DNA of 36,768 nucleotides from an uncultured Bacteroidia bacterium (GTDB lineage Bacteria > Bacteroidota > Bacteroidia > Bacteroidales > F082), in NCBI GenBank assembly GCA_902791165.1, contig CADAVB010000057.1:1-36768 (forward strand). The letters run 5' to 3'. Positions 1 to 36,768 of the stretch are shown here, in pieces. Below the pieces are notes generated by a model, which saw only the letters and a program-made list of their open reading frames with translations, ran no database searches and was not told the origin of the DNA. Within the stretch, counting starts at the first letter, position 1. Every line of letters starts with the position of its first letter. Made by a program: the position numbers and the translations under genes.

Positions 1-1
1 C

Positions 2-358
2 CAGACCTTCACCTTCATCACCTTCACGCGACTGTTCTTCCGCAGCGGCTCCAACCTCGACCCCGCCGAAGCCAACGAAACCGCTTGGAACACCGCCAAA
101 AACATGGTAAACCAAATGGGCAGCCGCTGGCGTCTCGACCAAATCCCCGACATCGTCAGTCACTACAGCAACGTATTCATTCTCATAGTGATAGGACTGA
201 TAATCCATTGGCTTCCAGAGAAATTCAAGCGGCGCTACCGCCTTTGGTTTGCCAAGATGCCCTTGCCGCTGATGGTCTTGGTTTGCATCCTCATCGTGTT
301 TGTGATTTACCAATTCATCACGGCGGATTTGCAGTCGTTTATTTATTTCCAATTTTGA
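2..358 (+). CDS. MBOAT family O-acyltransferase, C-terminal part
   Basis: The open frame runs in from the left edge with no start in the window and stops with TGA at 356-358. The visible 118 residues begin QTFTFITFTRLFFRSGSNLD, then give an amphipathic stretch and at least two membrane segments (around NVFILIVIGLIIHWL and MPLPLMVLVCILIVFVIYQF), ending in DLQSFIYFQF. I recognise this as the C-terminus of the membrane-bound O-acyltransferases of Bacteroidetes (AlgI/DltB-like). These inner-membrane enzymes transfer acyl groups, usually acetyl or alanyl, to exported polysaccharides or wall polymers. The catalytic His lies upstream and cannot be seen, so the substrate is open. An ATG at 104 is internal, since the residues encoded before it also fit the family. 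Confidence 0.85.
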   Translation, partial: QTFTFITFTRLFFRSGSNLDPAEANETAWNTAKNMVNQMGSRWRLDQIPDIVSHYSNVFILIVIGLIIHWLPEKFKRRYRLWFAKMPLPLMVLVCILIVFVIYQFITADLQSFIYFQF

Positions 359-414
359 TACTGGCAATCAACAACTTAAGCAGTAAACCAGCGGGGTCGC
401 GTTTTTTTAACAAC

Positions 415-505
415 TTACCGCCGAGTATTTTTCAATAATACTCGGCGGTAACTCATTTTTTTAACCACTTACCGCCGAGTATTTTTTCGGAATATATGGC
501 GGTAA
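415..505. repeat. Inverted-repeat cluster upstream of ATPase 1
   Basis: TTACCGCCGAGTATT at 415-429 pairs perfectly with AATACTCGGCGGTAA at 437-451 (7-nt loop). A further TTACCGCCGAGTATT at 469-483 pairs imperfectly with 491-505 (three mismatches). The units alternate in orientation and end about 15 bp before the promoter box at 520. This position would suit an operator for the ATPase gene or a target site of its product; that function is inferred. Confidence 0.85.
437..496. repeat. 60-bp direct repeat, left copy
   Basis: This block matches 1981-2040 at 58 of 60 positions; only two bases of a CTCA/CGCC tetranucleotide differ. It contains two opposed 15-bp palindrome arms and a T7 run. The two copies bracket the ATPase gene and are 1544 bp apart. 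Confidence 0.9.
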
Positions 506-519
506 CTCAAAAAAAGTAT

Positions 520-527
520 TATCTTTG
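520..527 (+). promoter_or_regulatory. Promoter -7 box (TATCTTTG) of ATPase 1
   Basis: TATCTTTG matches the Bacteroidetes TAnnTTTG consensus and lies 26 nt before the ATG at 554. No clear -33 element is seen. Confidence 0.6.
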
Positions 528-553
528 CGGCGTGAATCTTAACAAAAAACGCC

Positions 554-1972
554 ATGAAAATCATTGGAAGGGAAAAGGAACAGCAACTGCTGAAAGACTG
601 CTGCCATTCGGGGAAGCCTGAATTGGTGGCGGTTTACGGTCGTCGCCGCGTGGGAAAGACCTACCTCGTGAAGCAATTCTTCGAGGAACAGTTTGATTTC
701 TATACCACAGGCATTTACAACGGTTCGTTGGAAGAACAATTGGCCTTCTTCAACAAGCAACTCAACCAGTTTTCCGGCAGCTTTTACCCCATGCCCAAAA
801 ACTGGATGGAAGCCTTCGACCAATTACAGCATTACCTTTCGCATGTGCAAAAGGAAACCGTTGTCGTATTCATCGACGAAATGCCTTGGCTCGACGTGCC
901 GCGTTCCAAGTTCCTCCGCGCCTTCGAGCTGTTTTGGAACAGTTGGGCGTCGAGTCAGGCCAAGTTGAAATTCATCGTGTGCGGGTCAGCCACCACTTGG
1001 ATGACCGACAAACTCTTGGGCGGCAAAGGCGGCCTGCACAACCGCGTGACGCACCGCATTTGGTTGGCTCCGTTTACACTTTCGGAAACAAAACAAATGC
1101 TTGAATACCAAAAAATTAAATGGAATGATAGGCAAATATTGGATTGCTACATGGTGTTTGGCGGCATACCTTATTATATCAGTATGCTGCAAAAAGGGCT
1201 GAGCCAAATCCAGAACGTGGACGAACTGCTTTTCTCGCAAAACGCCCCGTTGAGGTCGGAATATGACTTCATGTTTGGCTCTTTGTATAACGATGCATCG
1301 GCCTACAAGCGGATTGTCGAGTTGCTGGGCCAAAAAGCAAAAGGGATGACGCGAAGGGAAATCATCGAGTTGCTTGGCATGACCGACAACGGCAACCTGA
1401 CCGAAATGCTGAAAAACCTTTGCAATTGTGACATCGTGCGCTGCTATTCCGCATTTGGCAAGAAACAGCGCGACATGCTTTACCAACTGACCGACCTTTT
1501 CACTTTGTTTTATTTGCGTTTCGTCAAAAATTACAACGGCCGCGACGAGCAGCATTGGGCCAATATGATGGACTCTTCCAACGTGACGGCTTGGAAAGGC
1601 TATGCTTTTGAACAAGTTTGTTTCTTGCATCTCAACCAGATAAAAAAAGCATTGGGTATCAACGGGATACAAAGCGATATCTGCTCATGGACTTACCGAA
1701 ACAAGGAAGATAAAGTCGGGGCACAAATCGACATGATCATTGACCGTAAGGACCAGACTATCAACCTTTGCGAGATGAAGTATTCTGCCACGGCATACTC
1801 CATCAAGAAAGATTACGACCAATGGCTGCTCGACCGACGCGAACTGTTCCGCGAACACACCCAAACCAAAAAAGCCCTGCACCTCACCATGATAACCACA
1901 CTTGGCCTAAAGGGGAATCCCTATTCAGGCGACATCAACAGCGAAGTGACTTTGGCAGATTTAATGCGATGA
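554..1972 (+). CDS. AAA ATPase with C-terminal DUF234 nuclease-like domain
   Basis: The 472-residue protein has no signal peptide. The N-terminal part (about 1-215) is an archaeal-type AAA ATPase: Walker A GRRRVGKT near residue 30, Walker B VVVFIDEMPWLD near 113-124. A winged-helix-like middle follows. The C-terminal 120 residues resemble DUF234, which has a PD-(D/E)XK nuclease-like core; the candidate catalytic residues are the D of GAQIDMII and the E and K of LCEMKY. Proteins of this kind are multi-copy in Bacteroidetes and their role is not established; archaeal relatives are proviral or mobile. The ATG at 554 sits behind a good promoter box. Inverted repeats and a 60-bp direct repeat bracket the gene, suggesting a mobile or self-regulating cassette inserted ahead of the nitrilase operon (inference). 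Family assignment is firm; function is unknown. Confidence 0.9.
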   Translation: MKIIGREKEQQLLKDCCHSGKPELVAVYGRRRVGKTYLVKQFFEEQFDFYTTGIYNGSLEEQLAFFNKQLNQFSGSFYPMPKNWMEAFDQLQHYLSHVQKETVVVFIDEMPWLDVPRSKFLRAFELFWNSWASSQAKLKFIVCGSATTWMTDKLLGGKGGLHNRVTHRIWLAPFTLSETKQMLEYQKIKWNDRQILDCYMVFGGIPYYISMLQKGLSQIQNVDELLFSQNAPLRSEYDFMFGSLYNDASAYKRIVELLGQKAKGMTRREIIELLGMTDNGNLTEMLKNLCNCDIVRCYSAFGKKQRDMLYQLTDLFTLFYLRFVKNYNGRDEQHWANMMDSSNVTAWKGYAFEQVCFLHLNQIKKALGINGIQSDICSWTYRNKEDKVGAQIDMIIDRKDQTINLCEMKYSATAYSIKKDYDQWLLDRRELFREHTQTKKALHLTMITTLGLKGNPYSGDINSEVTLADLMR

Positions 1973-1980
1973 TGAACGAT

Positions 1981-2040
1981 AATACTCGGCGGTAACGCCT
2001 TTTTTTAACCACTTACCGCCGAGTATTTTTTCGGAATATA
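1981..2040. repeat. 60-bp direct repeat, right copy
   Basis: Second copy of 437-496 (58/60 identical), starting 9 bp after the ATPase stop codon and ending 6 bp before the nitrilase ATG. It carries AATACTCGGCGGTAA at 1981-1995 and its reverse complement at 2013-2027. The nitrilase therefore has almost the same upstream sequence as the ATPase but no TAnnTTTG box, so it may depend on read-through. Confidence 0.9.
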
Positions 2041-2046
2041 GCAACC

Positions 2047-2841
2047 ATGAACAACCTCAACATAGCCTACATCCAGGCCGACCTCAAATGGGAGGACAAG
2101 GCTGTCAATTTGCAGCATTTCAGCGAATTATTAGAACAAGTACAGCCCGAAACCGACCTGATTCTCCTGCCCGAAACCTTCACCACGGCCTTCCCCGTCG
2201 ATCCGAAAATCTTCGCCGAAACCGAAGACGGCCCGACAATGCAATGGCTTAAAAACCAAGCCAAAGCGAAAAGCGCTGTCATTTGCACCACCTTCCCTTT
2301 GGAGAAGGACGGGCATTACTACAATAGTCTCGTCTGGATGCGCCCCGACGGGAGTTACGAACTCTATTTCAAACGCCACACCTTCACGATGGGCGGCGAA
2401 GACAAATTGGTGGAACGCGGTGAAAAACAATTGGTTGTGGAGCTTAACGGCTGGAAAATCAAGCCGATGGTGTGCTACGACATCCGCTTCCCCGTGTGGG
2501 CGCGAAACCGTTACCAAAACGGGCAATACGAGTACGATTTGGCCTTCTATTTGGCCAATTTCCCCGACTCGCGAATGGTGGTTTGGAACACGCTCCTTGT
2601 TGCCCGCGCCATCGAAAACCAAGCCTATTGGATTGGCGTGAACCGCGTGGGCGAAGATGCCAACGACTTGCACTACAGCGGTGAGTCACAAGTGATTAAC
2701 GCCCGAGGTGAAATCATCTCCAAGGCCAATCCTTACCAAGAAGCCGTGCTGCACTGCACTTTGGACTATGAAAAGCTGCAACGTTTCCGGCAGAAATTCC
2801 CTTTGGGGCCGGATTGGGATGGGTTTGAAATCAAAATGTAA
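2047..2841 (+). CDS. Nitrilase-family amidohydrolase (omega-amidase-like)
   Basis: This 264-residue cytosolic protein is full length for the carbon-nitrogen hydrolase family. The catalytic triad is visible in order: Glu in LLPETF (about residue 43), Lys in LYFKRHTF (about 110) and Cys in MVCYDIRFP (about 143). The closest architecture I recognise is the YafV/NIT2 omega-amidase group, which hydrolyses 2-oxoglutaramate and 2-oxosuccinamate in metabolite repair after glutamine or methionine transamination. The substrate is inferred from the family. The ATG lies only 6 bp after the right copy of the direct repeat. The RhuM-like gene starts 5 bp after the stop, so the two are probably co-transcribed. 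Confidence 0.9.
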   Translation: MNNLNIAYIQADLKWEDKAVNLQHFSELLEQVQPETDLILLPETFTTAFPVDPKIFAETEDGPTMQWLKNQAKAKSAVICTTFPLEKDGHYYNSLVWMRPDGSYELYFKRHTFTMGGEDKLVERGEKQLVVELNGWKIKPMVCYDIRFPVWARNRYQNGQYEYDLAFYLANFPDSRMVVWNTLLVARAIENQAYWIGVNRVGEDANDLHYSGESQVINARGEIISKANPYQEAVLHCTLDYEKLQRFRQKFPLGPDWDGFEIKM

Positions 2842-2846
2842 TTGAC

Positions 2847-3686
2847 ATGCAGCAAACCGGCGAAATCATATTATACCAACCTAATGAGAACGTGCAACTT
2901 GAAGTGCGTTTGGAGGAAGAAACTGTTTGGCTCACTCAGGCGCAGATGGCGGAATTGTTTCAAAAAGACATTTCCGTCATTTCAAGACATATAAGAAATG
3001 TATTCGCGGAAGGTGAACTGGAGGAGAAAAGCAATTTGCATTTTTTGCAAATTCCTTTTTCTGATAGACCAGTGAAACTCTATAATCTTGACGTCATCAT
3101 ATCAGTAGGCTATCGCGTCAAATCGCAACGCGGCACACAATTCCGCCAATGGGCCAACAAAGTCCTAAAAGACTATCTGCTAAAAGGTTATGCATTAAAC
3201 CAACGTTTGCTCAAAATCGAGAACCAATTGGAAAACCAACAAGTATTATTGGCTGAGCATTCCGAAAAAATAGACTTTTTTGTCCGCACCTCGCTCCCGC
3301 CAGTTGAAGGCATCTTTTTTGAAGGTCAAGTGTTCGATGCTCATGTTTTTGTCAGCGATTTGATTCGCAGTGCGAAGAAACGTATCGTTCTCATTGACAA
3401 TTATATAGATGATACGGTTCTGAAACTTCTTGACAAGCGTTCTTCTGGTGTAAAAGCCACAATTTATACCCGTCAAATAACTCCAACCTTGCAAAACGAC
3501 ATTAACCTTCACAATACGCAATACGAACCCATTGATGTTCAAGTTTTTGCCGATTCCCACGATCGTTTCCTGATGATTGACGAAACCGTTTATCACATTG
3601 GAGCCTCGTTGAAGGATTTGGGAAAGAAATGGTTCGCTTTCAGCAAGATGGAAATCACTTCGAGCCAACTCCTATCAAAAATGTAA
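2847..3686 (+). CDS. RhuM-family protein with PLD-like C-terminus
   Basis: The 279-residue protein opens with a DNA-binding-like module: LEEETVWLTQAQMAELFQKD, then ISRHIRNVF, VKLYNLDVIISVGYRV and FRQWANKVLKDYL, the hallmarks of the virulence RhuM/ORF6N type found on phages and islands. A short coiled-coil-like stretch (about 110-140) leads to a C-terminal domain resembling phospholipase D-like proteins: IVLIDNYIDDTVLKLL, then HDRFLMIDETVYHIGASLKDLGKK. The usual HxK motif reads HDR here, so phosphodiesterase activity is uncertain. RhuM proteins are associated with pathogenicity islands and defence or mobile regions; their biochemical role is not established. The gene is wedged between nitrilase and tadA with 5 and 4 bp spacing, so it is expressed with housekeeping genes although it looks like accessory material. 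Confidence 0.85.
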   Translation: MQQTGEIILYQPNENVQLEVRLEEETVWLTQAQMAELFQKDISVISRHIRNVFAEGELEEKSNLHFLQIPFSDRPVKLYNLDVIISVGYRVKSQRGTQFRQWANKVLKDYLLKGYALNQRLLKIENQLENQQVLLAEHSEKIDFFVRTSLPPVEGIFFEGQVFDAHVFVSDLIRSAKKRIVLIDNYIDDTVLKLLDKRSSGVKATIYTRQITPTLQNDINLHNTQYEPIDVQVFADSHDRFLMIDETVYHIGASLKDLGKKWFAFSKMEITSSQLLSKM

Positions 3687-3690
3687 AACC

Positions 3691-4134
3691 ATGACTTTTA
3701 GCGTTTTCTCCGACGAATATTATATGAAACAGGCTTATCAAGAGGCGCAACAAGCTCTTGAAGCCGACGAAATCCCGATTGGTGCCGTGGTGGTGTGCAA
3801 CAACAAGATCATCGCGCGGGCGCACAACCAAACCGAAACCCTCAACGATGTAACCGCCCACGCCGAGATGCTCGCCATCACCGCTGCGGCCAACGCCTTG
3901 GGCGCCAAATACTTGGACGAATGCACGCTTTACGTCACCTTGGAGCCATGCCCCATGTGCGCCGGAGCCTTGTGCCACGCCCACATCGGCAAGGTGGTTT
4001 GGGCCACCGACGACCCGAAAAACGGCTTCTCGCGCTTCGGCCCGATGCTCCATCCCAAGACGAAAACCGAAACGGGCGTGATGCGCGACGAGTGCCTCGC
4101 TCTGCTGACCGATTTCTTCAAGCAAAAACGCTAA
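3691..4134 (+). CDS. tadA: tRNA-specific adenosine deaminase
   Basis: This is a 147-residue cytidine/deoxycytidylate deaminase-fold enzyme of normal TadA length. The zinc and catalytic motifs are intact: HAE (TAHAEMLAI, about residue 57) and PCPMCAGAL (about 87-95), with the TadA-like tail CLALLTDFFK. TadA converts adenosine 34 of tRNA-Arg to inosine for wobble decoding. The start at 3691 follows the RhuM-like stop by 4 bp; an in-frame ATG at 3724 (MKQAYQEA) also fits many TadA N-termini, so the first 11 residues are uncertain. A related nucleoside deaminase, such as guanine deaminase, is less likely given the motif context. Confidence 0.9.
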   Translation: MTFSVFSDEYYMKQAYQEAQQALEADEIPIGAVVVCNNKIIARAHNQTETLNDVTAHAEMLAITAAANALGAKYLDECTLYVTLEPCPMCAGALCHAHIGKVVWATDDPKNGFSRFGPMLHPKTKTETGVMRDECLALLTDFFKQKR

Positions 4135-4225
4135 CCTAGTTTCCGAATCCTCGCCATTCCTCTCCATTTGCACGAAAATTATTCGAAGCCAATGGCTTTA
4201 GATGCCCAAATTGGTGAGGTTTTAA

Positions 4226-5560
4226 TCACAACAATCCCGCCATATAAACTGGCACGAGCATGGTTGCCCCGTCTTTGCGGAGGTCTTTGGTGTAAACAAG
4301 ATAGCGGTTCCCGACCCGAGAGGAGAACTTTTTGCAGAACTCGTCAAGCGAGGCGTGGGAGTTATAGTTTCCTGATTTGATTTCCAACGGACAAATCTTT
4401 GCCCCTCGCGACAGAAGAAAATCCACCTCGTAGTTGTGCTTTTCGTCTTTAGGCCATGTGTAGTAATAGAGTTCGTTTCCGGCACCGCGAAGCATCTGGG
4501 CCACAAGATTCTCATAAACATACCCGAGATTGGCGGGCAAACGGTCGGCAAGAAGCTTGTCGTACAAAACGTTTTCCGTGAAACTCTTGTCCCAAAAAGC
4601 CAGCGTGACCATCAGCCCCGTGTCACCCACAAACAACTTGAAGCGGCTCTTGTCCTCGCTTAAGGGCAGTCCCACTTGAGGGTCGGTGGCGTGATACGCG
4701 AAATTGACCGTTTTGCTTTCTTCCAGCGCAATCAGATAATCCTCTATCTTGTCTGCCTTGACACCTTTTATGACCGATGTCGGATAAAACCGCGACACGC
4801 CGCGAGCAAGCATGGATGGAATGGCTGTAAAAAGCTTGCCAATCTTGCCGGTTTTGTCAATCTTGCGGAAATCGTCAATGTAGAGTTTGATAATCTTCCG
4901 CTTTACGGAATCGACTGCCCGCAGGTTCTTTGTGTTCAGGTATTCGCTTACCGCCTGCGGCATACCACCCACGAGCATATACAGCCTGAGGTCGCGCATA
5001 TATTGGCGGTTCATGTCGTCTCCTAAAGAGATTTGCCTTTCAAACATCTGCTTCAGCAAGGGGATGGTGGCCGTGTCGTCCATCGCCCATCGAAACTCTT
5101 CATAGTCCATCGGATACATATCTATCCTGTCTTCCTCGCTGGGGATGGTAATGCCGTCGATGTTCTGGTGTATGCTGATGAGCGAACCAGTTTCCATGTA
5201 ATCATATCTGCCGTCTTGTACCAAATACTTGATGGCTTGCCGCGCCTTGGGGCACTGTTGAACTTCGTCAAAGATGATGACGGACTCGCGCGGATACAAA
5301 GTCGTGCGATAGGCGCTTTGCAGATAGAGGAAGATGTAGTCCAAATCCATCAAGTCATCAAACAGGCTCCTTACTTTTTGCGATGCTTTGTTGAAATCAA
5401 TGAGGATATACGATTTGTATTCTTGTATGGCGAATTGTTCAACGATGGTGGATTTGCCAATGCGTCGTGCGCCTTCAATCAAAAGCGCACTCTTGCCTTG
5501 GTTTTGCGTTTTCCAATCCAGCATCTGCTGATAGATTTTCCGCTTAAAAACATGTTCCAT
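4226..5560 (-). CDS. AAA ATPase, DUF4143 type, with nuclease-like C-terminus
   Basis: The protein is 444 residues from the ATG at 5560. The frame stays open to 5641, but a TAnnTTTG promoter box at 5593-5586 lies inside that extension, so MEHVFKRKIYQQML is the better N-terminus. The N-terminal ATPase shows Walker A IEGARRIGKST and Walker B VIIFDEVQQCPKAR. The middle (about 195-300) is a winged-helix-like region with LYMLVGGMPQAV. The C-terminal DUF4143 domain has a PD-(D/E)XK-like core: YEVDFLL and CPLEIKSG. Such ATPases are abundant and multi-copy in Bacteroidetes, and their role is undefined. The gene points away from the promoter-side repeats at 5631-5726 and converges on tadA. It is a second ATPase/nuclease-like gene with its own repeats, unrelated in sequence to those of the first. 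Confidence 0.88.
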   Translation of the reverse strand: MEHVFKRKIYQQMLDWKTQNQGKSALLIEGARRIGKSTIVEQFAIQEYKSYILIDFNKASQKVRSLFDDLMDLDYIFLYLQSAYRTTLYPRESVIIFDEVQQCPKARQAIKYLVQDGRYDYMETGSLISIHQNIDGITIPSEEDRIDMYPMDYEEFRWAMDDTATIPLLKQMFERQISLGDDMNRQYMRDLRLYMLVGGMPQAVSEYLNTKNLRAVDSVKRKIIKLYIDDFRKIDKTGKIGKLFTAIPSMLARGVSRFYPTSVIKGVKADKIEDYLIALEESKTVNFAYHATDPQVGLPLSEDKSRFKLFVGDTGLMVTLAFWDKSFTENVLYDKLLADRLPANLGYVYENLVAQMLRGAGNELYYYTWPKDEKHNYEVDFLLSRGAKICPLEIKSGNYNSHASLDEFCKKFSSRVGNRYLVYTKDLRKDGATMLVPVYMAGLL

Positions 5561-5585
5561 ATTTTTTTTAATTTGAAAATCGCTG

Positions 5586-5593
5586 CAAAGATA
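5586..5593 (-). promoter_or_regulatory. Promoter -7 box (TATCTTTG) of ATPase 2
   Basis: On the minus strand TATCTTTG matches TAnnTTTG, 25 nt before the ATG at 5560. It decides the start, because the longer frame would begin upstream of the promoter. Confidence 0.6.
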
Positions 5594-5630
5594 CTGATAA
5601 TCTTTAGAATACATGATATTTTTTGAGAAA

Positions 5631-5726
5631 AATACTATCAATCCCCGAAATTTGTTTCTTCAAAATACTATCAATCCCCGAAATTTATTTCGCTAAAATG
5701 CTATCGTTCCCGCAAATTTCAATAAG
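5631..5726. repeat. Three 33-bp tandem repeats upstream of ATPase 2
   Basis: Units at 5631-5663 and 5664-5696 share 29 of 33 bases, with core ATCAATCCCCGAAATTT. A degenerate third copy follows (about 5697-5726, core ATCGTTCCCGCAAATTTC). The units are contiguous with no spacers, so this is not a CRISPR array. They start about 38 bp upstream of the ATPase -7 box, a fitting place for regulator binding. The rest of the gene-free stretch 5561-5966 holds C9 and A8 homopolymers (5800-5816), a palindrome (5855-5872) and the adhesin promoter. Confidence 0.85.
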
Positions 5727-5854
5727 ACAGAGGACGGAAGACAAAGTCCTAAGTCCCCAGTCTAACAAAGAAATTCCCTCACACCTTATTAATTAATAGC
5801 CCCCCCCCAAAAAAAACCGAAAAAAATGCATTTTTTTTCAAAAAAAGATGAAAA

Positions 5855-5872
5855 ATAGGTAGAATTACCTAT
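5855..5872. promoter_or_regulatory. Operator-like palindrome ahead of the adhesin promoter
   Basis: ATAGGTA-GAAT-TACCTAT is a perfect 7-bp inverted repeat, overlapped by the palindrome CCTATAGG (5868-5875). It ends 21 bp before the TAnnTTTG box of the adhesin gene, the usual place for a transcription activator. No regulator is identified. Confidence 0.45.
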
Positions 5873-5893
5873 AGGCATAAGAAAAAATTGCTA

Positions 5894-5901
5894 TATTTTT
5901 G
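5894..5901 (+). promoter_or_regulatory. Promoter -7 box (TATTTTTG) of the T9SS adhesin
   Basis: TATTTTTG fits TAnnTTTG and lies 65 nt before the ATG. The transcribed leader then contains AACTAATTCATTT (5928-5940), also present in the leader of the next gene (10406-10418). Confidence 0.6.
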
Positions 5902-5966
5902 CCCCGTGAACTTAAACTTTAAACTTTAACTAATTCATTTTATGTTTCATTAAAAACTCTAGAACT

Positions 5967-8900
5967 ATGAAGCGATTATTACTTTTCGTCATGGCGGTGA
6001 TGGCTTTCGCTGGCATGAGCGTAGCCCAAGACATCTACACTTCGGGCTACTTCAAAGATTCAAACGGCAAGAAGGTTGCCGCAGTGTACAAAAACGGTAG
6101 TATACTGCATCAGAGAATTGGTTCTTATGATTGGTCATCTACTGCCGTAACAGTGGATGCCTCCACGGGCGATGTCTATTGGGTCGCCAATGCCATGGAT
6201 GGCAGTACCCCCCTCTATGGAGATGTTCATAAGAATGGCTTCGTTTTTCTGAACACCGCCGCTTCCGACGGAATGCACATCAATGATATTAAGATGGGCA
6301 AAGGCTATCTTTTCTCCACTGGATACAAAACAATTAGTGGAAAGAAAGTGGCTTGTTATTGGAGAGGCAACAACACGACTCCTCAACAGCAAATGGGCAA
6401 TTCCAGTTATAACAGCGAAGCCAATGCCCTTTGTTTCGGCGCAGCCAATGACAATTATGTGTTCACTGGTGGCTATCAGTACACTTCTTCTTCCAATTAT
6501 CACGGCGTGGTTTGGAAAGAAGGTAGTGTTTACCACACATTCCCTAATAATTCAAAAATCTTGGATATTGCCTGGTATAATGGTAATATCATAAGTGTGG
6601 GTGTGGTTGACAGTAAACTGAGAGTTTGGAGAGGTGAAACCGAGATATACCAATTGGTGAATTCATCAGCAGATGGTCGCGCAAGCATCTGGGTTGATGG
6701 TGGAGATATCTATGTGGCTTCGTATGGTGGCTCAAGCCCTGACATACTGTGGAAAAATGGCTTCCAGCTTTACACCACCAGTGGCTTTTTTGAAGTTGTC
6801 AGAGCCAACACCAGCGGCGTTTACTGCGCTGGTTCCCAAACCAATGCTGGCAAGATTTGGAAAAACGGCTCGGTGCTTTACACGCCCTCCTACTGCGAGA
6901 AATTGTACGGCCTTTACGTTGCCGAGCAGGAGTGCACCAACAGCGAAATCCGCAGCTTGCCCTTCACCGAAGGCTTCGAGAATGGCAGCACGGGCTGGGC
7001 TTGCTGGACCAAAAGCGATGTGGACAACAACAATGACGGCTATGCCAGTTATTGGGACCGTGCCGGAGAGCATCCTTTCAACAGTTCATTCGCTCCCGCA
7101 ACGGGCAATCATTGCGCTTATCATAGGTATGGCCAAGCGTCCACTGTAGCCCAAGAGGGTTGGCTCATCAGCCCGCAGCTCTTCCTGCAGCCTGGGCGCG
7201 ACTATACCACTTTGACCTTCAAATCCTGCCAACCCCGAGCCGACTATTATACTTCAGGCGGTTGCAGCGTTTGGATTTCCACAACGGGCACCTCAACCAG
7301 CGCGTTTACGAAGATATGGGAAGAAACCTCCGCGTCCTCTTCATACAAAACGATTACCGTTAATCTCAAAGACTACCAAGGCCATGCGGTTTACATCGCT
7401 TTCAAGTACAATCATCCAGCAAACCCCAGCGGTCCGCATTGCTGGGTTATCGACGACGTGAGCGTCACCGAAAGCTGGACAGTTTGCGCCGCAGAAGATG
7501 TGCCTTATGCATTTAATTTCAGCGCTTGGCCTTGGCAAAGCACTTGCTGGTATAACATCGACTACGACAAGAGCGGCGACAAGAGGTGCTGGAAATACAA
7601 CAGCTCGGAGGACTGCGCCTACCACCCGTGGGGACAGGCGGGCCTTCCTCAACATGGCTGCCTCTACTCGCCCAACATCACCCTGCCCGCCGGCCACGAC
7701 TATGTGCTGAAGTTCAAGACCAAGTCCACCTCTTCCGGCTCCTACATGAGCAACGAGGTTTTCATAAGACAAGACGGCACAGGCACACCTGCCACGGACC
7801 AATACGGAACTATGATTTGGTCCGACAACCAGTTTTCCAGCAGCTGGACAGAGGTGGAAGTTCCGCTCTCTGCTTATGCCGGACATGTCATCTCCTTGGA
7901 GTTCAACTATCACGGTTACTACGCCCACAACTGGTTCATCAAGGACGTGCGCGTGGAGCAGACCATCGTGCAATACACCATCACGGCCAACTCCAACAAC
8001 AACGCTTGGGGCTCGGTTTCGGGCGGCGGCACCTACAACAACGGCGCCACCTGCACCCTGACGGCCACGCCCGCCAGCGGCTACCAGTTTGAGAGCTGGA
8101 AGAAGAACGGCTCGGTGGTGAGCACCAACGCCACCTACAGCTTCACCGTGAGCGAAAACGCCACCTACACGGCCGTCTTCGCCGAAACGCCCATCCAGTA
8201 CTACACCATCACCACAGCCTCCAACCCGTCGGTGGGCGGCACGGTGAGCGGCGGCGGCACCTTCCAGGAAGGCTCTTCCACCACGCTGACGGCCACGGCC
8301 AACACGGGCTACAGCTTCAGCAAGTGGCAAGACAACAGCACGACGAACCCGCGCACCATCACGGTGACGCAGAACGCCACCTACACGGCCACGTTCACGC
8401 AAGACCACTACACGGTGAGCGTTTATGCCTCTCCTGCCCATGGCGGCACAGTGAGCGGCGGCGGCAGCAACTTCACCTACGGCTCGACGGCCACGCTGAC
8501 GGCCACGCCCGCCAGCGGCTATGAGTTCCAAGGCTGGAGCGACGGCTCGACCGACAACCCGCACACCGTCACGGTGTTTGGCAACGCCACCTACACCGCC
8601 ACCTTCGGTGAAGTGGGCACGACCTACTTCACCGTCACCACCAGCGTGACCCCCGAAGGCTCGGGCACGGTGAGCGGCGGCGGCACCTACGAGGCCGGCA
8701 CCAGCATCGTGCTGACGGCCACGCCCAACACGGGCTACAGTTTCCTGCGCTGGAGCGACGGCTCGACGACGAACCCGCGCACGCTGACGGTGACCACCGA
8801 CATGAGCTTCACCGCCCTCTTCGATGCCGACGTCTATACCATCGTCGTGGTAGCCAACCCGACCAACGGCGGCACGGTGACGGGCAGCGGCAACTACGCC

Positions 8901-10337
8901 TACGGCTCGACGGCCACCCTGACGGCCACACCCGCCAGCGGCTATGAGTTCCAAGGCTGGAGCGACGGCTCGACGGCGAACCCGCACCAAGTGACGGTGA
9001 CGGAGAACGCCACCTACACAGCCACGTTCACCCCTGTGGGTGCCACCTACTACACCGTTTCGGCAGTGGTTTCGCCCGCCGGTTCGGGCAGCGTTACCGG
9101 CACGGGTGTGTTTGCCGCCGGCAGCACCACCACGCTTCGCGCCACCGCCAACGAGGGCTACACCTTCAAGAGCTGGAACGACAACTCCACGATGAACCCG
9201 CGCCAAGTGACGGTGAACAACAACATGAGCTTCACCGCCTTCTTTGAGGCACAGCAATACACCATCACGGTGAACGCCAGTCCTGCGGCAGGCGGCACGG
9301 TTACCGGCGGCGGCAGCTACGCCTACGGCGCCACGGCCACGCTTCGCGCCACGCCCAACGCCAACTACACCTTCACCCAGTGGGCCGACGGTGTGGTGCA
9401 GAACCCGCGCAATGTTACCGTAACGGAAAACGCCACCTACACGGCCGTATTCTCCACCGCTGGCGGCGAAACCTACACCTTGACTTTGACGGTGAACGAC
9501 CCGAGCCTTGGCACGGTGATGGGCGGCGGCAGCTATCCCGCCGGCACGCCGGTGCAAATCAGCGCCTATCCCAACGCCGGAGCCGAGTTTGTGAAGTGGA
9601 GCGACGGCAGCACACGCAACCCGCGCGTCGTCAGACTTGACAGCGATATGACGCTTGAGGCCGAGTTTGAATCGGCAGCCACCTACACGATTACGGTCAA
9701 TAGTGCCGATCCCACCATGGGCCAGGCCTTTGGCGGAGGCACCTACCATATCGGCGAGACCGTTGAAATCAGCGCTTTGGCCAACGAGGGCTACGAGTTC
9801 ATGCGCTGGAGCGATGGCAACAGCGACAACCCGCGCACCATCACCGTGACGGGCAACGCCACCTACACCGCCACCTTCGCAGCCTCGGGCACCGAGACGC
9901 ACCGCGTCATCCTCATCTGCAACGGCGACGACGGCACGGTGAGCGGCGACGGCGTGTATGTGCACGGCACGACGGCCACCATTCAGGCCTTCCCGGCCAC
10001 GGGTCGCGAGTTCGACAAGTGGAGCGACGGCTCGACCGACAACCCGCGCAGCCTCACCGTGAACGAGGACATCACCCTTGTGGCCTTCTTCAGGACCACC
10101 GGCATCGACGAAAACGGCGAGAGCTTCTACGAACTCTACCCGAACCCCACCAACACGGTCATCCGCATCGCTGGCATCGAGCCTAACACAGAGGTGAAGA
10201 TCTACAACAGCATCGGAATGCTGGTGAAGGTTGTCAGCGCAAGCTCCGACGACGAAATCTCCGTCACCGACCTTGCATCGGGCCTCTACCTCGTCCGCTT
10301 CGGCAACGTGAGCCTGAGGTTCGTCAAGACGCTGTAA
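5967..10337 (+). CDS. Giant T9SS adhesin with ten InlB-type repeats
   Basis: The 1456-residue protein has a signal peptide (residues 1-20, cleavage after SVA). Residues 21-315 form repeated short strands with KNGS/WKNG/WRG motifs, probably a propeller-like fold. Two MAM/cleaved-adhesin-like jelly rolls follow (about 330-505, ending HCWVIDDVSVTES, and 512-666, ending NWFIKDVRVEQ). Ten tandem InlB B-type repeats of about 70 residues (about 667-1376) each carry YTITV, GGTVSGGGTY, LTATPASGYEF and GWSDGST motifs. Residues about 1388-1456 (YELYPNPTNTVIRI through GLYLVRF and FVKTL) are a T9SS sorting domain. The protein should be exported by Sec, carried through the outer membrane by T9SS and anchored at the surface for adhesion. 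Upstream are a promoter box, a palindrome and homopolymer runs. The GC-rich repeats create a long spurious antisense frame. Confidence 0.9.
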   Translation: MKRLLLFVMAVMAFAGMSVAQDIYTSGYFKDSNGKKVAAVYKNGSILHQRIGSYDWSSTAVTVDASTGDVYWVANAMDGSTPLYGDVHKNGFVFLNTAASDGMHINDIKMGKGYLFSTGYKTISGKKVACYWRGNNTTPQQQMGNSSYNSEANALCFGAANDNYVFTGGYQYTSSSNYHGVVWKEGSVYHTFPNNSKILDIAWYNGNIISVGVVDSKLRVWRGETEIYQLVNSSADGRASIWVDGGDIYVASYGGSSPDILWKNGFQLYTTSGFFEVVRANTSGVYCAGSQTNAGKIWKNGSVLYTPSYCEKLYGLYVAEQECTNSEIRSLPFTEGFENGSTGWACWTKSDVDNNNDGYASYWDRAGEHPFNSSFAPATGNHCAYHRYGQASTVAQEGWLISPQLFLQPGRDYTTLTFKSCQPRADYYTSGGCSVWISTTGTSTSAFTKIWEETSASSSYKTITVNLKDYQGHAVYIAFKYNHPANPSGPHCWVIDDVSVTESWTVCAAEDVPYAFNFSAWPWQSTCWYNIDYDKSGDKRCWKYNSSEDCAYHPWGQAGLPQHGCLYSPNITLPAGHDYVLKFKTKSTSSGSYMSNEVFIRQDGTGTPATDQYGTMIWSDNQFSSSWTEVEVPLSAYAGHVISLEFNYHGYYAHNWFIKDVRVEQTIVQYTITANSNNNAWGSVSGGGTYNNGATCTLTATPASGYQFESWKKNGSVVSTNATYSFTVSENATYTAVFAETPIQYYTITTASNPSVGGTVSGGGTFQEGSSTTLTATANTGYSFSKWQDNSTTNPRTITVTQNATYTATFTQDHYTVSVYASPAHGGTVSGGGSNFTYGSTATLTATPASGYEFQGWSDGSTDNPHTVTVFGNATYTATFGEVGTTYFTVTTSVTPEGSGTVSGGGTYEAGTSIVLTATPNTGYSFLRWSDGSTTNPRTLTVTTDMSFTALFDADVYTIVVVANPTNGGTVTGSGNYAYGSTATLTATPASGYEFQGWSDGSTANPHQVTVTENATYTATFTPVGATYYTVSAVVSPAGSGSVTGTGVFAAGSTTTLRATANEGYTFKSWNDNSTMNPRQVTVNNNMSFTAFFEAQQYTITVNASPAAGGTVTGGGSYAYGATATLRATPNANYTFTQWADGVVQNPRNVTVTENATYTAVFSTAGGETYTLTLTVNDPSLGTVMGGGSYPAGTPVQISAYPNAGAEFVKWSDGSTRNPRVVRLDSDMTLEAEFESAATYTITVNSADPTMGQAFGGGTYHIGETVEISALANEGYEFMRWSDGNSDNPRTITVTGNATYTATFAASGTETHRVILICNGDDGTVSGDGVYVHGTTATIQAFPATGREFDKWSDGSTDNPRSLTVNEDITLVAFFRTTGIDENGESFYELYPNPTNTVIRIAGIEPNTEVKIYNSIGMLVKVVSASSDDEISVTDLASGLYLVRFGNVSLRFVKTL

Positions 10338-10349
10338 ACGTAAACAACA

Positions 10350-10377
10350 GTAGAGGCGGCTCAACCGCCGCCTCTAC
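10350..10377 (+). terminator. Hairpin after the adhesin gene
   Basis: GTAGAGGCGGC (10350-10360) pairs perfectly with 10367-10377 around a 6-nt loop, 12 bp after the stop. Only a weak T run follows. The GTAG-GGCG ends resemble the palindromic elements seen elsewhere in the window, so it may be one of these serving as a terminator. Confidence 0.6.
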
Positions 10378-10442
10378 ATTTTCAAAGAATAACAAACAAC
10401 ACTTAAACTAATTCATTTATTATTAACTAAAATCTTACAGAA

Positions 10443-11351
10443 ATGAAAAAGATGAACAGATGGGGTAACACCCTCATGATCGCCCTCTTGGGCATTGGCC
10501 TGGTGTCGTTCACCGGCTGCGAAAAAGAACCGAACAATGGTGGAACCGACACTCCTACCGACAACCCCGGTGGCGGTGGCACTGGCGGCGGTGGTGGTAC
10601 CGGCGGCGGTGGTGGCACTGGCGGCGGTGGTGGCACTGGCGGCGGTGGCAGCACCTCTGGCGACTCGTGGGCACACCTCATCAACGAGACCGCGCACGAA
10701 GTGCAAATCGACGGCAACACGATGCGTTACGGCGACCACGTCTATACGCTGGAAGGCGCGATCAACCTCAACGAGACCAACTTCCAATCGCCCACGGCTT
10801 GGGTCACCTTCACCAACATCCCCTCGGGATACACCGAGTTTGAGGCTGTTTACAGCAACTTCCTCGGCAAGTCGCTGCACGGCACCGCCGCCATGGTTCC
10901 GATGGCCATGGAAATCTACGCCCGTGATGCCGCCCTCGGCGAGCGCTGCCTCAACCTGATCTGCAACAGCACCTCGACCGTTTCTGGCATCGTGCGTCAG
11001 CTGAAGAACAAGTTCAACTACTCGCCCTACAGCCCCGAAAACGACGCGTATGTGCAGCGTTACTTGCCGGCTGTTACGATGAAGAATGCCGCTTGGAACA
11101 ACGGCTACAACCCCACCGAGCCTTACACTCTCGAGTTGGTTCGCGCTGCCAACGCCCCGCAAGAAACTACCATCACGGGCTATGGCACCAACTACTACCT
11201 CTTCATCTTGGCTCCCGGCGGCTGGGACACCTTCCAACGCGGAGTTGAAGTCTGGCAGCCCATGGGATCCGACATGTACAAAGTCTTCAACTGCCCTGCA
11301 CTCTATACCCAGTGCAAGCCCATCTTTGGCACTTGGAATGGCCTGAAGTAA
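10443..11351 (+). CDS. Lipoprotein with Gly/Thr linker and conserved unknown domain
   Basis: The 302-residue protein begins with a lipoprotein signal ending SFTGC (lipobox, Cys about 26), then acidic and Pro-rich residues and a 29-residue linker of GGGGGT units (about 43-71). The remaining 230 residues form one globular domain (WVTFTNIPSGYTEF, RCLNLICNSTSTVSGIVRQL, GGWDTFQRGVEVWQP, CKPIFGTWNGLK). I believe this domain recurs in Bacteroides proteins of unknown function (possibly DUF6935), but I cannot confirm that. The gene follows the adhesin by 105 bp, with a hairpin between, and shares its leader motif AACTAATTCATTT, so it may be co-regulated. The likely location is the outer membrane surface. 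The function is unknown. Confidence 0.85.
   Translation: MKKMNRWGNTLMIALLGIGLVSFTGCEKEPNNGGTDTPTDNPGGGGTGGGGGTGGGGGTGGGGGTGGGGSTSGDSWAHLINETAHEVQIDGNTMRYGDHVYTLEGAINLNETNFQSPTAWVTFTNIPSGYTEFEAVYSNFLGKSLHGTAAMVPMAMEIYARDAALGERCLNLICNSTSTVSGIVRQLKNKFNYSPYSPENDAYVQRYLPAVTMKNAAWNNGYNPTEPYTLELVRAANAPQETTITGYGTNYYLFILAPGGWDTFQRGVEVWQPMGSDMYKVFNCPALYTQCKPIFGTWNGLK
10569..10655 (+). repeat. 18-bp tandem repeat coding for the Gly linker
   Basis: One 15-bp unit is followed by four 18-bp units of five GGN codons plus a Thr (or Ser-Thr) codon. The units are near-identical, so copy number could vary by slippage in steps of six residues without frame loss. Confidence 0.85.
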
Positions 11352-11381
11352 AAAAACATTGTTTTTAGAGTTTTTTTCAGC

Positions 11382-11417
11382 ATCCCGCGGCAGGAAATCC
11401 TGTCGCGGGATTTTTTT
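11382..11417 (+). terminator. Intrinsic terminator after the lipoprotein gene
   Basis: A 14-bp stem (11382-11395 with 11398-11411, one G-T pair, AA loop) is followed by seven T. It begins 31 bp after the stop codon. Confidence 0.85.
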
Positions 11418-11444
11418 CTCTGGCTGTGAAGCCACAAAAAAAAC

Positions 11445-14400
11445 TTAGAAATCGAGGTTAAACGAAAGATAGAACCTCGGCTTGTTGCTGATGTGCCCAT
11501 CCTCGATGCCCCAAGCCACGTCGCCTCGGATGAAGTAGCCGAACAGGGTGGTGCGCAGTCCCACGCCGATGCCGCCCACCAAAGGCTCTTTCATCTCCGT
11601 AACGCTGATGTGCAAGTTGCCGTCATAAAGGTGTGAGGTGTAGAGCGAGTTGTTCGGGTCGTAAGGGTTCCAGCCGGTCCAGGCGGTGCCCAGGTCGCCG
11701 AAAGCCACAATTTGGAAGTCCTTGATGAAATTGTAGTTGATGGGCCGGTTGGCGAAATAGCTGAACACGGGGAAGCGCAGCTCGCTGTTGAGGACGACGA
11801 AATTGTTGCCGTTGCGGATGTTTTGCGCAAAGCCGCGCATGTTGGTCGCGAGGGTCTGGTAGGCGTAGTTTTGCTCATAGTCGATGGGCGTGCCAGGGTC
11901 GAAGGAGGCAAGAATCCAGTTATCGACACCGCCCATGTAATAGATGAGTTTTTGCTGTCCGAACGAGGTGCTGCCCGCAATGCGGTTGGCCCAGATGAAG
12001 TTGCGGCTGATGCGGGTGTAATGCCTATAGTCGAAGCCGGCCACGACCATGTTGGCGGTGTTTTTCGCGATTTTCTGATGGTACTCGGCGAAGATTTTCC
12101 CGCGTGCGCCAACGCGCAGGTTGGTCCCGATTTTCTTCGAGTTGTCATAAACGAGTTCGCCGCGCAGTCCGCCCCAGTTTTCGTAGGTGTCGGGGTCGGC
12201 GAGGCTGTAGTCGTCGATGGCCAGATTCACGCGGTGGTCGTTGCGGTAAATGGCTGTACCTCTTAAACTTAGTATTTCGCTGAAAGGATAGCTCAACGTG
12301 TAGAACGCCTCGTTGGTGAAGGTGCGGTAATAATAGCGCGAGGCATTGTCGGTAACGTAGCGGTGCAGCGTAATCGACTTGTCCAAACGCTTGCTGAAGT
12401 CGCTGAAACGCAGCACGTATTCGTTGTTCACGAGGCTGGTGTTGAGTTTCACGCCGAGTTCGATTTTGTAGTCTTCCATGAGGTCTTTCATGGTCGTGCC
12501 GAGAAACACGTTGAAGCCCGAATTGAGGTAAATCGGGGCCGCGCCACCCGTGAAAGGCTGGTAGCTGTAGTTCATGCTCGAGAAGTCGATTTGGCTCATC
12601 AGCTCGTCGGCGAAAAGCTCAACGTAATAGTTGTTTGGGCGTTGGATGGTGTCTTTCGGGCGCGGTTTGGGTGCCGCTTCGGGCGCGCTTTGTGCCACGA
12701 TTTGCGTGGAATCAGTTCCCAACTGGCTGTTAATCTGCTTTTTGCGCTTGGCGTAACGGTAGCTCGACGAAAAACGGCGCTTCGAAATAGGCTCCATCAC
12801 GGTGTCTTTCTCCTTCTGTATCAGCTCGGTAATGAGGCGTTTTTGCGCGTAGGGATTGAGTTGGCTGACGTTTTGCTCGCGACCGCGCAGGATGGGCGAC
12901 ATGAAGAATTTCTCGCCTTTTTGGTCGGCCATGAGCAGGGCGGCCTTGTGGTCGCGGGGCTGGTAACTGTAGTCGATGATGTTGGCGGAATAGTCCGTAA
13001 GTTGCTCTTTCTTACCGAAATAGCGGTAATGCACAATCGTGTCGATGTGGCTGATGGCGCTGTCGAAACGGATTTGGTAGAGGTTGTAGTAGCCGCTCGT
13101 GTCGTTGAGGTAGAGCAGGCTGCCGTCCTTCAAGGCTTCGGGCAGGATGTTGTTCGAGAAACGTTGTTGCGTCAGGTTTTGCAACACTTTGTATTCCGCA
13201 TTCCGCATTCCGTATTCCGCATTATAATTATAGGCGTAAAGGTCAAATTGTTTGTTTTGGAATCCGATTTCCGCATCGTTTTTCAGCGTGTCGTTGTCGC
13301 GGTTCGAGCTGAACACGATTTGGCGGTCATCGAAGGTGAAGACAGGACTTAAATCGGTGTGCCAGTCGTTGGTGATTTGCTCCAAAGTGTTGGAAAACAG
13401 GTTGTAAACGTAAATGTCGGGTTTTCCCATGCGCGTGGCGGCCAGCACGATTTTGCGGCTCTTATGGGCGTAGGAAAACGAGCTGACTTTCTGGAAATCA
13501 AAGAGATAGGTGCTTGCCTTTTTGCCGCTGTTGATGTCGAGGTTGTAAAGCTGGATTTTGCCTTCTTCCTCGAGGATGAACGACAGGATTTCGCCGTTGG
13601 GATGCCATGCCAAGAGCGGAAACGAGGTGTCGATGTTCTCATCGGAATGGTAGCCTGCGCTGAAAAGTTGCTGCCGCTTGCCGCTTTGCAGATCCTCAAG
13701 CCAAAGTCGGATTTTGCCTTCGTCGTTGCTGACGTAGGCGATGTGTTTCCCATTCGGGCTAATCGAAGGTTGTGTGAAAGTGCGGTATTTCTTGTATTTC
13801 AGCGGCATCACGTCTTTGGGTTGGTTGGCCATAAGTGTCTCGTAACGAGCCTTGTAGAACGTGAACCACTCATCGAGCAGTTTCTTGTATTCCTTGCCTG
13901 TAACATACAGCAGGGCTTTGCGCACATTGCTCGTGTTTTCGGCCAAGGTCAGGATGTCGTTGAACGACTTGCTACCATATTTCTCGTCGATGAAGTTCCA
14001 GAACGAGTAGCCCGCAATCTGCGCGTCGTCGTCTTGCAGATGATTGATTTTCTTGTAGTTGCCAGAGGTGATGCCGCGTTGCAGTTGGGCTTCTTTGTGG
14101 CTGTCCCAATTGCCCGCGATGTAGGCCACGAGGCCGTCGCGGAACCACTGCGGGATGTCGTAGCGGTAGGAACTGCGGATTTGCGACCCGACAGAAATTC
14201 CGTTCATCACCTGGCTGAACAGCAGGCTCGCGATGCCCTCGCGGATTTGTGCCTCGAAGTGGGTGTAGTCGCCGTCGAAATATAGAATCACCTTCGAGCC
14301 GATGATTTTGGTGATGCCGCCCGTGTTGCCGTTTTCCTCTTCCTCAAGGTTGATGTTGCTTTGCTTGAAGTCGCCCTTGCTGTTGAACACGATGAACTGG

Positions 14401-14672
14401 ATTTTCTTCCCGAAGCGGCTGTTGAGGCGGGTTTCAAGTCGCGGGATTTGGTCTTTGGCGTAGGCCTGCGCATATTTGGCGAGGTCGTTGCCGCCTTGGT
14501 AAAAATACACGTCGAAGTTGTCGTTCATGTAGTACGACCAATGGAAGTCGCCGTACTGCACGCGGTTCTTCCCGAAAGGCATGTTCATGCCGTTGTAGAA
14601 CTGGGCATAAGCCATCGGCATCAAGGCCATAAGCAGCAAAAACAGGAGCGTGTATTTCTTTTTCGAGGGCAT
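11445..14672 (-). CDS. TolB-type propeller / outer membrane barrel protein
   Basis: From the ATG at 14672 the protein has 1075 residues. A TTG 21 bp upstream overlaps the promoter box and is rejected. A signal peptide (MPSKKKYTLLFLLLMALMPM, cleavage near AYA) leads into a peptidase-MA-like region (about 25-290; IREGIASLLF and IPQWFRDGLVAYIAG) with no HExxH, so probably inactive. A TolB/WD40-like propeller follows (about 300-480; TFTQPSISPNGKHIAYVSND, SPVFTFDDRQIVFSSNRD). The last third looks like a D15/Omp85-type beta-barrel: NMRGF (the loop-6 motif), FVVLNSELRFPVF and the terminal aromatic FYLSFNLDF. It is likely an outer membrane protein with a periplasmic propeller. Similar Bacteroidetes proteins exist but I know of no assigned function. 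It is divergent from the metallo-beta-lactamase gene. Confidence 0.85.
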   Translation of the reverse strand: MPSKKKYTLLFLLLMALMPMAYAQFYNGMNMPFGKNRVQYGDFHWSYYMNDNFDVYFYQGGNDLAKYAQAYAKDQIPRLETRLNSRFGKKIQFIVFNSKGDFKQSNINLEEEENGNTGGITKIIGSKVILYFDGDYTHFEAQIREGIASLLFSQVMNGISVGSQIRSSYRYDIPQWFRDGLVAYIAGNWDSHKEAQLQRGITSGNYKKINHLQDDDAQIAGYSFWNFIDEKYGSKSFNDILTLAENTSNVRKALLYVTGKEYKKLLDEWFTFYKARYETLMANQPKDVMPLKYKKYRTFTQPSISPNGKHIAYVSNDEGKIRLWLEDLQSGKRQQLFSAGYHSDENIDTSFPLLAWHPNGEILSFILEEEGKIQLYNLDINSGKKASTYLFDFQKVSSFSYAHKSRKIVLAATRMGKPDIYVYNLFSNTLEQITNDWHTDLSPVFTFDDRQIVFSSNRDNDTLKNDAEIGFQNKQFDLYAYNYNAEYGMRNAEYKVLQNLTQQRFSNNILPEALKDGSLLYLNDTSGYYNLYQIRFDSAISHIDTIVHYRYFGKKEQLTDYSANIIDYSYQPRDHKAALLMADQKGEKFFMSPILRGREQNVSQLNPYAQKRLITELIQKEKDTVMEPISKRRFSSSYRYAKRKKQINSQLGTDSTQIVAQSAPEAAPKPRPKDTIQRPNNYYVELFADELMSQIDFSSMNYSYQPFTGGAAPIYLNSGFNVFLGTTMKDLMEDYKIELGVKLNTSLVNNEYVLRFSDFSKRLDKSITLHRYVTDNASRYYYRTFTNEAFYTLSYPFSEILSLRGTAIYRNDHRVNLAIDDYSLADPDTYENWGGLRGELVYDNSKKIGTNLRVGARGKIFAEYHQKIAKNTANMVVAGFDYRHYTRISRNFIWANRIAGSTSFGQQKLIYYMGGVDNWILASFDPGTPIDYEQNYAYQTLATNMRGFAQNIRNGNNFVVLNSELRFPVFSYFANRPINYNFIKDFQIVAFGDLGTAWTGWNPYDPNNSLYTSHLYDGNLHISVTEMKEPLVGGIGVGLRTTLFGYFIRGDVAWGIEDGHISNKPRFYLSFNLDF
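13190..13222. repeat. Short TTCCGCA tandem repeat inside the barrel-protein gene
   Basis: Four tandem variants of ATTCCGC/ATTCCGT are read in frame as NAEYGMRNAEY between YAYNY and KVLQNLT. The family pattern I expect at this propeller-to-linker point is shorter, so this may be an in-frame insertion. Confidence 0.5.
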
Positions 14673-14690
14673 TAAATCAAAATTAGCGTA

Positions 14691-14698
14691 CAAAGATA
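14691..14698 (-). promoter_or_regulatory. Promoter -7 box (TATCTTTG) of the barrel-protein gene
   Basis: TATCTTTG on the minus strand, 18 nt before the ATG at 14672. It rules out the TTG start at 14693. Confidence 0.6.
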
Positions 14699-14728
14699 GG
14701 CAATTTCTGAATACTGAGGAAAAATCCT

Positions 14729-14736
14729 TATCTTTG
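14729..14736 (+). promoter_or_regulatory. Promoter -7 box (TATCTTTG) of the MBL-TPR pair
   Basis: TATCTTTG on the plus strand, forming a divergent pair with 14691-14698. It lies 14 bp before the stop codon at 14750-14752 that closes the metallo-beta-lactamase frame. Confidence 0.55.
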
Positions 14737-14851
14737 CCCGAAATTCTTGTAATACACCAAGGAATGTGTCATCATCGACCCGGGCTGCTCCAACAAAGGC
14801 GAGGAAGACCGCCTGTTCGGTTTCATCGACAGCCACCAACTGAAGCCGCTG

Positions 14852-15331
14852 ATGGCCATCAACACGCATGGCCACGTGGATCATATCATCGGCAATGAGG
14901 CCGTGAAAAAGCGTTATGGCATCCCAGTGGCGGCGCATCCCGACACAAAGCCTGACTTTATTCAAGCCAAACGTCACGGCGCGTGGCTCGGCCTTTCTCC
15001 TGATGGCGAGTTTCCGTTGCCCGACATTGACTTGAAAGACAACGAAATCATCAAAGTGGGGGAGAGCACTTTGGAAGTGATTTGCACACCCGGACACGCC
15101 CGTGGCAGTGTCAGCCTCTATGCCGAAATCGAGGGTTGGGTCTTCACTGGCGATGCGCTTTTCAACCGCAGCATTGGGCGCACCGACCTCGCTGGCGGCG
15201 ACTTCAGGCAACTGATTGAGAGCATAAAAGAGCGGCTTTTCCGCCTGCCCGACGATACGGAAGTCTTCTCAGGCCACGGCGAAAGCACCACCATCTTTGA
15301 TGAGCAACGCTACAATATGTTCCTTGGATGA
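14852..15331 (+). CDS. Metallo-beta-lactamase-fold hydrolase, N-terminus missing
   Basis: The zinc ligands of a glyoxalase II-like hydrolase are all present: THGHVDH, CTPGHARGS, FTGDALF and FSGHGEST. The first ATG (14852) is internal: in-frame codons upstream to 14753 read TKECVIIDPGCSNKGEED, the normal second strand of the family, but a TAA at 14750-14752 then closes the frame and no ATG, GTG or TTG lies between. The usual first 20-25 residues (ending NTYV) are therefore absent. In another frame just upstream, LVIH precedes TKE, so a 2-bp loss near 14755 could explain the break. The gene may be decayed, use an odd start, or carry a sequence error. Its stop overlaps the start of the TPR gene (ATGA), so the pair should be co-transcribed. 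Confidence 0.8.
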   Translation: MAINTHGHVDHIIGNEAVKKRYGIPVAAHPDTKPDFIQAKRHGAWLGLSPDGEFPLPDIDLKDNEIIKVGESTLEVICTPGHARGSVSLYAEIEGWVFTGDALFNRSIGRTDLAGGDFRQLIESIKERLFRLPDDTEVFSGHGESTTIFDEQRYNMFLG

Positions 15332-16749
15332 AAAGGTTGCATAGCATATTGATTCTTTTGCTTTTGTCTTCTTTTTTCTTTTCCTTTGCGCAGGAGGATA
15401 TACGGGTTATTGATAGCCTTGAAAGCGTTGTCGCAAAGCAGGAAGGGCGCGAGAAAGTGGAAACAATGCTTGAACTTTCTCGTGCGTTTTTCGACTTTTC
15501 TTATGATGATTGCATCTCTTGGGGTGAGAGAGCCATATTGGATGCTGTTCGACTGAGTGATGATGAATTGGTGGCTAAAGCCTATTGGAAAATAGGATTG
15601 CGATATTTGAATCATTACGAATTTGATTTGGCTTCTGAACAATTCGTTATTGCGTTGAAATACTTGAAAGGGAAGGCCGATTCAGAATTGTTGATGGATG
15701 TCCTCAATTATAAAGGCCGAGTTGAATTGTTTATGGGCGAACTGGATTCGGCTTTGGTTACTTATCAAATGAATTTTCAAGTGTCTGAAAACCTTGGTGA
15801 TGAGTTGAATTGCGCAGATGTAATTAATAATATGGCTTACATTTATTTCCAACAGGATGACTTTGATAAGGCTATGAATTATTTCCAAGATGCTCGTCAA
15901 AGGTACACACTGATACAGGATACACTTTCGATGGCGCAATGTGACAATAATATTAGTAACATTTATGTTGAATGGCAGCAGTATGATAAGGCTTTTTCTT
16001 TGCTGAATAATGCAGTACCAGTTTTTGAACAATTCGAAGATGAAGCATCTTTGGCTCAAGCTTTTCAAAACCTTGGTACAGCATACGCGACTGGTCGTGT
16101 ATGTTTTGATTCGGCCATTTATTTTCTTCAAAAGTCAATTGTATGTGCCAAAAATGTTGGCGACCAAATCACATTGTTGGAAGATGAAATCGAATTGGCC
16201 AATGTGTTGAAGCGTATGAATAGGTATAAAGAAGCTATAACTCTTTATCAATCAGTATTATACACTTCTGAATTGATGGGCTACAAGAAAGGCATTTTGG
16301 ATGTTTACAGGAATCTTGGTATTTATTATAATGAAATTGGGGACTTCACCACTTCGGCAATTTATCTGAAAAGATGTATGGATTTGGCTTCTGAAAAAGG
16401 TAATCAACTCTATATCAACTCAGTGAGGCCTTATTTGATAACTGATTATGCGCATTTAGGTCTTTTTTCGGAAATGAGTAGGGAATTGGGGCTTTATTCC
16501 GATAATTACGAAAGCATAGTTGGTGAAAGCAATGCTTTGGATGATGAACTGGTGCATTTGCGAGAGAATGCTGAAGGCCTCCTTTGCCAATATGAGAAGC
16601 AAAACGAACAAATCCAAACCCTCAAATCCCAGCGCAACCAATACCGTTTGGCCTTTTTCGGGCTGCTGTTGCTTGTCATCGCAGCGGTCATTTTGCCCTT
16701 GCTGTACAAAATTGTGCGTAAAAATAGGACCAAAACCGCGAAAGACTGA
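15328..16749 (+). CDS. TPR-repeat membrane protein
   Basis: The 473-residue protein has a signal peptide (LILLLLSSFFFSFA, cleavage before QEDIR). About eight tetratricopeptide repeats follow (about 40-400; for example AYIYFQQDDFDKAMNYFQDA, NLGTAYATGRVCFDSAIYFL, NLGIYYNEIGDFTTSAIYLK), then a coiled-coil-like stretch, a transmembrane helix (about 442-463, LAFFGLLLLVIAAVILPLLY) and a basic tail. This resembles the periplasmic sensor half of Bacteroidetes TPR histidine kinases or TPR-LuxR regulators, without any kinase or DNA-binding domain. It is probably a periplasmic scaffold anchored in the inner membrane. Its ATG overlaps the stop of the metallo-beta-lactamase gene. The codons are more AT-rich than in neighbouring genes. 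Confidence 0.85.
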   Translation: MKRLHSILILLLLSSFFFSFAQEDIRVIDSLESVVAKQEGREKVETMLELSRAFFDFSYDDCISWGERAILDAVRLSDDELVAKAYWKIGLRYLNHYEFDLASEQFVIALKYLKGKADSELLMDVLNYKGRVELFMGELDSALVTYQMNFQVSENLGDELNCADVINNMAYIYFQQDDFDKAMNYFQDARQRYTLIQDTLSMAQCDNNISNIYVEWQQYDKAFSLLNNAVPVFEQFEDEASLAQAFQNLGTAYATGRVCFDSAIYFLQKSIVCAKNVGDQITLLEDEIELANVLKRMNRYKEAITLYQSVLYTSELMGYKKGILDVYRNLGIYYNEIGDFTTSAIYLKRCMDLASEKGNQLYINSVRPYLITDYAHLGLFSEMSRELGLYSDNYESIVGESNALDDELVHLRENAEGLLCQYEKQNEQIQTLKSQRNQYRLAFFGLLLLVIAAVILPLLYKIVRKNRTKTAKD

Positions 16750-16758
16750 AAAAATCCT

Positions 16759-16766
16759 TACCTTTG
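16759..16766 (+). promoter_or_regulatory. Promoter -7 box (TACCTTTG) of rocD
   Basis: TACCTTTG matches TAnnTTTG, 58 nt before the rocD ATG and just after the TPR gene stop. Confidence 0.6.
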
Positions 16767-16786
16767 CACCCCGAAATTGAAATCCT

Positions 16787-16821
16787 AAATCTTTAAATCT
16801 TAAATCTTTAAATCTTAAATC
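16787..16821 (+). repeat. Tandem 15-bp repeat in the rocD leader
   Basis: AAATCTTTAAATCTT occurs twice (16787-16801, 16802-16816), followed by AAATC. It lies wholly in the predicted 5' untranslated leader and keeps it unstructured and A/T rich, which suits translation initiation in Bacteroidetes. Confidence 0.8.
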
Positions 16822-16824
16822 GAA

Positions 16825-18057
16825 ATGATCGAAAACATCAAATCATCGCAAGAAGCTATGGACCTCGAAGCCAAGTACGGTGCCCATAACTATCACCCGT
16901 TGCCGGTCGTCCTCGCCAAAGGTAAGGGCGCCAAGGTGTGGGACGTGGAAGGCAAGGAGTATTTCGACTTCCTGTCAGCCTATTCCGCTGTCAACCAAGG
17001 CCATTGCCACCCGAAAATCCTGAAGGCCTTGACCGACCAGGCCGAACGCCTCACCCTCAGCAGCCGCGCCTTCTATAACGACGCGCTCGGCGTGTGGGAA
17101 AAATATGTGACCGAATACTTCGGCTACGATAAGGTGCTGCCTATGAACTCGGGCGCCGAAGCCGACGAAACGGGCCTGAAGCTCGCCCGCCGTTGGGGTG
17201 TCGTCAAAAAGGGTATCCCGAACGAGAAAGTGAAGATTGTGTGCTGCGAAGGCAACTTCCACGGCCGCACCATCACCATCATCACAATGAGTAACGACCC
17301 CGAGAGCTACGCCAACTACGGCCCCATGACTCCCGGCTTCATCCGTATTCCTTACAACGACCCCGACGCTCTTGAGAAAGTGCTCGAAAAGGAAGGCGAC
17401 GAAATCGCTGGTTTCCTCCTCGAACCCATCCAAGGCGAGGCTGGCGTTTACGTGCCGGACGAAGGCTACCTGAAGAAGTGCTACGACATCTGCAAGAAGC
17501 ACAACGTGCTCTTCATGGCCGACGAGGTGCAGTGCGGTATCGGCCGCACAGGCAAGATGCTGGCCTGCGACCACGAAGGCGTGCGCCCCGACATCCTCAT
17601 ATTGGGCAAGGCCCTCGGTGGCGGTGTGGTGCCGGTTTCGTGCGTCCTCGCCGACGACGACATCATGCTCAACATCAAGCCCGGCGAACACGGCTCCACC
17701 TTCGGCGGCAACCCGATTGCAGCCCGCGTTTCGATGGCCGCCCTGCAAGTCATCAAAGACGAGAACCTGATGGAGAACGCCGAGCGTCTCGGCAAGATCT
17801 TCCGCGACGAAATGAGCAAGGTCGATAGCCCGATGATTGAGAAAGTGCGCGGCAAGGGTTTGCTCAACGCCGTGATTATCAAACCCAAAGACGGCAAAGA
17901 AGCTTGGGACGTGTGCATGAAGATGCGTGACCTCGGCCTGCTGGCCAAGCCCACCCACCAGCACATCATCCGCTTTGCTCCGCCCTTGGTCATCACCGAG
18001 GCCGAGCTCCGCGAAGCCATCGAAATCATCAAGAAGGCCCTCAAGTCGTTTGAATGA
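16825..18057 (+). CDS. rocD: Ornithine--oxo-acid aminotransferase
   Basis: The 410-residue PLP enzyme is full length for class-III ornithine delta-aminotransferase, which converts ornithine and 2-oxoglutarate to glutamate semialdehyde and glutamate. N-terminal [12 protein letters not shown], then [68 protein letters not shown], the PLP lysine in [10 protein letters not shown] (about residue 265) and [11 protein letters not shown] are all diagnostic of ornithine rather than acetylornithine aminotransferase. It is a single-gene unit with its own promoter and a strong hairpin 5 bp after the stop. The cytosolic enzyme links arginine and proline metabolism. Confidence 0.95.
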
Positions 18058-18062
18058 TGAAA

Positions 18063-18100
18063 CAAATGAAAAAGCCACCAAATGGTGGCTTTTTCATTTG
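18063..18100. terminator. Bidirectional terminator between rocD and dus
   Basis: Perfect 18-bp arms (18063-18080 and 18083-18100) with an AA loop and A5/T5 runs inside the stem. It serves the converging rocD and dus genes and covers the dus stop codon. Confidence 0.9.
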
Positions 18101-19197
18101 AATATGCTCTCCACAGCCTCTTCGTACTCCTTCAAAGCATTAATCTTCTTGATTTTCCGCCAAACCACCTGCGGTTCCTCGAAACTGTTCATCAGATAAG
18201 ACCACAATTCCTTCATGCGACCCAAAACCTTCGGGCTGCCTCCCGCATGGCGAAGGCGGTCTTCGTATAGGTCAATGACATAATCGTGCAGCCGTGCGGT
18301 TTTGTCGTGCGTGGGTGGACACACGCGGTGTGTCCCTACGGTTTTGCCTTGTAGGGACGCATCGAATGCGTCCGTAAAACCGCACGTTTCCGCTATCTCC
18401 TCCGCCAAAAACGGGTTCGTCAGCAATCCCCGCCCCAACATATAGCCATAAAGCCTAGGGGATTGCGGGACGTTGCCCGCAATGATGCTTTTGGGTGACA
18501 TTTCTTCCATTGGTGTCATTGCGGGCTTGACCCGCAATCTCTCACACGATGGGGACTCTATAATGTTTCGAATCCGTTCAAAGCTCTCCACCGAAAAAAT
18601 ATCCCCATTGTAAACCAACGGCGCATTAATATAAGGTATCAGCGCCTTGAAGCGTTCCACGTCGGCCTCGCCTTTGTACAATTGCTTCCCGATGCGCGGG
18701 TGAATAATCAATTCGCTCAATGGGAACTTGTTGAAAATCGGGAGGATGGCTTCGATTTCGTCGGGACTGAAATAACCAAGGCGGCATTTCACACTAAACT
18801 TGATGTCGATGTCCTCAAAGACGCGCTCCAGCATCGTTTCCACCAAATCAGGATAGGGCAGGAGGCCGCAACCGCGTTTCTTGTTGGCCACACGAGGAAA
18901 CGGACAGCCCATGTTGAGGTTGATTTCCTTATAGCCTAACTGCTTGCACTGCTTGGCGAAGCGCAGAATCTCCTCCGCGTCGGTGCTGAGGATTTGCGGC
19001 GTGAGCGTTTCCACGTCGTTGCAGCGCGGGTCGATTTCCTCGCCTTGCAGGTTCTTGGCGTTTTCTTCTTTCTGGATGCCCGTAAAGAAAGGCGTGTAGA
19101 ACTTGTCGATGCCGCCGAAATGCCGCTTGAAAATATTGCGGAAGGGCGCGTCGGTGATGCCTTGGAAGGGTCCTAACGAAAGCAGCATTTCACTCAT
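18094..19197 (-). CDS. dus: tRNA-dihydrouridine synthase with two in-frame insertions
   Basis: The 367-residue FMN-dependent enzyme reduces uridines in the tRNA D-loop. Visible motifs are LGPFQGITDAPFRNI (FMN binding), INLNMGCPFPRVANKKRG (catalytic Cys about residue 100), ELIIHPRIGKQLYKG, PLVYNGDIFS and YMLGRGLLTNPFLAEEI. Relatives run near 310-320 residues. The excess is two low-similarity stretches: ESPSCERLRV through QSPRLYG (DNA about 18461-18539) and CGFTDAFDASLQGKTV through VCPPT (DNA about 18293-18386). Both are encoded by palindromic elements, and both lie outside the catalytic motifs: one between FERIRNII and YMLGRG, the other between FLAEEI and DKTARL. The start ATG overlaps the lnt stop (ATGA), so the two form an operon. 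Confidence 0.92.
   Translation of the reverse strand: MSEMLLSLGPFQGITDAPFRNIFKRHFGGIDKFYTPFFTGIQKEENAKNLQGEEIDPRCNDVETLTPQILSTDAEEILRFAKQCKQLGYKEINLNMGCPFPRVANKKRGCGLLPYPDLVETMLERVFEDIDIKFSVKCRLGYFSPDEIEAILPIFNKFPLSELIIHPRIGKQLYKGEADVERFKALIPYINAPLVYNGDIFSVESFERIRNIIESPSCERLRVKPAMTPMEEMSPKSIIAGNVPQSPRLYGYMLGRGLLTNPFLAEEIAETCGFTDAFDASLQGKTVGTHRVCPPTHDKTARLHDYVIDLYEDRLRHAGGSPKVLGRMKELWSYLMNSFEEPQVVWRKIKKINALKEYEEAVESIFK
18293..18386. repeat. Compound palindromic element inside dus
   Basis: An outer 11-bp inverted repeat (CGTGCGGTTTT at 18293-18303 with 18376-18386) encloses three perfect hairpins: GGACACAC-GCG-GTGTGTCC (18317-18335), GTCCCTAC with GTAGGGAC (18332-18339, 18351-18358) and GGACGCAT-CGA-ATGCGTCC (18355-18373). 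The dus frame stays open through all of it. The last hairpin recurs exactly in the T9SS gene at 34346-34364. Confidence 0.9.
18461..18539. repeat. REP-like inverted doublet inside dus
   Basis: Two hairpins with identical 8-bp arms, ATTGCGGG...CCCGCAAT, at 18462-18483 and 18518-18538. They are in opposite orientation (GATTGCGGG...CAATGA, then TCATTGCGGG...CAATC) and separated by 34 bp. The layout is that of a paired REP element. It is read in frame as an insertion in dus. A diverged relative lies at 32154-32175. Confidence 0.9.
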
Positions 19198-20858
19198 TTT
19201 TTCTTCGCTCTCTTGGCTGTTTTCGAGGCTTTTTTGGCCTTAACGCCGCCTATCAAGGACTTGGCAATCAAGGTGATGAGCAGCACAAAAGTCAGATAGA
19301 CGGCGATGCGGCTGAGGTAGTCGCCGTGCTTGGCGTAAAATGTTACTTTCGTGTTGGCTTTCAGGGTTTCGCGGATGGCATCGGGTTCCCAATAGCGGGT
19401 TTGTTGAAGCACGTCGCCGCGCTGGTTGATGAATCCCGAGCGACCCGTGTTGGCCGAGCGTGCGATGCAGCGACGGTTTTCGATGGCTCTCAACTTGGAG
19501 AACTCGAAATGTTGCTTGTAGCCAGGCGTGTCGCCCCACCAGCCGTCGTTGGTGATGACGAACAGTAGGTCCGCGCCTTTCTTGCAAAATGAGCCGACAT
19601 ATTCGCCAAACGCGCTTTCATAGCAGATGGGCACGCCCACTTTGTGGCCGCCGAAGTTGAGCACCTTCGCCTCGGGGTCGGTTTTCAAGGTGCCGCGCGC
19701 AATGCCCATCGTGATGCTGTAGTTTTTCAGGAAGCCCATCCATTCGGGGATGGCCTCCACGCCGGGCGTGAGCTGCGACTTGTTGCGGTGCTGCAAGCCG
19801 TCGCTGTCGATGAGCAAGGCGGAGTTGTGGCAATAGTAGTAACGGTTGGTGCCCTCGATGTGCCGCGCCGGAAAGTCGTTTTCCATGCCTTGGGGAACCC
19901 ACTCGTAGGTGGTTCCGCCGATGACGAAAGCCGCCTGCGGATGCTCGTTGATGTAGTCGCGAAGCTGTTTCAGGGCGCGCGACTTGTCGGTTTCGTCGAG
20001 CCAAATGCCTTCCTGGATGGCCGACTCCGAACTCACGATGAAGCGTGTCTTGGGCGTAAGCAGCGGCAACGAAAGCTTGATGTTGTTCTGTATGACTTGG
20101 TCGTGGGAGCTACTGTCGAACTGCTCGTTCCACGGGTCGCAATTCTGCTGAACCACAACCACTTCCGTGTCTTCACCTTGGTCTTTATAATGCTTGTAAA
20201 TGCCCGTGCTGATGAGGATGGGCAGCAAAACCACCGCCAATTCAACACCTATGTTTATTAATAAGGGTTTCGTTTCCCTCGACTTGAAATGCAAGATAAT
20301 ATTAGTGATTAAAATATTGACAATCAGCACCCAAAGCGTTCCGCCGGCCACGCCTGTTATCTCATACCATTGCACCCATTTGTGACAGGTGGAGAAAGCG
20401 TTGCCGAGGTTGAGCCACGGCCATTTGGCGGCCCAAAGGTAGGTGAGCATCTCGAAAGCCATCCAATAAGGAACGAGGAAGAAGTTGCCCCAAGGCTGGT
20501 TACAGACTTTCTTCTTCGTGAGGTGAAACACATTGAACACGGTGGCCATGAAAAGCGCGTTCAGAATCCAAGCGGCTGTGGCGGCTGGCGTGGCGTTCCA
20601 AACCCACCATGTGGTGGCCACGTTCCACACGAGGAAAGCGAGAAACGAAATCCAAAACAGCTTGCCTTTTTCGCCTTGCGCGATGCGGTCTTCCACCAGC
20701 AAAAGCGGCACAAACCCGATAAAAACCAAGGGAGCAATGCCCCAAGTGGGCCATGCCGCCGTGAGCAGGCCGCCCGCCAAAAGTGCCAGAATGATATTGT
20801 ATGCCTTATGGCCCTGAGCTTGTCGAAGGGCTGTGTTCCCATGCTTTTTCTTTATCAT
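19194..20858 (-). CDS. lnt: Apolipoprotein N-acyltransferase
   Basis: The protein has 554 residues from the ATG at 20858 (MIKKKHGN). The frame is open to 20909, but a promoter box at 20885-20878 lies within that extension. An N-terminal block of membrane helices (TAAWPTWGIAPLVFIGFVPL and onward, about 20-200) precedes a periplasmic nitrilase domain. The triad is Glu in IVSSESAI, Lys in NKSQLTPGVE and Cys in VPICYESAFGEYV; a final helix (LTFVLLITLIA) and a basic tail follow. Lnt adds the third acyl chain to lipoproteins at the inner membrane. Residues ALRQAQGHK near the N-terminus are encoded by a widespread repeat (20812-20830). The gene is followed directly by dus with an ATGA overlap. Confidence 0.93.
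   Translation of the reverse strand: MIKKKHGNTALRQAQGHKAYNIILALLAGGLLTAAWPTWGIAPLVFIGFVPLLLVEDRIAQGEKGKLFWISFLAFLVWNVATTWWVWNATPAATAAWILNALFMATVFNVFHLTKKKVCNQPWGNFFLVPYWMAFEMLTYLWAAKWPWLNLGNAFSTCHKWVQWYEITGVAGGTLWVLIVNILITNIILHFKSRETKPLLINIGVELAVVLLPILISTGIYKHYKDQGEDTEVVVVQQNCDPWNEQFDSSSHDQVIQNNIKLSLPLLTPKTRFIVSSESAIQEGIWLDETDKSRALKQLRDYINEHPQAAFVIGGTTYEWVPQGMENDFPARHIEGTNRYYYCHNSALLIDSDGLQHRNKSQLTPGVEAIPEWMGFLKNYSITMGIARGTLKTDPEAKVLNFGGHKVGVPICYESAFGEYVGSFCKKGADLLFVITNDGWWGDTPGYKQHFEFSKLRAIENRRCIARSANTGRSGFINQRGDVLQQTRYWEPDAIRETLKANTKVTFYAKHGDYLSRIAVYLTFVLLITLIAKSLIGGVKAKKASKTAKRAKKK
20812..20830. repeat. Repeat CCCTGAGCTTGTCGAAGGG inside lnt
   Basis: This 19-bp imperfect palindrome is a sequence I recall as a dispersed intergenic repeat in many bacterial genomes. 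Here it is read in frame (ALRQAQG) between the lnt start and its first helix. Confidence 0.6.
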
Positions 20859-20877
20859 GATGTTCAAAATTTTCGCG

Positions 20878-20885
20878 CAAAAGTA
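20878..20885 (-). promoter_or_regulatory. Promoter -7 box (TACTTTTG) of lnt-dus
   Basis: TACTTTTG on the minus strand, 19 nt before the chosen lnt ATG at 20858. Confidence 0.6.
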
Positions 20886-20904
20886 GTAAAATTTGACGGC
20901 GAGC

Positions 20905-20933
20905 AACAAAAAAAGCCGGAATCAATCCGGCTT
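20905..20933 (-). terminator. Terminator of tRNA-Phe
   Basis: On the minus strand AAGCCGGA pairs with TCCGGCTT (20913-20920 with 20926-20933) around a 5-nt loop, followed by a run of seven T. Confidence 0.85.
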
Positions 20934-20941
20934 CTTGAGGG

Positions 20942-21014
<73 letters not shown>

Positions 21015-21030
21015 TCCGTTTTTCGCGCTG

Positions 21031-21038
21031 CAAAAGTA
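21031..21038 (-). promoter_or_regulatory. Promoter -7 box (TACTTTTG) of tRNA-Phe
   Basis: TACTTTTG on the minus strand, 16 nt upstream of the tRNA 5' end. Confidence 0.6.
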
Positions 21039-21168
21039 CGGCTTTTTTTTGTTTCGGCAAGAAAAAAATGCAAAAAATGGAAGATTATTTTATTTTTGAA
21101 ATTATTTTATGCTGATAATCAATATTTTACATCTAAATCTCTGCGATTAAGACAATAAAAATTTGTTC

Positions 21169-22482
21169 ATGGAGTTAAAAAATCGGATATTTGCAGCCTC
21201 AAACGAGCGTCTGAAGAGGCTCTTGTTTGTTGCGACGCTAATGTGCAGCAGGGTTTTTGCCCAAGCCGACGTACATTCGCCTTATTCCATTTACGGAATT
21301 GGGCAGATGGCCGACAAAGCCGTGAACGCCAAGTTGAAAGGCATGGGCGGTTTGACCAACGCCATGAGTGGTTCCGGACTCATCAACTTAGGCAATCCAG
21401 CTTCCTACGCGCGCATCGACTCGCTGGCCTTCCTGTTTGACGCAGGGATGTATTTCAAGACGTCCACTTTCAGCACATCTAACCAATCGGAGAAGTCGGC
21501 CAACGCTTCTTTCGACCATATCGCTGTGGCTTTCGGCCTCACCCCTTGGTGGAAGATGGCTCTTGGCGTGCAACCTTACAGCACATTGGGCTACAAGATG
21601 GTGGTGAACACGACCGACGAGCAAGTGGGCAACTACGCCACGGCTTTTGAAGGCTCGGGCGGACTGAACCAAGCAAGGATTGGCAATGCCTTCAAGATTG
21701 GCAAACACTTTTCCATCGGTGCCAACGTGAATTATGTGTTTGGCGACTCCGAATCGCTGACGACGCTCTATTTCCCCGACTCGTCCTATATCCTCGGGAC
21801 GCGCCGTGGCATCGACCTGATGGTGTCGTCGTTCAAGTTCGACTATGGCTTGCTCTACACGGGCAGAATTGGTTCCGAATATACACTCAGCGTCGGCGCC
21901 ACCTACGACCAACGTGTAACCCTCTCGGGCAAGCAAACCACCTTTGTCCGCACCATTGCCAACGATATGGAAACGCCCCTCGAATATTTGATTGACACCA
22001 TATCTTACAATGTGGACGAATCGACCAGCATGACCGTGCCGCAGAGCTTTGGCGTGGGTGTGGCATTGCAACGCGACAACCGCTGGACCATTGGTGCCGA
22101 CTTCAACTGGACGCAATGGTCGAAGTTTGCCTACAAAGGCGGGATTACCGACAGCCTTTGCGACGCTTGGCGCGTGTCGGTAGGCGCTGAATATATGCCT
22201 ACCTACTCCTCCATTTCCAACTATTTCAGAAAAGCGTCATACCGCATCGGTGGTTTCTACGAGCACACCTACATTAATATAAGGGAAGTGCCGATTGCCA
22301 AGATGGGCCTCACCATGGGCGTTTCGCTGCCCTTGCCCAGGTCGCTCTCGAAAGTGAATGTGGCCCTTGAAGTGGGTCGCTGCGGCACCAAGCGCGAATC
22401 GCTCATTCAGGAAGGCTATATGAAGGTGAACGTAGGCATTTCGGTGTTTGAGCGCTGGTTCATGAAGAGAAAATACAAATAA
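21169..22482 (+). CDS. Outer membrane beta-barrel protein (FadL/OmpP1-like)
   Basis: The 437-residue protein starts at the ATG at 21169; an in-frame TTG at 21163 adds only two residues. After a signal sequence ending RVFAQA, the mature part begins DVHSPYSIYGIGQMADKAV, the usual opening of this Bacteroidetes family: SPYS..G.G followed by GMGG and GLINLGNPASYARIDSLAF. The rest alternates short amphipathic strands (ALGVQPYSTLGYKMV, FSIGANVNYVFG, TIGADFNWTQWSKF), ending MKVNVGISVFERWF. It is probably a transport-type porin of the outer membrane. It heads a block with a TPR protein, LptC, a CNNM/CBS protein and a PpiD-like isomerase that I recall as conserved in Bacteroidales. The substrate is unknown. 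Confidence 0.85.
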   Translation: MELKNRIFAASNERLKRLLFVATLMCSRVFAQADVHSPYSIYGIGQMADKAVNAKLKGMGGLTNAMSGSGLINLGNPASYARIDSLAFLFDAGMYFKTSTFSTSNQSEKSANASFDHIAVAFGLTPWWKMALGVQPYSTLGYKMVVNTTDEQVGNYATAFEGSGGLNQARIGNAFKIGKHFSIGANVNYVFGDSESLTTLYFPDSSYILGTRRGIDLMVSSFKFDYGLLYTGRIGSEYTLSVGATYDQRVTLSGKQTTFVRTIANDMETPLEYLIDTISYNVDESTSMTVPQSFGVGVALQRDNRWTIGADFNWTQWSKFAYKGGITDSLCDAWRVSVGAEYMPTYSSISNYFRKASYRIGGFYEHTYINIREVPIAKMGLTMGVSLPLPRSLSKVNVALEVGRCGTKRESLIQEGYMKVNVGISVFERWFMKRKYK

Positions 22483-22559
22483 GAAAACTACCTGTTCCAT
22501 TTTTGGAACGATATTTGAGAGAAAGATAAACAAGTTAAACTTTTAAAAAGATAAGAGAG

Positions 22560-24011
22560 ATGAAAACTAGAAGATTTGTGTTGATTGCCGCCCTCGTAGG
22601 AATGGCAATGAGTGTTTCCGCCCAGGAAGCTACCGAATCGAAGTACGGAACCGACAGCGTGGCTTGCGTGACCAACATGTCAATCTACGGCGAGGCCTAC
22701 AAGCAATGGGAAGCAACCAAGTTTGCGCCCGAATCCTTCAGCGTCGAAATGGTGAACGCCTGGAGGGAAGTGTTCCTCAACTGCCCCCGCGCCAGCCAGT
22801 TGGTCTATACGCGCGGCGAGAAGATCATGGATTACTTCATCCGCACCAATCCGGCCGCCAAGGATGCCTACATCGACACGCTCTGCATGATGATGGACAC
22901 GAGAGCCGAGGCTTTCCCCATCGACCCGAAGACCAAGACCTCGCAAGTGGCTGGCATCATGGGCCGCAAGGGCATGCTCATCTACAACTATAACAAGAAC
23001 CGCTACGAAGAGGCCTACAATGCACTGAAGAGCGCCGTCGCCCTCGACCCCTCGCAACTGCAAGGCGCCTACATCGACGCCTACTTCAAGTCCACCATCG
23101 ACATGGTGAACAACGGCAAGGAAGAAGGCATGACGGTCATCAATGTCTATCAAGAACTCTCCGAAGTGCTTGACGACAACATTAAGGTGCTGGCCGAAGC
23201 CGTTGTCGATCTCGAAGCCGCCAAACTCGTTGCCGACTCCCTCGGACAAGCCGAAGAAGTTGCCGCCCTCGACAAGCAAATCGAAAAGAGCGAGAAATCC
23301 ATCACCAACAACAAGGTGACGAAGAGCAACATCGACAACCTGTTCCAGCCCTTCGCCTCGTGCGACGACCTGATCAGAGTGTTCAGCGCGAAGATGGCCG
23401 AAACGCCCGACGACGTGAACCTGCTCAAGCGCATCACCACCATCCTCGACAAGAAGGAGTGCACCGAGTCGAAACTCTTCCTCGACGCCGCCGTCAAACT
23501 CAACGAGCTGGAACCCAGCCCCGAGGCTTCCTACAGCTTGGGTATCAAGTTCTTCAAAGACAGGAAATGGAGCGACGCAGCCACCTTCTTCGAGCAAGCC
23601 ACCAAGACCGAGAACAACGACCGCAGATACCGCGCCTACCGCAACCTGGGCATGTGCTACGAAAACATGGGCAGCCTGTCGCGCGCCCGCGACATCTACA
23701 GAAGAGCCGCCCAAGTGGACCCGACCAACGGCGAACCTTACCTCCTCATCGCCATGCTCTATGCCGGAAGCGCCAAACAGTTTAGCGGCGACATCGAAAG
23801 CAAGGCCGTGTTCTGGGCCGCCGTCGATAAGTGCCAAAAGGCCAAGTCCATCGACCCCTCTGTGGCTGGCAGAGCCAACAGCCTGATCAGCTCCTACTCG
23901 CAATACTTCCCCGCCATGGAAGTCATCTTCTACAACGACTACTCGGAAGGTCAAAGCTTCCACGTGGGCGGATGGATTGGCGAAACCACTACCATCAGAG
24001 CGAAAAAGTAA
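22560..24011 (+). CDS. Secreted TPR-repeat protein
   Basis: The 483-residue protein has a signal peptide (1-21, cleavage after VSA) and is probably periplasmic. Tetratricopeptide-like helices occur throughout, clearest at about 140-190 (GMLIYNYNKNRYEEAYNALK) and 315-420 (SYSLGIKFFKDRKWSDAATF, AYRNLGMCYENMGSLSRARD, PYLLIAMLYAGSAKQF). A coiled-coil-like stretch lies near 225-260. The C-terminal segment YSQYFPAMEVIFYNDYSEGQ followed by FHVGGWIGETTTIR is strongly conserved in the Bacteroidetes family I recognise, but no function is known to me. The stop codon abuts the TTG start of lptC, so translation is likely coupled. This points to a role in envelope assembly (inference). Confidence 0.85.
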   Translation: MKTRRFVLIAALVGMAMSVSAQEATESKYGTDSVACVTNMSIYGEAYKQWEATKFAPESFSVEMVNAWREVFLNCPRASQLVYTRGEKIMDYFIRTNPAAKDAYIDTLCMMMDTRAEAFPIDPKTKTSQVAGIMGRKGMLIYNYNKNRYEEAYNALKSAVALDPSQLQGAYIDAYFKSTIDMVNNGKEEGMTVINVYQELSEVLDDNIKVLAEAVVDLEAAKLVADSLGQAEEVAALDKQIEKSEKSITNNKVTKSNIDNLFQPFASCDDLIRVFSAKMAETPDDVNLLKRITTILDKKECTESKLFLDAAVKLNELEPSPEASYSLGIKFFKDRKWSDAATFFEQATKTENNDRRYRAYRNLGMCYENMGSLSRARDIYRRAAQVDPTNGEPYLLIAMLYAGSAKQFSGDIESKAVFWAAVDKCQKAKSIDPSVAGRANSLISSYSQYFPAMEVIFYNDYSEGQSFHVGGWIGETTTIRAKK

Positions 24012-24572
24012 TTGAAACGCATTTTGAACATATTCACACGCATCAACATCACAGCTTTCGTGGCTGTGATGTTGTTTTCGTGTGAGAACCCTGACGCCGT
24101 CATCAGCCAACTCGCGTCCGACGACACCCTCTCGGGCATCGTGGCCGACAGCGTTGTCTTCTATCGCAGCGACTCGGGCATCGTGAAGATGGAACTCACC
24201 ACACCGCGACTCATCCAAACCGAAGGCGAGGAAGAAGTGATGGAGTTTCCTTTGGGGTTCGTCGCCCGAATGTTCAACGACGACCACTCCTTGGCCACCT
24301 TGTTTCAGGCCGACTACGGCAAAAGCTACGGCAAAAGCCACCTCCTGGAAGCCATCGGCAACGTGATGGTCGAAAACCCAGGCAACCAAACCCTGTTTTC
24401 GGACAAACTCTATTGGTATCAAGACGAGAAAATGCTCTACACCCGCTCGAAGGTGCGCATCGTCACGCCCGACAAGCAAATTGAGGCCGACAGCCTCATG
24501 GCCAAAGAAGACTTCTCGGAATACACCCTATATTCAGGAAACGCTGTTCTCGACGTGGATGAGGAGGAATAG
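24012..24572 (+). CDS. lptC: LPS export protein LptC
   Basis: The 186-residue protein starts at a TTG directly after the TPR stop (TAATTG). No ATG fits, because the N-terminal signal with lipobox MLFSC must be included. The Cys near residue 24 suggests a lipoprotein form, usual in Bacteroidetes, rather than the transmembrane form of Escherichia coli. The domain is the beta-jellyroll of LptC/OstA type: VADSVVFYRSDSGIVKMELT, GKSHLLEAIGNVMVEN, LFSDKLYWYQDEKMLYT and IEADSLMAKEDFSEYTLYSG. LptC bridges the LptBFG transporter to LptA in lipopolysaccharide export. The next gene starts 3 bp after the stop. Confidence 0.88.
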   Translation: MKRILNIFTRINITAFVAVMLFSCENPDAVISQLASDDTLSGIVADSVVFYRSDSGIVKMELTTPRLIQTEGEEEVMEFPLGFVARMFNDDHSLATLFQADYGKSYGKSHLLEAIGNVMVENPGNQTLFSDKLYWYQDEKMLYTRSKVRIVTPDKQIEADSLMAKEDFSEYTLYSGNAVLDVDEEE

Positions 24573-24575
24573 CCT

Positions 24576-25859
24576 ATGGACAGTTGGATTATCGTTGCCA
24601 TCACCCTGTTTTTCTCGGCACTCTGCTCGGGGCTCGAGATTGCCTTCAACAGCATCAACCGCCTCCAACTTGAGGTGGAGCTGACGAAAAACACCTTCTC
24701 GGCCAAACTCATCGGCCTTTTCCTCAAAAACCAGTCGCGGTTCATCACCTCGCTGCTTCTGGGCAACAACATCGCGCTCATCATCTACGGAATGTGCATG
24801 GCAAAACTGCTGTTGCCAACCGCCCAATGGCTCCTGCCCGCTTCCATCACCAATGCGTTCACCATCCTGCTCGTGCAAACCATCCTTTCCACCCTACTCG
24901 TCCTTTTGGTGGGCGAGTTCTTGCCCAAGGTGCTGTTTCGCATCAACCCCAACGCCATCCTGTCGTTCTTTGCCCTGCCCACTTTCGTGTGCTACTGCCT
25001 CCTCTACCCCTTAATCCTCGTCTATACAGGCCTCTCCGAGTTTGTCATCAAGCATGTTTTGCGGCTCAAAGTGGACCGCGAAGAATACAAGTTCAGCACC
25101 GTTGATTTGAGCGACTTTATCGCCGAATATGCCGACCAGGAAAAAGCCGACGAAGACATGCAGCAGGAAATCCAATTGTTCCAAAACGTGATGGAGTTTC
25201 GCTCGGTGAAGTTGCGCGAGTGCATGGGACCACGCAACGAGATCGAATCCGTGAAACTGACCGACCCCATCGCCACCGTAAAGGAACGCTTGGAGGAAAC
25301 CAAACACTCGAAACTGATTGTTTATTCCGATAACATCGACAACATTGTGGGCTATGTGCACCTGAACGATGTGGTGAGAGCCATTGCCGCCCGTCGCGAT
25401 GTTACCTTGGCCGAAATCGTCAGGCCCATCGACTTCTTCCCTGAAACCTACACCGCCGACCAGCTGCTGAAACACCTGATTCAGAAGCACCAAGGCATAG
25501 CCGCCGTAGTCGATGAGTTTGGCGGAACGGCCGGCATCGTCACCATGGAAGACATCGTGGAAGAAATCTTTGGCGAGATTGACGACGAATACGACATCGA
25601 GGAAGAAGCCGAAAAGGTGCTCGACGACGGCGGCTACCTCTTCTCGGCCCGCCTCGAAATCGACTACCTCAACGAAACCTACAAACTCGACCTGCCCGTT
25701 TCAGACGACTACGAAACCCTCGCCGGCATGATTATCCACTACTGCGAGAACATTCCCGAACAAGGCGAAGAACTAATTGTGGACAAATATAAGGTAAAAA
25801 TCCTTAAAGCCTCCGACATGAAACTGGACGAAGTAGAGTTGAGAAGAATTAACAACTAA
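24576..25859 (+). CDS. CNNM/CBS-domain membrane protein (HlyC/CorC family)
   Basis: The 427-residue protein has an N-terminal DUF21/CNNM domain with four hydrophobic helices (about 3-160; SALCSGLEIAFNSINRLQLE, SRFITSLLLGNNIALIIYG, LVLLVGEFLPKVLFRINPNA). A tandem CBS pair follows (about 205-335; MGPRNEIESVKL, HSKLIVYSDNIDNIVGYVHL, VVDEFGGTAGIVTMEDIVEE), then a C-terminal CorC_HlyC transporter-associated domain (GYLFSARLEIDYLNETYKLD to the end). It is an inner-membrane protein. Family members are implicated in Mg or Co ion export and resistance; the old name hemolysin is misleading. It is probably the last gene of the block before the separately promoted isomerase. Confidence 0.9.
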   Translation: MDSWIIVAITLFFSALCSGLEIAFNSINRLQLEVELTKNTFSAKLIGLFLKNQSRFITSLLLGNNIALIIYGMCMAKLLLPTAQWLLPASITNAFTILLVQTILSTLLVLLVGEFLPKVLFRINPNAILSFFALPTFVCYCLLYPLILVYTGLSEFVIKHVLRLKVDREEYKFSTVDLSDFIAEYADQEKADEDMQQEIQLFQNVMEFRSVKLRECMGPRNEIESVKLTDPIATVKERLEETKHSKLIVYSDNIDNIVGYVHLNDVVRAIAARRDVTLAEIVRPIDFFPETYTADQLLKHLIQKHQGIAAVVDEFGGTAGIVTMEDIVEEIFGEIDDEYDIEEEAEKVLDDGGYLFSARLEIDYLNETYKLDLPVSDDYETLAGMIIHYCENIPEQGEELIVDKYKVKILKASDMKLDEVELRRINN

Positions 25860-25955
25860 TTGATATTCAAATAATTACAACGAATCGACACGATCGGTTT
25901 CAAGCTGTTGAAAAATAAAAATCACAGAAATAATCCTGTGAGTTGAAATCTTTGC

Positions 25956-25963
25956 TAAATTTG
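25956..25963 (+). promoter_or_regulatory. Promoter -7 box (TAAATTTG) of the PpiD-like gene
   Basis: TAAATTTG fits TAnnTTTG, 46 nt before the ATG. A 6-bp inverted repeat TCACAG...CTGTGA (25922-25941) lies 14 bp upstream and might be an operator. Confidence 0.55.
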
Positions 25964-26009
25964 CACGCTCAAAATCGAAGTTTAACAATAAAAAATAGAG
26001 AAATAAACT

Positions 26010-28124
26010 ATGGCAGCAATTGAAAAAATCAGAAGACGTTCCGGTTTGCTGATCGCAATTATCGGTTTAGCCTTGTTGGCATTCGTCTTGCAAGACCTGT
26101 TCCAAAGTCAGGGAAGAAACCGTGAGAACAACATCGCCGTGATTGATGGCGAAAAGATTCCTTATCAGGACTTTGACGCATTGAAAGAGAAGAACCTGCA
26201 AAACAGAAGAGGTTCGGGTAACCTTTCATCGTCGGAAACTTACGGCATCATCAACAGCACCTTGGACGAAATGGTGAAGGATCACATCATGAACAAAGAA
26301 TACGAAGCCGTTGGCATCAACGTCAGTTCGGACGAACTTTTCGACAAGTTCATGGGCGAGAACCCGCACCCGTGGGTCGTGCAAAACTTCAGCAACCCCG
26401 ACGGCAGCTTCAACAGAGAAATGGTGGAATACTACCTCCAAAACCTCAACACCCTCTCCCCCGAAGCCCGTATGCAGTGGATCGACTTTGAGAAAGCCGT
26501 GAAGGAAAACGCCCTCGAAACCAAGTTCAACGACCTGGTGAAGGCTTCCTACCATGTGCCCGCCAAGTTGGCCGAGAAATACTACGAAAACAAGAACATC
26601 AAGGCTTCCGCCGATGTGGTGGCTTTGCGTTATACGACCATCCCCGACTCGACCGTGGTGGTTACCGACAAAGACAACAAAGCCTTCTATGACGAAAACA
26701 AATACCGTTTCGAGACCGACGAAAGACGCGACATCGAATACGTGGTGTTCGACATCAAGCCCTCGGCCATCGACAAGGAAGAAGCCTACAAAGCCGTGCT
26801 CGATATGAAAGCCGACTTTGCCGCCACCGACAATGTGGTCAGCTTCGTCAATAGCAACTCCGACAAGCGCTACGACAGCACCTGGATGGGCCGCAAGGTC
26901 GTTCCCCAACAAATTGAGGCCATGGTGTTCGACGCCGGCAACGGCATAGGCACGGTGATCGGCCCCTACGAAACGGACAACGCCTGGAACCTCGCACGCA
27001 TCGTTGATTTGCAGCCGCGTTCCGACTCCTTGAAAGCCAGCCACATCCTGATTGGCCACAAGGAAGCCATGAGAAGCCAAGACACCCTCAGCAAGGAGCA
27101 AGCCGAAGCCCTCGCCGACAGCCTGCTGAACGTGCTGAAGAAGAACCCGAAAAACGAAACCCTCTTTGGCGAACTGGCCGGCCAATTCTCCGGCGACCCA
27201 GGCTCGAAGGAAAAAGGCGGCGACCTCGACTGGTTCACCGACGGCGTCATGGTGGCTCCCTTCAACGATTTCGTCATGAATAACCCCGTGGGTACGATGG
27301 GCATCGTGGAAACCGTTTTCGGCTACCACATCATCAAGGTTACCGACAAGACCGCCCCGCAACCCAAAGTGCGTCTGGCCCAGTTGAGCCACGAGATCAG
27401 CGCAAGCACCAGAACCTATCAGGCTATTTTTGCCGAGGCCAATAAGTTTGTGACCGAAAACAAGACCTACGACCAATTCAACAAAGCCATTGAAGAACAA
27501 GGCCTGAACAAGCGCATCATGCCCCGCATGAACGCATCGACCTATCAGATTGCCGGTATCGAGAACCCGAGAGAAATCGTCCGCTGGGCTTTCGACAGCA
27601 AGACCAAACTGCACGACATCTCCAACATCTTCGACCTGGACAACATGTTTGTGGTGGCAGCCCTGACGAGCATCGTGCCCGAAGGCTACGCTCCGCTCTC
27701 CGTCGTTGCCGAACAGTCGAAATACCAAATCCTCAACAAGAAAAAAGGCGAAATCGCCGTGGAGAAGATGAAAGCCTGTGGCAGCGACATCAACCGCATG
27801 GTCAGCGAGCTTGGCGCCGAATCGACCACCGTTACCGATGTCAGCATCGATTCACGCGTGCTGGGCAACTTCGGCGTTGAAGCCGACATCGTTGGCACCA
27901 TCCTCGGCATGAAGGAAGGCGAACAAGTTGGCCCCGTGGCTGGCAACTCGACGGCATTCATCATCAAAAACGTGAAGATTAACAAGCCGGAACCCACCAC
28001 CGACTACAGCGACATCTACAGAGAGAAAACCAGCCAGTTCAACAACAAGGTTACGGGCGGTTCCATCTACAATGCGCTGAAAAACAATGCCAAAATCGAG
28101 GACAACAGAGTTACTTACTTCTAA
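26010..28124 (+). CDS. PpiD/SurA-like peptidylprolyl isomerase
   Basis: The 704-residue protein has one N-terminal transmembrane anchor (about 12-30, LLIAIIGLALLAFVLQDLF) and a periplasmic body. A SurA-N-like chaperone region (about 40-200; NNIAVIDGEKIPYQDF, LDEMVKDHIMNKEYEAVGI) precedes one clear parvulin domain (about 341-445; KASHILIGHKEA, FSGDPGSKEKGGDLDWFTDG, VETVFGYHIIKV). A C-terminal substrate-binding-like region ends EDNRVTYF. This is the PpiD architecture: it assists folding of outer membrane proteins leaving the Sec translocon. It fits the upstream envelope genes. Its own promoter allows independent regulation. Confidence 0.92.
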   Translation: MAAIEKIRRRSGLLIAIIGLALLAFVLQDLFQSQGRNRENNIAVIDGEKIPYQDFDALKEKNLQNRRGSGNLSSSETYGIINSTLDEMVKDHIMNKEYEAVGINVSSDELFDKFMGENPHPWVVQNFSNPDGSFNREMVEYYLQNLNTLSPEARMQWIDFEKAVKENALETKFNDLVKASYHVPAKLAEKYYENKNIKASADVVALRYTTIPDSTVVVTDKDNKAFYDENKYRFETDERRDIEYVVFDIKPSAIDKEEAYKAVLDMKADFAATDNVVSFVNSNSDKRYDSTWMGRKVVPQQIEAMVFDAGNGIGTVIGPYETDNAWNLARIVDLQPRSDSLKASHILIGHKEAMRSQDTLSKEQAEALADSLLNVLKKNPKNETLFGELAGQFSGDPGSKEKGGDLDWFTDGVMVAPFNDFVMNNPVGTMGIVETVFGYHIIKVTDKTAPQPKVRLAQLSHEISASTRTYQAIFAEANKFVTENKTYDQFNKAIEEQGLNKRIMPRMNASTYQIAGIENPREIVRWAFDSKTKLHDISNIFDLDNMFVVAALTSIVPEGYAPLSVVAEQSKYQILNKKKGEIAVEKMKACGSDINRMVSELGAESTTVTDVSIDSRVLGNFGVEADIVGTILGMKEGEQVGPVAGNSTAFIIKNVKINKPEPTTDYSDIYREKTSQFNNKVTGGSIYNALKNNAKIEDNRVTYF

Positions 28125-28145
28125 TCATCGCCTCGTTACCAAACC

Positions 28146-28175
28146 AAAAGGTGTGTCATGCGGCACACCTTTTTT
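28146..28175 (+). terminator. Terminator after the PpiD-like gene
   Basis: AAAAGGTGTG (28146-28155) pairs with CACACCTTTT (28164-28173); a T-rich run follows. Confidence 0.8.
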
Positions 28176-28248
28176 CTTTTTTGTGCAATAAAGCCCCCAT
28201 TGAGGCGTTTGACATCGTATAGACTACAAACCAAAAAAAAGATTTGAG

Positions 28249-29901
28249 ATGAAAAAACTGTCCAAACTGTTTTTCCTTGTCGGCATGATGGCCTTTGTCC
28301 TCGCCGGCTGCAAGAAGGAAGTGGAAGTAAGCTTGTCGAAAAGTTCCGTCAGCATGGCGGCGGAAGGCGACACAATGGAAGTAACCCTTAACTCGAATGG
28401 CGATTGGCAAGTGAGCGGCACCGCAGAATGGCTCACCGTTTCGCCCCTCACAGGCAACGGCGACGCCATCCTGACCTTGGTCGCACAGCCCAACCCCGAC
28501 ACCGTGGCGCGCACGGCCACGCTGGAAGTAACGACCAAAGACCGCACGGCCACGCTGGAAGTTACACAAGACGCCGTGTCGTATTTCGTCAGAGTGGCAC
28601 CTACCGAAATCGTATGCGGCAACGAAGGCGGCGAATTTACCGTTGAAGTCGGCGCCAATATCGACTGGACCGTGAGCGACCTCCCGGATTGGGTAAGCTG
28701 CACGCCTCTGTCCGGCTCAGGAACTGGCACATTGACGCTCGGCATCGCCAGCCTCGTAGGACAACGCCCGCGCCAAGCCACCATCAAAGTGGGTTCCGAC
28801 ACCCTGTCAGCCACCCTCGACATCACCCAGAACACGCAATCTTCGCAGGAGATTTCGGTCAGCCCCGACCGTGTGGACTTTGAATATGGCGGCGGGTCCC
28901 AAACGCTGACGCTACAGTGTTCGGGCTCTTGGACCGTGCAAATCGAAAGGGATTGGGTAACCCTTAGCGCCACATCGGGACAAGGCGATGCTGAAATCCA
29001 GCTGTCGGCAGCCGAAAACCCCGACTATTTCGACCGTTCATCCTCCTTGCTTTTTGTTTCGGAATATGGCACCGAAGCGAGGGTCAAGATCATACAAGCC
29101 GCTGCTCCCAACCCAAATTACCTCAACGTAACCCCCGAAGAGAGAACCATGGAGAGCGACGGAGGCAGCTTCGATGTGAACGTGGAAAGCGACATTGAAT
29201 GGCAGGCCAACACCTCAGCAGAATGGATTATCCTTTCACAAGGGCAAGGCAACGGCAACGGAACTTTCTCCGTCGAAGTGGCACCCAATATGCTGTTTAC
29301 ACCCCGTGTGGCACATATCTTCGTTGCGGGCGACAATCTCTCCAAAACCGTCATCGTGCATCAAGAAGGCGCGGGACAGGTGCCGTTTGTCCATCTGTCG
29401 CCAAACGCCTTGGACATCGCGCAACACGGCGGCGTGGCCACCCTTACGATTGAAGCCAATGTGGCGTGGCGTTTGGAAGCCTCGCCCTGGATTACGCTGC
29501 TGGCTCCCACAGGCGTGGCCAACGGCAGCTGCGGCGTGGCCATTGATGCCAACAACACCTACGCAACACGCACAGGCTTCATCAAGGCTTATTACAACGA
29601 CGAACTGATGGATGAAGTCGAAGTAACCCAAGAAGGCATCGTTGTGACCCTTGAAGCCGATCCAACCGTAATCGAAGCCATGGCTGCGAGCAACAAATAT
29701 TACGTCAGCATTACCGCAGACCAAGAGTGGACGGCAACAACCACGGCTTCGTGGATTGCTTTGGACCCCAGACCGGATGATGGCATGCTCGTCGTCGTCG
29801 TGATGGACAACACCACCTCCAGCCCGCGCACGGCTGAAGTCAGGGTGTTGGGGGCCCAACATGGCGTGGTAACGATTACCGTCAATCAGGCGGCGAACTA
29901 A
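28249..29901 (+). CDS. Lipoprotein with six BACON domains
   Basis: The 550-residue protein has a lipoprotein signal (MKKLSKLFFLVGMMAFVLAG, lipidated Cys 21). The remainder is six tandem immunoglobulin-like BACON domains of about 80-85 residues (about 26-108, 113-200, 206-285, 290-375, 383-463, 467-550). Each has the pattern of SP..V or a similar first strand, GG or an equivalent turn, W near the middle (DWQVSGTAEWLTVSP, DWTVSDLPDWVSCTP, SWTVQIERDWVTLSA, EWQANTSAEWIILSQ) and a closing VTQ/ITQ/VNQ strand. BACON domains are Bacteroidetes-associated and were proposed to bind carbohydrate or mucin, usually in front of an enzyme. Here there is no enzyme, so it may be a surface spacer or binding protein. 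It is a single-gene unit. Confidence 0.92.
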   Translation: MKKLSKLFFLVGMMAFVLAGCKKEVEVSLSKSSVSMAAEGDTMEVTLNSNGDWQVSGTAEWLTVSPLTGNGDAILTLVAQPNPDTVARTATLEVTTKDRTATLEVTQDAVSYFVRVAPTEIVCGNEGGEFTVEVGANIDWTVSDLPDWVSCTPLSGSGTGTLTLGIASLVGQRPRQATIKVGSDTLSATLDITQNTQSSQEISVSPDRVDFEYGGGSQTLTLQCSGSWTVQIERDWVTLSATSGQGDAEIQLSAAENPDYFDRSSSLLFVSEYGTEARVKIIQAAAPNPNYLNVTPEERTMESDGGSFDVNVESDIEWQANTSAEWIILSQGQGNGNGTFSVEVAPNMLFTPRVAHIFVAGDNLSKTVIVHQEGAGQVPFVHLSPNALDIAQHGGVATLTIEANVAWRLEASPWITLLAPTGVANGSCGVAIDANNTYATRTGFIKAYYNDELMDEVEVTQEGIVVTLEADPTVIEAMAASNKYYVSITADQEWTATTTASWIALDPRPDDGMLVVVVMDNTTSSPRTAEVRVLGAQHGVVTITVNQAAN

Positions 29902-29920
29902 TCCTAAATGCAAGACCAAC

Positions 29921-29952
29921 AAAAAAAGCGGAATTACTTCCGCTTTTTTTTT
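29921..29952. terminator. Bidirectional terminator between BACON and dipeptidase genes
   Basis: AAAAAAAGCGGAA (29921-29933) pairs with TTCCGCTTTTTTT (29938-29950) around TTAC, giving T runs on both strands for the two converging genes. Confidence 0.9.
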
Positions 29953-29972
29953 GCCTCTATGGATGGCCCCGT

Positions 29973-31584
29973 TTAGAATCCCATGCTGAACCAGTACCAG
30001 AACTTGTTCTCCATCTCCTTCCAGGCTTGGCGCGTGGAGGCGGCGAAGTCGGAGGTGTATTGGTTGAGCAGCTCGGTGGCTTCCTTGGCCTTGTCGTCGG
30101 CGATGAGGGCTTTGGCTCTGTTTTCGATGGCGGGGATTTCGTCGAAGGCTTTCTGCTCGAAGCGGTTGGCGTTGTCCATCAGGGTTTTCTTGCAGCGACC
30201 CCATTGCACGGTGGCGAGCTTGTTGGCCTTGCGGTAGTGCCAAATCCAAGCCTCGTCGCGATAGCGGCGTTGGCCGCATTTGTCGAAGCCATCGGGCACG
30301 GTGGTCGAGCCAGAGAACATCGGGATGCGCGGACTCTGCCCTGGGTTGTCGCAGGCCATCCAGCAGAGCGCACCGATTTCGTCGGGAACCCAGCTGCGGC
30401 ATTGCGTGATGAAGTGGTAGCTGCTCCATGCCACGGCCACAGTGCGCTGGAAGTTGATGGTGCCTGGCGCCAGATAATTAATGGTGTTCATCATCGCGCT
30501 GCCCACCCAGGGATTGGCCACAGGGCTGATGATGGTGTCTTCGACCACGGTGCCGTCGTCTTGGCGTTTCTTGCTGACCATCTTCACGTTGCGCGTCATG
30601 TCCATGTCGGTGCCTTCGTAGGTGCTGCGGAAGAGTTCCATCACCTTGCGCACATCGACGTTTTCGTCGGGTTTCACCGAGAAAGGCAATTCGTCCATGT
30701 CGCGGTTGAGGTTCAACGAGGGCGCCAACTGGCTGAGGATGAAGAACTCGCGGTCGCTGAAGTTTTTACCTCCGCCATATTCGGCGCGGAAGGCTTTCCA
30801 GAAGACGAAGTCGCCTTGGCCGTCCCAAAGGCCGTATTTTTTGGCCACAGCCTCGCAGTTGTCGGAGCAGTAGAAGTCCTTGCTCTTGCGTTCGAGTTTG
30901 CCGATGCGGGCGATGTTGGCGCTGACGCCCACTTCGTCGTCGGGGATGCGCTTGGCCGCCCACACGCCACCGATTTTGTCGGGACCTTCGCCGAGGATTT
31001 CCATCTGCCACACCTCGTTTTTGTCGGCGATGGTGATGCACTCGCCGCCGTCGCCGTAGCCGTATTCCTTCACCAGTTTCCCGATGAGTTGGATGGCGTC
31101 GCGGGCGTTGTCGCAACGCATCAGGGCGATGCGTTCCAGCTCCTCAATCATGAACATTCCCTTGCTATTCACCAAGGTGTCGGGGCCGGAGAAGGTCGTT
31201 TCGCCGATGGCCAATTGTTTCTCGTTGAGGCAGGGGTAGGCCGTGTTGAGGTAGGCGTAGGTGTGTGCCACCTGCGGGATTTCGCCGGCCAGTTCCACAT
31301 TGCGGTTGTCGAAGGGGTCTTCGGTGTGCATGGTGCCTTTATACACCTTGTGCATCTCGCCTTTTTCATAGTCGGCGGCGGGTTCCCAGCGCATCCAGGT
31401 GCGGTAGCGTCCGTCGCAGGTGTGCGAGGTGATGACCGAGCCGTCGGTGGAGGCTTTTTTGCCCACCATGATGCTGGTGCAGCAGGCACCAACGCGCTGT
31501 TCGTTTTCCGTTTTCGTCCTGTGCCGTGGCGGTGATGCCGACGAGCAGCAGGCTTGCTAAAAGTAAAGATTTGAATTTGAGCAT
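29973..31584 (-). pseudogene. C69 family dipeptidase, frameshifted after the signal peptide
   Basis: The main frame (29973-31469 and upstream codons to about 31510) encodes a PepD-like N-terminal nucleophile dipeptidase of about 500 residues: ACCTSIMVGKKASTDGSVIT, then HTCDGRYRTW, MIEELERIALMRCDNARDAI, VGVSANIARIG and a long C-terminal region ending FWYWFSMGF. The catalytic Cys (codon 31479-31481) comes just before TSIMVG, so the first ATG at 31469 would make an inactive protein. A good signal peptide, MLKFKSLLLASLLLVGITA, starts at 31584 in a different frame. The two join if one A is removed from either of two A4 runs (T4 on the plus strand at 31504-31507 or 31511-31514). The protein would otherwise be a secreted peptidase. 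The cause may be a sequence error, decay or slippage. Confidence 0.82.
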
Positions 31585-31674
31585 AGTTGATTATTTTTTG
31601 GCTAAAACAGGTCACAAAAATAGGAAAATTCGATTAATTCACAGAATTATGTCACGTATTTCCATTAATTGTAT

Positions 31675-31682
31675 TACTTTTG
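31675..31682 (+). promoter_or_regulatory. Promoter -7 box (TACTTTTG) of the antitoxin-like gene
   Basis: TACTTTTG fits TAnnTTTG, 30 nt before the ATG at 31713. Confidence 0.6.
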
Positions 31683-31712
31683 CACCACAATTAATAACTA
31701 AAGTAAGACAAG

Positions 31713-31952
31713 ATGGAAACGACAATTCGAAGAAAACAGACCTCGTTCAGGCTTAGGACTGACTTGTTGGATGAAATGAAGATTGCAGCCGAAAGGGAGA
31801 ACCGCACGCTGAACAACTTCGTGGAAAACCTGTTGCTGAACTACATTTACAACGAGCCAAACGAGGTGACCAAGGCTGCCATTGAGGAGGCGATGTCACG
31901 GACAGAATACCCCGAGGGGGAATTATACGACAATGTTGAGGATCTTTTTTAA
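31713..31952 (+). CDS. Small antitoxin-like protein (ribbon-helix-helix type)
   Basis: The 79-residue cytosolic protein opens METTIRRKQTSFRLRTDLLD, then MKIAAERENRTLNNFVENLL. This is the Arc/MetJ-like pattern of a short basic beta strand, then a helix with L..E...A...NR, then a helix with NFVE.LL. The acidic tail EVTKAAIEEAMS, ending YDNVEDLF, is what such antitoxins use to bind a RelE/ParE-type toxin. No toxin gene follows: 31953-32356 has no open frame of fitting size. It is therefore an orphan, either a remnant of a toxin-antitoxin pair or a free regulator. The assignment rests on pattern only. Confidence 0.75.
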   Translation: METTIRRKQTSFRLRTDLLDEMKIAAERENRTLNNFVENLLLNYIYNEPNEVTKAAIEEAMSRTEYPEGELYDNVEDLF

Positions 31953-32036
31953 CCTTGTTTCCCATTCAGAATTGTTCGGAAAACGGAAATAAAGAAAGTT
32001 TTTCCGAAAACCTTATTACGTTTCCGAAAAAATCAC

Positions 32037-32044
32037 TAATTTTG
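32037..32044 (+). promoter_or_regulatory. Promoter -7 box (TAATTTTG) of the tryptophanase leader
   Basis: TAATTTTG fits TAnnTTTG. It lies 30 nt before a short ORF (32075) and 312 nt before the tryptophanase ATG, implying a long leader. The gene-free stretch 31953-32356 holds this box, the short ORF and a palindromic element. Confidence 0.5.
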
Positions 32045-32074
32045 AGCGTTTTTTTGAAACACCTTATTATTAAT

Positions 32075-32134
32075 ATGCCCAACATTTTCGACAATAGGGT
32101 TTACTTGAACATCAAGGAACGCGACCGTTTCTGA
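32075..32134 (+). CDS. Possible 19-codon leader peptide before tryptophanase
   Basis: ATG CCC AAC to TGA encodes MPNIFDNRVYLNIKERDRF. It begins 30 nt after a promoter box and ends 20 nt before the palindromic element of the tryptophanase leader. Its position recalls TnaC, the peptide that controls tnaA in Escherichia coli, but it has no Trp codon. It could equally be the 5' end of a gene cut off by the repeat element, or chance. No family is recognised. Confidence 0.25.
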   Translation: MPNIFDNRVYLNIKERDRF

Positions 32135-32153
32135 ATGATTCCTTTTTCATGGA

Positions 32154-32286
32154 GTCATTGCGGGCTTGATCCGCAAATCGAAGATTAGCTTCGCTGAATG
32201 CGGAGCATTTCAACGTAGTCAATCTCCCAAACAAAAAGGTATCGTCTTCGCGGCTTGGGAGATGGCGGATGTTACTCCGCCATGAC
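32154..32286. repeat. Palindromic element in the tryptophanase leader
   Basis: The ends are GTCATTGCGGG and CCGCCATGAC. Inside are a hairpin TTGCGG...CCGCAA (32158-32176), an 8-bp inverted repeat TCTCCCAA...TTGGGAGA (32223-32262) and a perfect hairpin ATGGCGGA-TGTTAC-TCCGCCAT (32262-32283). The first arm is a diverged copy of the REP unit found in dus (18518-18538). It lies wholly in the predicted untranslated leader. A run of AATCAAC repeats follows at about 32308-32340. Confidence 0.75.
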
Positions 32287-32356
32287 AACAAAGGCTGGTG
32301 ATTCGTCAGCCCAATCAACAATCAACAATCAACAATTCAACAAATATTACAATACC

Positions 32357-33733
32357 ATGGAATTACCATTTGCTGAAGCGTGGAAAATCAAGATGGTCGA
32401 ACCCATCCGCAAATCCACCCGCGAACAACGCGAAAAGTGGCTCGAAGAGGCCCACAACAACATCTTCATGCTGAAATCAGACTACGTTTACATCGACCTG
32501 CTCACCGACAGCGGCACCGGCGCCATGAGCGACCGCCAATGGAGCGCGATGATGATGGGCGACGAGAGCTACGGCGGCGCCCGCTCCTTCTTCCACATGA
32601 AGGACACCATCACCGAACTCACCGGCTTTGAATACGTCATCCCGACGCACCAAGGCCGCGCCGCCGAGAACGTGCTGTTCAGCTACCTCGTCAAACCCGG
32701 ACAAATCATCCCGGGCAACGCCCACTTCGACACCACCAAGGGCCACATCGAGAGCCGCAAGGCCTTCGCCATCGACGTGACCGTGCCCGAGGCCTACGAC
32801 ACCCAGCTGGAAGTGCCTTTCAAAGGCAACGTTAGCCTTGAGAAACTGGAGAAAGTGCTGCAAGAGAACAAGGGCAACGTGCCCTTCATGGTGCTCACTG
32901 TGACCAACAACACCGTTGGCGGACAGCCCGTGAGTATGCAGAACATCCGCGAGACCTGCGAACTCTGCCACAAGTACGGCGTGCCGGTCAATATCGACAG
33001 CGCGCGTTTCATCGAGAACGCCTACTTCATCAAGACGCGCGAAAAGGGCTACGAGAACAAGACCCTGAAGGAAATCTGCCTCGAAATGTTCAGCTACGCC
33101 GACTCGATGACGATGAGCGCGAAGAAGGACGGCCTCGTCAATATGGGCGGCTTCATCGCCACCAACAAGAAGGACTGGTACGAAGGCGCCAAGCTGTTCT
33201 GCATCCCGTTTGAAGGCTTCCTGACCTACGGCGGCATGAACGGTCGCGACATGGACGCGCTGGCCGTCGGCCTGAAGGAAAACATCGAGTTTGAGATGGT
33301 GGAGACCCGCATCAAGCAGGTGCATTATTTGGCCGCCAAGCTCGACGAGTACGGCATTCCCTACCAGCGTCCCGCCGGTGGCCACGCCATCTTCGTTGAT
33401 GCCGACAAGGTGCTGACCCAAATCCCGAAAGAGGAGTTCCCCGCCCAAACGCTGACCTGCGAGCTGTATCTCGAAGCCGGCATCCGCGCCTGCGAAATCG
33501 GCTACGTTTTGGCCGACCGCGACCCGGTGACGCGCCAGAACCGCTTTGGCGGCAACGACTTCGTGCGCCTCTGCATCCCGCGCCGTGTTTATACCAACAA
33601 CCACATGGACGTGATTGCCGCTGCGCTGAAGAACGTGTATGACCGTCGCGACAGCATCAAGCGCGGCCTCGAAATCACCTGGGAAGCCGAGCTGATGCGC
33701 CACTTCACCTGCCAGTTTAAGCGCTTGGGCTAA
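32357..33733 (+). CDS. tnaA: Tryptophanase
   Basis: The 458-residue PLP lyase splits tryptophan into indole, pyruvate and ammonia. The ATG at 32357 (MELPFAEAWKIKMVEPIRKS) gives the family length; the frame stays open to 32255, but that part is the leader repeat and is not conserved protein. Motifs: LLTDSGTGAMSDRQWSAMM, IPTHQGRAAENVLFSYL, GNAHFDTTKGHIESRKAFAI, NNTVGGQPVSM, the PLP lysine in SMTMSAKKDGLVNMGG (about residue 260), FLTYGGMNGRDMDALAVGL and RPAGGHAIFVD. The Bacteroides-type FDTTKGHIE segment favours tryptophanase over tyrosine phenol-lyase, which is the closest alternative. Indole made here may act as a signal in gut communities. The gene stands alone, with large hairpins after it. 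Confidence 0.92.
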   Translation: MELPFAEAWKIKMVEPIRKSTREQREKWLEEAHNNIFMLKSDYVYIDLLTDSGTGAMSDRQWSAMMMGDESYGGARSFFHMKDTITELTGFEYVIPTHQGRAAENVLFSYLVKPGQIIPGNAHFDTTKGHIESRKAFAIDVTVPEAYDTQLEVPFKGNVSLEKLEKVLQENKGNVPFMVLTVTNNTVGGQPVSMQNIRETCELCHKYGVPVNIDSARFIENAYFIKTREKGYENKTLKEICLEMFSYADSMTMSAKKDGLVNMGGFIATNKKDWYEGAKLFCIPFEGFLTYGGMNGRDMDALAVGLKENIEFEMVETRIKQVHYLAAKLDEYGIPYQRPAGGHAIFVDADKVLTQIPKEEFPAQTLTCELYLEAGIRACEIGYVLADRDPVTRQNRFGGNDFVRLCIPRRVYTNNHMDVIAAALKNVYDRRDSIKRGLEITWEAELMRHFTCQFKRLG

Positions 33734-33762
33734 GCCTTTGCGTTTACCGGCCCCAATAAAAA

Positions 33763-33834
33763 GAGGAGGCACCGCCAACGGCGGTGCCTCCTCTCGTTGT
33801 GAGGGCAGAAACGCGCCAACGGCGCGTTTCTGCC
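33763..33834. repeat. Twin perfect hairpins after tnaA
   Basis: Two hairpins of identical geometry, 14-bp perfect arms and an AAC loop, lie side by side: 33763-33793 (arm GAGGAGGCACCGCC) and 33804-33834 (arm GGCAGAAACGCGCC). They share the core CGCC-AAC-GGCG. They stand between converging genes and may end transcription, though no T run follows. They are probably also members of a dispersed palindrome family. Confidence 0.85.
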
Positions 33835-33841
33835 GGGTTCA

Positions 33842-34111
33842 TCAGTCCTCCTTGCGGCGTTTGCCCACGAGATAGGCAGCGCCAAGGGCGGTCAGCAACA
33901 CGATGCCGCTGCCCACAGGGCCGTCGGCGTCGAAGTTGTTAGGCTTGCTGTGGTTAGGCAGGAAAGGTGTTCCAGTACCAGGGGTCCTGTCGCCAGCACC
34001 ATAGTACTCTTCGTCAAACACATAGCCACGGCTGAAGAGGCCGCTTTTTTGTGCGTTGAGGCCGAGTACCAGTCCGAAGACGATTGCGATTGTTAATGCT
34101 AGTTTTTTCAT
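33842..34111 (-). CDS. Small secreted protein with tripartite C-terminal signal
   Basis: The 89-residue protein has an N-terminal signal peptide (LALTIAIVFGLVLGLNA, cleavage before QKSG). About 40 polar residues rich in Gly, Pro and Asn follow (RGYVFDEEYYGAGDRTPGTG, FLPNHSKPNNFDAD). The C-terminus carries the motif DGPVGSG, one hydrophobic helix (IVLLTALGAAYLV) and a basic tail (GKRRKED). Motif, helix and basic tail together match the form of sorting signals such as PEP-CTERM or LPXTG, but I cannot tie PVGSG to a known sorting enzyme. Similar small proteins are common in T9SS-bearing Bacteroidales as I recall. It lies downstream of the T9SS surface protein gene on the same strand, with a palindromic element between. 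The function is unknown. Confidence 0.8.
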   Translation of the reverse strand: MKKLALTIAIVFGLVLGLNAQKSGLFSRGYVFDEEYYGAGDRTPGTGTPFLPNHSKPNNFDADGPVGSGIVLLTALGAAYLVGKRRKED

Positions 34112-34162
34112 TGGTATTTCTGTTTTTAATGATTCAAAATTTGATATTTAATTCGTTTTGCC

Positions 34163-34244
34163 TTGTAGGGGCGAACCTGTGTGTTCGCCCTTTAAACGTG
34201 TTTGTCCGTTTTGTACGGGCGGGCACATAGGCCCGCCCCTACAA
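34163..34244. repeat. Compound palindromic element between two surface-protein genes
   Basis: An outer perfect 11-bp inverted repeat (TTGTAGGGGCG at 34163-34173 with 34234-34244) encloses two perfect 8-bp hairpins: GGGCGAAC-CTGTGT-GTTCGCCC (34169-34190) and GGGCGGGC-ACATAG-GCCCGCCC (34217-34238). The plan matches the element inside dus (outer repeat of 11 bp, about 82-94 bp long, GTAGGG borders), so the two are relatives. Confidence 0.9.
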
Positions 34245-34252
34245 TGCGGTTA

Positions 34253-36768
34253 TCATTTCACGACAATCTTTTGTGTCTTCACATTGGTGCCGTTGATGAG
34301 GCGCAGCATATACACACCGGCGGTCATGCCGTTGGTGGATATAGCGGACGCATTCGATGCGTCCCTACTGCGGACCACGCGGCCCATCACGTCGATGATT
34401 TGCAGCGTTGCGCCAGCGGTGGCGTCGGTGATGACGAGGTTGCCGGCGGCGTCGATGAAGCCGAAGTTGTCGTCGCCGTTGGAGCCGTTGGCCGAGAACA
34501 CGAGGCGGAAGCGCGAAGCATAGTCAGTGGTGCGGGCATCGAAGGTGTAGCTCGGGGTGGCGAGCAGGTCAACGTCGTTGCCAGTGAGGTTGTCGATGAG
34601 GTGCAGGTAGCCGAAGCTGATGTCTTCGGTGCTGAAGCCGAGCGTGTAGGTGCCGTTCTTCTCCGTCTTGAAGTGGAGCGGCATTTCGCCTTGGGCGTCG
34701 GCATACATCACGCTGTAGTCCTTGCCGTCTTGCGGGAAGAACACGGTGGCGTTGCTGCGGAACAGGTTGAGCTTGCCAAGCTTGTTGCCGTGGCCGAAGC
34801 GCAGGCGGGCCATGTCGATGCGGCTGTTGCCCTTGCGGGTGGCGGCCTCGTTGCTCATCAGGTTCACGTTGAGGATACCGTCGGTGGGTGCGATACTGTT
34901 TTCGCCGGGCACCACGCGGGTGAAGGTGGCCTCTTGGCCTGCTTCAGTGGCGAGGGCGAAGATGCCTTCCATCGGGGCCACGGTGCCATCGGCGGTTACA
35001 AACTCGCCAGCGGCATTGATCTTGTAGTAGTTGAAGGTGGCGGCCGGGTCGGCGGCGTTGCTCACGGTGGCGTTGCACGGGAACGGGTTGCCGATGAGGT
35101 TCCAGCCGGCCCAGTTGGCGTTGCCGCTGTTGTAGTCAAGGCTGATGGCTTTAGGCTCGTGGCTATACATCAAGGCATCCTTGAAGGCGAGGGTGATGGG
35201 GCTTTCCCAGTTGTGGGCGTAGAGGTAGCCTTCGCCGTTGGCGAGTTGGAACTCGTCAATGTTCTCAAGGTTCACCCATTCTTCCTCTTGGCTGTTGTCG
35301 AACTTGTAGAAGTCCACGTTGAAGGTGGCGGGGGCGTTTTCGTACCACAGGGGCAGGGGCAGCAGGTTCTCCACCGCTTCGGCGAACACGGTGGGCTGCA
35401 TGGGCGAGGCAAGGAGGATGTAGTTGTCGATGCCTTCGGCTTCCTCGTAGGGTTCCACCACTTTCTTCATGGTGGCATACACGGCTACGGTGCTGTGGAG
35501 CAGCTGACCGCCGTCCTCGATGGTGATGGTGTTGGTGCCTTCCACGGTGATTTCGGCGGCGAGGGCCACGCAGTCGGCGGGGATGGTGGTGTTGGCGCGG
35601 ATGATGACGTTGTCAGTGATGGCCGGAGCACCGGCGGGAGCCCAGTTGGCACCCTCGTTCCAGTTGCCTTCGGCCACAAACACCTTGGTGCCTTCGGCAA
35701 GGGTGGTGAAGTTCATCAAGCGCGACACCGTGGTCCATGTTGTTGGTGGTTTCTTGCCATTCACCGCCAACATAGGCGCGGGTGGTGATGACAACATTGT
35801 CGATACCAACGGCATAAGAGCTATTACAAGTCCATTGGAAAGCAAGGTAACCATTGTTACTATTAATGGTGGCAATGTCGGCCTCCGTTAAGCTCACATT
35901 AGTTACAGTAGTGGTTTTGGAAAGGGTCAGGTCGTTGAAAGCGGTGAAGGTTGAGCCGCTGGTGTTGCTCGTGCAATAACCTACAGTAAATGTTCCATAA
36001 TTGTCGCTTTCATAAGCATAATCGAACGAAACAGCTTCCAAATCACTGATTTGTGGCAAAATGGCGTAAGAGTTATAAGGAGAATTACCACCTCCAATAA
36101 TGTACAGGAAATTATTGGTACTACCCGAACCGAAGCCCGAGAGTGCATACGAAGATCCCAATGTGCTGTTGTTTGACACGTGACAAATCGGATACATAGT
36201 ACTTGAGGTAAATCCTACCCAACCTTCGGGCAAAGAACCTGCTGTACTATAAGAGGTTGCCGTGTAGGAAGAGAAGTCCTCGGTGGTGGTTTCCGTTTCG
36301 CCGGGTATGAGTTCACGATACTTCACGTTGTAGTTCTCGCTTTCGCCCGTCCAAGTAATCTCGGCACTAACGGCGGTGATGTTATTGGCGGCGAGTTCGG
36401 TGGGGATCATGCAGGCGTGGGCGGTGGTGAAGCTGATTTCGTTGCTCCAGTCGCTATAGTCGGGTTCTTCCATAGTGCCGCAGTTGGTACGCACTTTCAC
36501 TTTATAAGGTGTTTCAGGATTAAGACCTTCCAAGACGAAGTCCACATTGGTGTTGGCTGGCTTGACTTGGTAGGCGGCCGGGGTTGCTGTTTCATCACAA
36601 TATGCCACCTCCCAAGAAGTTTGCGCATCGTCCGTCTTGACCCAGTTGAGCTTCACGGAAGTGGATTTCACCTCGGCATAGGTGAGGTCAACGGGCTTGC
36701 GGCACCCCATCACATAGCTCACCTGAAAGTCGTCGAAGTTCCATGAAGGCGGACTGTAAGTGGAAGGA
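34253..36768 (-). pseudogene. T9SS surface protein with fibronectin type III domains, frame broken
   Basis: The gene enters from the right edge. The first frame (36768 to about 35740) codes for fibronectin type III-like segments (VDLTYAEVKSTSVKLNW, LNPETPYKVKVRTNCG, WSNEISFTTAHAC) and a MAM/cleaved-adhesin-like domain (DFSSYTATSYSTAGSLPEGW to YAVGIDNVVITTRAY). The second frame (about 35740 to 34253) resumes at TWTTVSRLMNFTTLAEG, the end of a fibronectin domain, then a G8/parallel-repeat-like region (WNEGANWAPAGAPAITDNV, ITVEGTNTITIEDGGQL), a long beta-rich part and a T9SS sorting domain (LQIIDVMGRVV to GVYMLRL and QKIVVK). About 35-40 residues of the fibronectin domain seem missing at 35725-35745, together with a frame change. 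The cause may be deletion, decay or assembly collapse. The sorting domain carries a palindrome insertion. Confidence 0.82.
34346..34364. repeat. Palindrome GGACGCATTCGATGCGTCC inside the T9SS sorting domain
   Basis: This perfect 8-bp hairpin with a 3-nt loop is identical (as reverse complement) to 18355-18373 in dus, and the identity extends over the adjoining GTAGGG border. It is read in frame as SRDASNASA between GRVVR and ISTNGMTAGVY, adding about nine residues to a conserved sorting domain. Confidence 0.88.

Follow-up and report, generated by a model that had tools for sequence, protein, structure and literature searches.

REPINs and BIMEs, which go with RAYT transposases, consist of a GTAG tag and a hairpin and occur as inverted pairs. 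REPs are described as mostly extragenic (PMC3733652, PMC12306157), and one account, in the part used here, defines them as seldom overlapping coding regions (PMC12306157). According to the portions of Di Nocera et al. (2013) drawn on here, GTAG and CGTC REPs occur within the open reading frames (ORFs) of several species, and the recB genes of two Xanthomonas species hold different REPs at about the same site; it was proposed that intragenic REPs survive in flexible linkers or loops (PMC3733652). The same source lists Bacteroidetes among the phyla with CGTC repeats and equates the R. conorii elements RPE-4 and RPE-6 with CGTC REPs (PMC3733652). The RPEs are summarized in part of a 2024 review as dispersed palindromes of ~150 bp, in ten families, that lie in frame in protein genes and add a segment to the product (PMC10969869). 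The best-known selfish palindromes that lie in frame are those of Rickettsia; cases in other organisms are scattered. Below, we describe two palindromes that lie in frame in a gene of a 36,768-nucleotide window (the whole stretch of DNA analysed), together with their counterparts in the genus.

The gene, dus, encodes a tRNA-dihydrouridine synthase. Its product matches Pfam Dus with an E-value of 2.5e-32, and the best solved chain by sequence is 6ei9 (DusB), at 4.3e-19. It holds a 79-bp inverted doublet of CGTC-type REPs (E2) and a 94-bp inverted doublet of GTAG-type REPs (E1), at two places that we call site A and site B respectively, and a single ORF of 367 aa stays open through both. The features are as follows.

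18094..19197, minus strand: dus, tRNA-dihydrouridine synthase, 367 aa, with both inserts inside (ORF, Pfam Dus, PDB DusB 6ei9)
18461..18539, no strand: E2, inverted CGTC-type REP doublet, 79 bp, at site A (repeat finding, folding, copies, model)
18518..18538, plus strand: E2 unit 1 (21 nt), ATTGCGGGCTTGACCCGCAAT, identical to other genomic copies (genome pattern search)
18462..18483, minus strand: E2 unit 2 (22 nt), in the opposite orientation and with a different loop (genome pattern search)
18293..18386, no strand: E1, inverted GTAG-type REP doublet in an 11-nt outer palindrome, 94 bp, at site B (repeat finding, folding, copies, model)
18351..18373, plus strand: E1 unit 1, GTAGGGACGCATCGAATGCGTCC, with three exact copies at other places in the genome (genome pattern search)
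18317..18339, minus strand: E1 unit 2, GTAGGGACACACCGCGTGTGTCC, with six exact copies at other places in the genome (genome pattern search)
18063..18100, no strand: perfect inverted repeat of 18 nt around a 2-nt spacer, overlapping the stop of dus where two genes converge (sequence)

A preceding sequence-only reading had placed palindromic blocks of 94 and 79 bp in dus, both read in frame; the coordinates, the sizes and the uninterrupted ORF (18094-19197, minus strand) were all borne out. The outer arms of E1 (18293-18303 and 18376-18386) match perfectly over 11 nt, and between them stand two 23-nt units of the form GTAGGGAC...GTCC in opposite orientations (18317-18339 minus, 18351-18373 plus), as in a GTAG-type inverted doublet; each unit is a GTAG tag plus a 19-nt hairpin, in line with the tag and ~20-nt hairpin of GTAG-type REPs. 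E2 is an inverted pair of ATTGCGGG...CCCGCAAT units, and a 28-nt identical copy of it occurs at C8:50801 in the same genome. CGTC stands before ATTGCGGG in 16 of the 18 other genomic copies listed, and the dus units have TGTC and CATC instead. Judged by sequence, the dus elements fit the GTAG type and, less exactly, the CGTC type. Both blocks fold better than shuffled sequence, with z-scores of -4.2 (plus strand) and -4.6 (minus strand) for E1 and of -9.6 and -6.6 for E2, none of 200 shuffles doing as well on either strand in either case. The predicted peptide segments that they encode include LRVKPAMTPMEEMSPK and TVGTHRVCPPTHDK. The hairpin at the end of dus (18063..18100) is an ordinary terminator-like one, separate from the inserts. 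A structured RNA family was considered and rejected, Rfam at its gathering threshold giving only a tRNA in the window. Elsewhere in the window, a diverged half copy of the E2-type repeat lies at 32150-32176 (93% over 27 nt).

Close relatives that lack the inserts have Dus proteins of ~318 aa against 367 aa here, and the earlier statement that the protein is some 50 residues longer than usual is therefore right. Relative to one of them, L244 (318 aa), the two insert sites are 99 and 63 nt longer, and the remaining small difference, seen as alignment end gaps, lies at the C-terminus, which is shorter in the present protein. It had been proposed that the insertion reading would fall if relatives without palindromes had the same length and residues at these places; they are ~50 aa shorter, and the residues are absent from them. 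One correction concerns E1, all 94 bp of which had been taken as inserted. The left arm and the inner units are indeed new, and the right outer arm is old coding sequence: GACAAAACCGCACG, which encodes DKTAR, is also present in the relative L028. On the dus strand the new left arm is the reverse complement of 11 nt of old dus sequence across the palindrome (18293-18303, 18376-18386), a complementarity that may reflect template switching at the palindrome.

The genome of origin (2.7 Mb in 98 contigs, 98.7% complete) contains both repeats in dispersed form. The pattern of the GTAG unit of E1 occurs at 37 places and that of the CGTC unit of E2 at 18, the two dus units included in each case, compared with one and none for the reversed controls; L156, among the 37, is probably a chance match within a 933-codon frame. 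Exact matches to both E1 units and to one of the E2 units are present at other places in the genome, an identity that suggests spread or conversion in the recent past. The narrower E1 class was found in eight of 149 sampled genomes of the order, the present one included, and the broader GTAG pattern in 82 of 90 genus genomes sampled, often at counts near the control. It should be noted that the motifs were written from the very sequences later scored.

The frequency of inserts was assessed in 85 same-genus dus genes, one per genome and with the present one included, out of 90 genomes (this one and 89 others); four genomes with weak matches only (G019, G037, G079, G080) and one with a fragment (G083) were left out. 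The loci collected at the outset (L019-L047) were the top matches by score, and of the six peptides searched with, two fell inside inserts; because of this bias the 55 remaining same-genus genes were added, and frequencies are taken from the full census. The relatives include Candidatus Alcium sp. F082 (Bacteroidales) and many MAGs, mostly labelled as coming from ruminant guts or from the RUG series. All 85 ORFs reach the conserved C-terminus. A REP motif within two errors is present at site A in 14, at site B in 22 and at either site in 25, which leaves 60 of the 85 without one. When insertions of at least three residues relative to L244 are counted instead, there are 25 at site A and 28 at site B, plus one four codons further on; elsewhere inside dus, scored over the 318 positions of L244 minus the first three residues and the C-terminal tail, there are none. 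The core of dus, 43,254 nt in all over 52 sequences, contains no motif, against 15 rows with one at site A and 23 at site B.

Insert-free Dus proteins, among 74 distinct related sequences, are about 312-333 aa long. In the 52 nearest dus genes an insert-free site A measures 54 nt, and site B without an insert is mostly 75-87 nt long; three sequences that lack a motif have 102 nt there. In a more distant sub-clade site A ranges from 42 to 90 nt, partly by simple-sequence expansion, which accounts for some of the length variation at the sites (L274, L289, L255). What fills the two sites differs between relatives: CGTC doublets, a CCTTCGACAGGCTCAGG family, a CATTGCGAGG...CGAAGCAATC family, palindromes in L125 and L280, and GTAG units that are single or doubled and in both orientations. 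The E1 type recurs in L028 and the E2 type in L019 and L025. The gene presents the arrangement by which an RPE is recognized, an in-frame palindrome in a conserved gene that is absent from some orthologs. Several motif-bearing segments fold no better than their shuffles (site B of L021, z 0.0; site A of L024, z 0.9). In L280, from a distant sub-clade, site A is a perfect palindrome that starts with GTAG and ends with CTAC, GTAGAGACGATG-tgta-CATCGTCTCTAC. We also considered a hairpin conserved by compensation in the ‘RGGAWNAPER’ group (L026, L030, L031, L035, L096); the pattern is suggestive, another REP variant explains it equally well, and we make no claim for it.

On a tree of core codons, from which both sites were left out, the fewest state changes are 14 at site A and 19 at site B, counts that include recombination as change and rest on states assigned partly by eye and on a tree with 26 of its 64 inner branches well supported. 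Individual pairs illustrate the kinds of change. L019 differs from L025 (95% identity) at site B and from L022 (93%) at site A; in the pair L090/L092, ~96% identical gene-wide, site A is replaced; and in the pair L020/L046 (~95%) the latter carries, in frame, only half of an E2-type insert. The pair L036/L091 has ~80% identity over the gene (core) and 97% over ~30 codons centred on site A. Exchange of the sites between species in short tracts is visible here.

An AlphaFold2 model of the present protein, built on an alignment of 34 sequences, has a mean pLDDT of 85.7 and a pTM of 0.84. Two segments fall below a pLDDT of 50, and both are within the inserts.

18472..18534, minus strand: Dus residues 222-242, pLDDT <50, within the E2-encoded segment (AlphaFold2, residues converted to window coordinates)
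18319..18366, minus strand: Dus residues 278-293, pLDDT <50, within the E1-encoded linker (AlphaFold2, residues converted to window coordinates)

No other segment is as low, residues 41-50 having a mean of 61. The low values of the inserts may in part arise because few alignment rows hold those columns. In the model, site A is a turn between a helix and the last barrel strand, and site B is the linker from the barrel to the C-terminal helices. C98, K137, H166 and R168, which we take to have catalytic roles in Dus, are invariant in the 34 aligned sequences, as expected of a functional enzyme with a conserved core, and the inserts lie away from these active-site residues, as had been noted from the sequence.

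Substitution patterns distinguish the inserts from the rest of the gene. For 12 divergent pairs among the 15 of the E2 group, the core has pN of 0.06-0.10 at pS of 0.48-0.74, and the site A segment together with its flanking codons gives pN of 0.15-0.35 and pS of 0.17-0.54; the pair L018/L026, for example, gives a core pS of 0.48 and pN of 0.063, compared with 0.42 and 0.24 in the segment. Segments at site B and those of the second site A family have pN/pS ratios of ~0.1-0.6 in pairs with pS >0.1. On these ratios of core to segment, the enzyme is constrained and the inserts are less so: the core is evidently under strong purifying selection, and the inserts under a weaker, though present, constraint. 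Purifying selection in the core and the intact frames led us to reject a pseudogene.

The same repeats occur in other genes, and a search for further in-frame copies in the genome, also suggested at the outset, was productive. Among 55 repeat copies, 34 lie in mechanically called ORFs, and 14 copies in 10 genes are backed by Pfam, PDB or family alignment as being within real genes. The supported set includes L012, which a greedy choice of ORFs had left outside, and excludes L161 (no Pfam match), L156 and the other in-ORF copies. Its hosts include a DegT-type aminotransferase, an EamA transporter, a GmrSD-like protein and the tails of proteins with T9SS sorting domains, one of which is encoded in the window.

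34346..34368, minus strand: in-frame GTAG REP within the T9SS sorting domain at the C-terminus of a protein predicted to be secreted (genome search, tail alignment)

In the T9SS tails, a GTAG unit is found at one place in five of 14 matches (two of the 14 are cut by contig ends), in both orientations, the copy at 34346-34368 being one of the five. The solved homolog of the aminotransferase, 1o61, lacks a 12-residue stretch at the repeat. The counts for this protein and for the transporter refer to the best 30 sequences by score in each case, the present genome included, and are not genus frequencies: an insert occurs at one place in 18 of the 30 aminotransferases (L049, 1501-1528; orthologs L294-L323), with five inserts elsewhere, and 12 of the 30 transporters (L005; orthologs L324-L353) have an insertion, at the sole place where any occurs. 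A named motif is present in five of these aminotransferases, from two families, two of them carrying the CCTTCGACAGG family in the orientation opposite to that in dus; 23 of the transporters have the GTAG motif within two errors at one place. The repeat places in all three are probably loops, and the single places in the aminotransferase, the transporter and the T9SS tails behave like the dus sites. The GTAG unit has five frames free of stops, and every one of them is seen among the supported coding copies, so selection for one given REP-encoded peptide is unlikely. Separately, at L055 (1304-2728) a CGTC REP lies between the end of a ketoacyl synthase and the apparent start of a following gene that shares its frame; this arrangement is possibly a fusion or a frameshift.

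We consider it very probable that E1 and E2 are copies of dispersed REPs, GTAG-tagged and CGTC-type respectively, inserted in frame into a functional dus at tolerant sites. The observations in its favour are the exact copies elsewhere in the genome, the in-frame position, the relatives free of insertion, the presence of several families at the same two sites, the restriction of low model confidence to the inserts, the weaker selection on them and the exchange of short tracts between species. Mobile REPs, presumably moved by a Y1/HUH (RAYT-like) transposase or something similar, would land widely or at random, and purifying selection would leave only those copies that keep the frame open at tolerant places, which would be the turn that precedes the final strand of the barrel (A) and the linker that joins the barrel to the C-terminal helices (B). 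Surviving copies would then decay slowly and be partly deleted, and old ones would be replaced by new insertions or through short homologous exchange between species, the encoded peptide probably having no specific function. A broader version, which we offer as possible and no better than tentative, is that in this genus at least four palindrome families continually enter fixed tolerant places (two in dus, one each in DegT, EamA and the T9SS tails) and pass between species as recombination cassettes of ~90 nt. If true, repeats would be a continuing supply of new protein segments across the genome in bacteria other than Rickettsia, a supply on which selection possibly draws.

As to the transposase, the genome has a single Y1_Tnp match (L141), which we take to resemble IS200-type transposases. 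A link between this gene and the dus repeats was looked for and not found, and a hairpin finder gave no GTAG-tagged hairpin at its locus. There, the transposase gene (1486-1941) has other palindromes (CCCCGTAGGGG) and GGCAGGCGG repeats nearby, and it is possibly a separate REP-transposase unit. Y1_Tnp matches occur in 65 of the 90 genus genomes, and their counts do not correlate with the GTAG counts across the 90 (rho 0.05, p 0.61). Since three of the 13 Y1_Tnp loci examined (L183, L186, L187) have an adjoining GTAG hairpin, within ~200 nt of the gene, a Y1_Tnp-GTAG association may exist in the genus, but for a class other than that in dus; the dus class was not found with a RAYT next to it.

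Among other explanations, the insert peptides could alter tRNA binding or the regulation of Dus, with selection continually replacing them. The C-terminal helices of Dus have a role in tRNA binding, and in the model site B adjoins them; moreover, pairs of close relatives with ~93-96% identity in the rest of the gene differ at a single site, and there is exchange of short tracts. Such adaptive diversification of loops is nonetheless improbable, in that the peptides vary in family, frame and orientation, the segments have pN below pS (~0.1 to 0.9 of it in pairs with pS >0.1), and unrelated proteins show the same pattern. About equally improbable is a preference of the insertion machinery for these two places in dus as DNA targets, with protein tolerance playing no part. 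The high concentration of insert positions is what such a preference would give, but several repeat families, and elsewhere simple repeats, expand at the same places, and places of this kind exist also in DegT, EamA and the T9SS tails. That the hairpins are removed from the RNA or bypassed by the ribosome, leaving a protein of normal length, has a precedent in the bypassed mitochondrial byp elements and would suit the strong hairpins of the mRNA strand (z -4.6 and -6.6); skipping needs no open frame, yet 85 of 85 frames are open through inserts of many lengths, which makes this very improbable. Assembly error, raised at the outset as grounds for doubt, or faulty binning is scarcely credible: the source genome is a draft of 98 contigs and no second assembly of the same species was found, but many assemblies, from different record series, have related inserts at these sites, L028 sharing the E1 type and L019 and L025 the E2 type.

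Insertion of dispersed REPs at tolerant sites, as the preferred reading, has wider implications. The two places are filled by different repeats in different relatives, which suggests that repeat DNA is continually made into new parts of working proteins. In a gut-associated genus with dozens of sequenced species there is a series of gain, decay, partial copies and exchange, from which it can be tested how non-coding repeats turn into protein and how much an enzyme tolerates. The findings are also a warning to annotators that REP-encoded segments in proteins from MAGs can be real coding sequence.

It remains to compare the dus elements with the systems described at the beginning. With REPINs and BIMEs, E1 shares the GTAG tag and hairpin, the inverted pairs and the identical copies; the difference is that E1 and E2 are inside dus, whereas REPs are, in the portions of the sources used here, mostly extragenic (PMC3733652, PMC12306157). 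The likeness to the Rickettsia elements that the sequence-only reading had drawn holds good for dispersed palindromes that lie in frame in a gene that still looks functional, a comparison of arrangement and not of sequence; RPEs, as summarized in the part of the review cited here, are ~150 bp long, whereas the present units measure 21-23 nt and stand in inverted doublets (PMC10969869). Its suggestion that nothing of the sort was described in Bacteroidetes was too strong as a claim of novelty, because in-frame REPs outside Rickettsia have already been published (PMC3733652). Beyond that report, the open literature, mostly at the level of titles and the openings of abstracts, yielded no account of in-frame REPs in Bacteroidetes genes or in dus, and neither dus nor this clade was found among the intragenic cases in the part of PMC3733652 used here. 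Those intragenic GTAG and CGTC REPs are, on the same portion of the text, among the closest counterparts, being tagged hairpins, often doublets, within ORFs of known proteins (PMC3733652). Compared with them, in the present case one genus carries several families, of both GTAG and CGTC types, at the same two sites in many species, and the inserts also show partial copies and short-tract exchange; as far as our searches show, what is new is this clade and the genus-wide recurrence at fixed sites.
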